A model generated the notes under the pieces. The model did no database searches. It was not told where the DNA came from and saw nothing but the letters and a program-made list of their open reading frames with translations. A stretch of DNA of 55,198 nucleotides from Anaerolineales bacterium (GTDB lineage: Bacteria; Chloroflexota; Anaerolineae; Anaerolineales; RBG-16-64-43): NCBI GenBank assembly GCA_016928575.1, contig JAFGKK010000016.1, positions 1-55,198 of the forward strand, written 5' to 3'. Shown piece after piece: positions 1 to 55,198 of the stretch (position 1 is its first letter; the number at the start of each line of letters is the position of its first letter). Both the position numbers and the translations under genes were made by a program.

Positions 1-61
1 ATGACGAACTTTTTCAGGAAAATGATGGCATCTCTTCGGCATAGCGGCCTTCCAGACCGAT

Positions 62-158
62 GTCATCCCGGCGTGTTCTCAGCCGGGGTCCAGGAGCATG
101 GGTTGAAGGATTTGCTCCGAAGGTTTCTGGATGCCGGCCAGGTACACGCCGGCATGAC
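62..158. repeat. dispersed palindromic element, copy 1
   Basis: The segment opens with GTCATCCCGGCG and closes with CGCCGGCATGAC, which are near-complementary. It holds inner motifs (AGCCGGGGTCC, then TTTCTGGATGCCGGC) that recur in the same order at 7440-7603. A related form with different palindrome letters is at 46906-47002. It is non-coding; short open frames across it have no ribosome-binding site. It resembles REP/BIME-type intergenic repeats, whose function here is unknown. Confidence 0.65.
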
Positions 159-312
159 GGACAACCGCTGGATACCGGCTAGGTACACGCCGGCATGACG
201 AACAACCGCTGGATGCCGGCTAGGTACACGCCGGCAAGACGAACAAGTCCTGGATGCCGGCTAGGTATACGCCGGCATGACGAACAAGCCCTGGATGCCG
301 GCCAAGTATACG
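127..312. repeat. 41-bp tandem repeat, about 4.5 copies
   Basis: Units begin CTGGATGCCGGC at 127, 168, 209, 250 and 291, an exact 41-bp period. Each carries GCCGGC-(N9)-GCCGGC, so each unit can fold into a hairpin. The fifth unit decays after about 312. The unit equals the right half of the dispersed palindrome at 62-158, so the array looks like local amplification of that half. There are no variable spacers, so it is not a CRISPR array. Confidence 0.85.
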
Positions 313-348
313 ACGACACGACCTCCAAGCTTTGATATTTGGACGGGA

Positions 349-1425
349 TTACCCCGACGGGCGCTTTGGGGAAACGGCATCGACCGAGCCGGCGAGTTGC
401 CCGCAACCGGCGGCGATGTCGACGCCGCGGGCCAGACGGACCGTGCAGGCCAATCCTTCTTCAGCCAGTACGCCGCGAAAGGCTTCGATCCGTTCGGTAT
501 TCGCGGGGGAACCCGGATATCGGCGGGTCGGATTAAGGGGGATAAGGTTGATGTGGACCAGCGGTTTTGACAATTGCTTTCGTATCCGGTCTGCCAGCCG
601 GTGTGCTTGGGCGGTGGAATCGTTCACGCCGTCGATCAGCGCCCATTCCAAGGACAGGCGCCGATTGGTCTCCCGGATGTATTCGTCGCAGGCGGCGAAC
701 AGATCCGCCAGTGGATAGGTGCGGTTGACCGGGATCAGCCGGCTGCGCAGATCGTCATCGGCCGCGTGCAGGGAAACCGCCAGATTAACCTGGCTGTGCT
801 CACCGGCGAAGCGCCGGATGCCAGGGACGATCCCCACCGTCGAGACGGTGATGCGCCGCGCCCCGAATCCAAAACCGTCAGCCGCCGTGAGCTGGCGGAC
901 CGCGGACAGGAAGGCTTCGTAGTTCAGGAACGGTTCTCCCATCCCCATCACGACGATGTTGGTCAAGCCACGCCCATCCGCCTTCAGCATCCTTTCCAAA
1001 TAAAACACCTGGGCGGAAATCTCGCCTCCGGTCAGCGAGCGGCGCAATCCCATCTGGCCGGTGGCGCAAAAGGCGCAGCCAACGGAGCAGCCGGATTGGG
1101 TGGAGATGCAGGCCGTCTTGCGCCGGTCGTACAACATCAAAACCGTCTCCATCGGGGCGCCGTCGGGCAGATGGAACAGGTATTTGCGGGTCTGGCGGTC
1201 CCCGGATACGGCCTGTTGGTCGAGTACCAGCGGTTGAAATAGGAAGGAGCGTTTAAGGACGGCGCGCAACCCGGCCGGCAAATCGGTCATCCGGTCAGGA
1301 TCGTCGATTAAACCGGAATACAGATTCCTGCGGATTTGTTTGGCGCGGTATGGCGGCTCTCCGATCTTCGCGAGAAATCCGAGAAGCTCCTCTTCGGTTA
1401 TGTCGTGCACGCAGGGTAGGATCAT
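349..1425 (-). CDS. rlmN: 23S rRNA/tRNA adenine-C2 methyltransferase RlmN
   Basis: Radical-SAM enzyme that methylates C2 of A2503 in 23S rRNA and A37 of some tRNAs. Counting from an in-frame GTG at 1455, the radical-SAM cluster is CSVGCAFC (Cys123, 127, 130), preceded by Cys116, which matches the accessory cysteine. Near the C-terminus AAGCGQLAG holds Cys351, the methyl-carrying cysteine. MGMGEPFLN and LAVSLHAADD are further family motifs. The ATG at 1425 (MILPCVHDIT) fits the family N-terminus better than the GTG at 1455, giving 358 residues; neither start has a strong Shine-Dalgarno. It appears to stand alone, with a strong hairpin upstream separating it from the next leftward genes and repeats downstream. 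Confidence 0.95.
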   Translation of the reverse strand: MILPCVHDITEEELLGFLAKIGEPPYRAKQIRRNLYSGLIDDPDRMTDLPAGLRAVLKRSFLFQPLVLDQQAVSGDRQTRKYLFHLPDGAPMETVLMLYDRRKTACISTQSGCSVGCAFCATGQMGLRRSLTGGEISAQVFYLERMLKADGRGLTNIVVMGMGEPFLNYEAFLSAVRQLTAADGFGFGARRITVSTVGIVPGIRRFAGEHSQVNLAVSLHAADDDLRSRLIPVNRTYPLADLFAACDEYIRETNRRLSLEWALIDGVNDSTAQAHRLADRIRKQLSKPLVHINLIPLNPTRRYPGSPANTERIEAFRGVLAEEGLACTVRLARGVDIAAGCGQLAGSVDAVSPKRPSG

Positions 1426-1500
1426 GGTCGTGAAAACCCGCGACGATGGTACCACATCCCCGCAGGCGGAATCCCCCGGCCGCGGCCGGCGGAAAGATCA

Positions 1501-1544
1501 AAAAGCCCGCCCCGATCGTCGCACGACGATCGGGGCGGGCTTTT
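1501..1544. terminator. bidirectional intrinsic terminator
   Basis: A 21-bp perfect inverted repeat (1501-1521 with 1524-1544) with A-tract and T-tract ends, core GCCCGCCCCGATCGTCG. It lies just downstream of the leftward membrane protein gene ending at 1579 and upstream of rlmN, so it most likely ends the leftward 2777-1579 transcript. Confidence 0.85.
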
Positions 1545-1578
1545 CGATCTCCTTCAAGCGCGGGCTAAAATTTCAGGC

Positions 1579-2235
1579 TCAGTCTCCCGGTCCTTTCGCG
1601 GCGCTCGACCGCAGGAGGCGGTCGGCGTACGGATCTCGATCCCGCATCCCGGCCGCGATCCAGGAAAGGATGAGGAATCCGAACATGCAAACCAGAAGTA
1701 TGAAGGTCAGGATCGGTTGTTCCACGCCGAAGAAGTATTCCAGCGCCGGAACTCCGGGAAGCATGGCAAACCAGGATACCAGACTCAGGGCGAACAACCA
1801 CGGCCACCCCCGGGAAAGGAATCCGCAGGCGGGAATCCGGGGATCCCGCTTGCGGGAATTAAGGCGAAAGGCCCCAACACCGACCAGGATGCCGAAAACG
1901 GGAGGGAAGATCCCGCCGCCGGTGAGTAACAACACCACAGAGAGGCCGATCAATATCCACGCGCAGTGACGGCGCGGAGTCAGCCGGATCGAACACGCGA
2001 TGAACAGCAAGGACACGAAAACCGCGAGAAGGCCGGTCAGGAGTAGGTTGGGAATTAAGCTGAAGGCGGGTTCACCGTTCAGACTGCGGAAGAACTCTGA
2101 TTGCGGCCAGGAGGGAAACACCATCGCGGCCGGAGCCGCGCCGCCTTGGAGGATTTCCCCCAGCCCGTGCTCGATCCCGGCCAAACCGACCAGGGTGCCA
2201 AATGTGGAAACCATGACCCGCGACGCTTGTTTCAC
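1579..2235 (-). CDS. integral membrane protein of unknown function
   Basis: This is a 218-residue protein with about five hydrophobic segments, at roughly residues 6-28 (weak), 60-82, 92-122, 145-163 and 172-195. Loops are short and the C-terminus is Arg-rich and charged (MRDRDPYADRLLR), consistent with a cytoplasmic tail. I recognise no catalytic motif. Its ATG overlaps the stop of the upstream flavodoxin gene by 4 bp (2232-2235), so the two are translationally coupled, with the flavodoxin gene first. A strong hairpin terminator follows at 1501-1544. A role linked to the redox partner is only a guess. Confidence 0.8.
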   Translation of the reverse strand: MKQASRVMVSTFGTLVGLAGIEHGLGEILQGGAAPAAMVFPSWPQSEFFRSLNGEPAFSLIPNLLLTGLLAVFVSLLFIACSIRLTPRRHCAWILIGLSVVLLLTGGGIFPPVFGILVGVGAFRLNSRKRDPRIPACGFLSRGWPWLFALSLVSWFAMLPGVPALEYFFGVEQPILTFILLVCMFGFLILSWIAAGMRDRDPYADRLLRSSAAKGPGD

Positions 2236-2777
2236 GTTACCTCCGAAAGGGGACTCGCAGGATGGAGCGCGGGCGCCCGATCGCGGGTCCAGGTGCGGAC
2301 CGCCCCCAGATCCAGCGCATCGGAAAGCGGCATGGCATGCAGGGGACTGGCCGGCAGCGCCGCCAACAGGTTGTCAGGAAACCGCAACCGGGAGGGATCG
2401 TATCGCCCGCCGAACAGCTCAGCCTGCAAAACGTTAAGCCAGGGATGTTTTTCCAATTCCCCTTTCAGCTGGCAGCGGGCGGCTTCCCACGCCGACGGAT
2501 CGGTAGAGGTCGGGCCGAGCGTGAAGATCAGCAGAGTCCGCCGCGATAGCAGGTCTTGGTGACGGACGAGGAACCGACGGAACGCCACCGGCCATCGGCC
2601 GATATAGAGCGGAGCTCCCAAGATGAAAGCGGCGTACGGGGCGGGATGGGTGACCTTGGAAACGGGCATCAAGTCTGCGGGCAGGCCGCAAGCGCCCAGG
2701 GAGTCGGCGACCGCTTCGGCGGCCTTTTTGGTCGAACCGTATTTCGAGGAGTACGCAATCAGGGTTCTGTCTTCCAT
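2232..2777 (-). CDS. flavodoxin-domain protein (HemG-like family)
   Basis: A 181-residue FMN-binding flavodoxin fold. The N-terminus MEDRTLIAYSSKYGSTKKAA contains the phosphate-binding loop YSSKYGSTKKA, and FILGAPLYIGRW matches the second FMN-contacting segment of the flavodoxin_5 family, which includes protoporphyrinogen oxidase HemG. The start is supported by GGAAAGGAAT a few bases upstream of the ATG. It overlaps the downstream membrane protein gene by 4 bp. No haem genes are nearby, so menaquinone-dependent protoporphyrinogen oxidation is not supported by context. A general flavodoxin-type redox role is the safer call. Confidence 0.85.
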   Translation of the reverse strand: MEDRTLIAYSSKYGSTKKAAEAVADSLGACGLPADLMPVSKVTHPAPYAAFILGAPLYIGRWPVAFRRFLVRHQDLLSRRTLLIFTLGPTSTDPSAWEAARCQLKGELEKHPWLNVLQAELFGGRYDPSRLRFPDNLLAALPASPLHAMPLSDALDLGAVRTWTRDRAPALHPASPLSEVT

Positions 2778-2935
2778 TTTAATTATTCCTTTCCGATGTT
2801 TTTATCCGGTATCATCCTACCCGGCGGAGAAGTTTTCGTCATCTATCCAAAGGTGGATTCCGGGTTGGATTGAACCTCCGCGGCATACTGGACGGCCGAT
2901 GCCTTCCCCTGATAGGAGGTGTAGAATCCCGGACA

Positions 2936-5701
2936 ATGACCGATCTGACAGCTTTTTCGCTGCTGCTGACCAAAATCGCCGTTCCCGCCGCCCGTCCCCG
3001 AGTCATCCCGCGAACGCGTCTTCTGGATCCGGGCGATGAAGATCCCGGATTCCGCCTGCTTCTCGTCTGCGCTCCCGCCGGATACGGAAAGACGACTTTC
3101 CTCACCGAGTGGGCCCGCCGCCGGAGGGAGCGGGGAACAGCCGTCGCCTGGTATGCGCTCGACCCCGGCGACGACGATCCGGTTTTATTCGGTTCCTACC
3201 TGACCGCCAGTTTGGACCGGGCGCTCGGACCGGACTCAACCCGGACACAAATCTCCGGTTTCTTGCGTTCCTCACCCGACGTCGATCTGCGGCGGGTCCT
3301 GCCGCCCCTGCTGAATTCGCTTGCGCAGGACGGGCCGGATTTGCTCTTGGTGCTCGACGATTACCAATCGATTCAATCGCCGGCCATCCACGAGGCTGTT
3401 GGATACCTCCTCGAGCACCTTCCGGATCGGATGTGCCTGGCCGTCGGCAGCCGGTCGGATCCGCCGCTGCCTTGGGCCCGTCATCGCGCCCGCGGGCGCT
3501 TGAAGGAGCTGCGCGCAGACGCACTCCGGTTCAGCCGCGAAGAAACGGACCTTTTTCTTAGGGATGTGATGCGGATGGAGATCCCGGCCGATTGGATCGA
3601 CATCCTCGAGCAGCGGACCGAGGGCTGGGCGGCGGGTCTCCAACTTGCCGCGCTCTCCCTGGCGGGCCCCTCCGGCGGCGAAAGCGCGATCCGATCCCTC
3701 GACGGAAGCAGCCGTTTGCTCGTGGACTATCTGTGGCAAGAGGTCTTTTCCCGACAGGCGAAATCGGTGCGGTTATTCCTGCTCCTGACATCCGTTCTGG
3801 ATCGGATGCACGCTTCGCTTTGCGATCTGATCACCGGCTGCAGCGATGAGAGCGCGGCAGTCTTGAAGCGGTTGGAGCGGGACAACTTGTTCATCGCCGC
3901 CCTCGACGACCGGGGCGAGTGGTACCGGTACCACCCCCTGTTCCGGGATTTCCTCCAGGACCGGTTGCAAAAGGAACACCCTTCCCGCATCCCCGGATTG
4001 CATCGCGCGGCCGCCGAGTGGCATTCGAAACACGGGTATCTGCGCGAGGCCGTCCGTTGCGCGTTCCGCGCTGGAGATTGGCCATTCGCCGCGGCGATGG
4101 TGGAACGGCACGGGGCGGATATGGTGATGCGCGGCGAAACGGCGGCTGTGCGTGAATGGTGCGATACGTTTCCGGAAGATGAAATGCGCAATCATCCGGG
4201 ATTGTGCCTGATTCAATCCAACGCGCTCCTGCTCGGATACCGCGAGAGGGATAGGCGGAAAATCCTGGAACGCTTGACTCAAGTCGAACGGACTGCGATG
4301 GAAATGGGAGACCGGAGGACCGCACGGATCCTGATGGGGCAGGCGGCCACGACACGAACCTTCCTCGAAGCGACGACCTGGAATCCGGAGGTTGATCCGA
4401 GGCGGCAATTCGACCTGGCGCAAACGGCAATGGACCTGCTGGCGGAGGACGATCCGGCCCGTTCCGCGTTGGGATTGACGGTTGGGTATGCGCATATGGC
4501 GCTGCAGGACGCCCGGGCCGGAAGCGAAGCGATGGAACGGGCAAAGGAACTGTCCGCGGCCGGCCGGAATTTTTTCGGCATCGCCGAAGCCGCCTTCCAT
4601 CAGGCCCGTCTGGCGCAGGCGCAGGGTCACCTGCGGCAGGCCGAAGCCATCTGCCGGCAGGCGCATGCGGACCTCGCGGACTTGACGGGTGGAGCGGGTT
4701 CTTCCCTGCCTGCGGCGGGATGCCTGGATCTTGCCCTGGGCGAGGTTTTCCTGGAACGGGACCGGTTGGATGAGGCGGAGCGGTTTTTCTCACACGGATT
4801 GGAACGGATCGGATGGGGGATGAATCCCTATTACCAGATGATCGCCTGCAGGGGATTGTTCCGCCTGCGGGCGATCCAAGCCCGGCAGGATGACGCATTC
4901 GGATTTCTCAGCCGTTTGGAGGACGCTTGGCCGGAAGTCGATTTCCTTTCCCGCGGATTGAGGATTGAGCTGAGGATCCGGCTCTCTCCGCAGCGGCGGA
5001 AACGCGGGATGGCGGAGGCGGATGCCTGGGACCGCTCGTTCTCCCGATCGCTGGACAGCGCGGACTTTCTTCCAGGAATGGGACCGCTGGGCGCGGCGGA
5101 AGCGTATTACTTGGCCTATCTGATCCGGACGTGGATTTCGATAGCCGCCGGACGGAGTCAAACGGCGCTTGCGTATCTGGAACGGCAGTTGGAATCGGCC
5201 GCCACGAACGGATTGGCGCAGCGGATTATGGAGCTGTCGCTTCTGCAGGCGCAGGCCCTGCACCGGCAGGGGGAGGACCGGCGAGTCTGGAAGGCGCTGG
5301 AACGCGCATTGGAAGCCGGACAGGCGGAGGGATTCATCCACACCTTCGACCAGGGACCGGAGTCGCAGAGTCTGCTGGCTGCAGCTTACCGGCGCGGGAT
5401 CTACGCGGAGTACGTCGGGACAATTCTCAGCGCGATTTCTCCATCACCGCATCGGCCGGGAAGGGCTTTCGAAGAAGACGGCCTCCCCGGCGTTCCCTCC
5501 CCGCTTTCCCTCAGCGGAAGGGAAATGGAGGTTTTAAGGTTGTTGGCACGGGGGAATTCCAACCGGGAGATCGCCGAACGGCTGGTCATCACCGTCGGAA
5601 CGGTGAAAACCCACATCAACCATATTCTCGAAAAAATCGGAGCCGGCAATCGGACGGAAGCGGTCGCACGGGCGCGCGAACGGGGGATTCTGGATCGTTG
5701 A
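2936..5701 (+). CDS. MalT-type LuxR-family ATP-dependent transcriptional regulator
   Basis: This is a 921-residue STAND-class regulator. The N-terminus (MTDLTAFSLLLTKIAVP) is typical of MalT-like proteins. The Walker A motif is APAGYGKTT (about residues 46-54), followed by a Walker B-like LLLVLDDYQ. The middle is a long helical TPR-like sensor region. The C-terminal LuxR HTH reads LSGREMEVLRLLARGNSNRE and continues with a GTVKTHINHI recognition helix. The ATG at 2936 is chosen by family match; an AGGAGGT at 2913-2919 is unusually far (16 nt), so the start is slightly uncertain. The ligand is unknown. It is divergent from the flavodoxin gene and its targets cannot be told from the sequence. 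Confidence 0.93.
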   Translation: MTDLTAFSLLLTKIAVPAARPRVIPRTRLLDPGDEDPGFRLLLVCAPAGYGKTTFLTEWARRRRERGTAVAWYALDPGDDDPVLFGSYLTASLDRALGPDSTRTQISGFLRSSPDVDLRRVLPPLLNSLAQDGPDLLLVLDDYQSIQSPAIHEAVGYLLEHLPDRMCLAVGSRSDPPLPWARHRARGRLKELRADALRFSREETDLFLRDVMRMEIPADWIDILEQRTEGWAAGLQLAALSLAGPSGGESAIRSLDGSSRLLVDYLWQEVFSRQAKSVRLFLLLTSVLDRMHASLCDLITGCSDESAAVLKRLERDNLFIAALDDRGEWYRYHPLFRDFLQDRLQKEHPSRIPGLHRAAAEWHSKHGYLREAVRCAFRAGDWPFAAAMVERHGADMVMRGETAAVREWCDTFPEDEMRNHPGLCLIQSNALLLGYRERDRRKILERLTQVERTAMEMGDRRTARILMGQAATTRTFLEATTWNPEVDPRRQFDLAQTAMDLLAEDDPARSALGLTVGYAHMALQDARAGSEAMERAKELSAAGRNFFGIAEAAFHQARLAQAQGHLRQAEAICRQAHADLADLTGGAGSSLPAAGCLDLALGEVFLERDRLDEAERFFSHGLERIGWGMNPYYQMIACRGLFRLRAIQARQDDAFGFLSRLEDAWPEVDFLSRGLRIELRIRLSPQRRKRGMAEADAWDRSFSRSLDSADFLPGMGPLGAAEAYYLAYLIRTWISIAAGRSQTALAYLERQLESAATNGLAQRIMELSLLQAQALHRQGEDRRVWKALERALEAGQAEGFIHTFDQGPESQSLLAAAYRRGIYAEYVGTILSAISPSPHRPGRAFEEDGLPGVPSPLSLSGREMEVLRLLARGNSNREIAERLVITVGTVKTHINHILEKIGAGNRTEAVARARERGILDR

Positions 5702-5879
5702 CGCCCTTTCCCGCGGACGGGCGGGTTTTCCCGAGACGGCATTCCGTCTTTTGCTCATCGGCGGGAGGGAGTCCCACCGCGCGATTCTCCATGGTTTTCC
5801 TTCGCGTCCTTCATCAAACCTTTCACTCACCGGCGGAGGGATACAATGATCCGTCAATCCCCCCGATTAGAGGCGTATC

Positions 5880-7100
5880 ATGGAAACACTTTGGGACAGC
5901 CGTTTTGCGCAGCGCACGCAGGCGATGACCAGTTCGGTCATCCGTGAAATCCTGAAGATCACCGCCCGGCCGGACGTGATCTCCTTCGCCGGAGGCCTGC
6001 CGGCGCCGGAAATTTTTCCGGTCAAGGAGTTCGCCGCGGCCTGCGACGTGGTCCTCAGCGAGAAACCCTCCGAGGTCCTGCAATACGGGATCACCGAGGG
6101 GTACCTTCCGTTGCGCGAGTTTCTCGCCCGGCGGACTGAGCGTGAGGGGGTGACAACCGCCGTGGAAAACGTAATGATCACCACCGGCTCACAGCAGGCG
6201 TTGGATCTGATCGGCAAAATCCTGATCAACCCCGGCGACAAGATCCTGGTCGAATCGCCGACGTATCTCGGCGCCTTGCAGGCTTGGGGCGCTTACGGAG
6301 CGGAGTACATCGCCGTCCCGGCCGACGAGAACGGGATCCGCACCGACGGCCTGGAGGCGGCTTTGCGCGCCGGTCCGAAACTGATTTACGTTCTGCCGAA
6401 CTTCCAAAATCCGACCGGCGTCACCCTCTCCCTGGACCGCCGCCAACGACTCGTCGAACTGGCCGACAAGTATGGTGTTCCGATCGTCGAGGATGACCCG
6501 TACGGTTCGCTGCGCTTCGAGGGCCAGCACCTCCCTTCGGTGGTCGCTTTGGACGCGCAGATGCGGGGGCAATCCCAAGGGTGCTACACCGGCAACGTCA
6601 TCTACCTGAGCACCTTCTCGAAGATCCTCGCCCCGGGGCTGCGTCTGGCTTGGGTGATCGGGCCGCCGCAAGTCATCTTCCGGATGGCGCAGGCGAAGCA
6701 GGGCTCCGACCTGCACACCCCGACCTTCACCCAAATGGTTGCGTATCAAGTCGCTTACGACGGCTTCCTCGACCGCCACCTCGACGTCATCCGCAGTGTG
6801 TATCACCGCCGGCGCGACATCATGCTGGACGGAATGCAGAACACCTTTCCCGCTGGCGTGAAATGGACCCGGCCGCAAGGCGGTTTGTTCCTGTGGGTGA
6901 CCCTCCCCGAAGGGATGGATTCGACCGAAATCCTGTCCGCGGCGGTGGAAAATAAAGTGGCCTTTGTTCCCGGAAGCCCGTTCTTCCCGGCCGGCGGCGG
7001 CGGGAACACCCTGAGGATGAATTATTCCAACGCCACCGACGGCGGAATTCGCGAAGGAATGTCCCGGCTGGGCAATACCTTGAAGCAGTATATGGAATAA
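5880..7100 (+). CDS. PLP-dependent aminotransferase, class I/II (LysN/2-aminoadipate type)
   Basis: A 406-residue fold-type I aminotransferase. FAGGLPAPEIFP near the N-terminus and YGITEGYLPLREFLARR are typical of the 2-aminoadipate/aromatic aminotransferase group related to MocR catalytic domains. The PLP Schiff-base lysine is Lys248 in STFSKILAPGLRLAW; the PLP-binding VEDDPYGSLRF and the substrate-carboxylate Arg in NTLRMNYSN are present. AGAGG lies upstream of the ATG. Family members transaminate 2-aminoadipate, aromatic or branched-chain amino acids with 2-oxoglutarate. Specificity cannot be set from sequence. It stands alone, followed by a repeat-rich spacer. Confidence 0.9.
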   Translation: METLWDSRFAQRTQAMTSSVIREILKITARPDVISFAGGLPAPEIFPVKEFAAACDVVLSEKPSEVLQYGITEGYLPLREFLARRTEREGVTTAVENVMITTGSQQALDLIGKILINPGDKILVESPTYLGALQAWGAYGAEYIAVPADENGIRTDGLEAALRAGPKLIYVLPNFQNPTGVTLSLDRRQRLVELADKYGVPIVEDDPYGSLRFEGQHLPSVVALDAQMRGQSQGCYTGNVIYLSTFSKILAPGLRLAWVIGPPQVIFRMAQAKQGSDLHTPTFTQMVAYQVAYDGFLDRHLDVIRSVYHRRRDIMLDGMQNTFPAGVKWTRPQGGLFLWVTLPEGMDSTEILSAAVENKVAFVPGSPFFPAGGGGNTLRMNYSNATDGGIREGMSRLGNTLKQYME

Positions 7101-7639
7101 GATGTGGGGGGCGTCACACTACGGAAAATATGCGGGAATGACGGGAAAAGGCTTCCGTATGGAAACGCGCCGTGATGACAGAGGTCGTCTTCATGAGATT
7201 GTACCGGAAGGTCGTCATCGACTTCGAGAAGGGGGTTGCTCATGCCGGCGCGGGTTAAACCGGCCTCCGGGAGCCATCGAAGGGAATCCGTTTGCTTATG
7301 CGCCAGGCTCCCGGCCGGGAGTATTCCGGGATGGGGGAAGAATGACTCGCCTGGAATACTTCTTTCCCGCAACTGCGCAGGCGGATTATTTCGACAAGAT
7401 AATCACAGCATACCATCACCGGTGTTGGTGGTTTTGTCGGTCATCCCGGCGCCCGCCCTCGCGCCTGCTCTCGCGCCTGCCCTCGCGAAGCGGGGGAAGC
7501 AGGGGTGCTCGAAGCCGGGGTCCGGTATTTATTGAAGGTTTTCTGGATGCCGGCTAATTTCACCCCCGGCAAAGAACACGCCGAGGGCGTGCGCCGGCAT
7601 GACGATCGCCAGATGAACAGCAACTTATTTAATGGTATT
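7101..7639. other. spacer without a supported gene
   Basis: No open frame here has a convincing start, ribosome site or family match. The right half is occupied by the palindromic element at 7440-7603. The left half has short imperfect hairpins only. It is the junction between the rightward aminotransferase gene and the leftward ftsZ operon, so both transcripts must end here, but I see no hairpin with a clear T-tract. Confidence 0.5.
7440..7603. repeat. dispersed palindromic element, copy 2
   Basis: Bounded by GTCATCCCGGCG and CGCCGGCATGAC as in copy 1 at 62-158, with the same inner order (AAGCCGGGGTCC, then TTTCTGGATGCCGGC). It carries an extra GC-rich stretch with a short repeat (CTCGCGCCTG, three near-copies). 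It is non-coding. Confidence 0.65.
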
Positions 7640-7801
7640 TCACCAACGGGTAATTGCAAACCCGATGACGAACCCGCCCAAGAGGCTCAGCGCGGCAAAT
7701 GGAAGATAGGGGCGGCTCCGGATAAGGCCGGCGAGCATGAATTCAGCCGTTTGCAGCGAGCGCAAGGCGGTCCATAAGCCGAACTTCCGAATGGCATACA
7801 T
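7640..7801 (-). CDS. 53-residue single-span membrane protein, last gene of ftsZ operon
   Basis: A short open frame starting MYAIRKFGLWTALRSLQTAE and ending in a hydrophobic segment (LPFAALSLLGGFVIGFAITR, about residues 33-52). It starts at an ATG preceded by GAGAGGAG with 8-nt spacing. That Shine-Dalgarno overlaps the stop codon of the 72-residue gene upstream, so translation is probably coupled. The N-terminal half is basic and amphipathic, and the predicted span is at the C-terminus. No family is recognised. Position as the fourth gene behind ftsZ suggests a role at the membrane in division or envelope biology, which is inference. Confidence 0.7.
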   Translation of the reverse strand: MYAIRKFGLWTALRSLQTAEFMLAGLIRSRPYLPFAALSLLGGFVIGFAITRW

Positions 7802-7815
7802 GAATGTTGCTCCTC

Positions 7816-8034
7816 TCATTTGGAAGTGGAGATGCGCAGGATCCGGCCTTTCTCATCGGCGACGACTCGCACCACGCGCGCCATCGGACCGGCGGGAGTT
7901 TTCACCTGCGCCTTGTACACCAGGGTGCACCGGTTTCCGGCTTGCGAAACGGAGGGGCGGGCTCCGCGCATTTCCGGATACTCCCGGTAGACCCTTTTGT
8001 TGACGGCTTCGACAACGGATGGCTCAATTCCCAT
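7816..8034 (-). CDS. 72-residue conserved-looking hypothetical protein
   Basis: A small soluble protein starting MGIEPSVVEAVNKRVYREYP. The second half (AQVKTPAGPMARVVRVVADE) looks like a small beta sheet. There is no signal peptide or membrane span. GGAGGAAGCC sits directly upstream of the ATG, and the gene begins 21 nt after the ftsZ stop, so it is cotranscribed with ftsZ. Function unknown. Confidence 0.75.
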   Translation of the reverse strand: MGIEPSVVEAVNKRVYREYPEMRGARPSVSQAGNRCTLVYKAQVKTPAGPMARVVRVVADEKGRILRISTSK

Positions 8035-8055
8035 GGCTTCCTCCGAAGGCGCGGG

Positions 8056-9438
8056 TCAAGAAGCAGCATGAAAGGAACGCCCGGCAGTCGGCGATTCCGG
8101 CGGGCGCATCCGGCGCCGCAGAAACGCGGGGATTTCCAAATCTTCGCCGGAACAGATCGCCGTGGGAGTCATTTCCTCTGTGACGATCGTGCCGGTTTCC
8201 ACGGGGAAGCTTCCCGGGCGGGCGGCCGGACCCGGATCCTCCGCGGGGCCGGGGGCGGCCGTGCCGACGATCGGCCGCGACCGGTTGGGCGTACGCGCCG
8301 GCGCCGGCTGAAGCAACTGCGCCACCGGGCGGCGGACGGCCGCCGCGGGTTGTTCCGCCGCCAGCCGGGAGACGGGCGCGGCGGCGGAAGCCGGCGAACC
8401 TTCCGGCTTCGAATGCTTGAGCAGGATGTGCGAGGCGCCGGCGATCACGCTTCCCAGAGGCTGTCCGCCGACGCCGGTGGCGACGATGATCACCTGCACC
8501 CGGCCCTTCATCGCCGGATCGATCGCCGCGCCGAAGAAGACCTCGGCATTGGCGGCGTCGGCCGCCGCTTCCTGCATCGCCCGGTGCAACTCGGCCAATT
8601 CCAAATCCTCTCCGCCGGTGAAGTGCACCAGCAGGCCGGCGGCCGTTTCCAGCGACCCGATCTCGAGCATCGGATTGTGAAGCGCGGACCGAACGGCGAG
8701 GATCGCCTTGTCGGGCCCGGTGCCGTGCCCCACGGCCAGGCATGCGCCCCCCGCGAGCTGCATCAGCGAGCGCACGTGCGAGAAATCCACGTTCACCAAT
8801 CCCGGTCGGGTGATCAGCTCGGCGATCGCCTGCACGCCCTGGCGCAGGACATCGTCCGCCAGCCGCAGCGCCACGTCGAAGGTGGTTTGTTTGGGCGCCA
8901 CCTCAAGCAGACGGTCGTTGGGAATCGTGATCAGCGTGTTGCAGAAGGGGCGCATGGCTTCGATCCCTTCCTGCGCCGCCTGCATCCGCCGCTTGCCCTC
9001 GAACGAGAAGGGCAGGGTCACGATCGCGACGACGATCGCGCCTTGGGCGCGGGCGATCTCGGCCGCCACGGGGATGGCGCCCGTCCCGGTGCCGCCGCCC
9101 ATCCCCGCGGTCAGAAACACCATGTCGGCGCGCTGGAGCGCCTCCGCCAGTTCGCGGGAGCTTTCTTCGGCGGCAGCCCGGCCGACGGCGGGATCCCCGC
9201 CGGCGCCCAGCCCGCGCGTCGTACGCGGCCCGAGAGCCACCTGGCGCGGCGCCTGAGAGTGGTTCAGCGCCTGGTGGTCGGTATTGCAGGCGATAAACTC
9301 CACCCCGCAGACGCCGAGTTCGATCATCCGGTTTACGGCGTTCGAGCCGCCGCCGCCGAGGCCGACGACTTTAATCACCGTCTTGGGATGAGATTCGTTT
9401 TCCGCTTCCGGGGTCTCGAAATCGTTGGGAAAAATCAT
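8056..9438 (-). CDS. ftsZ: cell division GTPase FtsZ (T7 loop variant)
   Basis: A 460-residue tubulin-like GTPase forming the division ring. VVGLGGGGSNAVNRMI lies at about 25-39, the tubulin signature GGGTGTG at 114-120, and NDRLLEV at 174-180. After an Ala/Pro-rich linker the C-terminal peptide DLEIPAFLRRR (433-443) matches the FtsA/ZipA-binding tail. The T7 loop reads NVDFSHV (216-222): the first catalytic acid (Asp218, E. coli Asp209) is kept but the second (E. coli Asp212) is His221. AGAGGAG precedes the ATG and overlaps the end of the upstream gene. No ftsA, ftsQ or mur genes are adjacent, so this is not a dcw cluster; it may be a second FtsZ paralog, which the window cannot show. Confidence 0.95.
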   Translation of the reverse strand: MIFPNDFETPEAENESHPKTVIKVVGLGGGGSNAVNRMIELGVCGVEFIACNTDHQALNHSQAPRQVALGPRTTRGLGAGGDPAVGRAAAEESSRELAEALQRADMVFLTAGMGGGTGTGAIPVAAEIARAQGAIVVAIVTLPFSFEGKRRMQAAQEGIEAMRPFCNTLITIPNDRLLEVAPKQTTFDVALRLADDVLRQGVQAIAELITRPGLVNVDFSHVRSLMQLAGGACLAVGHGTGPDKAILAVRSALHNPMLEIGSLETAAGLLVHFTGGEDLELAELHRAMQEAAADAANAEVFFGAAIDPAMKGRVQVIIVATGVGGQPLGSVIAGASHILLKHSKPEGSPASAAAPVSRLAAEQPAAAVRRPVAQLLQPAPARTPNRSRPIVGTAAPGPAEDPGPAARPGSFPVETGTIVTEEMTPTAICSGEDLEIPAFLRRRMRPPESPTAGRSFHAAS

Positions 9439-9450
9439 GGCGGTCTCCTC

Positions 9451-10680
9451 TCACGTGCGTTCGGCGGCAAGGTATTCCACGCGGCACCCGCTGTCGCGCA
9501 ATCGCAGCGCGGCGGCCGCGGCGGGAGCGCCGCCGAGAATGGTGACTTTTTCCGCCTGGCTGGCTTCATCGATGGAAAAGCCGCAGACGGGCTGAAATGC
9601 CTGCATGTAGGTCCGCAGCGATTCCCAGGCGGCACCGGATAGAATTCCCGGATCGGCGGGCAGGAGCAGATAATGCCGCAGGGATTTTCGCCCGGCCTCG
9701 GCCGGCTGCAGCCTTTTGGACAGGGCGCGCCGCTTAAGGGAATCAACAATCGGCAGAGCGGATCCATTGTTGCGAAACCAGGCTTCGGAAGCTTCCGGGG
9801 CGCCGTCGTCCGCCGATAAAATCCAAAAGCACAGGCAAAGAACCGGCGCGGCGAATCCCCCGGCGGAGGCGATCTGGGCCGCCTGCAGGTTGACATCCGC
9901 CTGGCGCAGAGGATCGACGGGGGGATACTCCGGATCCGTCAAATCGCCGACCGTCGCTCCCGCCTTCAATCCGATCAGCGGCAGGCTGGTGCCGAGCGTG
10001 CGCCGGACGACGTCATCCGTCCAAAGGTACCCCTGGAAACCCAAATGATCCTGCGATCCAGGCGTGGTAAGGTAGGGGCGGGCCTCCGGCCAGCGGGCGG
10101 GGCCGCCCGAGCCCCAATCGAGAGGGCGGTTGCGGGCCGAAAAATCACACGCAACGGCCAGGTTCCTCGCCAAGTCACCCTTTCCGCAATGATCCAAACC
10201 GGATAGGAAAGCTTCCAAAAAAGCCAAACTCCAGTAATTTCCGCAAGGATCCAGCATCGGAAAAACCGGGGTCATCCCTTCAGCAAGGACCGCTTCGGCG
10301 ACGGGCGGGAAAACCGAGAGGAATTGCCGCACGGGGGATGGGAAGCTTCGGCCGCCGGCGACCCAAGAGGATACAAGATTGGGTGCGGGGAAGGGGGCGA
10401 TAAAATGCGCGCCGGCGCGCCGGTAAGCCCGGAAAATGGAATAGGCGACCGCCGGCGGAGGCTGGATCGGTTCACGGTCCAGGAGGATGATGGGTTCGAC
10501 TCCGGCTTCCGTCAACATCCGGATAAATCCTTCGGGGATGGCTTGCGAGATCGATGTGGAGAGAACCAGCCACCGCAGGTCCATGGACAGCAATTCGGGG
10601 AGCCACAACTCCGCATCTTTGACACGGAAATGGCGGTCGTCCTGGAAATAATGGATCCCCAATCCTGGAGAGGTCTTCAT
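9451..10680 (-). CDS. TIM-barrel-like hypothetical protein, first gene of ftsZ operon
   Basis: About 409 residues from the ATG at 10680 (MKTSPGLGIHYFQDDRHF). The alternation of strands and helices (DLRWLVLSTSI, GVEPIILLDREP, GAHFIAPFPAPNLVSSW, GNYWSLAFLEAFLSG) resembles a glycoside-hydrolase-type (beta/alpha) barrel, but I see no diagnostic catalytic pair. There is no signal peptide, so a cytoplasmic location is likely. An in-frame upstream ATG at 10743 would add 21 residues; AAGG 6 nt before 10680 favours the shorter form. The stop lies 12 nt before the ftsZ start, and the ftsZ ribosome site overlaps it, so the genes are coupled. Function unknown. Confidence 0.75.
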   Translation of the reverse strand: MKTSPGLGIHYFQDDRHFRVKDAELWLPELLSMDLRWLVLSTSISQAIPEGFIRMLTEAGVEPIILLDREPIQPPPAVAYSIFRAYRRAGAHFIAPFPAPNLVSSWVAGGRSFPSPVRQFLSVFPPVAEAVLAEGMTPVFPMLDPCGNYWSLAFLEAFLSGLDHCGKGDLARNLAVACDFSARNRPLDWGSGGPARWPEARPYLTTPGSQDHLGFQGYLWTDDVVRRTLGTSLPLIGLKAGATVGDLTDPEYPPVDPLRQADVNLQAAQIASAGGFAAPVLCLCFWILSADDGAPEASEAWFRNNGSALPIVDSLKRRALSKRLQPAEAGRKSLRHYLLLPADPGILSGAAWESLRTYMQAFQPVCGFSIDEASQAEKVTILGGAPAAAAALRLRDSGCRVEYLAAERT

Positions 10681-10894
10681 GGCAGCCTTTTTCTTTTCTA
10701 CCCCCTTTGGATGCAATTTACATGCCAGGCGTTGTTTTACCATAATTTAGAGGAACGCCTGCTCTTCACCCATAATCGGAGATCCAGACACCCGAGATAG
10801 ACATCAGCATGACCGACGGCGGTTGGACCGGACCCCCTCATTGAGCAGGCGGTCGGGGTGACAAACTACGCGTGAAAAAAGCGATAAGCTTCCT

Positions 10895-10923
10895 TTGACA
10901 AGCGGAAAAAAGGCGGTTATTAT
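10895..10923 (+). promoter_or_regulatory. sigma-70-type promoter of lipoprotein gene 1
   Basis: TTGACA at 10895-10900, a 17-nt spacer and TATTAT at 10918-10923 give a near-consensus housekeeping promoter. Transcription would start near 10930, leaving a leader of about 70 nt before the ATG at 11003. The rest of 10681-10894 holds no supported gene. Confidence 0.75.
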
Positions 10924-11002
10924 TGGTAAATCTATGAGGGGGATCATGAATTCTGGGCTCTCATAGAAATTCTCATCACAAGGAATTAAAAGGAGGGTCA
11001 CA

Positions 11003-11632
11003 ATGTTCTCGAAGAAATCCGTCTTCGCGGTAGGACTCATGCTGTTCGCCGCCTCCATGGCGTGCAGCAATCCGATCACGGATTACCTGTCCACCCAAAC
11101 GGCGGTGAAGCAGACGGCCACCGCGACGATGTGGACGCCCACCCCGACCGACACGCCGACGCCCACCCCGACCGACACGCCGACGCCCACCCCGACCGAC
11201 ACACCGACGCCCACCCCGGATCCACGTTATCAGGAAACCTATGGTTTGTTCGATTTTTCCTACGTGCCTCCTCGGGGATGGAAAAAGAATTCCGGCGAGG
11301 ATCTGATGGCCTGGGAAGGCCCCGGCAACACCGCATTATATTTTTATACGAACCGGGTGAACGCCTCGGCCAACGAGATCGTTGATGTGCTCGTAGTTTT
11401 GTATTACGAAGAATACGGTTTCGAATGCGAGAGTCAAGGCGATTTTGAGATCAACTCCGGTTTGGACGGCGCCTGGATGACGTGCGATCTACCGAACAAC
11501 ACCCTGGTCCAGGAGTACATCGTCTCAGAGAAAGGTAAATATGTGGATGCCGTCTACTTGCGCGAAGACGGAGAGGATGAAGACCAGGATCCGGTCGTGG
11601 AAGATTGCATCCGGTCTATTGAATTCGATTAA
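11003..11632 (+). CDS. lipoprotein with Thr-Pro stalk (paralog 1)
   Basis: A 209-residue exported lipoprotein. The signal peptide MFSKKSVFAVGLMLFAASMA is followed by Cys21 of the lipobox, then SNPITDYLSTQTAVKQTAT, which is shared with two neighbours. A Pro/Thr/Asp stalk follows (three copies of PTDTPTPT), then a globular domain of about 130 residues with no recognised family. AAGGAGGG precedes the ATG. The gene has its own promoter (10895) and terminator (11665). The stalk suggests surface display away from the membrane; the ligand is unknown. Confidence 0.85.
   Translation: MFSKKSVFAVGLMLFAASMACSNPITDYLSTQTAVKQTATATMWTPTPTDTPTPTPTDTPTPTPTDTPTPTPDPRYQETYGLFDFSYVPPRGWKKNSGEDLMAWEGPGNTALYFYTNRVNASANEIVDVLVVLYYEEYGFECESQGDFEINSGLDGAWMTCDLPNNTLVQEYIVSEKGKYVDAVYLREDGEDEDQDPVVEDCIRSIEFD
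11134..11219 (+). repeat. 24-bp in-frame tandem repeat encoding the Pro-Thr stalk
   Basis: Units starting GACGCCCACCCCGACCGACA occur at 11134, 11158 and 11182, with a partial fourth at 11206. The exact 24-nt period keeps the reading frame and adds eight residues per unit, so copy number can change stalk length without breaking the protein. Confidence 0.85.
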
Positions 11633-11664
11633 GTTGTCTACAACAGCACGAGTCTAATCGTCGT

Positions 11665-11707
11665 CCCGCACAGGCGGTCGGTTTTTGGGCGCCTGTGCGG
11701 GATTTTT
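11665..11707 (+). terminator. intrinsic terminator after lipoprotein gene 1
   Basis: A 12-bp perfect stem, CCCGCACAGGCG at 11665-11676 with CGCCTGTGCGGG at 11690-11701, followed by A and five T. It lies 33 nt past the stop codon. Confidence 0.9.
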
Positions 11708-11763
11708 ATGAGGCAAGGCATCCCGAAGCCGCTTATACAAAACCCTTTTTCAAGAAACAGACG

Positions 11764-12354
11764 ATGAAGAAAATTGGATTTCTCTTTCCCGTTTCCTTGT
11801 ATTTTCTCATATCCGTATCCTGTTCCAACCCGATCGCGAATTATTTCTCTACCCGGACCGCAGTCCTGCAGACGGCTACGGAGACGATGTAAACTTCGAC
11901 CCTGACCAAAACACTGACCAACACGCCGGAACCGTGCTACATCGAACTTGGCGGATCGGTGGGCTTTTCCTCCGCGCCGTCGAAGGAGTGGAAGTGGAAT
12001 ACCGGCGGGGAACTCATGGGCTGGAACGGACCTGGAGGCGCCGAGTTGCGTTTCTCCGGGGAAAGGTTTGAGTTTGCTCCGGAAGAAATCGCCGGACTCG
12101 TAGGGGAGTATTACGAAGAAGAATACGGCGCCGAGTGCAAATCCAACGGAACCTTTGCCAACGACGCCGGAGTGGAATCCGCTTGGATGACGTGCATCGT
12201 TGAGCTTGCGGACGGCACCGCTCGGTTGTCCTCGTACTTTTTCTCGGACGGGGACGGCCACATGATCGTCGCCACGTAAGGGCGGGATGAGGACTGGGAA
12301 GAGGGACAAGACAAGATAGCGGAAGATTGCCTGAGGACGGTGAGATTCGAATAG
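11764..12354 (+). pseudogene. broken lipoprotein gene (paralog 2), two in-frame TAA codons
   Basis: The frame begins MKKIGFLFPVSLYFLISVSC with a lipobox-like Cys and the shared SNPIANYFSTRTAV module. It then meets TAA at about 11890-11892, where paralogs 1 and 3 have the Trp codon of ATMWTPTP. The same frame stays open and homologous to paralog 1 (KEWKWNTGGELMGWNGPGGA) up to a second TAA at 12277-12279. It continues as GRDEDWEEGQDKIAEDCLRT to a TAG at 12354, matching the C-terminus of paralog 1. No frameshift is seen. TGG to TAA needs two substitutions, so a single sequencing error is unlikely. The ribosome site is weak. Confidence 0.8.
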
Positions 12355-12460
12355 AACCGGCGGGAGTTAACATCCTTCGCGCAATTCCGGAGCACCGGGT
12401 TATTCGTTAAGGATGGGAGTGGATCTTCGCAAACACACCAAGTTTTAAGGAGACGACTCA

Positions 12461-13207
12461 ATGAAAAAAGCTTTGTTCCTGTTTCCGGCAGCCATGATCT
12501 ACCTCGTTTCCGTATCCTGCTCCAACCCGATCACCAGCTACTTCTCCACCCGGACGGCGGTGATGCAAACCGCAACGGCGACGATGTGGACTCCGACCCC
12601 GACCAACACGCCCACCAACACGCCGACCTTCACGCCGACCTTAACCCCCACGCCGGATTTCCTCTTCGCCGACGATTTCGAGGATCCGGATTCCGGATGG
12701 ATGGAGGACGAGGACGACTACGCGCTGTTGGAGTATTCAGACGGCGGATACCGCATGAAAATAAAAACCGACTACCTGATCGCTTGGTCGTTCGTCCCGG
12801 GCGAGGAGGATTACGGCGACGTGCGGATCGAAGTCGAAGTCGAGAAAATCGGTGGGCCGAAATCGACCGAATTCGGAATCATGGCCCGCTTCGTGGACCG
12901 CAATAATTTTTACCTCTTCGCGATGACCGCCGACGGGTACGCGATCATCGAGAAGAAGGAAGACGGGGAATACAGCGGCATATCCGGCGACGAATTCGAA
13001 GAAGTGGACGGAATCGATCCCAACGGGGTGAACCAGGTCTCCGTCGTATGCCGAGGCGAAGAATTGGAATTGTACGTGAACGGAAATCTGGTCCTGAGCG
13101 CGACGGATGATTCCTTCGAGGAGGGTCAGGTCGCGTTGGCGGTCGGAACCTTCGACATCGCGGGGGCGGATGTTTTGTTCGACAACATGTTCATCCGGCA
13201 GGCTTGA
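12461..13207 (+). CDS. lipoprotein with Thr-Pro stalk and LamG/concanavalin-like domain (paralog 3)
   Basis: A 248-residue lipoprotein. The signal peptide ends at Cys20 (VSVSC; Ser rather than the usual Leu at -3), followed by the module shared with paralogs 1 and 2 and a PTNTPTNTPTFTPTLTPTP stalk. The C-terminal domain (FADDFEDPDSGWMEDEDD, then FGIMARFVDRNNFYLFAM and LELYVNGNLVLSATDD) looks like the concanavalin-like/DUF1080 jelly roll found in carbohydrate-binding proteins. TAAGGAGA precedes the ATG. The N-terminal module is shared but the C-terminal domain differs from paralog 1, showing domain swapping behind a common anchor. Sugar binding is inferred from the fold only. Confidence 0.85.
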   Translation: MKKALFLFPAAMIYLVSVSCSNPITSYFSTRTAVMQTATATMWTPTPTNTPTNTPTFTPTLTPTPDFLFADDFEDPDSGWMEDEDDYALLEYSDGGYRMKIKTDYLIAWSFVPGEEDYGDVRIEVEVEKIGGPKSTEFGIMARFVDRNNFYLFAMTADGYAIIEKKEDGEYSGISGDEFEEVDGIDPNGVNQVSVVCRGEELELYVNGNLVLSATDDSFEEGQVALAVGTFDIAGADVLFDNMFIRQA

Positions 13208-13218
13208 CTCACGCCGTT

Positions 13219-13258
13219 AGAAAAAGGCGGGGCGCCGAAGGGCGCTCCGCCTTTTTCT
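13219..13258. terminator. bidirectional intrinsic terminator
   Basis: AGAAAAAGGCGGGGCGCC pairs with GGCGCTCCGCCTTTTTCT (one G-U pair) with a short loop. It sits between the rightward lipoprotein gene and the leftward peptidase gene, with A- and T-tracts serving both directions. Confidence 0.9.
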
Positions 13259-13271
13259 AAGGAAATCCAAT

Positions 13272-16001
13272 CTAGCGGGAGACGGCAATCTTAACCACGC
13301 GGCCGGAACCGTCCAGGCTGATCTTTGCAAATTGTCTGATCGCCTGCCCGTGGGCTTCGGATTTCCGGTCAAGGGCGACCACCCAGGCCGGAGAGCGGGG
13401 TGTGGACTGCGGTTTCCGGCCGGGCGAAGCATCTTTGGCTTCCCCGGAAGGAACTCCTTGCCCTTCCTGCGGATGGAGAAACCGGATTCGGCTGTCGCCC
13501 ATCCCGGGCAGGTAATGCGCCATGGCCTTTTTAAGCTCCAACTGGACCTTCGGCGATGGTGAGCTTCCGTTTTCGACAAAGTCTTCCTTGGCAAAAATGG
13601 TTTTGATCCGCTCCGGGGAGAAGCGCCGGCGCGGAATGCCCCTTTGACCCCGTTTTGCAGAACCGGTTTCCGAAGCATAGAGCGGATCGCCGAGCAAAAT
13701 GAACGAGATCAGGGTTTTTTGGTCTTCCGGATCCAGAAATCCCTGGCGCCGGTTCATTTCCTCGGTGAAGGCCAGTTTGGCCAGACGCAGGGATTCGCCG
13801 GCCGGGACGCCCGAAAGGCAGTTTTGCAGAAACAGGTGCGCCAGCAGATCGGCGGCGATCAACGGCGCCGCTGCGGCTCCGTAACAGATCTTGGTCGATC
13901 CGACCAGCGCCCGGGTTCCGGCGCCCAGAAAAGCGATGCTCAGCGCGTCGCGAACCCCTTTGCCGCGGATGTTGGCTCCGTAGCACGCCTCGGTGAATAC
14001 GACCTGCGGCACGTTCCCGGCTTCTACAACCTGGGAAGGATTCAACACGATCGGAAATTCGGCGTCGGCCGGACCCTTCCCGCTGCTTTCCCGCTGGCCG
14101 AGCCATTGCGGCCCGCGTTCCAGTCCGTGCAGGTTGAAGTAGGAATACTTCGGTCGGGCCAGGAATTCCTTCGGAAGGGTGCCGCTGTGGATGGGCGGGG
14201 CGACCAGCAGGGAGGCGGTGGAGGAAACGGGCCGGAACACGTTCCCCGACGCCCGCTTCCAAACGGCGGCGGTGCAGGCGGATCCCTTCCGGAAACGCGC
14301 CGTCCCGGGACGCAGCAGTGTGCGAATTACCCACCACAAGGATTCGATGACGGTTTTCCGGGCGGCCGACTCCCGCTCCGCGATCCTGCCCAACGTCTCC
14401 AGCAGGAAAACCGCCTTGGAATCCGGCGGCGTGGGGATCCGTCCGACTGGCCATTCGGGGACGAAATAATTCTCGTCGCGCGCAGCATACGGGTTGTCGG
14501 AGGGAACGTCGGCGTCGTCGTCGTCCGCCGGATTGGGAAGCCGGTGGAAGGGAATCACCTCTTCCCCGCCCACGATCAGAAGCGCGCCGAGCATTTCACT
14601 TTTTTCTTCGAGGAAAGCGCAGATCCCGCTGATGAGGGTTTTTACCTGCCAAGCGTTGGCGGGATCCACCGGCGAAAGTCCGAACGCCTTTAGGTTTTCG
14701 CTGTCGTCGACATCCGCCAAGTAGGCGGACCATCCGCCCATCCCGCGTTTGCTGCGAAGAATACTTTGCAGGCGGTCGTCGATCTGCGGAAGGGCGCCGG
14801 CGCCGTAGATAGCCGTCAGGCGCTTGCGGCTGGTGAGGATGAGGTAGGCCGGCTGGCGGGAATCCTTTTTACGGGTGCCTTTGCGCACCCTCAAGCGGCC
14901 GGCCACCCGGTCCAATTCGCGCCGCAGATCGTCCAGCCCGGAATCTTCGCGCCGGGCGGTCGGCGTCGTCGTTTGGGTTTTCGGCGCCGGAGGTTCCGGC
15001 TGGCGGACCGCGCCGGCATGGTTGTACGGTCCGGATGTTTTTTCGTCGGAAGAATCGAATGGGCCGGGGAATAATTCACCGGGGATCGGCTCGATCACTA
15101 CCGGTCCGGACGGAGATAACGGCGGCGGATTCTCGGCATCGAAATCGGGAAACCTCAGGACGGGAATGTCGGCCGGAAGGTCGGGCGGCTCCGGGCCGGG
15201 AGGGCCGGAGGCAAGCCGATTCCATCCGGCGGCCGCGGCCACTTCGGCAGGCAGGGCGGTGGAAAGCTCGGCCGTCATCTGCGCTGGCCATAACGAGCGG
15301 TAGGGATTGAGCGCGCCCAGGTAGCGGTCGGCCACTTCGCTTGCCGGATCCGCGACCGAGACCGCGTGCAGGAGTTCGACGCCTTGGGCATTGCGCCCTG
15401 TGGAAAAACAGGATTGCGCCATCAACAGAAGGAAGGCGGCGCATCCCGGCCAGCGGGTGCGGTACTCGCCTCCGGCCGAAAGTACAACGGCGTGTTCCGA
15501 AAGCCGCCAAAGAGTCTGAAGATGGACGAGCGCCGGAAGGGCCTGGTCCGCCCCGGCGCACAAGACCGTCTCGGCGGATAGGCGGGCTTCCTGCCAACGG
15601 CCGTCCTTCAACAGGCGCAGGGAGGTTTGAAGAGGATCGGCCCAATCCGGGAGACCGGCGGCGGTGGAGACGGCGGCGCCCAAAGCGAACAAACATCCGT
15701 CCACTTCGGCGGACAGCGCGCTGCAACCGGTTCTGCGGAGCAGGGCGGAGAGTGTGCCGTAGGCTTTGCCGGACTCCGGATCGGCTTCGATCACCTGCCG
15801 AAGGTGTTGGACGGCTTGGTCGGTTTCGCCCGTCCGCAGGCAGGCGTCGGCCAACCGGGCGCGGACTCGGAAATCTCCCGGCCAGCGCGCCAGCCACTCC
15901 AAACAGGCGCGTTTTGCGTATGCCGCGCCCGTCGCGGCGGAAGAAGCGGCCGAAAGCGAAAGCGCGGCGTCAACGGCGGCAAGGAATACTGAGCGCTCCA
16001 C
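13272..16001 (-). CDS. TPR protein with clan CD (gingipain C25/caspase-fold) cysteine peptidase domain
   Basis: A 909-residue protein. Residues 1-230 are helical TPR-like repeats, 260-350 a Pro-rich linker, and about 385-780 a peptidase domain resembling family C25. Supporting motifs are LIVGGEEVIPFHRLP (475-489), SDNPYA (501-506), the catalytic His in YFNLHG (His625), the catalytic Cys in VFTEACYGA (Cys673), FLGAGTRALVGS (691-702) and ILLGDPLYA (768-776). There is no signal peptide or propeptide, so it should act inside the cell, unlike secreted gingipains. It starts at GTG, 3 nt after the stop of the giant TPR gene, with GAGGTGA upstream, so the two are coupled. Substrate and activation signal are unknown. 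The dyad call rests on motif reading. Confidence 0.85.
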   Translation of the reverse strand: MERSVFLAAVDAALSLSAASSAATGAAYAKRACLEWLARWPGDFRVRARLADACLRTGETDQAVQHLRQVIEADPESGKAYGTLSALLRRTGCSALSAEVDGCLFALGAAVSTAAGLPDWADPLQTSLRLLKDGRWQEARLSAETVLCAGADQALPALVHLQTLWRLSEHAVVLSAGGEYRTRWPGCAAFLLLMAQSCFSTGRNAQGVELLHAVSVADPASEVADRYLGALNPYRSLWPAQMTAELSTALPAEVAAAAGWNRLASGPPGPEPPDLPADIPVLRFPDFDAENPPPLSPSGPVVIEPIPGELFPGPFDSSDEKTSGPYNHAGAVRQPEPPAPKTQTTTPTARREDSGLDDLRRELDRVAGRLRVRKGTRKKDSRQPAYLILTSRKRLTAIYGAGALPQIDDRLQSILRSKRGMGGWSAYLADVDDSENLKAFGLSPVDPANAWQVKTLISGICAFLEEKSEMLGALLIVGGEEVIPFHRLPNPADDDDADVPSDNPYAARDENYFVPEWPVGRIPTPPDSKAVFLLETLGRIAERESAARKTVIESLWWVIRTLLRPGTARFRKGSACTAAVWKRASGNVFRPVSSTASLLVAPPIHSGTLPKEFLARPKYSYFNLHGLERGPQWLGQRESSGKGPADAEFPIVLNPSQVVEAGNVPQVVFTEACYGANIRGKGVRDALSIAFLGAGTRALVGSTKICYGAAAAPLIAADLLAHLFLQNCLSGVPAGESLRLAKLAFTEEMNRRQGFLDPEDQKTLISFILLGDPLYASETGSAKRGQRGIPRRRFSPERIKTIFAKEDFVENGSSPSPKVQLELKKAMAHYLPGMGDSRIRFLHPQEGQGVPSGEAKDASPGRKPQSTPRSPAWVVALDRKSEAHGQAIRQFAKISLDGSGRVVKIAVSR

Positions 16002-16004
16002 GGG

Positions 16005-19000
16005 TCACCTCGCGTCCACGGATTGGGGAGCGATTCCGTACACCAGGGTCAAAGCCATCACTCCCGAGAGCAGTTTGTGCGCGGCCAAGTTGCCGGGCTC
16101 GATCTGGACCGCTTTGCGCAGTTCGTCGGCCGCTTCCGCATAAGCCCGGAGGTTCTTGTGCACGACGCCCATCCGGTAGTGCAACTCCGAATTTTCGGGC
16201 GCGAGCTTCATCGCCGCGCGGTACGAATCGAGCGCCAGATCCCAGCGCTGTTCGGCCTCATACGTCAGGCCGCATTCGAGGGCGGTGCGGAAATCCTGCG
16301 GAGAGATCTGGCGGGCTTTGGCGAGCGCCGCCAGGGATTGATCCAGCTGACCCATCTTGCGGGCGATTCGTCCGAGCAGGATCCAATAGTCCTTTTTTCG
16401 CGGAGCGAGTTCGGCGGCTTTCCGTCCGGCGCGCAGGGCGTCCTCCAAGCGGCCGCATTCCAGCAGCGCTTCCGCCAGACGGTAGTGGGCTTCGTCGATC
16501 TCCGGGTGGGCCTCCAGCAGCGCCTGCATCGCAGCCGCCGAACGGACCGCCGCGCCGGTTGCGGTCCAAAGCCGCGCCAGGCGCAGGGCGGGGACGACCG
16601 GATCGCTCATCTCGGCGGCCGCGTGATCCAGATGGCGGATCGCCTCGGGCAGACGGCCCTCCGTTTCTTCCACTTCGGCCAGAACAAGGCGGGCCTCGGC
16701 CGGATGCCCCTCGCCGCCGAAAACGTCTTTGGCGGTGGAGCGGGCTTCCTCGCGCCGGCCAAGCGCCAACGCCGCGCGGGCTTTGCCCAGCTTCCAAGCA
16801 AGGACGGCGCCGGGTTTCTCCAGGGCCAGGGAGAAAGCCTGGTACGCATCCGCCGGCCGTCCCGATTCCATCGCCGCTTTGCCGATTTCGGCGTGTAGTT
16901 CGCCGCTTTCATCGGTGAGGAGCGATTCCGCCTTCAGGAAGTGCTTCAATGCGGTCTGAGGATCCCCGTCGCGCAGCAATGCCTGGGCGAACCGGCGGTG
17001 GTAGACGCCGTTGAAAGGAACCAATTCGGCGGCGCGCTGGAGGCAGGGCAGTGCGGCGGCGCGGTCCCCCATGGCCTCGTTCCATACGCCGAGTGCGTAG
17101 TGCCAATCAGCCGCCTTCGGCGAAAGGCTAAGGGCGTGGCGCAGTTTGTCGGTGGCTTCGCCGCGGCGACCGATCTCGTACAAAATCGCCGCCGAGACCG
17201 CATGCGGAAGAGCTTTGTGAGGCGCCGAGCGGCTGGCATTCTCGAGTTCCGCCAGGGCGGCGTCGAGCCGTCCGGCTTTCCTTTCGCAGATCCCCAAGAG
17301 GACCCGGCCGGTTTCCCTGCCCGGACGAAGGTTTACCGCGGCTTGGGCGGCCGATCGGGCGCGGTCGATTTGACCGGCGCGCAGCCAGGCCTGCGCAATC
17401 GAGGCGGCGTTTTCCGGAGCAGGACGGGTCTGGTTGATCCGTTCCAGGGATTCGATCGCCTTTGGATCGGGCTCGTCGAAAATCAATCCCGCGCGCCCGG
17501 ACAGCGCCCGGACCGCGTCTTCGTCCGCGCCCAGCGCGGCGGCGCGGGCGAGGGCGGCGCGGGCGGTTTTCGCGGCGGTGGGGTCCGCCGGCCGATCTTC
17601 GGCGAATGCCATACGGGTTCGGGATTCGGATTCGGCCTGCGACACAATCGCGGCGGCCAGAAGGACGTGCGCCTCCGGATCGTCCGGAGAGGATCCGCAG
17701 AGGGATTCCAGGCACCGGACAGCGGCGGGATAGTCTTCCAGCGCCAGCGCCGCACGCCCGGTCAGCCCAAGCGCTTCGGAGGATTCGGCGCAGAGTTCGC
17801 AGGCTTTGGCCAGGGCGGATGCCGCGGCGGCGGAAGACGCCTCCTCCCAACGGCCGGACAGCGCGTCATTTTCCATCTTCGACGCAAGCGCGGAGGCCAG
17901 CAGAGCCCAGGTGCGGGCGTCTTCGGGATGGGCTGTCGCCGCTTGTTTGCTTGCCGCAACCGCCTTTTCGAATTCGCCCTTTTCAAATTCGATCCTCGCC
18001 CGCAGGACAAGGCCGTCTGCGCCGGCTGCCGATGCGCCGGATTCTTTCCAGGCGTCGGCCCTTTGCAGATCGCCGGCGCGGAACGCGGCTTGGGCCGCTT
18101 CAAGCGCCAATCCGGAATCGGACGGCGCCTGAGCCATCGCCCGTTCGTAGTGCGGAAGCGCTTCCCGGCTCAGGCCGACCGCCGCCATATTCGAAGCCAA
18201 CCGGCGGAGGAGGGCTGGATTTTTGGGATCCAACTGGACAGCCTTTTTCAGAAAAGCGATCGCGGCGGATTTTCTGCCGTCCGCCCACAGCGCCTCGGCG
18301 GCGGAGGCCAAGGGGCCGGAATGCTCCGGATCCGCGTCGCTCGCTCGGCGGAACATTTCGAACGCCTGCGCGTTTTTTCCGCAGCTACGCAGGGCGGCGC
18401 CCAGTTCGGTCAACAACGGAACGGATGCGGGATTCCGCTCCAGCGCCGATTCCAAAACCGCCGCGGCTTCCCCGAATTCCTTCAGGGCGGAAAGAAGGCG
18501 AGCGCTGCGCAGCGCGATGCTCGCGTCTTTCGGCCCGGCCAATTCGAGGGCGCGGGCGATCTCGGAACGGGCTTGCGCGCCGTCCCCGGCGGAAAGGAAG
18601 ATTTCCGCCATCCGGATCGGCGGTTCGGGGTCGGCGGGAGAGAATTCCGACGCCTGCCGCAAAGCTTCAACGGCTTCCTCGGGACGGTGGATCGCAATCA
18701 AGGATTCGGCCAGACCGGAGAGTGCGGCGACGTCGTCCGGAGAATCGGCGAGGACTTTCCGGAAAGCCGCCAACGCATCTTCATGCAGGCCGGAGGCGGC
18801 CAACGCCTCGCCCAACCGGCCGCGGATGCGGGAATCCGCCGGAGAAATTTGAAGCGCAGCCTGCAGATTGTGGACCGCCGTGGGATGATCCCCCGAACGC
18901 AGCATCGCCTCGGCCAATCCGAGATGCGCGTCGACCTTCTGCTCGATCGTCATGCCGTCCGCGGATTGCAGAAGGGAACCGAATTCCGAGGCCGCCTCCG

Positions 19001-21212
19001 GAAGCCGTCCGTCGAAAACCTTGGCCCAGCCGATCAGCGATTTCAGCCGCTGATCTTCGGCGCCGGATTGCAATTTCTCGGCCTGCGTCAGCAGGGCGAG
19101 GGCCCGGCTCACGGCAGCGGGATCGGGTTCCGGATTGCGGCGGTGTTCCCGGAGCAGGAGTGAGCCCAGCTCCACGAGCAGATCCGCGGAATCCGGCTCC
19201 GCGGCCACGGAGCGTTCGAGCGCCGCCCGGGCTTCCGCGGTTCGGCCGAGGGATTCCAAAAGCGCAGACTTTTTTTTCACGGCGGCAACCGATCCGGGCG
19301 AGACGGCCAGCGCCCGGTTCAGATACTCCTCCGCATCGGCGGTCTCCTGAATCGCCAGGGAGGCATCCGCCAGCGACATAAGGATCCCCATATCGTTGGG
19401 GCGGGAGGAAAGCGCGCGTTCCAAATGCGCGGCGGCTTCCCGAATCCGGCCTTCGATGAGCAGCCCCGATCCCAAGGCGGAAAGCAAATCCGCCGGATCG
19501 GAAGCGGCTTCGATCCCGGCGCGCAGGGTGGTGGCGGCCGCCTCGCGGTTGCCTTTGGAGGAGTGCAAATCCGCAAGCGCTTTCCAGGGAGCGGACGCTT
19601 TCGGAGACAGACGGGTTGCCTTCTGCAGCGCGGCGAAAGCTGCTTCTTCGTTACCCTGCGCCAGGTCAAGCAATCCCAGGATGGCGTACGCTTCTCCGCA
19701 ATCCGGAGTGAGTGCGAGACAGCGCTCGGCAGCCTGGCGGGCTTGCCCCTCATCCCCGGCGGCATGGCTGTTCCGGGCTAAACCGAGGAGGAGGGCGGGG
19801 TCGTCGGCTGTTTTTCCGGATAGGATGCGGTAATGCTCCGCGGCTTCCTTGGGCCTCTTCTCGTGTTCGGCGGACCTAGCCAACAGAAGCAGGGAGCGGG
19901 AATCCTCGGGATTCAGGTGCCAGGCGGCGGAAGCGGCCGCCGAGCAAGATTGCCAATCACCGATCTGGGCGGTCAGATCCGCCAGCCGGGCGAAAACCTG
20001 CGGATGATTCGGCCGGGAACGGCTTAACGCATGGAGGATCTGCGCCGCCCCGCGCAAATCACCGCCTTCGGCCAGGACGTCGGCCAAGTCCATCTGCAGC
20101 CGCGGATCGGAAGCGGAGGACGCCTTGGCGCAGGATTGCCGTGCGGCTTCGAGGGCTTTGTCCGCCGCGCCCGTTTTCATCCGGATGCGGGCCACGAGCA
20201 GGAGGTCCTCGGGATCCTCGGTGGTGGAGGGAATGGCCTCGATGGCTTCTTCGAAACGGTCCAAACCGGAAAGCGAACGGGCGATCCCGGCGCGGATTCC
20301 GGCGGCGCCCGGGTCGAGTGCGCCCGCTTCCTGCCAGAAGGAAAGGGCGGTGGTGAAGTTGCCCTCCTCCTCGGCGGCGCGGGCCGATTCCATCAGGGTA
20401 TCCATCAGCATCCGCTTGGCGTCCCGCCGGGCGGCGTCCGCTTCGGGAAGCGCCGCCGCCGGCTCGCCCGCCAAGCGAAGCATCCGCGCGCGGAGGATTC
20501 GTTGCCCGGGGTTAATGGTGGCTTCCGAGAAGACTTGCGATTTGGCGGCGGCCGTGGTCCCCAAACGCCGGGCCAATTCCGGCTCGCCCGACGCGGCCGC
20601 GCCTTCGCAAATCGCCGTGGCGGAGGAGAGGCCGACGGCCGGAAGGCAGCGTTCGAGGATTTCCGCCGCTTGCTCCAAAGACTCGTTCGCAAGGACGGTC
20701 TCAACCAGCCGCGGGGCGGACTCGGGCAGCAACTCCGCCAGGCGCTCGATGACCTTCGCGGTATCGGCCGCGATCGAATAGAGGCAGATCCAAAATAGGA
20801 CCGGGGCGTCCGACCAGCCTTCCATGGCTGCAGGATTGTCGAGATGCCCGGTTGCTGCCAGCGCCGCGAGGGCGGCCTGATCCAGCGCCGGATCCGTTCC
20901 GCCGCGCAGCTCCTGAAAGGCGGTCTCCCCCCGGTCCAGGCTGGAATCCGGAACCTGCACCGTGGACGCCCCGCCTGTGGCGAAACGGGCGCGGAGGTAC
21001 TCGGTTTCCGATGCCGACAGCAGACCCAGCCAACCGGGCCGCCACCGGAGAGAATCCGATCCGGCGAAAGAAACGGCTTTTTTCAGGAAGCCCTCATCGT
21101 GCAGGACGGACCACAGCGCCGCAACCCGACGGATTCGACGGATGATCCCGGGACGGACCTCGCTGGGCAGGGCGGTTTCGAGTGATTGGAAGACCTGGTT
21201 GTCGGAGAGCAT
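16005..21212 (-). CDS. giant tetratricopeptide-repeat protein (1735 residues)
   Basis: Starts MLSDNQVFQSLETALPSEVR. After an N-terminal helical region of about 190 residues with no repeat match, almost all the rest is TPR units of about 34 residues (for example AALQKATRLSPKASAPWKAL and SYRAAMKLAPENSELHYRMG), by eye several dozen, forming a long superhelix. It is very Ala-rich. There is no catalytic domain, signal peptide or membrane span, so a cytoplasmic scaffold or sensor is likely. GAGGT precedes the ATG. It lies 37 nt downstream of a two-helix membrane protein gene and 3 nt upstream of the TPR/C25 peptidase gene, so the three form one transcript. A scaffold that docks the peptidase, perhaps at the membrane, is inference from this arrangement. 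Confidence 0.9.
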   Translation of the reverse strand: MLSDNQVFQSLETALPSEVRPGIIRRIRRVAALWSVLHDEGFLKKAVSFAGSDSLRWRPGWLGLLSASETEYLRARFATGGASTVQVPDSSLDRGETAFQELRGGTDPALDQAALAALAATGHLDNPAAMEGWSDAPVLFWICLYSIAADTAKVIERLAELLPESAPRLVETVLANESLEQAAEILERCLPAVGLSSATAICEGAAASGEPELARRLGTTAAAKSQVFSEATINPGQRILRARMLRLAGEPAAALPEADAARRDAKRMLMDTLMESARAAEEEGNFTTALSFWQEAGALDPGAAGIRAGIARSLSGLDRFEEAIEAIPSTTEDPEDLLLVARIRMKTGAADKALEAARQSCAKASSASDPRLQMDLADVLAEGGDLRGAAQILHALSRSRPNHPQVFARLADLTAQIGDWQSCSAAASAAWHLNPEDSRSLLLLARSAEHEKRPKEAAEHYRILSGKTADDPALLLGLARNSHAAGDEGQARQAAERCLALTPDCGEAYAILGLLDLAQGNEEAAFAALQKATRLSPKASAPWKALADLHSSKGNREAAATTLRAGIEAASDPADLLSALGSGLLIEGRIREAAAHLERALSSRPNDMGILMSLADASLAIQETADAEEYLNRALAVSPGSVAAVKKKSALLESLGRTAEARAALERSVAAEPDSADLLVELGSLLLREHRRNPEPDPAAVSRALALLTQAEKLQSGAEDQRLKSLIGWAKVFDGRLPEAASEFGSLLQSADGMTIEQKVDAHLGLAEAMLRSGDHPTAVHNLQAALQISPADSRIRGRLGEALAASGLHEDALAAFRKVLADSPDDVAALSGLAESLIAIHRPEEAVEALRQASEFSPADPEPPIRMAEIFLSAGDGAQARSEIARALELAGPKDASIALRSARLLSALKEFGEAAAVLESALERNPASVPLLTELGAALRSCGKNAQAFEMFRRASDADPEHSGPLASAAEALWADGRKSAAIAFLKKAVQLDPKNPALLRRLASNMAAVGLSREALPHYERAMAQAPSDSGLALEAAQAAFRAGDLQRADAWKESGASAAGADGLVLRARIEFEKGEFEKAVAASKQAATAHPEDARTWALLASALASKMENDALSGRWEEASSAAAASALAKACELCAESSEALGLTGRAALALEDYPAAVRCLESLCGSSPDDPEAHVLLAAAIVSQAESESRTRMAFAEDRPADPTAAKTARAALARAAALGADEDAVRALSGRAGLIFDEPDPKAIESLERINQTRPAPENAASIAQAWLRAGQIDRARSAAQAAVNLRPGRETGRVLLGICERKAGRLDAALAELENASRSAPHKALPHAVSAAILYEIGRRGEATDKLRHALSLSPKAADWHYALGVWNEAMGDRAAALPCLQRAAELVPFNGVYHRRFAQALLRDGDPQTALKHFLKAESLLTDESGELHAEIGKAAMESGRPADAYQAFSLALEKPGAVLAWKLGKARAALALGRREEARSTAKDVFGGEGHPAEARLVLAEVEETEGRLPEAIRHLDHAAAEMSDPVVPALRLARLWTATGAAVRSAAAMQALLEAHPEIDEAHYRLAEALLECGRLEDALRAGRKAAELAPRKKDYWILLGRIARKMGQLDQSLAALAKARQISPQDFRTALECGLTYEAEQRWDLALDSYRAAMKLAPENSELHYRMGVVHKNLRAYAEAADELRKAVQIEPGNLAAHKLLSGVMALTLVYGIAPQSVDAR

Positions 21213-21249
21213 CGGCTACCTCGCGGCGGGGCGCTTGCGGAGCGGCGGT

Positions 21250-21579
21250 TTAGAGAACTCCGGACGTGAGCCAATACGCGCCGGCCATCAAACCGACGCC
21301 GATCAAAATCAGAAAGGCGCCCACGCCGGCGGCGGTTTTCATCAACTGGTTCACCTGAGCCAAGATCTCGGTGATGCTCTCGGCCAGCGACGTCATGTCG
21401 TGGTTGAGGGCCCGTTTGCTCAATTCCGTGGACGTGCCCGCCAGAGTCCGCATTTCGCGGGTGAAACTGCGGCCGATAAGGATCAAAATCCCGGCCAGCA
21501 GGCAAATCAGGCCTGAACCGAGGAGGATCAGGATGATGCCGATCTGCAGATCCGGTTGGGTGATGTATTGGACGACCAT
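21250..21579 (-). CDS. two-helix membrane protein, first gene of the TPR/peptidase operon
   Basis: 109 residues from MVVQYITQPDLQIG. Transmembrane helix 1 is at about 12-36 (GIILILLGSGLICLLAGILI), a polar helical stretch at 40-82 (MTSLAESITEILAQVNQLMK) may be a coiled coil, and helix 2 is at about 84-104. GGGAGG sits 5-6 nt before this ATG; a longer frame starting at 21699 has no ribosome site. It may anchor the downstream TPR protein to the membrane, which is inference. No family is recognised. Confidence 0.8.
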   Translation of the reverse strand: MVVQYITQPDLQIGIILILLGSGLICLLAGILILIGRSFTREMRTLAGTSTELSKRALNHDMTSLAESITEILAQVNQLMKTAAGVGAFLILIGVGLMAGAYWLTSGVL

Positions 21580-21595
21580 GTTCGCCTCCCAAAAT

Positions 21596-21613
21596 GATTC
21601 TTCTGGAAGAATC
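21596..21613. promoter_or_regulatory. perfect 18-bp palindrome upstream of the TPR/peptidase operon
   Basis: GATTCTTC-TG-GAAGAATC has 8-bp perfect arms and ends 17 nt before the first start codon, just outside the ribosome site. It could be an operator or an mRNA hairpin. No clear promoter hexamers are visible with it. The remaining 21614-21859 holds no supported gene. Confidence 0.5.
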
Positions 21614-21859
21614 CTTGTGCAAATTGCGTGCCAGAGGGAGGAATCCCGTGAGATTACGGGGGCTGCGTGCCGGCTGCGAGGCCGGGCTTCCTTCTCCATT
21701 TGGCGGGACCGCCGTGGAGGCCGATGATTCCAAGCCTAAAAAAGGGGTTTGAAGCTGGTTGTGCCGCCATAATTGCTTGCCGCGGCTGATAGAAACCGCC
21801 GGAAGAACAGTCTTCAGACCGCGGCGTGGAGTGCTACTCGACCGATTACCAAAATGCCG

Positions 21860-23521
21860 TCAACGGGGGAGAGTGTTTTTTGAAGAGAGCTCCGCTTTTT
21901 GCCCGAGGTATGCGGTGTAGTTGCCGTCGTATTGGCGGATCCGGCCGTCTTCCAGTTCGAAGATCCGGTTCACAGCATTATCCAGGAAATAGCGGTCGTG
22001 GGAGACCACCAGCAGGGTCCCATCGAATTCTTCAAGCGCCTCTTCCAACTGCTCGGCCGAGGCAATATCCAGGTGGTTGGTCGGTTCGTCAAGGAGCAGG
22101 AAATTGGCGCCTTGCAGCATCAGGCGGGCCATTTGCACGCGCGCCTTTTCGCCGCCGGAGAGGTCGCGGACCTTCTTGCCGGCGTCGTCCGCGTCGAAGA
22201 GGAAGCGTCCCATCAACCCGTACAGTTCGCGGTTGGTCAGCGCCGCGCGCCGGGTGAGTTCTTCGGCCAGGGTGTTTTCGAATCCGAGGGTCTGATGCTC
22301 CTGATCGTAGTACCCCAGCGTGTTCGAGGGTCCGATGACGATCTCTCCCTCCGACAGCTTCTCTTCGCCCATGACGCAGCGCAGCAGAACGGTTTTCCCG
22401 GATCCGTTGGGGCCGATGAGGCCGACCCGCTCGCCGTTCCAGATTGTGAAAGCGACGCCGCGCAGGATCTCTTTGCCGTCGAAGGTTTTGCTTGCCCGGC
22501 GGATCTCCAGCGTGCGGTTGGATCCGCGGCTCGAGGCGGAAAAGTTCAGCCCGACGGTCTTCCGATCGCCGGCGGGTTTCTGGATCCGCTCGAGCTTATC
22601 GAGGCGCTTCTGCATCGACCGTCCGCGCTTGACCAGTTTTTCGTTCTGGCCGGCGCCCCAACCCATCAGGCGCTGAATGGCGAACTCCATCCGGCGGATT
22701 TCACGCTGTTGGGTTTTAAACTGCTGCTCCTGCATAAGGCGCTTGCGCCGCTTCTCAAACGCGTATTCGGAATAATTGCCGGGGAAGCGGGTCAGCCGGG
22801 CGTCCTCAAGTTCGGCGATCTCATCGGCGACGATGTCCAGCAGGTAACGGTCGTGCGAAACGATCAGGACGGCCCCGGGGTAGTCGGCGATCAGCGCCTC
22901 CAAGAAGCGCTTGCCCTGCAGGTCGAGGTGGTTGTCCGGCTCGTCGAGCAGCAGAAGGTCCGGCTGTTCCAGGAGCAGTTTGGCCAGGCCGACCAATTTT
23001 TTCTGTCCGCCGGAAAGCGCCCGCAAAGGGAGGTCGAAATCCGCTTCCGAGAATCCTAGCCCGCGCAGCGTGGATCGGACCCGGCCTTCGAAATTCAGTC
23101 CGCCCTTCTGGGAATACTCCTCCAGCAGCTGCTCGTGGCGGGTGGCGAAGCGTTCCAGCTTCTTCGCATCGCCGAATACGTCCGGATCCCCCATCCGGGC
23201 GGCGGTCCGTTCCATCTCCTGTTCCAAGGCGGCCAGGGTGGGGGAGGAATCCCGGGTCTCGGCGAGGACCGAGCGGTCGAGATCGAAATTGACCTCCTGA
23301 TGGAGGTACCCGACGCGGATGCCGCGGGCGAGATGGACCGCGCCGGAATCCGGATCCAATTCACGGGCTAACATGCGCAGGAGGGTGGATTTGCCGGCGG
23401 CATTCGGGCCGATCAGACCGATCCTGGCGTCGTGGTATATCTCCCAGCTGAGTGAATCCAGAATGTTCTGCGCGCCGTAGGAATGGGTTACCTTGTCCAG
23501 GCGCGCGATGGTGCCAATCAT
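21860..23521 (-). CDS. ABC-F family ATPase (Uup/EttA-like translation factor)
   Basis: 553 residues with two ABC ATPase domains and no membrane part. Domain 1: Walker A GPNAAGKS (38-45), signature LSGGQ (169-173), Walker B LLLLDEPDNHLD (189-200). A charged linker (about 250-310) is the arm region that contacts the ribosomal E/P site in this family. Domain 2: Walker A GPNGSGKT (370-377), signature LSGGE (454-458), Walker B LLLDEPTNHLD. AGGAGA precedes the ATG. Members act on stalled ribosomes or give antibiotic resistance; the exact subgroup cannot be set here. It is a single leftward gene, divergent from hom. Confidence 0.93.
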   Translation of the reverse strand: MIGTIARLDKVTHSYGAQNILDSLSWEIYHDARIGLIGPNAAGKSTLLRMLARELDPDSGAVHLARGIRVGYLHQEVNFDLDRSVLAETRDSSPTLAALEQEMERTAARMGDPDVFGDAKKLERFATRHEQLLEEYSQKGGLNFEGRVRSTLRGLGFSEADFDLPLRALSGGQKKLVGLAKLLLEQPDLLLLDEPDNHLDLQGKRFLEALIADYPGAVLIVSHDRYLLDIVADEIAELEDARLTRFPGNYSEYAFEKRRKRLMQEQQFKTQQREIRRMEFAIQRLMGWGAGQNEKLVKRGRSMQKRLDKLERIQKPAGDRKTVGLNFSASSRGSNRTLEIRRASKTFDGKEILRGVAFTIWNGERVGLIGPNGSGKTVLLRCVMGEEKLSEGEIVIGPSNTLGYYDQEHQTLGFENTLAEELTRRAALTNRELYGLMGRFLFDADDAGKKVRDLSGGEKARVQMARLMLQGANFLLLDEPTNHLDIASAEQLEEALEEFDGTLLVVSHDRYFLDNAVNRIFELEDGRIRQYDGNYTAYLGQKAELSSKNTLPR

Positions 23522-23658
23522 GCGGTTTTCTCCTGGGAATAACCGAGGGGGGAATCTATCACGGCGGGGGAATTTGGAAAAGGGGCGGCCTTGTTCCTGG
23601 CCTTACCGGCGAAACGGGTGAGAAAAAATTCCCGCAGGGCCTTCGCGCGCCGGGCGGC

Positions 23659-23687
23659 TTCGCGGCCCCGCTCCTATGCGTTACAAT
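23659..23687 (+). promoter_or_regulatory. possible promoter of the hom-dus operon
   Basis: A TACAAT -10 at 23682-23687, with a weak TTCGCG 17 nt upstream, sits about 30 nt before the hom start codon. The -10 is good and the -35 is poor. Confidence 0.35.
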
Positions 23688-23717
23688 GGCCCCACCCGTC
23701 TCCTCGGAAGGTTTTCC

Positions 23718-24755
23718 ATGCGGACCTACCGCCTTGCGATCATCGGCTTTGGCAACGTCGGCCAGGGCTTGGCGCAGATCCTGAACGAGCAGGGTGACCT
23801 GCTGCGGCAGCAATTCGGAGTGAACGTGCGGATCACCGCCGTAAGCGACATCCGCCTGGGCAGCGTGTACCATCCGGCCGGATTGGCGCCGCAAACCCTG
23901 CTGGATGCCGTTAGGCTGGAAAAATCCCTGCGCCGGGTGGACGCCCTGCATCGCGGCTGGGATTCCGACCGAACCATCCGGGGGACGGAGACCAACGTCG
24001 TCGTCGAGCTCAGCCCGACCGACCTTACGACCGGAGAGCCGGCCATCAGCCACATCCGCGCCGCCTTCGAAACCGGGAAACACGCGATCACCACCAACAA
24101 GGGCCCGGTGGCGCTGCAATACCGGGCGCTGGCTAAGCTGGCCGCCGATCACGGAGTGGAACTGGGGCTCGAGGGTACGGTGATGAGCGGATCGCCCGCC
24201 CTGCGGCTGGGATCGGAACTGCTCTCCGGCGCCAGGGTCGAAAGCATTCAGGGCGTCATCAATGGAACCACCAACTACATCCTGACCCAGATGCAGGAGG
24301 GCAAGCCATACTCCGCCGCGATCGAGGAGGCGCAGGACCAGGGATACGCCGAAGCCGATCCAACCGGCGACGTGGAGGGGTACGATGCGGCCGGAAAGCT
24401 TGTGATCCTGGCCAACGTTCTGATGGGGGCGGAGATCGGGATGGAGGATGTCGAGCGCGAGGGGATCACCCGCCTGACCAAGAAGGACGTCGCGGCGGCG
24501 AAGGACGCGGGCGAAGTGTGGAAGCTGGTCGCCCGGGTAGACCGGACCGGCGACGGCGTGCGGGCCAGCGTCCGGCCGCAGCGATTGCCGCACACGCATC
24601 CGCTGGCGTCCGTCCACGGCGCGGCCAACGCAATCACCTTCGCCACCCGCCTGCTCGGCGACGTGACCCTGATCGGGCCGGGCGCCGGCCGCCTGGAAAC
24701 CGCCTACGCGATCCTGTGCGATCTGCTTGCCATCGACCGCCATATCCGCCGCTAG
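23718..24755 (+). CDS. hom: homoserine dehydrogenase
   Basis: 345 residues. Reduces aspartate semialdehyde to homoserine on the route to threonine, methionine and isoleucine. The Rossmann motif IIGFGNVGQGL is at the N-terminus; GLEGTVMSGSPAL, INGTTNYIL and DPTGDVEGYDAAGKLVILAN are the catalytic and substrate-binding segments. It lacks the C-terminal ACT domain of longer feedback-regulated forms. The ATG at 23718 follows GGAAGG with 6-nt spacing, which decides it over a start 42 nt upstream. It is followed within 5 nt by a dihydrouridine synthase gene. Confidence 0.93.
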   Translation: MRTYRLAIIGFGNVGQGLAQILNEQGDLLRQQFGVNVRITAVSDIRLGSVYHPAGLAPQTLLDAVRLEKSLRRVDALHRGWDSDRTIRGTETNVVVELSPTDLTTGEPAISHIRAAFETGKHAITTNKGPVALQYRALAKLAADHGVELGLEGTVMSGSPALRLGSELLSGARVESIQGVINGTTNYILTQMQEGKPYSAAIEEAQDQGYAEADPTGDVEGYDAAGKLVILANVLMGAEIGMEDVEREGITRLTKKDVAAAKDAGEVWKLVARVDRTGDGVRASVRPQRLPHTHPLASVHGAANAITFATRLLGDVTLIGPGAGRLETAYAILCDLLAIDRHIRR

Positions 24756-24759
24756 GATC

Positions 24760-25743
24760 GTGGCCGATTCCGCTTCCCCCCTTTTTTTCATCCGGTCCAT
24801 ACCCGTCCGCGGCGACCTGATTCTGGCGCCCATGGACGGATTCACCGATCAGCCGTTCCGCGAGATCTGCCGCGGCCTCGGTTCGGCGATGGTATACACC
24901 GAGTTCGTCAACGTCGACGAGATCGCCCATGCCAAGGCGGAGAGCGCGGTCAGGTTGAAACTGCGGTTTGCCGAGGCGGAACGGCCGGTGGCGATCCAAA
25001 TTTACGGACACACAGAAGGGCGGCTGGTGGAGGCCGCGCGCCGGTTGCAGGACCTGGAGCCGGATCTGATCGACATCAACCTCGGATGCTCCATCCGAAA
25101 GATCGCAGAGCGCGGGGCGGGGGCCGGGATGCTTAAGGACCCGATGCGGATCGGCCGGCTGTTCGCATCCCTCTCCGCCGCTCTGCGAATCCCAGTCAGC
25201 GCCAAGATGCGCCTGGGCTGGGACGAAAGGAGCCGCAACTACCTGGAGGTGGCCAAAGCCCTGGAAGAAAACGGCTGTGCTCTGCTGGCCGTGCACGGTC
25301 GAACCAAGGAGCAGGCGCTTTCCGGACCGGTCGACCGGCTGGCGATCGCGGAAATCAAATGTCGGGCCCGGATCCCGGTGCTGGGAAACGGAAACGTGCA
25401 CACCGTCGCCGACATCGAGGCGATGAAGCGGGAAACAGGATGCGACGGGGTGATGATCGGCCGCGCGGCGATCGGCCATCCGTGGATCTTCGCGCGCCGG
25501 GAAAAGGAAAGCGTGGCCCTTCCAGAGAGCATCGCCATGGCGCGGCGCCACTTGGGAATGATGGTCGACCTGTACGGACCGAGGTTCGGATGTCTCATCT
25601 TCCGAAAGCACGCGGTGCGGTATGTGCACCACTTGGAAAGCGTCGGGAAACTGCGAACAAGGCTGGTGTCGTGCGCGAACGTCGAGGAGTATGAATCGCT
25701 GTTTGCCGAAGCGCTGGCGGTCCACAATGCTCCGGCTGCGTGA
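24760..25743 (+). CDS. tRNA-dihydrouridine synthase (Dus family)
   Basis: About 327 residues of the COG0042 FMN-dependent TIM-barrel family, which reduces uridines in the tRNA D-loop. LILAPMDGFTDQPFR is the FMN-binding start, QIYGHTEGR follows, and INLGCSIRKIAERGAG contains the catalytic Cys (Ser replaces the usual Pro after it). LLAVHGRTKEQ and PVLGNGNVHT then VMIGRAAIGHPWIF complete the barrel. A GTG at 24760 is preferred because it does not overlap hom; a TTG at 24727 would overlap by 29 nt. The ribosome site is weak, so the start is uncertain. It is cotranscribed with hom. Confidence 0.9.
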   Translation: MADSASPLFFIRSIPVRGDLILAPMDGFTDQPFREICRGLGSAMVYTEFVNVDEIAHAKAESAVRLKLRFAEAERPVAIQIYGHTEGRLVEAARRLQDLEPDLIDINLGCSIRKIAERGAGAGMLKDPMRIGRLFASLSAALRIPVSAKMRLGWDERSRNYLEVAKALEENGCALLAVHGRTKEQALSGPVDRLAIAEIKCRARIPVLGNGNVHTVADIEAMKRETGCDGVMIGRAAIGHPWIFARREKESVALPESIAMARRHLGMMVDLYGPRFGCLIFRKHAVRYVHHLESVGKLRTRLVSCANVEEYESLFAEALAVHNAPAA

Positions 25744-25863
25744 TTGTCGAACCAATGCCGCCAAGGCGCGACGCCGTACGGAAACCCCTTCCGGGGAAGA
25801 CCCATCATGGCCGGGCGGGGTTTCCGAGGCAGATAACGCGAATGCGGTCCGAACGGGATCCAC

Positions 25864-26334
25864 TCATACGGAATTTGTAGAATCCAGCAACTCCAGGATC
25901 GTACCGATATATTTTTCCGCATCGATGTAATCGTAGCTGCCCCCTTCGAACACGCCCTTCTGGATGGAAGGCATCCCGAGTGCGGAGAGGGCGGCCGCGG
26001 TCCGGCCGGTGTTTTCGACGCGGAAGGCGATGTGGTGGACGCCGTCGCCGCGGCGGTCGAGAAATTCACGCCAAGTGCTCGGCCCGCCGACCGGTTCGAT
26101 GATTTCGACGGCGAGTTGCCCGAAGTCGAAGAAATACAGCTTGGCGGTCGCCGGAGTGGGTTGGCCGCGATACTCGGTTCGGGCTTTGTCGAATCCGTCG
26201 GTGACGATCGGATCCGGCAGGGGCAGGCCGGTGAGTCGGGCCAGTTTCCGGGCGGTCGCGGCGCCGTCCCGGGCGACGAATCCGATTTGGCACAGCGCGG
26301 CGTTCTGCAGGGGCGGAGGATCAGCCTCGGTCAT
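25864..26334 (-). CDS. VOC-family (glyoxalase/methylmalonyl-CoA epimerase-like) protein
   Basis: 156 residues, one vicinal-oxygen-chelate domain pair. CQIGFVARDGAATA opens the fold, with Gln where methylmalonyl-CoA epimerase has the first His ligand. LAVEIIEPVGGPSTWREFL, GVHHIAFRV (a His ligand) and GTILELLD (a Glu ligand) follow. AAAGGA precedes the ATG. It lies 22 nt downstream of the GNAT-like gene. A lyase or epimerase on an acyl-CoA or similar substrate is plausible, but the specific reaction is unknown. Confidence 0.85.
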   Translation of the reverse strand: MTEADPPPLQNAALCQIGFVARDGAATARKLARLTGLPLPDPIVTDGFDKARTEYRGQPTPATAKLYFFDFGQLAVEIIEPVGGPSTWREFLDRRGDGVHHIAFRVENTGRTAAALSALGMPSIQKGVFEGGSYDYIDAEKYIGTILELLDSTNSV

Positions 26335-26356
26335 GACGATTCCTTTCCGGACGGAG

Positions 26357-27472
26357 TCAGGCGATGGATTTCTGATACACCCGGTAACGCCGCAGGCTTT
26401 TCGCGCCGAGGTTGACCACGGCGTTGAGCATCGGGTAATTGTCCTCCAGGATGTAGTTGAGCTCCAAGCGCACGTCCCGGTGGGCCAGGATTTCGTAGAG
26501 CTTTCTGTACATCAGGGCGTCGACGGCTTTTCCTTGGTACTCCGGCACGACCCCCAAAGCCCAGATGCGGAACTGCCGGATGCGCGGAAGACCGACGAGC
26601 AGTTTAATCCACCCAAACGGGAATAACCGGCCGTTCAGGCCTTTCAGCAGAGTGTTCACGTCCGGCAGGGCCATCATGAAGCCGATAGCTTTACCGTGCG
26701 CATCTTCGGCGAACAGCAGAAGCTTCGGGTCAACCACCGACTTAAGGTCCTTGGCGATGGCCTTGCCCTCTTCCTCCGTAACCGGGTAGAACCCCCAATT
26801 GTCCGCTATGGATCGGTTGGCCAAATTCACAAAAATAGAGACTTCCTTCTCCAGGTTTCGCATATCCAAGGTTCTCACATTTACTTTCAGCCTATTTTTA
26901 AGGCTTGTAGTTAGACTAATGTATTTTTTAGGTATCTGATATCCTTCTTTTGAATCCACGTAGAACACGAGGAGATCTTTTATTTTGGAAAGGCCAAATT
27001 GGGTCAGGAACTCGTTGTATTGAGGAGGGTTGTAGGGGGCCATGACAACCGGAGAAGGGAGGAAGCCTTCAACGACTAATCCCCATTCCTGAGAAGCAAA
27101 TGACCAGGGGCCGCGCATGGCCTTCATCCCGCGTTCGGCGAGCCACCGTTGCGCGGCCGAAAGCAGCATTTCTGCCGCGGGAAAATCGCCCGAGCATTCG
27201 AACGCCCCGAATAATCCGATCGGTTCTTTCCACGACCGCACGGCCAACCGGTCCACAAAGGCGGAGATGCGGCCGACGGTCCGGATGCCGTCGCGCAGGA
27301 GGAACAGCGCGTATTCGCAGTGTTTCAACATCGGGTTGCGTTTCGGATCGAATTGATTCCATTGTTCCCTGCGAAGCGGGGGAACCCAAATGGGATCGCG
27401 GCGGTACAGGCGGTACGGCAGTGCGATGAACTCCGCCAAATCCTTTCTTGTCTGAACGGTTTGAACCTCCAA
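26357..27472 (-). CDS. GNAT-like N-acyltransferase family protein (YghO-like)
   Basis: About 371 residues. It has an N-terminal domain (RDPIWVPPLRREQWNQFDPK, GRISAFVDRLAV) and a C-terminal GNAT-like half ending in ALGVVPEYQGKAVDALMYRK, which matches the acetyl-CoA pyrophosphate-binding region, and LNYILEDNYPMLNAVVNLGA. It resembles the poorly characterised E. coli YghO group. The start is taken as TTG at 27472 because AGGAGGGAGG lies 6 nt upstream; a TTG 84 nt further upstream has no ribosome site. It is the first gene of a two-gene unit with the VOC protein. The acceptor substrate is unknown. Confidence 0.85.
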   Translation of the reverse strand: MEVQTVQTRKDLAEFIALPYRLYRRDPIWVPPLRREQWNQFDPKRNPMLKHCEYALFLLRDGIRTVGRISAFVDRLAVRSWKEPIGLFGAFECSGDFPAAEMLLSAAQRWLAERGMKAMRGPWSFASQEWGLVVEGFLPSPVVMAPYNPPQYNEFLTQFGLSKIKDLLVFYVDSKEGYQIPKKYISLTTSLKNRLKVNVRTLDMRNLEKEVSIFVNLANRSIADNWGFYPVTEEEGKAIAKDLKSVVDPKLLLFAEDAHGKAIGFMMALPDVNTLLKGLNGRLFPFGWIKLLVGLPRIRQFRIWALGVVPEYQGKAVDALMYRKLYEILAHRDVRLELNYILEDNYPMLNAVVNLGAKSLRRYRVYQKSIA

Positions 27473-27792
27473 GCGGATCCTCCCTCCTTGGGCCGGGTTA
27501 AGCGGAAAGGACTGGAAATCAATCAACGCCCGTAAATCCGGCCGCCTGACCGGCAAACACGATTGCGGGTACTAGTATTATATGCTCGGCGGACCGGCGG
27601 ATGGCGGACGGACAACCTGGAAAGCGCAACGCCGAATTTTTTTTACCCGCGCTTGCGACGGACGCCAAATCCGCCCCTAACCGGATGCCCGGCTCACGCC
27701 AAGCCGCTCAACCTGATTTCCTGTTTGTTATCCGGCCGATCAGGCTTTGAAGAGGGTCCAAAGGGCATGGGCGGATTTCCTGGATCCATCCC

Positions 27793-29394
27793 TTAGGCCG
27801 CCTTCAGCATCCGACGGATACTCAGCGCCAATTGGACCGCAAGCCGGGTTTCGGGGTTCTCAAGATCCAATTGCGCGACGCCCGCCAGACGCTCGAGGCG
27901 GTAGGTCAGGGTATTGCGGTGGATGAAGAGCGCCTCGGCGGTCTGTGAAAGGTTGCCGTTGTGTTTGAAGAACTCCTCCAGCGAGGTAAGAAATTCGTCC
28001 GCATTTTCATGGTTCATCACCGGACCGAGCGTCTCCTGGAGAAACGCGTTTAGTTCGGGATGGTCTTCGAACTGCAACAGGAGGCGGTACACCGTAAGGT
28101 CCATGTAGTACAGCGGCTTGCGCTCCCCCAGGCGGCGGGCCATATCTAGCGCCTGGCCCGCTTGGCGGAAGGACAGCTGCCAGGAGCCGAGTTCCGCGGC
28201 GGGGGTTCCAATCCCGCAGCGGATGACCGCTTCCGGATGCTCCTTCGCCGCCAGGTCGATGACCGTCTGGGCCAGGGCGATCGCCGCGGACGGCCGTCCG
28301 GATTGGCGCGGGGATTCGCAGAAGCAAATCACTTCGCCGCTAAGAGAGGATACGATCACCGGCCGTCCGGAGCGGGAGATTTCGCCGTTGACCAGGGTTT
28401 CCAGACGGCGAAGGGTCGGAGCGGAACCCTCCCACGCCAGGCGCATCGCGGTGTGCTGTTGTCCAAGGTCCAAGCCTAAGTTCTGAGCCCAAAGGTGGGC
28501 GTCGCGGGCGGAGAGGTTGCGGTGCAGGAGGGCGGACAGCAGATCTCCATGCAGTCGCTTCTCTGTCTCGCGCACCGCTTTGGCCCTGGCCATCTCGATC
28601 GCGCAGACCAGCGCGCCTTGTTCGGCAACCAGCCGGTCGGTAGGATCCAATTCGCCCACCGCGCCGACCGCGGAGAGGTATCCGCGGGCCACGTCGCCGA
28701 CCACGATCGGGACGATCACCCGTTCCAATCCGCCCGGCATCGAATCGAGGATCGCCGACGGGGCTTGGCCGGCTTGGCGCCGGTCCCGCAGGGTTTCGGG
28801 CAGCGCGGAAAAATCCGCCAGCTGGACAAGCAGGTCATCCCAAACCATCCGCAGATCCGCACTCGGACTGGAAGCCAGCGGCGCAAGACGCTTATCTTGG
28901 ACCAACATTCCATGCTGGGTCATTTCCCGCATTGCCGCCGCCAGGCCGGCGAGTCCTTCTCCGCAGGCGGCGATCTGGGTCAGCCGGGTCTGGATGGCGG
29001 CGCCGCGTTCCAACAGAAGCGACTTTTGAGTCAGGAGGGCTTTGAGAAAGGTTTGATGAACCGCACGGAGTTCTGCTCCGCGCTCCGATCGCGATGCCGC
29101 CTTGGTGAAAATGCGAAAGACGGGCTTGCCCGGCCATGCGGAGGGATCGATATCCCCGGGCCCGATGAGACCCACCGCCGATGGCCTCCCCGCTTGCGAA
29201 TCCTCTTCCCGTATCTGCAGCGCTTCCGACACATCCAAGAGCAGCAAATCGCCATCCCGGATTTCGGAATTGTTGCAGACAACCCAGGAAATCGAAGTGG
29301 CCGCGGATTTTTCTCCTCCGCAAATCCACTCATAGTCATCGCTTGGAAGCGGTTCAAGGATTGTGGTCAGGGACACCGGAATAGTGATTGACAT
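27793..29394 (-). CDS. PucR/CdaR-family transcriptional regulator
   Basis: About 533 residues from the ATG at 29394 (a TTG at 29403 is also in frame). The N-terminal third is the PucR-type sensor domain (DGDLLLLDVSEALQIREED), the middle a GAF-like/GGDEF-like helical region, and the C-terminus the HTH_30 domain (EEFFKHNGNLSQTAEALFIH, RNTLTYRLERLAGV). Such proteins usually control nitrogen or carbon catabolic genes in response to small metabolites. It is divergent from the ilv-leu operon, and the shared 155-bp spacer holds a dyad overlapping its own likely -35. Control of the ilv operon and of itself is therefore likely but inferred. Confidence 0.9.
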   Translation of the reverse strand: MSITIPVSLTTILEPLPSDDYEWICGGEKSAATSISWVVCNNSEIRDGDLLLLDVSEALQIREEDSQAGRPSAVGLIGPGDIDPSAWPGKPVFRIFTKAASRSERGAELRAVHQTFLKALLTQKSLLLERGAAIQTRLTQIAACGEGLAGLAAAMREMTQHGMLVQDKRLAPLASSPSADLRMVWDDLLVQLADFSALPETLRDRRQAGQAPSAILDSMPGGLERVIVPIVVGDVARGYLSAVGAVGELDPTDRLVAEQGALVCAIEMARAKAVRETEKRLHGDLLSALLHRNLSARDAHLWAQNLGLDLGQQHTAMRLAWEGSAPTLRRLETLVNGEISRSGRPVIVSSLSGEVICFCESPRQSGRPSAAIALAQTVIDLAAKEHPEAVIRCGIGTPAAELGSWQLSFRQAGQALDMARRLGERKPLYYMDLTVYRLLLQFEDHPELNAFLQETLGPVMNHENADEFLTSLEEFFKHNGNLSQTAEALFIHRNTLTYRLERLAGVAQLDLENPETRLAVQLALSIRRMLKAA

Positions 29395-29430
29395 AGTCCG
29401 CAAACCTATTCGGACAAATACGCTCTAAAT

Positions 29431-29481
29431 ATTATCGGGTTTTATTAACCCATTTGTGCATATTGTACAATAAATTTGGGT
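29431..29481 (-). promoter_or_regulatory. promoter of the PucR gene with an overlapping dyad
   Basis: On the minus strand TGCACA (29460-29455), an 18-nt spacer and GATAAT (29436-29431) form a plausible promoter 37 nt from the start codon. An imperfect inverted repeat, ACCCATTT at 29448-29455 with AAATTTGGGT at 29472-29481, covers this -35 and contains TTGTACAA at its centre. The dyad is a candidate binding site for the PucR protein. Confidence 0.4.
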
Positions 29482-29502
29482 AAAAAATATGAAGGATGCT
29501 AA

Positions 29503-29531
29503 TAGACAGGGGAAAAATAACAGGGTAAAAT
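29503..29531 (+). promoter_or_regulatory. promoter of the ilv-leu operon
   Basis: TAGACA at 29503-29508, a 17-nt spacer and TAAAAT at 29526-29531, each one mismatch from consensus. Transcription would start near 29538, about 12 nt before the leader-peptide ATG. The dyad at 29448-29481 lies just upstream of the -35, a position suited to activation. Confidence 0.65.
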
Positions 29532-29549
29532 GTCAGACGGAAAAAGACT

Positions 29550-29651
29550 ATGATCCACATTTCTCTCCTGGTTGTCGTTATTGCGGTCCTGGTTCTCGTT
29601 ATTATCGAGAGCCATACTTGCGCATGGGCAGCCCTCGGAGAGAGAGCGTAA
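29550..29651 (+). CDS. ilv operon leader peptide (attenuation control)
   Basis: A 33-codon frame starting [19 protein letters not shown] and ending in AALGERA then TAA. Of residues 2-19, 15 are Ile, Leu or Val, the three end products of the downstream pathway. Composition and the AALG ending resemble the enterobacterial ilv leader peptide (established knowledge), which ends AALGRGKA. GGAAAAAG lies just upstream. Its last codons (29627-29634) form one arm of an antiterminator. When charged Ile, Leu or Val tRNA is short the ribosome should stall here. It has no function of its own as a protein beyond sensing. Confidence 0.88.
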
Positions 29652-29719
29652 TCGGTCAGGACGCGACAAACGAGGAGCAAAGCGAACCAGGGCTGCCAAG
29701 CAAGGCAGCCCATTTTTTT
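29627..29719 (+). promoter_or_regulatory. transcription attenuator: antiterminator and terminator hairpins
   Basis: The terminator stem is GGGCTGCC (29690-29697) with GGCAGCCC (29704-29711), a 6-nt loop, then A and seven T (29713-29719). The sequence GGCAGCCC also occurs at 29627-29634 inside the end of the leader-peptide frame, identical to the terminator's right arm. It can therefore pair instead with 29690-29697 and block the terminator. This gives the 2:3 versus 3:4 choice of classical attenuators. A clear 1:2 protector pairing was not identified by eye. Confidence 0.85.
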
Positions 29720-29720
29720 A

Positions 29721-29776
29721 CCCCCACCTCTCCTTTCCCATTTGCTTCGCACATGGAGGAGGAGAGAGGAGGGGGG
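29721..29776. repeat. C-rich/G-rich hairpin before ilvD
   Basis: CCCCCACCTCTCCTTTCCCAT is imperfectly complementary to ATGGAGGAGGAGAGAGGAGG. It follows the attenuator and runs up to the ilvD ribosome site. It is the first of a related set at 31459, 34900 and 40941. Confidence 0.6.
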
Positions 29777-29787
29777 AAGGAGAGGCC

Positions 29788-31458
29788 ATGAGATCCGACA
29801 TCATCAAGAAAGGGTTCGAAAAAGCTCCGCACCGTTCCTTGCTGCGGGCGATCGGTGTGGAGGAAAAGGACTTCGGCAAACCGTTCATCGCCGTCGCCAA
29901 TTCCTATACTGATATCGTACCAGGACACGTGCACCTGCAATCGTTCGGCCGGCGGGTGAAGGAAGCGGTCCGCGCCGCGGGAGGCGTGCCGTTCGAATTC
30001 AACACCATCGGAGTTGGAGACGGGATTGCAATGGGCCACGCAGGCATGAAATACAGCTTGGCCTCGCGCGAGTTGATCGCGGATTGCGTGGAAACGATGC
30101 TCGAAGCGCACGCCTTTGACGGCATGGTGTGCATCCCCAATTGCGACAAGATCGTCCCGGGCATGGTGATGGCCGCTCTGCGGGTCAACATTCCCGCCAT
30201 CTTCGTCACCGGCGGCCCGATGCGCGCCGGGAAGACCCCTGCCGGGGAAGTGCTGGATCTGATATCGGTGTTCGAAGGTGTCGGTGCGTATAAGGCCGGG
30301 AAGATCGGAGAAAAGCGGCTGAAAGAACTTGAGCGCTACGCCTGCCCGTCCTGCGGTTCCTGCTCCGGCCTGTTTACCGCCAATTCGATGAACTGCCTGC
30401 TGGAAGTCCTAGGGCTTGCGCTTCCCTATAACGGAACGGCGGTGGCAAAAACCGCCGAGCGCAACGCGCTGGCAGAGAAGGCCGGGGCGCTCATCATGAA
30501 GCTCGTAAAAGCTGACGTTCGTCCGCGGGACATGGTGACAGCCGAGACAATCGACGACGCCTTTGCGCTGGATATTGCCATGGGCGGCAGCACCAACACC
30601 GTCCTGCACACGCTGGCTTTTTGCGACGAGGCGGGCATCGAGTATCCCCTGGAGCGCATCAATCAACTTGCGGAAAAGGTACCGCATCTGACGAAAATCA
30701 GCCCGTCCGGGCCGTGGCACATCGAGGATCTTCACAAAGCCGGTGGGATTCCTGCGATCCTGCGCGAATTATCCCGCAAGGATGAATCGCTCCTGCACCT
30801 GGACCGGCCTACCGTGACGGGAAAAACCCTTCGCGAGAACATCAAGAAGGCCGGCATCAGGAAGCCGGAAGTGATCCGCCCGGTGGAGAATCCGCATTCG
30901 CAAAGGGGGGGATTGGCGATCCTGTTCGGCAACCTGGCGCCGGACGGAGCCGTGATAAAAACCGCGGGGGTGACCGACGCAATGCGCAAGCACGTCGGTC
31001 CGGCCCGCATCTACGAAAGCCAGGAGGAGGCACTTACCGGCATTCTTGCCGGGGAGGTTCGGGCCGGGGAGGTGGTGGTCATCCGCTACGAAGGGCCGCG
31101 CGGCGGACCCGGAATGCAGGAGATGCTCTCGCCCACCTCGGCCATCATGGGGATGGGTTTGGGCGAAAGCGTCGCGCTGATCACCGACGGGCGGTTCTCC
31201 GGCGGGACCCGCGGCGCCTGTATCGGCCATGTCTCCCCGGAAGCCGCCGCCGGCGGGCCGATCGCGGCGCTCAAGCAGGGTGACGTGATCGAGATCGACG
31301 TCGACCGGCGGACGATGAACGTCCGCCTCAGCGACGAGGAGATTCGCGGTCGGATCGCCGCGCTGCCGCCGTTCGAATCCCGCGCCACCAGCCGCTGGCT
31401 GAGGCGGTACTCCAGGTTCGTCGCCAGCGCCAACAAGGGCGCGGTTCTGAAGGAATGA
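29788..31458 (+). CDS. ilvD: dihydroxy-acid dehydratase
   Basis: 556 residues. Dehydrates 2,3-dihydroxyisovalerate and 2,3-dihydroxy-3-methylvalerate to the keto acids that precede valine and isoleucine. The iron-sulfur cysteines are in [10 protein letters not shown] (Cys119) and [18 protein letters not shown] (Cys186, 189, 192). [13 protein letters not shown] and [10 protein letters not shown] are further family blocks. The ATG at 29788 ([20 protein letters not shown]) is fixed by AAGGAGAGG just upstream; longer frames run back through the attenuator and are not credible. It is the first structural gene of the ilv-leu operon and comes under attenuator control. Confidence 0.96.
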
Positions 31459-31511
31459 CCCCCTCCCATCCTCCCCCGTGTGCAAAGCAAACGGGGGAGG
31501 ATAAGAGGGGG
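31459..31511. repeat. intercistronic hairpin between ilvD and ilvB
   Basis: CCCCCTCCCATCCTCCCCCG pairs with CGGGGGAGGATAAGAGGGGG around a loop containing TGCAAAGCA. The left arm starts directly after the ilvD stop codon. There is no T-tract, so it is more likely an mRNA stability or processing element, or a mobile palindrome, than a terminator. Confidence 0.8.
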
Positions 31512-31529
31512 CACGAAGGAGATAAAGAG

Positions 31530-33227
31530 ATGAAAAAATCAGGCGCCGAAGTGTTATGGGAATCCCTGATCCGCGAGGGCGTGGATGTGCTGTTCGGCAT
31601 CCCCGGCGGGGCGGTTATTCCCGCGTTCGATGCAATGTTGAATTATCCGAAATTGAAATTCATCCTCGCCCGGCATGAAGAGTGCGCGGCGATGATGGCC
31701 GACGGGTACGCGCGCGCTTCGCGCAAGGTCGGGGTGGCGATCGCCACTTCCGGCCCAGGAGCGACCAACCTGGTCACCGGCATTCAAGTTGCCTTCATGG
31801 ATTCCTCGCCGGTGGTGTTCATCACCGGTCAGGTGGCCAGCAACCTGCTCGGTTCGGATGCCTTCCAGGAAACAGACATGACCGGCATCAGCCTGCCGAT
31901 CACCAAGCATAACTTCCTGATCACCTCGCCGGACCAGGTGGCGCAGACGGTTCGCGAGGCGTTCTACATCGCCCGCAGCGGCCGGCCGGGGCCGGTGTTG
32001 ATCGACTTCTGCAAGGATGCCCAGGTCGCCAAGACCGACAAGTTCGATCCGCCGGAAATTCGACTTCTTGGGTACCATCCCCCGGAACACGCCGCGCCCG
32101 AAAAACTCGAAAAGGCGGCGGAGTTGATCCGCAAATCCAAACGGCCGATCATCTTCGCCGGCCACGGCGTGGAAATCTCCGGAGCGGGAAAAGAAGTGCA
32201 GGAATTCGCCGAACGGACCAACATGCCGGTGGCGATGACTCTCCTCAGCTTGGGCTCAATCCCTTCCTCCCATCCGCTGTCGTTGGGGATGATGGGCATG
32301 CATGGGGAAGCCTACTGCAACCAGTCGATCCAGAATGCCGATCTGATCCTTGCGCTGGGGATGCGCTTCGACGACCGGGTGACCGGAAACCTGAAAACCT
32401 ACGCCCCGGGCGCGGCCAAGATCCATGTCGACATCGATCCGGCGGAGATAAACAAAATCGTGAAGTCAGATGTCTCGCTGGTGGGGGATGTCAAAATGGT
32501 GCTGAAAGACCTCAATCCGATGGTGGCTAACGCCCGCCATGACGACTGGCTGGCGCAGATCAATCAGTGGCGGAAGGAGACCGACGACCACGACATTGTG
32601 GCACAGCCCAACAACGGATATTTGAACGTTCCACAGATCATCAATGACATCTGGAGAGTGACCAAAGGGGAAGCCCTGGTGGTTACCGACGTGGGTCAGC
32701 ACCAAATGTGGGCGGCGCAGTATTACCAGCCGGAGAAACCCTACAGCTTCATCACTTCCGGCGGAGCCGGAAGCATGGGGTTCGGCCTGCCGGCCGCGAT
32801 CGGAGCCAAGGTCGCCAAGCCCGAGCGCGAGGTGTGGGCGATCGTCGGCGACGGCGGATTCCAAATGACCCAAATGGATCTGATCACGGCGGTCAAGGAA
32901 GGAATTGAAATCAAAATCGCACTGATGAACAACCATTTCCTGGGCATGGTCCGCCAATGGCAGGAATTCTTCTTTGAGAAGCGCTATTCGGCGGTCCAGC
33001 TCAGGAATCCGGATTTCGGAAAGATCGCCGAAGCCCACGGCGCGGGATACCGGCGGATAGAGAAGCCGGGAGAGGTGCCCGCCGCCGTCGAATTTGCCCG
33101 CAAGACTCCCGGCCCCGTCCTGCTCGATTTCCACGTCCAGCAGGAAGAAGCCGTATATCCGATGGTCCCGACCGGGGCGGACCTGCACCAAATGATCCGC
33201 CGTCCAGCGCCGGAAGAAAGGAAATAG
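31530..33227 (+). CDS. ilvB: acetolactate synthase large (catalytic) subunit
   Basis: 565 residues. ThDP-dependent condensation of pyruvate with pyruvate or 2-oxobutyrate to acetolactate or acetohydroxybutyrate. The activating Glu50 is in RHEECAAMMADGYARA; SGPGATNLVTG and the ThDP motif GDGGFQMT to ALMNNHF are intact. KHNFLITSPDQVA and FLGMVRQWQEFFF are typical of biosynthetic AHAS rather than the catabolic AlsS. AAGGAG with 8-nt spacing fixes the ATG at 31530 (MKKSGAEVLWESLI). It is followed by its regulatory subunit gene 10 nt later. Confidence 0.96.
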   Translation: MKKSGAEVLWESLIREGVDVLFGIPGGAVIPAFDAMLNYPKLKFILARHEECAAMMADGYARASRKVGVAIATSGPGATNLVTGIQVAFMDSSPVVFITGQVASNLLGSDAFQETDMTGISLPITKHNFLITSPDQVAQTVREAFYIARSGRPGPVLIDFCKDAQVAKTDKFDPPEIRLLGYHPPEHAAPEKLEKAAELIRKSKRPIIFAGHGVEISGAGKEVQEFAERTNMPVAMTLLSLGSIPSSHPLSLGMMGMHGEAYCNQSIQNADLILALGMRFDDRVTGNLKTYAPGAAKIHVDIDPAEINKIVKSDVSLVGDVKMVLKDLNPMVANARHDDWLAQINQWRKETDDHDIVAQPNNGYLNVPQIINDIWRVTKGEALVVTDVGQHQMWAAQYYQPEKPYSFITSGGAGSMGFGLPAAIGAKVAKPEREVWAIVGDGGFQMTQMDLITAVKEGIEIKIALMNNHFLGMVRQWQEFFFEKRYSAVQLRNPDFGKIAEAHGAGYRRIEKPGEVPAAVEFARKTPGPVLLDFHVQQEEAVYPMVPTGADLHQMIRRPAPEERK

Positions 33228-33237
33228 GGAGGTTGCC

Positions 33238-33759
33238 ATGCAGCATACACTGATCGCACTGGTCGACAACCGCCCCGGTGTGCTGAACCGGGTGGCGTCG
33301 TTGTTTCGCCGTAGGAATTACAACATCGAAAGCCTGGCAGTGGGGCGGACCGAGAATCCGGAAATCTCGCGGATGACGATCGTCGTGGAAGCTTTGCCGG
33401 AAGAAACCGCCCGGATCGAAGCCAACCTGGTCAAACTGATCAATATCATCGACGTCCAGGACGTTACCGGCCAGCCGGCGATCGCCCGCGATCTGGCGCT
33501 GATCAAGGTCAAAGCCCAGCCCAGCCAGCGGGCTGAGATCACCGCCCTGGCGGATATCTTCCGAGCGCGGGTGGTCGACGTGGCGCCTGAAAGCCTGATC
33601 ATGGAGATCACCGGAACCGAGGACAAAATCGAGAGCTTGAACGAACTGCTGCGGCCGTTCGGCATTCTGGAGATGGTCCGCGCCGGACAGGTGGCGATGC
33701 TGCGCGGCGGCGCAACCGGCGTGCGGCACACGCCCGGCGTGGAAACCAGAGCCGCCTAG
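33238..33759 (+). CDS. ilvN: acetolactate synthase small (regulatory) subunit
   Basis: 173 residues with an N-terminal ACT domain (LIALVDNRPGVLNRVASLFR, RNYNIESLAVGRTEN) that binds valine and controls the catalytic subunit, and a C-terminal ALS_ss_C domain (LIKVKAQPSQRAEITALADI, LRPFGILEMVRAG). GGGAGG precedes the ATG, and the gene is 10 nt after ilvB. Length is normal for the longer IlvN/IlvH form. Gene symbol ilvH would serve equally. Confidence 0.95.
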   Translation: MQHTLIALVDNRPGVLNRVASLFRRRNYNIESLAVGRTENPEISRMTIVVEALPEETARIEANLVKLINIIDVQDVTGQPAIARDLALIKVKAQPSQRAEITALADIFRARVVDVAPESLIMEITGTEDKIESLNELLRPFGILEMVRAGQVAMLRGGATGVRHTPGVETRAA

Positions 33760-33832
33760 CGGCCGTGGGAACGCAATTCCATCCCTCCTTCGCTCCGGCG
33801 GGGGGGGCATCCATCGAAAAGGAGAGGTCACC

Positions 33833-34888
33833 ATGGCCAAGATCAAGTTCGGCGACGTCGTCGAGACGGTCGTCATGCGCGAGGAATTCCCGCTTGAAAA
33901 AGCGCGCAAGGTGCTCCAAAACGAGACGGTCGCCGTCCTCGGATACGGCGTCCAGGGCCCAGCCCAAGCGATGAATATGAAGGACAACGGCATCCGCGTC
34001 ATCATCGGACAGGCCAAGGAAGACAAGTTCTACTGGGATAAGGCCGTCAAGGACGGCTGGGTTCCCGGAAAGGACCTCTTCCCGATCGAGGAAGCCGTCC
34101 GGCGCGGAACGATCATCCAGTACCTGGTCTCGGACGCGGCCCAAAAAATCCTCTGGCCGAAGGTTAAAGCGAAGCTGAAACCGGGCGACGCGCTGTATTT
34201 CTCGCACGGCTTCTCGATCGTCTACAAGGACCAGACCGGCGTGGTGCCGCCGGCGGAGGTGGACGTGATCATGGTCGCGCCGAAGGGATCCGGCGCCAGC
34301 GTCCGCACCAACTTCCTGGCCGGCTCGGGGATCAACAGCTCGTATGCCGTCTTCCAAGACGCCACCGGGCGCGCGCAGGAACGCACCCTCGCGCTCGGCA
34401 TCGCGATCGGATCCGGCTACCTGTTCCCGACCACGTTCGAAAACGAAGTCCACTCCGACCTGACCGGAGAACGCGGGGTGCTGATGGGGGCGCTGGCGGG
34501 GATCATGGAGGCGCAATACAACCTGCTGCGCAAGCACGGCCATTCGCCCTCGGAAGCCTTCAACGAGACGGTCGAGGAGCTCACCCAAAGCCTGATCCGA
34601 TTGGTTGATAAAAACGGCATGGATTGGATGTACGCCAACTGCTCGACCACCGCCCAGCGCGGCGCGCTGGATTGGCGCCACCAATTCCGCAAGGCGGTCG
34701 AACCGGTCTTCGACTGGCTGTACGAAAGCGTCGTTTCGGGCGAGCAGACCCGGATCGTGATCGAGGCCAACAGCGCCGCAGATTACCGCCAGAAGCTGGA
34801 GAAGGAGCTCAAGACGATGCGTGATTCCGAGATGTGGCGCGCGGGCGCGGCGGTGCGCTCGTTGCGGCCGGAGAATTGGAAGAAGTGA
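33833..34888 (+). CDS. ilvC: ketol-acid reductoisomerase (class I, GYGVQG variant)
   Basis: 351 residues. Isomerises and reduces acetolactate and acetohydroxybutyrate. The Rossmann motif is [17 protein letters not shown] (37-53), followed by [15 protein letters not shown], a cofactor-specificity loop longer than in the common GYGSQG enzymes. [19 protein letters not shown] and the metal-binding [15 protein letters not shown] (with Glu residues) are present. It resembles the variant typical of Bacteroidetes. AAGGAGAGG precedes the ATG. The cofactor (NADPH or NADH) cannot be read with confidence. Confidence 0.94.
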
Positions 34889-34899
34889 CCCCCACCCAG

Positions 34900-34932
34900 C
34901 CCTCCCCCATTTGCTGCGCAAATGGGGGAGGG
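34900..34932. repeat. intercistronic hairpin between ilvC and leuA
   Basis: A 15-bp perfect stem, CCCTCCCCCATTTGC (34900-34914) with GCAAATGGGGGAGGG (34918-34932), loop TGC. It begins 11 nt after the ilvC stop. The pattern TTTGC-loop-GCAAA flanked by C-run and G-run is shared with the hairpins at 29721 and 31459. Confidence 0.85.
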
Positions 34933-34982
34933 CAAGGGAGGAGGAGGGGGGCGGTGCGATTTTCCGAAACAAGGAGGACGCC

Positions 34983-36647
34983 ATGGACAACTACGTGCGG
35001 ATTTTCGACACAACCTTGCGCGACGGCGAGCAGTCGCCCGGAGCGAGCCTGACCTCCGGCGAGAAGGTGGAGATTGCCCGGGCGCTTGCCAGGTTGGGGA
35101 TCGACATCATCGAAGCCGGATTTCCGGCGGCGTCTCCGGACGATCTGGAAGCCGTCCGGCGGATAGCGATCGAGATCGGGAACAGCCCCGCCTCGCGGAC
35201 CGAGGATGGCGGCTCGGAAACGGCATCCACCCACCGTCCGCCGCCGATCATCTGCGGCCTGGCCCGTGCGACCAAATCCGACATCGACGCCGCCTGGGAA
35301 GCGGTCCGGCACGCCGCCCGGCCGCGGATCCATACCTTCCTGGCCACCTCGCCGATTCATATGGAATACAAGCTGAAGATGGCCCCCGAGCAAGTCGTCG
35401 AGCGGATCCGCGAGATGGTCACCTACGCCCGCTCGCTGTGCCGGGACGTGGAGTTCTCGCCCGAGGACGCCGGTCGCAGCGATCCGGAGTTCCTCTACAA
35501 GGTTCTCGCGCTGGCCATCGAATGCGGTGCAACCACGTTGAACATCCCCGACACGGTCGGCTACACCACGCCCGAGGAATTCGGAGCGCTGATCGCGGGG
35601 ATCATCAAAAACACCAAAGGCATCGAGAAGGCGGTCGTCTCGCTGCATTGCCACAACGACCTGGGCATGGCCACCGCCAACACCTTGGCCGGGCTGCGCG
35701 CCGGCGCGCGCCAGGTGGAGGGGACGATCAACGGCATCGGCGAACGGGCCGGCAACGCCTCAATCGAGGAAGTGGTGATGGCCTTGCACACCCGCCGCAA
35801 CCTGTTCCATCTGACCACCGGAATCGACACCACCCAGATCGCGCGGGTGTCGCATATGGTCTCGACCTATACCGGAATCCCGGTTCAGCCCAACAAGGCG
35901 ATCGTCGGGGCCAACGCCTTCGCCCACGAAGCGGGGATCCACCAGGACGGGATGCTCAAGCATCACACCACCTACGAGATCATGCGCCCGGAAATGATCG
36001 GCTTGACGCAATCCAACCTGGTCCTGGGGAAGCACTCCGGGCGGCACGCGCTGCGCGCGCGGCTGAGCGAGTTGGGACACGAGCTTTCGGCCGAGGAGTT
36101 GGACCGGGCGTTCGAGCGGTTCAAGGAACTGGCGGATAAGAAAAAAACCATCGCCGACGCCGACCTGGAAGCGCTGGTGGCGGACCAGATCTACCAGCCG
36201 AAGGAAATCTTCGCCCTCGAAGGCCTGCAGGTGGCTTGCGGAACGATGGGCATGCCCACCGCCACGGTCCGCCTGCGCGGCCCCGACGGCGCCCTCCAGG
36301 TCCAGGCGGCGATCGGCACCGGGCCGGTGGATGCGGCCTACAAGGCAATTGATGGGATCGTGCAGGCGCCCAACTCGCTGGAGGAATTCTCGATCCGCGC
36401 CATCACCGAAGGGATCGATGCCATCGGAGAGGTGACCGTGCGCCTGGAATCGAGGGATGAAACTCTCCCAACCCGCGAGATGGCCCAGAACGGCCGGAGG
36501 CGGTCCCGATCCTTCGGCGGGCACGGCGCCGACACCGACATCATCGTCGCCAGCGCCAAAGCCTACCTGAGCGCGCTCAACAAACTCCTCGTCGCCTCCG
36601 GAAGGGTTCCGGAGGCCGCGGCGGAAAGCCGGATCGGGACGGCGTGA
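34983..36647 (+). CDS. leuA: 2-isopropylmalate synthase
   Basis: 554 residues. Condenses acetyl-CoA with 2-oxoisovalerate, the first step of leucine synthesis. [14 protein letters not shown] (7-20) is the HMGL-like active site; [13 protein letters not shown] carries metal ligands and [13 protein letters not shown] is conserved. The C-terminal LeuA dimer domain (leucine feedback) ends in [19 protein letters not shown]. Two insertions relative to typical LeuA are visible: about 20 residues near 63-85 ([18 protein letters not shown]) and a basic one before the last strand ([17 protein letters not shown]). AAGGAGG precedes the ATG. It overlaps the methyltransferase start by 4 bp. Confidence 0.95.
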
Positions 36648-37342
36648 ATCTGCAGCGGGTGAAGGAACATTTCGACAAAGACGCGTCGGACTACGACAAC
36701 CACATCATCCGGTTTGTCCCGTTCTACAGGGAACAACACGCGATGATGATGGATCTGCTCCCTTTCGAAAAAACGGCCCGGATCCGCGGTCTGGATCTCG
36801 GCGCGGGAACCGGCGTGCTGGCGGAGGGTATCCTGCGCAAATACCCGCTGGCTGAGGTGACCGTCTTCGATCTCTCCGACAAGATGATCGGAGCCGCCCG
36901 TGAGCGGCTGAGCAAATTCGCCGGCCGGACCGCCTTCCGAAAGGGCGATTTTTCCAAGGATGAGTTCGGTATCGGCTACGACCTGGTCCTCTCGGGGCTT
37001 TCGATCCACCATCTGTCGAATCCGAAGAAGCAGGCGTTGTTCCGGAAAACCTACCTCGCCCTCAATCCCGGAGGTATGTTCCTCAACCGCGACGTGATCC
37101 GCGGGACGACGAAACGCCTGGAGGAAATCTACATCCGGTTGTGGCGCGAGTACGTGCGCTCGAACGGCGAGGACGACGCGGCCATGATGGAACGCTACTA
37201 CGCAGAGGATATTCCGGCCGGCGTCGAAGAACAACTGGAATGGATGCGCCGGGCGGGCTTCGTGGACGTGGGCTGCCATTGGCAGAGGACGAATTTCGCG
37301 GTCTACGGCGGACGTAAAGACACATCGGAAAAGGAATCATGA
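36644..37342 (+). CDS. class I SAM-dependent methyltransferase inside the leu operon
   Basis: 232 residues. Motif [16 protein letters not shown] (50-64), motif [16 protein letters not shown] and [14 protein letters not shown] identify a class I Rossmann methyltransferase of the Methyltransf_25/ubiE-like group. It begins at GTG overlapping the leuA stop (GTGA) and ends by overlapping the leuC ATG (ATGA), so it is locked into the operon. No branched-chain step needs a methyltransferase. Substrate unknown; a small-molecule target is likelier than DNA because no target-recognition domain is present. Confidence 0.9.
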
Positions 37343-38757
37343 GCGGACCAAAAACCCTGTTCGATAAAATCTGGAAGACCCACCTTGTGCGGGAGGAACC
37401 CGGCCACCCTCCGATTCTCTACATCGACCTGCATATGGTCCACGAAGTGACCTCGCCGCAGGCGTTTGCGGACCTCCGGTCCCGCGGTTGGACGGTCCAC
37501 CGTCCGGACCGGACGCTGGCGACGATGGACCACTCGATCCCGACCACCGGCCTCACGCTGGAAGGCGCGGACGACGCGGCGGTGAATCAGCTGCGGCGTT
37601 TGGAAGCCAATTGCCGCGAGTTCGGGATCCGCTGCATGCGGATGGACGACCCGGGACGGGGCATCGTCCATGTCATCGGCCCGGAGCTGGGCGCGACTCA
37701 GCCCGGGATGACGATCGTCTGCGGGGACAGCCACACCGCGACCCACGGCGCGTTCGGAGCCCTGGCCTTCGGAATCGGGACGAGCGAGGTGGAACAGGTG
37801 CTCGCCACCCAATGCCTGCTGCAGAACCGTCCGCAACGGACAGTGGTGAATTTCCGCGGACGGCTCGGGAAGGGAGTGACCGCCAAGGACATGATCCTCG
37901 GCCTGATCGCGCAGATCGGGGTGGGGGGCGGCACCGGTCAGGTCTTTGAATACGCCGGGCCGGCGGTGCGCGGGCTCGACATGGAAGCGCGCATGACGCT
38001 GTGCAACATGTCGATCGAGGGCGGCGCGCGGGCCGGGCTGGTGGCGCCGGACGACACCACCTTCCAGTACCTCGCCGGCCGGGAATTCGCGCCGCGGGGC
38101 ATGGCCTGGGATGCGGCCCTGGCGTGCTGGCAGGGGCTGGTCTCGGATCCGGATGCGGAGTTCGACCGCACGATCGAGGTCGATGCCGCGGCGCTGCAGC
38201 CGATGATCACCTTCGGCACGAATCCGGCGATGGGCATGCCCGTCACGGGCAGGATACCGGACCCGGCCGACGAAACGGATCCGCTCAAGCGCTCGGCGCT
38301 GGAAAAGGCGCTGGCCTACATGCGCTTCACGCCCGGCGATGCGATGATCGGAAAGAAGGTCGACGTTGTGTTCATCGGATCGTGCACCAACGGCCGGATT
38401 TCCGACCTGCGCGCCGCGGCGGGAATTTTCCGTGGACGACGCGTCGCCCCTAGCGTCCGGGCGCTGATCGTTCCGGGCTCCGAGAGAGTCCGCCGTGACG
38501 CGGAAGCGGAAGGCTTGGACCGCGTCTTCCGCGAGGCCGGGGCGGAATGGCGCCACTCGGGCTGCAGCATGTGCATTGCCATGAACGGCGACCAGCTTTC
38601 CCCTGGCCAGTACGCGGTGAGCACCAGCAACCGCAATTTCGAAGGCCGCCAGGGCAAGGGCGGCCGGACGATGCTCGCCAGCCCGATCACCGCTGCGGCC
38701 GCCGCCGTGAAAGGCGCCGTCGCCGATCCGCGGGCGCTGCTCCAGGAAGGTGCCTAG
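37339..38757 (+). CDS. leuC: 3-isopropylmalate dehydratase large subunit
   Basis: 472 residues of the aconitase family. The 4Fe-4S cysteines are Cys349 ([14 protein letters not shown]) and Cys409/Cys412 ([13 protein letters not shown]). The N-terminus [22 protein letters not shown] and [20 protein letters not shown] are standard. With LeuD it isomerises 2-isopropylmalate, and in citramalate-pathway organisms also citramalate. Its ATG overlaps the methyltransferase stop by 4 bp; its stop overlaps the leuD GTG by 1 bp. Confidence 0.96.
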
Positions 38758-39380
38758 TGGAACCGATACGCACGATCACCTCGAACCTCATCCCGCTGCT
38801 GATCAACGACGTCGACACCGACCAGATCATCCCGGCGCGTTACCTCAAGGTGACCGACAAGGACGGGCTGGCGGAGGGGTTGTTTTCCAATTGGCGCTAT
38901 CTGCCGGAGGGTGGGCCGAATCCGGAGTTTGCGCTCAACCGGCCGGAATACCGCGGAGCAAGCATCCTGCTGGCGGGGGACAATTTCGGCTGTGGATCCT
39001 CGCGCGAGCACGCCCCGTGGGCCCTCCGCGCCGGAGGAATCCGCGCGATCATCAGCACCTCATTCGCCGACATCTTCCGCAGCAACGCGCTGAAGAACGG
39101 CGTCCTGCCGGTCGTGGTGGACGAAACGATCCACCGGAACCTCGTCGACCTGGTCGAGGAAGCCCCGTCGGCGACGGTCACCATCGATCTGGAAAATCAG
39201 AAGGTCCTCTTGCCGGGGGGCGTGCAAGCGGACTTCACAGTCGACGCGTTCTCCAAAACCTGCCTGGTGCGTGGAATGGACGAATTGGACTATCTGGCGG
39301 GTTTTCTTCCGCAGATCCGGGACTTCGAAATCCGGCACGATCCCGCCTGCGGCGGAATGGGAAAAGCGAGGCCGTCATGA
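38757..39380 (+). CDS. leuD: 3-isopropylmalate dehydratase small subunit
   Basis: 207 residues starting at GTG ([20 protein letters not shown]) after GGAAGG. TDQIIPARYLK, GDNFGCGSSREHAPWAL and FADIFRSNALKNGVLPV are the LeuD signatures; the swivelling domain completes the active site with LeuC. Start and stop overlap the neighbours by 1 and 4 bp. Confidence 0.95.
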   Translation: MEPIRTITSNLIPLLINDVDTDQIIPARYLKVTDKDGLAEGLFSNWRYLPEGGPNPEFALNRPEYRGASILLAGDNFGCGSSREHAPWALRAGGIRAIISTSFADIFRSNALKNGVLPVVVDETIHRNLVDLVEEAPSATVTIDLENQKVLLPGGVQADFTVDAFSKTCLVRGMDELDYLAGFLPQIRDFEIRHDPACGGMGKARPS

Positions 39381-40924
39381 TCGAAATCTATGATACGACC
39401 CTCCGCGACGGATCCCAACGCGAGGGGATCTCGCTCTCCTGCGACGACAAGCTTAAAATCGCCCGCAAACTTGACGATCTGGGCGTTGCCTACATCGAAG
39501 GCGGCTGGCCGGGGTCGAACGCCAAAGACATGGAATTCTTTGCCAAGGCCAAAGCGCTGCGCTGGCGGACCGCCCGCATCGCGGCGTTCGGATCGACTTG
39601 CCGCGCTGGGAGCAAACCGGGAAACGACGAAAACATCCAGGCCATGCTCCGGGCCGAGGCGCCCGTCTGCACGGTCGTCGGCAAATCCTGGTCCCTGCAC
39701 GTCACCGATGTCCTGCGGACCTCGAAAGAGAACAACCTGCGGATGATCGAGGAGAGCGTCGCCTTCCTCAAGGCGCAGGTCGAGCAGGTGTTTTTCGACG
39801 CCGAACATTTTTTCGACGGCTACAAGGCGGATCCCGCCTACGCGCTGGAAACTCTGCAAGCCGCCCGGCGGGGCGGAGCCGACGTCCTGGTGCTGTGCGA
39901 GACGAACGGGGGCGCGATGCCGTGGGAGCTGGAGGCCGCATTCCAAGCCGTGCGCCAGGCTGTTCCGGGCCGGTTGGGAATCCACGCCCACAACGACGGA
40001 GAATGCGGCGTGGCCAATTCCCTCCTGGCCGTCCGGCAGGGAGCGACCCACGTCCAGGGGACGATCAACGGCTACGGCGAACGGTGCGGCAACGCCAACC
40101 TGTGCTCGATCATCCCCGACATCGAACTTAAACTCGGCCGGCCCTGCCTGCCCAAGGGCCGACTCAGACGGCTGTATGAAACCGCCCATTTCGTGGCGGA
40201 GATCGCCAACCTATCGCCGGACGAATACCTGCCTTACGTCGGCAAATCCGCCTTCGCGCACAAGGGCGGGATACACGTATCAGGGATGCGCCGGAACACG
40301 CTGGCCTACCAGCACGTCGAACCGGCGCTGGTCGGGAACGAGATGCGGGTGGTCGTCAGCGAACTCTCCGGCAAGGGCAATCTGCTTCAAAAGCTGGAGG
40401 AATACCACCTCGAGGCGGACGAGAAAGCAGTCGCCAAAGTGCTTAAGGAGATCAAGGACCTGGAAGCCCGCGGATTTTCCTTCGAGACCGCCGACGCCTC
40501 GGTGGCGATGATGCTCAAGCGCCATCAATCGGATTACAAGCCGCCGTTCGAACTGATCGATTTCTTCTGCCTTGTCGAACACCGCCAGGGGCGCGGGCTG
40601 ATGGCGGAAGCGAACGTCAAGATCCGCGTCGGCCAAGAGGTCATGCACACCGCCGCGGAGGGCAACGGCCCGGTGAACGCGCTCGACGGCGCGTTGCGCA
40701 AGGCGCTGCAGCCGCGCTACCCGCAAATCCGCCGCTTCGAGTTGACGGATTACAAGGTGCGCATTCTGGATTCGACCAGCGGCACGGGCGCCGTCGTCCG
40801 GGTGCTGATCGACACCCAATCCGACGGCCGGCGCTGGAGTACGGTCGGGGCCAGCGAGAACATCATCGAAGCCTCGTGGCGCGCGTTGAGCGACGCCGTC
40901 GAGTTCGGATTGACGATGAAATGA
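39377..40924 (+). CDS. cimA: (R)-citramalate synthase
   Basis: 515 residues. Condenses acetyl-CoA and pyruvate to citramalate, the threonine-independent entry to isoleucine. IYDTTLRDGSQREGISLS is the active-site start; GGWPGSNAKDMEFF, HAHNDGECGVANS and INGYGERCGNANL match CimA (group COG0119, longer form) rather than LeuA. A C-terminal regulatory domain (RFELTDYKVRILDSTSGTGA) is present. The ATG overlaps the leuD stop (ATGA). Its product can be carried on by LeuC/LeuD and a LeuB-type dehydrogenase encoded next door. Confidence 0.94.
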   Translation: MIEIYDTTLRDGSQREGISLSCDDKLKIARKLDDLGVAYIEGGWPGSNAKDMEFFAKAKALRWRTARIAAFGSTCRAGSKPGNDENIQAMLRAEAPVCTVVGKSWSLHVTDVLRTSKENNLRMIEESVAFLKAQVEQVFFDAEHFFDGYKADPAYALETLQAARRGGADVLVLCETNGGAMPWELEAAFQAVRQAVPGRLGIHAHNDGECGVANSLLAVRQGATHVQGTINGYGERCGNANLCSIIPDIELKLGRPCLPKGRLRRLYETAHFVAEIANLSPDEYLPYVGKSAFAHKGGIHVSGMRRNTLAYQHVEPALVGNEMRVVVSELSGKGNLLQKLEEYHLEADEKAVAKVLKEIKDLEARGFSFETADASVAMMLKRHQSDYKPPFELIDFFCLVEHRQGRGLMAEANVKIRVGQEVMHTAAEGNGPVNALDGALRKALQPRYPQIRRFELTDYKVRILDSTSGTGAVVRVLIDTQSDGRRWSTVGASENIIEASWRALSDAVEFGLTMK

Positions 40925-40940
40925 CCCCTCGTCAATCCTT

Positions 40941-40966
40941 CCCCTCCCGCAAGGCGGGTGAGAGGG
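40941..40966. repeat. intercistronic hairpin after cimA
   Basis: CCCGC-AAG-GCGGG with flanking C-run (CCCCT) and G-run (AGAGGG) forms a weaker member of the junction hairpin set, between cimA and the first LeuB-type gene. Confidence 0.55.
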
Positions 40967-40991
40967 ATATCTTCTTTCAAGGAGACCTTTC

Positions 40992-42056
40992 ATGGCAGGC
41001 AAAACCTATCGCATCGGCGTGATCGGCGGGGATGGAACCGGACCGGAGGTGATCCGCGAAGGGCGCAAGGTGCTCGAAGCGGCGTCGCGCAAGCACGCTT
41101 TCGGAATCGACTGGGTGGAGTACGACCTGGGCGGCGAACGCTACCAGCGCACGGGGGAAATCCTCCCCGACAGCGTGATCGCCGAACTCCGCCAACTGGA
41201 CGCGATCTACCTGGGCGCGATCGGCCACCCGGACGTCAAGCCGGGCATCTTGGAGAAGGGACTGCTCCTGCGCCTGCGCTTCGAACTCGACCAGTACATC
41301 AACCTGCGGCCGGTCAAGCTCTACCCGAACGTCGACACGCCGCTCAAGGACAAAACCCACGCCGACATCGATTTCCTCGTCGTCCGCGAGAACACCGAGG
41401 GGCTGTATACCGGCGCGGGAGGCGTTCTGCGCAAAGGCACGCCGCACGAAGTGGCGGTCCAGGAATCGATCAACACCCGGATGGGAGTCGAACGCTGCAT
41501 CCGCTACGCTTTCGACGCCTGCGCCAAGCGCAACAAGCGCAAGAAGCTGACCCTGTGCGGAAAAACCAACGTCCTCACGTTCGCCTTCGACCTGTGGGAG
41601 CGCACGTTCTACGAGGTGGCCAAGGACTACCCCGGGATCCAGACCGACTACGCGCACGTCGACGCCACGACGATGTGGATGGTGAAAAATCCGGATTGGT
41701 TCGACGTGATCGTCACCGATAACATGTTCGGCGACATCATCACCGACCTGGGCGCGATGATCCAGGGCGGGATGGGGATCGCCGCCGGCGGCAACATCAA
41801 TCCGCAGGGAGTCTCGATGTTCGAGCCGATCGGCGGGTCGGCGCCGAAGTACACCGGCAAAAACGTGATCAACCCGATGGCGGCGATCTGCGCCGGAGGA
41901 ATGCTGCTGGAGGCGGTCGGGGAAAACGCCGCGGCCGACGCGGTCGAGCAGGCGGTGATCAAAGCGCTCTCCGGCGGGAAGATCAAGAGTCTGGCGGCCG
42001 GGAAAATGGGTCTCTCAACGACGGAAACCGGCGACCTGATCGCCGGATTGGTGTAG
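40992..42056 (+). CDS. isopropylmalate/isocitrate dehydrogenase family, actinobacterial LeuB-like
   Basis: 354 residues. IGVIGGDGTGPEVIREG, the substrate helix GLLLRLRFELDQYINLRPVK, VVRENTEGLYTGAGG and the metal-binding DVIVTDNMFGDIITDLGAMI mark the NAD-dependent beta-decarboxylating dehydrogenase family. The substrate helix resembles actinobacterial LeuB and differs from the classical LeuB encoded next. AAGGAGA precedes the ATG. It may oxidise 3-isopropylmalate or, for isoleucine, 3-methylmalate (from citramalate); which of the two tandem enzymes does which is inference. Confidence 0.9.
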   Translation: MAGKTYRIGVIGGDGTGPEVIREGRKVLEAASRKHAFGIDWVEYDLGGERYQRTGEILPDSVIAELRQLDAIYLGAIGHPDVKPGILEKGLLLRLRFELDQYINLRPVKLYPNVDTPLKDKTHADIDFLVVRENTEGLYTGAGGVLRKGTPHEVAVQESINTRMGVERCIRYAFDACAKRNKRKKLTLCGKTNVLTFAFDLWERTFYEVAKDYPGIQTDYAHVDATTMWMVKNPDWFDVIVTDNMFGDIITDLGAMIQGGMGIAAGGNINPQGVSMFEPIGGSAPKYTGKNVINPMAAICAGGMLLEAVGENAAADAVEQAVIKALSGGKIKSLAAGKMGLSTTETGDLIAGLV

Positions 42057-42060
42057 CGCA

Positions 42061-43137
42061 ATGATGAAGGCCGGGATCGTTCTCCTGCCTGGCGACGGCA
42101 TCGGGCCCGAGGTCGTCGCGCAAGCGGTGCGGGTGATGGAGCGGGCGGCGGTCGGCGGCGGCCGCACCCTGGAGCTCCGGGAGCGGCCCGTGGGCGGATG
42201 TTCGATCGACCGCTTCGGTGCCGCCCTGACCGACGAAACGCTGGCGGATTGCCGATCCGCGGACGCGGTGTTGTTGGGCGCCGTCGGCGGGCCGAAGTGG
42301 GACGACCCCCGCGCCAAGGTCCGGCCGGAGCAGGGCTTGATGGACTTGCGCAAGGGATTGGACGTGTTCGCCAATCTTCGGCCGGTCAGGCCGCATCCGG
42401 CGCTGACGGACGCCTCGCCGTTGAAACGGGAGCGGATCGAAGGCGTGGATCTGCTCGTCGTGCGGGAGCTCACCGGCGGTTTATATTTCGCCCAGCCCAA
42501 GGAGCGAGTCCGGACCGCCGACGGAAGGGAGCGGGCGGTGGACACGCTCCAGTATTACGACCACGAAGTCCGCCGGGTGGTGGAGGTCGCCTTTCGGATG
42601 GCGGAAGGGCGCCGGCGGAAGGTCGCCTCGGTCGACAAGGCGAATATCCTCGAATCTTCCCGATTGTGGCGGCAGGTGGCGTCCGAGGTGGGCGCGGCGA
42701 ATCCGCATATCGTGCTGGAACACATTCTGGTGGACACCGCTTCGATGCGGCTGATGACTCATCCAAAACAGTTTGACGTCATCGTCACCGACAACATGTT
42801 CGGAGACATCCTCACCGACGAAGCGTCGGTCCTGACTGGATCGATGGGACTGCTGCCGTCGGCCTCGCTGGGGGAGACGGCCAAGGGGTTGTACGAACCC
42901 ATTCATGGTTCAGCGCCCGACATCGCCGGAAAGGGAATCGCCAACCCAATCGGCGCAATCCTCAGCGGAGCGCTGCTGTTCCGCTATTCCCTGGGTTGGG
43001 AACGGGAAGCGGATGCGATCGAGCGCGCGGTGGACCGCGTCCTCGCGCAAGGCTGGCGGACGGCTGACCTGTATCCGCAGGGCAAGCCCGCCCTAACCGC
43101 AAAACAGATGACGGATTGCATCGTCAACGATATTTAA
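42061..43137 (+). CDS. leuB: 3-isopropylmalate dehydrogenase (classical LeuB)
   Basis: 358 residues. LLPGDGIGPEVVAQAV, GAVGGPKWDDP, the LeuB substrate helix GLMDLRKGLDVFANLRPVR, VVRELTGGLYF and DVIVTDNMFGDILTDEASVL are diagnostic of bacterial LeuB. The start may be 42061 or the adjacent ATG at 42064; no good ribosome site is seen, so it may depend on coupling to the gene ending 4 nt upstream. It is the last gene of the operon; I see no T-tract terminator before the convergent gene at 43221. Confidence 0.95.
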   Translation: MMKAGIVLLPGDGIGPEVVAQAVRVMERAAVGGGRTLELRERPVGGCSIDRFGAALTDETLADCRSADAVLLGAVGGPKWDDPRAKVRPEQGLMDLRKGLDVFANLRPVRPHPALTDASPLKRERIEGVDLLVVRELTGGLYFAQPKERVRTADGRERAVDTLQYYDHEVRRVVEVAFRMAEGRRRKVASVDKANILESSRLWRQVASEVGAANPHIVLEHILVDTASMRLMTHPKQFDVIVTDNMFGDILTDEASVLTGSMGLLPSASLGETAKGLYEPIHGSAPDIAGKGIANPIGAILSGALLFRYSLGWEREADAIERAVDRVLAQGWRTADLYPQGKPALTAKQMTDCIVNDI

Positions 43138-43220
43138 CACCGCAACACCCCGCCGCCATAACGCCAAGCGGGTTCGGATTCTTTCGGTGTGTCTTTTGGA
43201 CCGGCGGCGAGGCGCCTCTC

Positions 43221-44276
43221 CTACTGCGGATCCCGGCAATCGTGCACGATCTGATTGATTGGATCCGGTTTTCCCAACACCCCGACGATATCCCCAGGAC
43301 GGAGTTTCTCGAAGCCGGAGGGATGCCACTCGATCCCGCCTTGCCGCTTTAGAAAAACGATGCTGATCCGATAAAGCTGTTCCAGATCGTGCAGGGTCTT
43401 GCCCCGAAAATTATAGCCGTCCGGAAACGCCACCGTCCCGAAGCACAGCGGGATGCCCTCGACCATGATCGGCGGGGTGATGTTGGCGCCGGCGGCGGTG
43501 GCCGCAAACACCGGCGAGGCGATGCCGGTGGCGCTGATCGCCTGGAATCCGAACTGTTGCTGCAGCGCGGCGGCGAAGTCATCGTCGAAAATCCGGATCA
43601 CGACATGGATCGAGGGACGGATTCCGCGGGCCTTGACGGCCATCTGCAAGTTCAGGCTGTCGTTTTGAGTGCAGAGGATGATGGTCCGCGCCCGGCGGAT
43701 GCCGGCCGCCTCCAGCATTTCTTCCTTGGTTCCGTCGCCGGGAATCACCGGGATGTCGAGCCGGCGGGTATTGGCGACCAAGTCGGCGGTCGGGGAAAGC
43801 TCAACCGCCACGACGTCCTGCTCCATATCGTGAAGCTGGCTGGCGACGCGGAAGCCCAGGTGACCCAAACCCACCAGGATGATGTGGTTGTTGAAGGTGG
43901 AGGCGACGGCCATTTCCCACTCCTTGCCCCGCGCGCGGCGGTTGAAAAACAGCGTGCCAAAATCCGCCAATCCGTAAGCCAGGGTGATGACGCCGATGAC
44001 CGGCATGAGAAAGTGGAACAGCTGCAGTACGAACGCCTGCGGAAAATCCCCCGAGGATTCCAAAAAGGTGGCGGACAGCACGAGGAAGACGCCCTCGACC
44101 GGGCCGGACAGCGGCTCGCCGCACCAAGCCGCGAGGCGGTAATACAACAGGCCGAACCCGACGATCGCCAGCAGAAACAACGCCAGAGGGTCTCGGAACT
44201 CCCGGAGGAGCAGGGAGGTGTCGCGCAGGCTGGCACGCCAGCTTCGGGTATATGTCCGGCTTCGCGATTTCCGCAT
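43221..44276 (-). CDS. TrkA-N/RCK-domain channel-like membrane protein
   Basis: About 351 residues from MRKSRSRTYTRSW. Transmembrane helix 1 is at about 33-49, a pore-like segment at 60-85, and helix 2 at 86-110. Then a TrkA-N Rossmann domain (HIILVGLGHLGFRVASQL, 131-148) and a RCK_C-type end (LRPGDIVGVLGKPDPI). This is the layout of two-TM potassium channels, but the filter position reads TFLESSGDFP instead of TVGYGD, so potassium selectivity is doubtful. The ATG at 44276 lacks a strong ribosome site; a TATAAT on this strand lies 70 nt upstream. It is convergent with leuB. Confidence 0.88.
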   Translation of the reverse strand: MRKSRSRTYTRSWRASLRDTSLLLREFRDPLALFLLAIVGFGLLYYRLAAWCGEPLSGPVEGVFLVLSATFLESSGDFPQAFVLQLFHFLMPVIGVITLAYGLADFGTLFFNRRARGKEWEMAVASTFNNHIILVGLGHLGFRVASQLHDMEQDVVAVELSPTADLVANTRRLDIPVIPGDGTKEEMLEAAGIRRARTIILCTQNDSLNLQMAVKARGIRPSIHVVIRIFDDDFAAALQQQFGFQAISATGIASPVFAATAAGANITPPIMVEGIPLCFGTVAFPDGYNFRGKTLHDLEQLYRISIVFLKRQGGIEWHPSGFEKLRPGDIVGVLGKPDPINQIVHDCRDPQ

Positions 44277-44347
44277 GGGAATGCCGTTTGAGACCGAAGC
44301 CGCCGACTGTGGATTTGGACGGGGACAACCAATCGGCCTCAAACGGT

Positions 44348-44353
44348 ATTATA
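44348..44353 (-). promoter_or_regulatory. -10 element of the channel-like gene
   Basis: TATAAT on the minus strand, with only a weak -35 (CTTGGG, 16 nt upstream). It implies a leader of about 65 nt. Confidence 0.45.
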
Positions 44354-44426
44354 CATAAATCCCCCGCGCCCCAAGCGGATTCGGAAGCCGAAGCAGGATC
44401 CTGCCTGCCGATGCGCATGAAAATTA

Positions 44427-44455
44427 TTGCTGGGATACCGGGAAAATGCTAAAAT
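44427..44455 (+). promoter_or_regulatory. extended -10 promoter of the TPR metalloprotease gene
   Basis: TTGCTG at 44427-44432, a 17-nt spacer and TAAAAT at 44450-44455, preceded by TGC, which makes an extended -10. Transcription would start near 44462, about 28 nt before the ATG. Confidence 0.65.
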
Positions 44456-44489
44456 CAACCCAGCTGACCGGATGGGGAGATCCGCAGAT

Positions 44490-46775
44490 ATGGCGAGAGA
44501 CTTCAGCCAAGTTCTCCAACAGGCGATGGAATTTTATGTCGCCGGACAGATCGTGGAAGCGCGGGCGTTGCTTCTGGATGTCGTCCGCGCCGACTCCAAA
44601 TTGGAGGCCGGCTGGATGTTCCTCTCCTACACCTTGGAGGATCCGGGGCAGAAGGCGGATTGCTTGCGCAAGGTGCTGGCGCTGAATCCGCAGAACACGG
44701 AGGCGAAAGCCGCGCTGGAGAAGCTCGAGAACGTGCTGCACGAAGGGCCGAAACCGCCGCCGCGGACCGCAGAACTGCTCGGCGAAACCCCTTTGATTGT
44801 TCCCGCCGAATCCGCCGCCGCCCGAGGCGCGCTGCCGGATGAATCCCCCGTCGCCCCCGAGGACGTTCCCCCGATCGCCGCGGCGGACCGGCCCGGTGAA
44901 TCCACCGCCGTCCGGAATACGGCCTCCACCCCGCCGGAGGCTTCCCAAACGCGGGAAACCCTCCTGCACGCCGCACCGTTTACCGTCGATATCGACCATG
45001 TGGAAGAGGACCTATCCGTGATTGCGGACAATCTCCTTCCCGTGATCGAGCCCGGCGTAAAAACCAAAACCAGCCCCACACCAAAGGCACAGCCCTCCGA
45101 ATCGCAAGCGGGGACGGAAAAGAAAAGCCCGGTTTCATCACTCCCGCCGGCTGCACCGTTTGTGCAATCCGGTGAAATTCCCGCCCAAAAGACGGTCCGG
45201 CGCACCGGCGGACTGCAAAAGCCGGTTGCACCGGTAGACCGCGCAAAAACCGGCACTCCCGAAACCGCCGAACAGAAATCGGAGCAACCCAAGAAAAGGG
45301 GGGTCGGTTGTACCTGCACAGCCGCTTTGTTGGGGTTGGTTCTCCTGGTTGCGGCAGCCGGTGGCGGATTGTGGGCTACGGGCAACCTTCCACCCGAAAT
45401 CCTCGTCTGGCTGACGCCCCAGAGCCAGCCGCCGGCCGCCGCCGTCACGGAAACTGACAGTACCCCCATCCGTTTGATCCTTCCGCCGGAATCCACCAAA
45501 ACGCCGGTGCCGAGCATCACCTCCACGCCGACCATCACCGAAACCCCGACCCTCACCACGACCCCGACCCTCGCGCCGCCGGACCCGACCGTACAGGCGG
45601 ATATCGATCGGTTGATGGCGGAGGTGCAGGACCTGAGGGGATTGGACATGGACGAAGACGTTCCGGTGTACGTTGTTGATCTGACCCAGGCGGAATCGAT
45701 TCTGCAACAGGAGCTGGACAGGACCGGATACCGGGAAACCCTGCAAAACGAGGCCAAGTCCCTGTCGGTTCTGGGCTTCATCAAACCCACCTACGACCTG
45801 GCGGAATTCGCGCTTTCGCGCCTGGCCGACGGGGTGATGGGCTTCTATATGCCCAACACCCGGACGATCTACATCATCGGCAACCGCTTTGCGGGCATGG
45901 AGCGCTGGACCTTCACCCACGAATACAATCATGCCTTGGTGCATCACCATTTCCCGGCAGTCGGGATAATGGACGACGATCCTCTTTGTTTAAACGATTC
46001 ACAGCGTTGCGAGGCCATCCGCGCCTTGGTGGAGGGGGATTCGATGCTGATTATGGTCCAGTGGCTGGAGCAGTACGCGACCCCGTACGACATCCGCGAC
46101 ATCGAACTCTATCCCTACCCGTTCCTGCTCCCGCCGGGCCAAAACACGCCGCCGTGCTTTTCAAAAATGGTGGAGTTCGCGTATTACAACGGATTGAATT
46201 TCGTGGGAACCCTATGGTCTCTAGGAAGTTGGGCGCGGGTCAATCAGGCGTATCAAAATTTACCCGTCAGCACGGAGCAGATTTTGCACCCGCAGAAGTA
46301 CCTCAACGGAGAAAAACCGGCGGCCATGCGGGATCCGAAAATTGAAAACAAACTCGGGGACAGCTGGCGGTTGATCAAGTCCGATAGCTTGGGAGAATAC
46401 ATGACCTTTCTCCTCCTGAGTTACGGATCGGATAGCTTTGCCCAGATTCCCGCGGAAACCGCCCAAACCGCCGCCGCAGGCTGGGGCGGGGATCGTTATT
46501 ATGTGTATTCCGACTCGGCGCAGGAAGACCGAATTGTGCTGGCGGCCGAATGGACCTGGGATACGAACGCCGACGCGGCCGACTTTATGGTTGCCATGCA
46601 AGATTATTTGGATGAGCGGTTCCGAGGGGAGAAGCTCGGCCCGGCGCCGGGAGAATGCTGGGCGATGAACCAACAAACCGCCTGCCTTTTCCGCGGCGGG
46701 AAAAACATTTTGTGGATCATCGCGCCGGATTTATCCTTCTTGGAAGAGATACGATCCGCGTATACCGGCTATTGA
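44490..46775 (+). CDS. membrane-anchored TPR protein with HEYNH zinc-metalloprotease motif
   Basis: 761 residues from MARDFSQVLQQAMEFYVAGQ. Residues 1-85 hold TPR-like helices, about 90-270 a low-complexity Pro/Ala/Thr linker, and a transmembrane helix lies near 275-296 (ALLGLVLLVAAAGGGLWATG). Next is a Thr-Pro stalk like that of the lipoproteins, then an extracytoplasmic domain. It contains FTHEYNHALVHHH, an HExxH zinc site at His477-His481, with nearby acidic residues as possible third ligand. GGGGAGA precedes the ATG. This topology places TPRs in the cytoplasm and the protease outside, suggesting signal transfer or envelope processing; the substrate is unknown. Confidence 0.85.
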   Translation: MARDFSQVLQQAMEFYVAGQIVEARALLLDVVRADSKLEAGWMFLSYTLEDPGQKADCLRKVLALNPQNTEAKAALEKLENVLHEGPKPPPRTAELLGETPLIVPAESAAARGALPDESPVAPEDVPPIAAADRPGESTAVRNTASTPPEASQTRETLLHAAPFTVDIDHVEEDLSVIADNLLPVIEPGVKTKTSPTPKAQPSESQAGTEKKSPVSSLPPAAPFVQSGEIPAQKTVRRTGGLQKPVAPVDRAKTGTPETAEQKSEQPKKRGVGCTCTAALLGLVLLVAAAGGGLWATGNLPPEILVWLTPQSQPPAAAVTETDSTPIRLILPPESTKTPVPSITSTPTITETPTLTTTPTLAPPDPTVQADIDRLMAEVQDLRGLDMDEDVPVYVVDLTQAESILQQELDRTGYRETLQNEAKSLSVLGFIKPTYDLAEFALSRLADGVMGFYMPNTRTIYIIGNRFAGMERWTFTHEYNHALVHHHFPAVGIMDDDPLCLNDSQRCEAIRALVEGDSMLIMVQWLEQYATPYDIRDIELYPYPFLLPPGQNTPPCFSKMVEFAYYNGLNFVGTLWSLGSWARVNQAYQNLPVSTEQILHPQKYLNGEKPAAMRDPKIENKLGDSWRLIKSDSLGEYMTFLLLSYGSDSFAQIPAETAQTAAAGWGGDRYYVYSDSAQEDRIVLAAEWTWDTNADAADFMVAMQDYLDERFRGEKLGPAPGECWAMNQQTACLFRGGKNILWIIAPDLSFLEEIRSAYTGY

Positions 46776-46866
46776 AAATCCCCGTCCCGGGTCGCCTGGA
46801 CCGACACGCCAATCGATCCGGTCTGGAAGCCGGAAAAAACCGTCCTTGGGTCCATACTTGAAAAAA

Positions 46867-47059
46867 GGGGCTGTCTAAATAGATAGGTAGGGCAGGTGGA
46901 AGATCGTCATGCCCGCGAGCTCTTAGCGGGCATCCAGAGACTTTGTCCTGTTTACCCGCGAAAAGGCCCTGGATTCCCGCTAAAAACACGCGGGAATGTC
47001 ATCTCAATAAGTATCTGGTCTCATCCATAATAAGAAAGTCCAACTTTTTAGACAGCCCC
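46867..47059. mobile_element. 193-bp MITE-like element
   Basis: Terminal inverted repeats GGGGCTGTCTAAA (46867-46879) and TTTAGACAGCCCC (47047-47059) are a perfect 13-bp match, bounding a 193-bp non-coding segment. Such ends are typical of transposon termini, but no transposase is present, so it would need to be moved in trans. A target-site duplication is not clear (flanks GAAAAAA and GAAAG). It contains a palindromic element at 46906-47002. Confidence 0.7.
46906..47002. repeat. nested palindromic repeat pair inside the MITE-like element
   Basis: GTCATGCCCGC to GCGGGCATCC, then GGATTCCCGC to GCGGGAATGTCAT: two hairpins in mirrored order, the same plan as the elements at 62 and 7440 but with different arm sequence. 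Confidence 0.6.
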
Positions 47060-47164
47060 GAAAGCCTCCAACAGGAAGCGGTTTTTCCGGATCGTTGGCT
47101 GTCTTCCTCACGCGCGGCAAACGGTTCCGAATCGCGGCGGACGACGGGTTTTCCCGGTCGGCGA

Positions 47165-49777
47165 TCAACACTCGCTGTAGCCGCAGGAATAGCATTTCCG
47201 GCAGCCTTCTTCGTTAACCACAGCGGCTTCGCCGCACTGCGGGCACAGATCCCCGATTTTCATTTTTATCTGGCCCGGCGCGAGTGTTTCCACATCGGCG
47301 GGCGGCAGTTTGCCGGTCTTTTCGGAATCCCCATCCGGCATGGCGCCCTCCAAATAATCGGCCAGGACGTGGGCCACGCCGTCCGGGAGCGACAGGACTC
47401 GGTTTGGTCCGAAGCCCAGCGGGCGGCCGCCGCCGATTCCGGCCAGCTGGCGGACAACCTCGAGCAGGCGGTCCTTGGGCGGAACCGGAGACCCGAGCCG
47501 CAGGATGTAGGAAATCAACCGCCCCAGGGCTTCCGAAACGGCCGCCGTTTCCGAGCCGGCCTTGGCCGTGGCGATGAACACCTCAAACGGCTGCAGGCCG
47601 TTGTTTTCATTGACCGTCACGAATGCCTTGCCGAGCGGGGTATCGACCTGGAAGGTTGAGCCCGGAAGCCGCCGCGGGCGCGGCCGCTTGGTCTCGTACC
47701 ACAAAGGAATGGATTGGTCGCTGGAAGGCGACGCCGTCGGTATCATCGTCACGGGGTGGGGGGCGCTTTCGGGGGGAGAGGTGAGGATGCTGACATCCTG
47801 GCCTTTGCTCTTCGCCGTCTGTGCCGTTTCCAGGACGACCTGTTGGCGCGAACCGGTGATGAAGACGGTGGTTCCCTTGCAGCCCAACTCCCACGCCATC
47901 TGGTAGGCGCGCGCGACGTCGGTTTCGGCCGCCTCCGGCGGAAAATTGATCGTTTTCGAAAGGCTGTTGTCGACAAAAGCCTGCAGGGAAGCCTGCATGC
48001 GGACGTGTTCCTCGGCGGTGATATCCTGGGAGACGACGAACCGATCGCGAAACGCCTGCGGAAGTTCCTGGACGTCCTGGCAGGAACCCTGCTGGATGAC
48101 CTTTTCCACGACCTGCTGGCGTTCTTGTTCGTCCAGTTTCAATTCCTTGAGCGATGATTCAAACAAGGGTGAAATGTACGGCAGCTGCAGGTCCTGACCG
48201 TTGTCGTTGACATGGCGGATGTAGGCTAGGGCGAACACCGGCTCGCAGCCGTATCCTTCGCAGCCGGCCACCGTGGCGATCGTCCCGGTGGGGGCGATGG
48301 TGCACTGGGCCGCGTTGCGCAGGCCGTGGGTTTTTATCCCCTGGGTGATTTCCCCCCAATCCAGGTCCGGGCGGCGGAAATCCCTCGCATGGGGTGTAAG
48401 AGGCCGCGGGGGCTCCCAACGCAGGCGAGTTTGATCGTACACGCTGCCTTCGATTACCGGAAACGGGCCGCGCTGGCGGGCAAGGGCGATGCTGGTTTTC
48501 ATCGCGTGGAAGCGGATGAATTCCATCACCTGCGAAGCGAATTCCTGCCCTTCCGGGGAACCGTAGCGGATACCGGCGTGATACATCAGGTCCGCCAGGC
48601 CCATCAACCCCAAGCCGATCCGGCGGGCCCGGAAGGCGGCTTCCTTCAATTGGGGCACAGCCGGAACGTAGACGTTCATCGAAACCACGTCGTCGAGAAA
48701 ACGGGTGGAGAGCGCGACATCCTTGCGCATTTTTTCCCAATCGACGGACCGGCCCCGGCCGAAGTGGCGGGAGAGGTTCAGGGATCCGAGGCAGCAATTC
48801 TCGTAAGGCCCGAGCCACTGCTCGCCGCACGGATTTGTGGCTTCCAGGTCGTAGAGGTGGGAGACCGGGTTTTCGCGGTTGGCGGTATCGAGGAAAAGGA
48901 CGCCGGGTTCTCCGTTGTGATGCGCCTGATGGACGATTTTGTCGAACAGGTCGCGCGCCCGGAGGGTTCTATAGGTGCGGATGGGAATCCCAGCCCGTTC
49001 GGCCTGTTCCAGCGTGCCATGGAAAGTGCGGTACCCTGGCGCGTAGACGTCCGGAAACCGCAGGGACCAATCGCCATCGTTTTTTACCGCTTCCATAAAG
49101 GAATCCAGCATGCCGACCGAAATATTGAAGTTGGTGATCGCTTTTTCGTCGGTCTTGCAGGTGATGAATTCCTCGATATCCGGATGGTCGATGCGCAGCA
49201 CCGCCATATTGGCCCCGCGGCGGGTTCCGCCCTGGGCGATCTCGCCGAAGGCCTTGTCGTAGACCCGCAGGAATCCGACCGGACCGGTGGCTTGGCCTGA
49301 GGAGGAATTGACCAACGCGCCCTTGGGCCGGATTCGCGAGAAGGAAAAACCGTTCCCGCCTCCGGTCTGCTGGATAAGGGCGGCGTTGCGCAGGGTTTGA
49401 AAAATGCCGGATTCTTCGCGGCCCATGTCGTCGGAAATGGGCAGGACAAAGCAGGCGGCCAGCTGACCGAGCGGCGTCCCGGCGCCGGTGAAGGTGGGGG
49501 AGTTGGGAAAGAACCGCAGGCCGGCGAGAATTTCATAAAAAGCCTTGGCCGTTTCGGTCACGTCGCCGCCGAATTCGGCTTCGGCCTGCGCAACGTAGCC
49601 GGCCACGCGCCAAATCATTTCCTCGACCGACTCGGCCGGCTTTCCGTCGGGGCCCCTGCGCAAATAACGCTTCTCCAGGATGATCCGGGCGTTGGGGGAT
49701 AAAACCACCGGCTCCAATGAAGGACGGCCGTTTCCATTGACCTTCGATTTTTCAGAGACGGCGGTGGTTTGGCTCAT
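47165..49777 (-). CDS. nrdJ: adenosylcobalamin-dependent (class II) ribonucleotide reductase
   Basis: 870 residues. Reduces ribonucleotides to deoxyribonucleotides using B12 radical chemistry, with or without oxygen. [15 protein letters not shown] and [18 protein letters not shown] open the barrel; [20 protein letters not shown] carries the active-site Cys-x-Glu and the cysteine pair. [20 protein letters not shown] binds substrate phosphate. A DUF-type linker and a C-terminal zinc ribbon ([10 protein letters not shown] to [12 protein letters not shown]) close the chain, with terminal cysteines for re-reduction. AGGAGG 6 nt upstream fixes the ATG at 49777. It is cotranscribed behind nrdR. Confidence 0.95.
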
Positions 49778-49814
49778 GCCTTCCTCCTGGGAAAGGGTGT
49801 GAATCCCGGCCGCG

Positions 49815-50270
49815 TCAACCGTTTTCCAGCAGCAAGGAGTTGATTTCATCACGGATCGACCGCAGGTCATCGAACCGAAGGTAGACGATCGCGAAGCGAA
49901 TGTAGGCGATGTGATCGAGCTCTTTCAGGGCGGAGATCACCATGTCCCCGATAACGCGGCTGGAGATCTCGGGTTTGTTCATCTGTTGCAGCGCGGCTTC
50001 CACTTCACCGACGATGCGGTCGATCTCCGAAGCCGGAACGGGGCGCTTGGCGCAAGAGATGCGTATCCCGCGGGAAAGCTTTTCCCGATCGAATTCTTCG
50101 CGCGTGCCGTCGTGTTTGACGATCAACGGCGTCGAGACGATCGGCCTTTCATATGTCGTAAACCGCTGTCGGCAATCCAAGCACTCTCGGCGTCGCCGGA
50201 CGCCACCCCGTGAATCATGGGTGGTATCAATGACCTTTGCATCTTCCTTTCCACAAAAAACACAGCGCAT
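49815..50270 (-). CDS. nrdR: transcriptional repressor NrdR
   Basis: 151 residues. The N-terminal zinc ribbon has Cys3, Cys6, Cys30 and Cys33 ([31 protein letters not shown]). An ATP-cone follows ([19 protein letters not shown]) that binds ATP/dATP and represses ribonucleotide reductase genes. Length is typical. There is no ribosome site; the promoter -10 lies only 10 nt before the ATG, suggesting a leaderless mRNA. It sits directly upstream of nrdJ, its expected target. I could not see paired NrdR boxes. Confidence 0.96.
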
Positions 50271-50280
50271 TAGAACATTT

Positions 50281-50310
50281 ATTCTACGCCAAAAATGGGG
50301 ATTCAGTCAA
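50281..50310 (-). promoter_or_regulatory. promoter of the nrdR-nrdJ operon (leaderless)
   Basis: On the minus strand TTGACT (50310-50305), an 18-nt spacer and TAGAAT (50286-50281). The nrdR ATG begins at 50270, so the transcript start should fall within a few bases of it. TAGAA and TTCTA form a small dyad over the -10 and start region. Confidence 0.6.
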
Positions 50311-50700
50311 CTTCATCCCGACATCTCCGGTAGATTTTCATTTTATCATCGGCAAACACCGGAATCAACCGATTTGGAAGGCATGAACCTTAAAAAATTA
50401 ATGATTGTGGATAAGTTATGCCTCACCCAGGGGAGTCAAATGATCGAACTACATGGCGGGACGAATCTTTGGTGCCATCAAAGGATGGCGAATACTAGGA
50501 AATCCGTACCGGATATGGATAGAGGAATAAGAACAGATGACTTACACGTATGAAAAGCATGAGTGATTCAACGGACTCTGCCGGTTACCGCAAGCCTCCT
50601 TAAAGTGAAAAAAGGAATAGTATCGATCCCCTTTTCCGTAAATCCGCGCAAGCGATCGGTCCCCTGCAGGCGTTACAAATAACGGGGCGGACCCAGTATT
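50311..50700. other. spacer without a supported gene
   Basis: AT-richer than its surroundings. Short frames exist on the plus strand, but none has a ribosome site plus a credible protein. No tRNA-like cloverleaf was seen. It separates the nrdR promoter from the L25 terminator. Confidence 0.5.
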
Positions 50701-50757
50701 AAAAAAAACCAGCCATGGACCCGCTTCGAGGTCTTGCATTAGCGGCGACATGGCTGG
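50701..50757 (-). terminator. intrinsic terminator of the L25 gene
   Basis: Read on the minus strand: CCAGCCATG (50757-50749) pairs with CATGGCTGG (50717-50709), followed by eight T. A second inner stem, CCGCT with AGCGG, fills the loop. It lies 24 nt after the rplY stop. Confidence 0.85.
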
Positions 50758-50780
50758 AGGTTGTTGGGGAAATGCGAAAT

Positions 50781-51500
50781 CTATTTCTTGGCTTCTTTTG
50801 GCTCCTGCGTCTGCTTCGCTTCCTTGGCGGGAGCCTCCTTGCTTGCTTCCTCCTCTTCTTCGCCTTCTTCCAGTTTCTTGCCCTTCTCGATCACTTCCAC
50901 TTCGGCCGGGACGGCCGCCGCCGGCGCCGCCGCCACTTCTTCTTCGGCCATTTGGGCCGTGACGGTCACCACGGTCTCGTTGGGATCCATAAGCACGCGG
51001 ATGCCCGCGGGCAGGACGATGTTCTCAATCGCGATGGAATCCCCGATTTTTTCAAGCGGAGCGAGGTCGACCTGGATGACGTTGACCAGATCCTTCGGAA
51101 GGCATTCCACTTCGAGGTCGTTCAGCACGGGCACCAAAATACCGCCGAAATCGCGGACGGCGGCGGATATGCCCGTAAATTGCAACGGGACGTGGACGCG
51201 GATCTCACGGTCGGTCGGAACGGCGTAGAAATCCACGTGCAGGATTGTACGTCGTACCGAATTCCGCTGAATATCGCGCAGAAGAACCGAATAATCCTTT
51301 TGGCCGACCTTCAGCCGAACCAAGGTCGAACCGGTAAGACTGTTTAAAACGGTGGATGCGGCCTTGGCGTCCAATTCAATCGGGGTAGCCTCAATCCCGG
51401 GCCCGTAGATCACGGCGGGAATCTTACCGGAATTGCGCAATGCGAATAATCCTTTCCCGACCGCGGTTCGGGCATTGCCCTGAAGTTCGATGTCACTCAT
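50781..51500 (-). CDS. rplY: 50S ribosomal protein L25/general stress protein Ctc
   Basis: 239 residues, the long Ctc form. The N-terminal L25 domain binds 5S rRNA (RTAVGKGLFALRNSGKIPAV, ILHVDFYAV); the TL5 C-terminal beta domain follows (GGILVPVLNDLEVECLPKDL). It ends in a charged Glu/Lys/Ala tail (EEGEEEEEASKEAPAKEAKQ). The ATG at 51500 (MSDIELQGNARTAVGKG) has AGGAAGG upstream; a longer frame to 51644 would cross the promoter region and is rejected. It is divergent from the metallo-hydrolase gene. Confidence 0.93.
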   Translation of the reverse strand: MSDIELQGNARTAVGKGLFALRNSGKIPAVIYGPGIEATPIELDAKAASTVLNSLTGSTLVRLKVGQKDYSVLLRDIQRNSVRRTILHVDFYAVPTDREIRVHVPLQFTGISAAVRDFGGILVPVLNDLEVECLPKDLVNVIQVDLAPLEKIGDSIAIENIVLPAGIRVLMDPNETVVTVTAQMAEEEVAAAPAAAVPAEVEVIEKGKKLEEGEEEEEASKEAPAKEAKQTQEPKEAKK

Positions 51501-51588
51501 GCCAACCTTCCTGGGAGCGCCTCGGGCCGGTTTACGGCCCCCTTCGCTCCATTTGGATTTTTCCCAGGTTTTTTGGGAAAGCCGCGAG

Positions 51589-51617
51589 ATTCTAACGGCT
51601 TCCCGCCCCTGCGTCAA
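51589..51617 (-). promoter_or_regulatory. sigma-70-type promoter of rplY
   Basis: On the minus strand TTGACG (51617-51612), a 17-nt spacer and TAGAAT (51594-51589). The implied leader of about 80 nt contains two small hairpins, TTTCCCA with TGGGAAA and GGCCG with CGGCC, before the ribosome site. Confidence 0.7.
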
Positions 51618-51708
51618 GAAAGCAACCCGGTCCAAGCCTTTCAAGGGCCTCGGAGTTATCTGGTCCGAAGTATGCCTGGGGATTTGTTGTTTCAGCCGGA
51701 AAAGTAAT

Positions 51709-51759
51709 CGGACAATAACTGTCCGAAAACTTGATTTCTCTTTATTTCTATGCTATTCT
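51709..51759 (+). promoter_or_regulatory. promoter and upstream palindrome of the metallo-hydrolase gene
   Basis: TTGATT at 51731-51736, a 17-nt spacer and TATTCT at 51754-51759. Five bases upstream of the -35 is a perfect inverted repeat, CGGACA-ATAAC-TGTCCG (51709-51725), a candidate activator site. Confidence 0.55.
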
Positions 51760-51807
51760 CGCGCATGACCTTATCGCCATGAACGGTGTCTGGGAGGCAA
51801 CTGCGCC

Positions 51808-52677
51808 ATGCTTCGAGAAAGAATTGCCGAAGATGTTTCGTTTTTTTCCAGTGATTTATACGCTCAGGTATGCGCCGGCGTGATCGGCACACCGGACGGA
51901 GCGATCTTGATCGACACCTTGGCGCTTCCCTCGGAAACCCGGGAAATCCGGGAATACGTCGAACAACGCATGAATACCAAAGTGCGCTTCGTCATCAACA
52001 CGCATTACCACGCCGACCATTGCGGCGGCAACTACATTTTTCCGGAAGCCCAGATAATTTCGCATGAAATATGCCGTAATTTAATGGAAACCATGAGCCG
52101 AAAAGCGCTGGAATCGGCCAAGTCGGAAAACAAGGAACTCAGCGACGCTGAGGTGATTCTGCCCAACGTGACCTTCCGCGACGGATCCCTATATTTTCTG
52201 GTTGGCAAGCGAACCATCCGGATTTTTCCCCTACCCGGACATTCGCCCGATGGGATCGGGGTCTTGCTGGAGGAGGAGCGGATCCTGTTTGCCGGAGACG
52301 CTATGATGCCCCTGCCTTTTTTCCGCGACGGCGACTTGGACACCCTGGCGGCCACCCTGAAAACGATCAACGGTATGGGGCTGGAAAACATCGTTCAGGG
52401 CCACGGCGACGTAATTCTGCGGGGCGAGATCGACGAAATGATCTCTTCGCATTTGGTCTATTTGGAACGGATCCGCAAGGAAACCCAGAATGCGGTGCGT
52501 TGGAATTGGAGCCTCGAAGATCTCCGCCAACTTCCGATAGAAAAGTGCGGCAAAAGCCGGATCCTCTTGAACGGCCTGGCGCCGGACCTGCACTTTCAAA
52601 ACCTGACCAGCGCCTTCCTGAAAGCTCAAAAGACGGCGGGGGTCGCTCCGGCGCTAAAAAAACCCTCCGGAAGGTGA
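51808..52677 (+). CDS. metallo-beta-lactamase-fold hydrolase
   Basis: 289 residues. The HxHxDH zinc motif is NTHYHADHCGGN (His66, His68, Asp70, His71). Further ligands are in PLPGHSPDGI (His) and LFAGDAMM (Asp) and QGHGD (His), so a two-metal site is complete. There is no signal peptide. GGGAGG lies upstream of the ATG. The closest relatives by motif are glyoxalase II-like hydrolases and related MBL proteins; the substrate cannot be assigned. The sigma factor gene follows 35 nt later in the same direction. Confidence 0.88.
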   Translation: MLRERIAEDVSFFSSDLYAQVCAGVIGTPDGAILIDTLALPSETREIREYVEQRMNTKVRFVINTHYHADHCGGNYIFPEAQIISHEICRNLMETMSRKALESAKSENKELSDAEVILPNVTFRDGSLYFLVGKRTIRIFPLPGHSPDGIGVLLEEERILFAGDAMMPLPFFRDGDLDTLAATLKTINGMGLENIVQGHGDVILRGEIDEMISSHLVYLERIRKETQNAVRWNWSLEDLRQLPIEKCGKSRILLNGLAPDLHFQNLTSAFLKAQKTAGVAPALKKPSGR

Positions 52678-52712
52678 ATCCGCGGAACGGAAGAAAGCCA
52701 TAAGTGTTAAGC

Positions 52713-53288
52713 ATGACAGAGGACAAACGTTCCCCCAAAGGTCCGCGTCCGGAGAAGGATGAAGAAGCATTAATCCAAAAGGCAAAATACGATCGGCAGG
52801 CCTTCGGGGAGTTGTACGAACGCTACCTCCAAAAGATCTACACCTACCTATACTATCGGACAGGCAACCATGCCGACGCGGAGGATTTAACTTCGAAGGT
52901 TTTTCACAAGGCGTTCGTGCATCTGCCGGGGTACGAACCGCTCGGCCTGCCCTTCTCGGCTTGGCTGTATAGGATCGCCCACAACATCCTGGCGAATTGG
53001 TATCGAGACCAAGGGCGCCGGAGAGTCGTAAGTTTGGATGAGGCGGTCCGCCACACCGCGGATGAGGGCACCGGTTCCTCGGCGGAAAAAACTCTGGAAC
53101 GGGAAGCCCTGTTGCGACTCCTCCGACAGCTGCCGGAGGAGAAACAGCAGGTGGTTATTCTGAAATTCGCGGAAGGGTATTCCAACGCCGAAATCGGAAA
53201 GATCATGGGGCGTTCGGAAGGCGCGATCAAAAGCCTCTACCATCGTACTCTTCTCATCCTGAGGGAAAAGTGGATAATAGAGAAATAA
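52713..53288 (+). CDS. ECF-type RNA polymerase sigma factor
   Basis: About 191 residues from MTEDKRSPKGPRPEKDEEAL. Region 2 is AFGELYERYLQKIYTYLYYR to DAEDLTSKVFHKAF, with YRIAHNILANWYRDQGRR at its end. Region 4 is LRQLPEEKQQVVILKFAEGY and SNAEIGKIMGRSEGAIKSLY. There is no region 1 or 3, as expected for ECF sigmas. The start is uncertain (a TTG 9 nt upstream is in frame and no strong ribosome site is seen). It is followed 19 nt later by a small membrane protein that may act with it. Confidence 0.92.
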   Translation: MTEDKRSPKGPRPEKDEEALIQKAKYDRQAFGELYERYLQKIYTYLYYRTGNHADAEDLTSKVFHKAFVHLPGYEPLGLPFSAWLYRIAHNILANWYRDQGRRRVVSLDEAVRHTADEGTGSSAEKTLEREALLRLLRQLPEEKQQVVILKFAEGYSNAEIGKIMGRSEGAIKSLYHRTLLILREKWIIEK

Positions 53289-53307
53289 GGTGAAAGGAAA
53301 ACCGGCA

Positions 53308-53622
53308 ATGACGACGGAACGATCCATGGAAGCCAAGCTGAGGCGGGCTCTCATCCCGGTCGCCCCACGCAAGGCCTACGCAAGAATCCTGAAAGCAAAA
53401 CTGCTTTCCGGACCGCGGATGCCCGTCGAGTTGGAAAAGGCCGACCGCGTGGGCGAGATCGTCACCTTGACGACGCTGGGATTGGGGGCCGTAGCAACGG
53501 TCGCCGCCGTGGCGACGATCGGGGGCAAGGTCGCCGGCTTGCTCGGCTCAGGCATCTTGCTCTTGGGAGCGGCCAAGCAGGGCATGGGGCCGAACAAGGC
53601 AAACTCGCAAAGCGCTTGCTGA
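53308..53622 (+). CDS. small membrane protein paired with the sigma factor
   Basis: 104 residues from MTTERSMEAKLRRALIPVAP. The N-terminal half is basic and soluble; a Gly/Ala-rich hydrophobic stretch at about 46-86 (LTTLGLGAVATVAAVATIGG, KVAGLLGSGILLLGAA) could span the membrane once or twice. AAAGGA lies 9 nt before this ATG; a GTG at 53290 is less likely. Position suggests an anti-sigma role, but no zinc-binding (ZAS) motif is present, so this is inference. Confidence 0.75.
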   Translation: MTTERSMEAKLRRALIPVAPRKAYARILKAKLLSGPRMPVELEKADRVGEIVTLTTLGLGAVATVAAVATIGGKVAGLLGSGILLLGAAKQGMGPNKANSQSAC

Positions 53623-53754
53623 AGCCCCCCGCGGCCTCCTCCGCAGACGGATTTCGAACCCGGACCGTTGAAAACGGCCCCGGAATACTCCGGGGTCGGC
53701 TTGTTTTCCAAGTGCCTTAGGGAGAAGCGCACCCAACCCCGCCGGAAAAAGAAC

Positions 53755-53796
53755 GCCGGCTCCGAGAGCATCTCCTTGGAGTCGGCTGTTTTATTT
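53755..53796 (+). terminator. intrinsic terminator after the sigma operon
   Basis: GCCGGCTCC (53755-53763) pairs with GGAGTCGGC (53778-53786, one G-U pair), followed by TGTTTTATTT. It ends at the serA stop codon, so it serves the rightward operon between the convergent genes. An additional hairpin, CCCCGGA-ATAC-TCCGGGG, lies near 53674-53692. Confidence 0.7.
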
Positions 53797-54755
53797 CAGG
53801 CCACCCGCCAGCGGGGAGTTCTCCCTTGCAAGACGGTCAGGATCTCTTCGGCGATGTCGCGGGCCGCCCGTTCCTGGGCTTCCGCCGTTTGGGCGGCAAT
53901 GTGCGGCGTGCACACCACCTTGGGATGTTTAACCAAGGGCGAATCCGCGACCGGCTCCACGGCAAATACGTCCAACGCCGCCCCTGCGATCTGACCAGAA
54001 TCCAGCGCCGCCAGCAAAGCGGTTTCGTCGACCACGTTGCCGCGCGCGGCGTCCACGATATAGGCGCCCTTCTTCATCTTCGAGATCCGGTCCGCGTTGA
54101 GGATCCCGCGGGTGTCCGCCGTCAGCGGAATATGCAGGGTGACGACGTCGGCTTGGGCAAGCAGGGTTTCCAAATCCGCCGGCTTGGCGCCGCGTTTGGC
54201 GATCTCGTCGGAGGGAATCAGGGGATCGTACCCCAGGCAGGTCATCCCGAAAGCCGCGGCGCGGGCGACGACCAGTGAGCCGATCCGGCCCATGCCGATG
54301 ACTCCGAGGGTTTTCCCGGAAAGTTCGAACCCTTCAAGCTTCTTCTTCAGCCACTCGCCGCGCCGCAGACCCGCGTCGGCCAGCGGCACCTGCCGGGCCA
54401 GGGAAAGCAGCAAGGCGAAAGTGTGCTCGGCGACCGCGACGCTGGTTGATTGCGGGGCGTTGACCACTACGATCCCCTTTGCTTTGGCCGTTTTCAGGTC
54501 GATGTTGTCCACGCCGACGCCGGCCCGCCCGACCACTTTCAATTTCGAGGCCGCTCCGAAGACCTCCGCCGTGACCTTGGTCCGTCCCCGGACGATCAGC
54601 GCGTCGACCGCTCCAACCGCAGGAAGCAGGTCGGCGGCCGAGATATCGGGTTGGTTCTGGACCTTGGCGGATTTTTCCAGCATCGCAACCGCGGAAGCCT
54701 GCAGTCCGTCGGTGATCAGAACCGTCCAGGAAGGGGTGTTGTTCTTATCGGTCAT
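53796..54755 (-). CDS. serA: D-3-phosphoglycerate dehydrogenase (short form)
   Basis: 319 residues. Oxidises 3-phosphoglycerate in the first step of serine synthesis. ALIVRGRTKVTAEV, RAGVGVDNIDL, the NAD motif GVIGMGRIGSLVA, DAARGNVVDE and ALDVFAVEP are present, and the catalytic His is in CTPHIAAQTAEAQ. It lacks the ASB and ACT regulatory domains of long SerA. GGAGG 7 nt upstream supports the ATG at 54755 (MTDKNNTPSWTVLI). Other 2-hydroxyacid dehydrogenases are possible, but the motifs favour SerA. Confidence 0.9.
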   Translation of the reverse strand: MTDKNNTPSWTVLITDGLQASAVAMLEKSAKVQNQPDISAADLLPAVGAVDALIVRGRTKVTAEVFGAASKLKVVGRAGVGVDNIDLKTAKAKGIVVVNAPQSTSVAVAEHTFALLLSLARQVPLADAGLRRGEWLKKKLEGFELSGKTLGVIGMGRIGSLVVARAAAFGMTCLGYDPLIPSDEIAKRGAKPADLETLLAQADVVTLHIPLTADTRGILNADRISKMKKGAYIVDAARGNVVDETALLAALDSGQIAGAALDVFAVEPVADSPLVKHPKVVCTPHIAAQTAEAQERAARDIAEEILTVLQGRTPRWRVA

Positions 54756-55198
54756 TCGAAGCCTCCGGGGGCACCGGCAATTCGCCGGAAGGATGATTGC
54801 GATTTTAATCACAAGCGCTCTATTTGTCGAGGGGAAACCGTAAGGCGGATCTCCCATTCCAGAGACACGGCCCCAAACCGATATTTACAGGTTTGGCTTG
54901 TTGTTCCCGCCGCTGGGTGAGGAGGAATATTCAGCACCACACCAAGTGCCAAGCGGGTTTTCCATGCGCTGGATCCTTCTTTCCGCTAAAGCATTTCTCA
55001 TCTGCCTTGGGGGGCAAGAGAATAATCAGAATCCGTATCTCCTCAGCCCCCCGTCCCTGCCCTATCCTCACCCCCAACCCCATAACCCCTTCCCCCTCTC
55101 CTGACTTATGACAGGAGAGGGGGAAGGGGCCAGGGGATAGGGGTGAGGATGGAAAAGAGCAGGATTTCATTTCAGTATTACTGAGGCTGAGCAGATAC
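54756..55198. other. right-edge spacer without a supported gene
   Basis: No credible frame is seen. The left part is the serA promoter region; no clear hexamers are visible. The right part is dominated by the inverted repeat at 55065-55149. A gene may begin beyond the window. Confidence 0.45.
55065..55149. repeat. long C-rich/G-rich inverted repeat
   Basis: An 18-bp perfect stem, CCCCTTCCCCCTCTCCTG (55086-55103) with its complement at 55112-55129, loop ACTTATGA, and an outer TCCTCACCC (55065-55073) matched by GGGTGAGGA (55141-55149). It has the same C-run/G-run character as the ilv-leu junction hairpins. Confidence 0.85.

Follow-up and report, generated by a model that had tools for sequence, protein, structure and literature searches.

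The window, a 55,198-nucleotide stretch of DNA from an Anaerolineales bacterium, carries on its minus strand a gene set, conserved across an order of Chloroflexota, that suggests a protease system not described before, with a role in cell division or the cytoskeleton. The set comprises a two-transmembrane (2-TM) protein, a giant TPR protein and a TPR-bearing peptidase of C25/caspase fold, together with a glycosidase-like (GH-like) barrel, a divergent second FtsZ (FtsZ2) and two small proteins, SM and T30. We estimate at about one half the probability that the protease unit, tethered to the membrane, works with a slow-hydrolysing FtsZ2 as one functional module. If so, the FtsZ-based machinery known from this large and little-studied phylum would gain a dedicated protease, the divergent second FtsZ would have its purpose explained, and there would be, beside HetF, a bacterial case of caspase-fold proteolysis wired into division; the unannotated GH-like, SM and 2-TM genes become a testable set with predicted roles. 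A search of the open-access literature found no paper that connects FtsZ of Chloroflexota with a C25 or TPR protease.

The core of the locus consists of three ORFs on the minus strand (13272-16001, 16005-21212 and 21250-21699) separated by 3 and 37 nt, exactly as described in an earlier note that had read them as an operon for a membrane anchor, a TPR scaffold and a clan CD peptidase. Comparison of the relatives' loci bears out this conserved unit, the gene order TM-TPR-C25 being kept beyond chance in dozens of genomes, across this bacterial order and in scattered members of the wider phylum. The limits of the locus required revision: its 13272 end is right, but 21613, given as the other end, is not an in-frame start, and the ATG at 21579 is likelier, backed by relatives of ~105-110 aa. 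The interval was also too narrow, as the same strand continues past the peptidase gene with the GH-like TIM barrel, FtsZ2, SM and the small TM protein (10680-7640), so that the conserved gene set reaches ~7640. Within the order, TM-TPR-C25 has the GH-like, FtsZ2 and SM genes attached on its downstream or its upstream side, often together with T30; one arrangement is TM-TPR-C25-(GH)-FtsZ2-SM, and another, GH-FtsZ2-SM-TM-TPR-C25, is found in loci L041, L047, L145 and L143. Neighboring ABC-F, copper ATPase and two-component genes differ between genomes and were set aside.

The 2-TM protein (21250..21579, minus strand; 109 aa) displays on hydropathy plots two hydrophobic segments, at residues ~9-41 and 79-109, with a helical loop between them, and a homologue of similar length directly precedes the TPR gene in most relatives. 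The giant TPR protein (16005..21212, minus strand; 1735 aa) matches Pfam TPR_19 over 17 stretches (6e-79), has no TM or signal segment by hydropathy, and has its counterpart at the same position in relatives in TPR ORFs of 1680-2550 aa. The former is a probable anchor and the latter a probable scaffold: the 2-TM protein would tether a cytoplasmic TPR scaffold, which in turn would hold the peptidase.

The peptidase gene (13272..16001, minus strand) encodes a 909-aa predicted cysteine protease, an assignment based on profiles, alignment, model and fold search and supported by fold and dyad. The protein starts with TPRs, as previously read (Pfam TPR_19, 5e-10; 12 confident helices at residues 3-217 of the model), and the numbering and integrity of its His/Cys dyad hold: the catalytic-type His625 (codon 14127..14129, minus strand; YFNLHG) and Cys673 (codon 13983..13985, minus strand; TEACYG) are unvarying in 40/40 aligned homologues, in which most residues of PSDNPY..DENYF.PEWPVGR are likewise invariant. 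Taken by itself, the window protein gives no Pfam match to C25 or CHAT, whereas the Peptidase_C25 profile matches 19 of 25 relatives (best 1.1e-17), with CHAT matching 7 of the 25 weakly and below C25 (best 2.7e-4). In the deep relative L082, the C25 match (8.6e-13) spans residues 372-725 and positions 24-371 of the 374-position profile.

When the peptidase alignment was searched by sequence alone against solved structures, neither gingipain nor CHAT was recovered, so that a fold search was needed. The AlphaFold2 model, of fair quality (mean pLDDT 67), has catalytic loops of low confidence (pLDDT < 50 at residues 486-515, 626-651 and 673-677), and in it His and Cys each follow a beta strand (619-623 and 667-670). 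Its top Foldseek match is gingipain K (4rbm, 8e-6), and VIA-align superimposes residues 571-781 on RgpB (4ief; Z 14.0, rmsd 2.9, 170 residues aligned) and on separase (Z ~13 (13.0), ~160-170 residues aligned), in line with the caspase/gingipain fold proposed earlier. Together, the relatives' C25 matches, Foldseek and VIA-align give good support to a clan CD fold, and the peptidase is a divergent C25/caspase-fold protein. It shares with the C25 family (gingipains; PorU-like) the profile matches of its relatives, the dyad, the PSDNPY...WPVGR region and the fold; gingipains, however, are secreted virulence proteases without TPR, whereas the window peptidase has an N-terminal TPR and, by hydropathy, neither signal nor TM segment. 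Separase (C50) similarly has a clan CD domain preceded by alpha-helical repeats, but it is a eukaryotic cohesin protease whose likeness to the window peptidase is seen in structure.

The next conserved gene (9451..10680, minus strand; the ORF could also begin at 10743) encodes a 409-aa GH-A-like protein modeled as a TIM barrel (pLDDT 81), for which Foldseek returned GH5 (6mpa, 2.4e-6) and other GH families. Where a catalytic Glu pair is expected (NEP and GEN/GET), the window protein has APN and KAG. The NEP/GEN-type pair is kept in five deep-phylum members (L078-L080, L082 and L083), and one or both Glu are lost in the GH-like members of FtsZ2-bearing genomes; the window protein is thus probably a pseudo-glycosidase. 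The GH-like gene is linked to the peptidase gene across the phylum, and the barrel may join the protease unit, a functional link that rests on co-inheritance. In two deep relatives, an Amidase_2 + DUF5719 protein adjoins the active-type GH (L079:5582-8266 and L080:3195-5942).

FtsZ2 (8056..9438, minus strand; 460 aa) is a divergent FtsZ paralogue that scores 377 bits against the NCBIfam FtsZ model TIGR00065 (cut-off 295.2). In the tree, FtsZ2 is monophyletic apart from canonical FtsZ (100/100), and the clade persists after adding other duplicated Chloroflexota FtsZ; a general FtsZ duplication in Chloroflexota was rejected as its source, the other second copies sampled grouping with canonical FtsZ and keeping the T7 Asp. 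In the T7 loop of the window FtsZ2 (NVDFSHVR), a His codon (8776..8778, minus strand) replaces the catalytic Asp (E. coli D212). Among 31 FtsZ2, the equivalent residue is His in 22, Asn in 3, Ala in 2 and Asp in 4, i.e. Asp is lost in 27/31, whereas canonical FtsZ has it in 31/31. Note that the four FtsZ2 keeping the T7 Asp, one of which (L089) is poorly aligned, count against an FtsZ2-protease module. E. coli FtsZ D212A retains ~7% of GTPase activity (PMC8142252), and the D212N variant serves as a stable polymer (PMC12754632); on these precedents, replacement of the Asp predicts that FtsZ2 probably hydrolyses GTP slowly. A third, partial FtsZ match in the same genome (G000:C9:16512-17144; 174 bits, 251-aa frame) may be a pseudogene or reflect a contig edge or contamination.

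In most FtsZ2, the FtsZ C-terminal peptide (LDIPAFLRR) is retained; in FtsZ this peptide serves division adaptors. Its retention speaks against a cytoskeleton outside division, in which FtsZ2 would act in cell shape, filament cell-cell junctions or envelope/carbohydrate organization and the peptidase would mature or turn over its parts. Such a role would nevertheless accord with the presence beside FtsZ2 of a well-conserved canonical FtsZ, with the fast evolution of FtsZ2 on long branches of the tree, and with the GH-like partner and LCP-like-looking neighbors (by eye; no Pfam match), which hint at the envelope. It also has a parallel in Bklc with BtubAB of Prosthecobacter (PMC5372463), an operon of a TPR protein and a tubulin-family filament with a membrane link that works outside division, but where the protease is absent and Btub is a tubulin, not an FtsZ. 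We consider this explanation possible, though rather unlikely.

After FtsZ2 lies the gene for SM (7816..8034, minus strand; 72 aa, ending ...STSK), which is, as a protein of its own, a copy of the domain at the C-terminus of the peptidase (~residues 810-909; 13275..13574, minus strand; ending ...VSR). SM and the last ~100 residues of the peptidase are homologous by hhalign (probability 98.1, E 9.8e-14). Members of the SM family, encoded after FtsZ2, are 72-100 aa long, and a Ser-Arg/Lys end is found in 23/27 SM and in 31/38 peptidases, truncated or very divergent ones included in the count. Gingipain-type enzymes cleave after Arg/Lys, which makes a putative product-like docking of these ends an attractive idea; another is that they bind in a TPR groove. 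Pfam and PDB searches of SM gave isolated weak matches only: fvmX3, in one member (0.014), and ribosomal protein L29 (0.0018), the latter judged to be chance. Further along the strand, T30 (7640..7801, minus strand; 53 aa) belongs to a family (family HMM, 9e-12) with one TM segment by hydropathy.

We then compared the distribution of these genes. The peptidase is single-copy in 49-50 of 61 order-level genomes (G050 matches only at 20 bits), and its homologues are patchy elsewhere in the phylum. Among the 45 genomes of this sample that are at least 90% complete, 37 have peptidase, GH-like and FtsZ2, and 8 have none of them; SM is found in 35 of the 37. One genome, G058, was scored FtsZ2-positive because its sole FtsZ sits between GH and SM. 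The Fisher value for this co-occurrence (4.6e-9) ignores shared ancestry, because of which there are only ~4-5 independent co-absences (families f3, f5, f11, f12 and perhaps f15). The two halves are distant from each other in many genomes; in few-contig genomes G024, G036, G041, G048 and G059, they lie 150 kb to 1.1 Mb apart and both are retained; linkage alone is therefore insufficient to account for co-inheritance. The best reading is that the module is vertically inherited. Family f11 (G014, G027, G039, G051 and others) is without the module as a whole and has one FtsZ.

Outside the order, TM-TPR-C25 occurs mostly with GH, and most of these genomes have a single canonical FtsZ. The protease unit can thus do without FtsZ2, which looks like a later-added partner of an older unit; the original role of that unit may have been different from the FtsZ2-linked one. 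This existence without FtsZ2 would also fit the two modules being mere co-inherited neighbors whose proteins do not act on each other. Against that reading stand their retention when far apart and joint loss in several lineages, the domain shared by SM and the peptidase, and, in a locus from another order of the class (L089), a degenerate FtsZ homologue without GGGTGTG (10103-11362; Pfam Tubulin 9.6e-16) that lies 54 nt after the C25 gene; we regard mere neighborhood as quite improbable.

The earlier note had compared the three genes to Craspase and suggested an effector-like sensor system. The likeness to the Craspase TPR-CHAT protein (Csx29) lies in the combination of TPR and caspase-fold protease, but Craspase requires Cas7-11/gRAMP and CRISPR, none of which was seen in the window on first reading. 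A protease of defence or of regulated cell death, stopping division via FtsZ2 upon stress or infection, as Craspase acts, would also be in keeping with the weak CHAT matches in 7/25 relatives and the weak one-member fvmX3 match of SM (E 0.014). However, the peptidase is single-copy and widespread in the order, and the patchy pattern of defence islands is not seen. PADLOC gave no match beyond noise for the peptidase or the 2-TM protein, and for the partners only generic TPR matches and one to CARF at noise level (0.014); phage sequences contained no match to the peptidase, and plasmids only C25 matches at 24-30% identity. With nothing close in PADLOC, phages or plasmids, we did not retain the defence reading, which we hold to be improbable; the co-inherited FtsZ2, pseudo-glycosidase and SM point instead to cell division or the cytoskeleton.

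The best precedent for a protease unit working with FtsZ2 is HetF of Anabaena, a CHAT + TM + TPR protein reported at the divisome and cell-cell junctions, with reported protease activity on PatU3 (PMC8406250, PMC12288457). HetF is reported to bind FtsI and not FtsZ, which counts against the FtsZ2 analogy. Both systems combine a caspase-fold domain, TPR and a membrane anchor, a likeness at the level of the clan fold. HetF, however, is one polypeptide with CHAT, whereas in the window TM, long TPR and TPR-C25 are spread over three genes and the domain is of C25 type; dedicated FtsZ paralogue, GH and SM partners are not reported for HetF. By analogy, the module would resemble HetF in action while being built differently, and we do not file it as a HetF member.

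In Anaerolineales-type genomes, the protease unit would act with FtsZ2, perhaps by direct interaction, FtsZ2 being expected to polymerise and to hydrolyse GTP slowly. SM and the peptidase's own C-terminal domain may compete for or dock in one site, perhaps the active site or a TPR groove, and their shared domain and conserved Ser-Arg/Lys end suggest that they control the protease in this way. As output, a protein of division or of the cytoskeleton would be cleaved in a regulated, HetF-like manner at a membrane site marked by FtsZ2. A narrower scheme of separase-like logic, in which a stable FtsZ2 polymer with poor GTPase activity holds the scaffolded protease until exchange of SM for the peptidase's own C-terminal domain releases it, so that a division protein is cut and septation timed, appears unlikely to us.

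Two sets of further genes interrupt the conserved order in some loci. A ~250-aa single-TM family lies between FtsZ2/SM and the 2-TM gene (L041:3268-4041, L047:3270-4028 and similar loci); its labeling as a degenerate LCP protein was by eye only, with no match in Pfam, and was not used as evidence. In the window, two to three short lipoprotein-like genes on the plus strand (11003-13207), with SCSNPI..Y.ST.TAV..T followed by a TPTPT linker, split the peptidase gene from the GH-like gene; this insertion is absent from L034, L037, L042 and L043, and such genes occur in this genus/family only.
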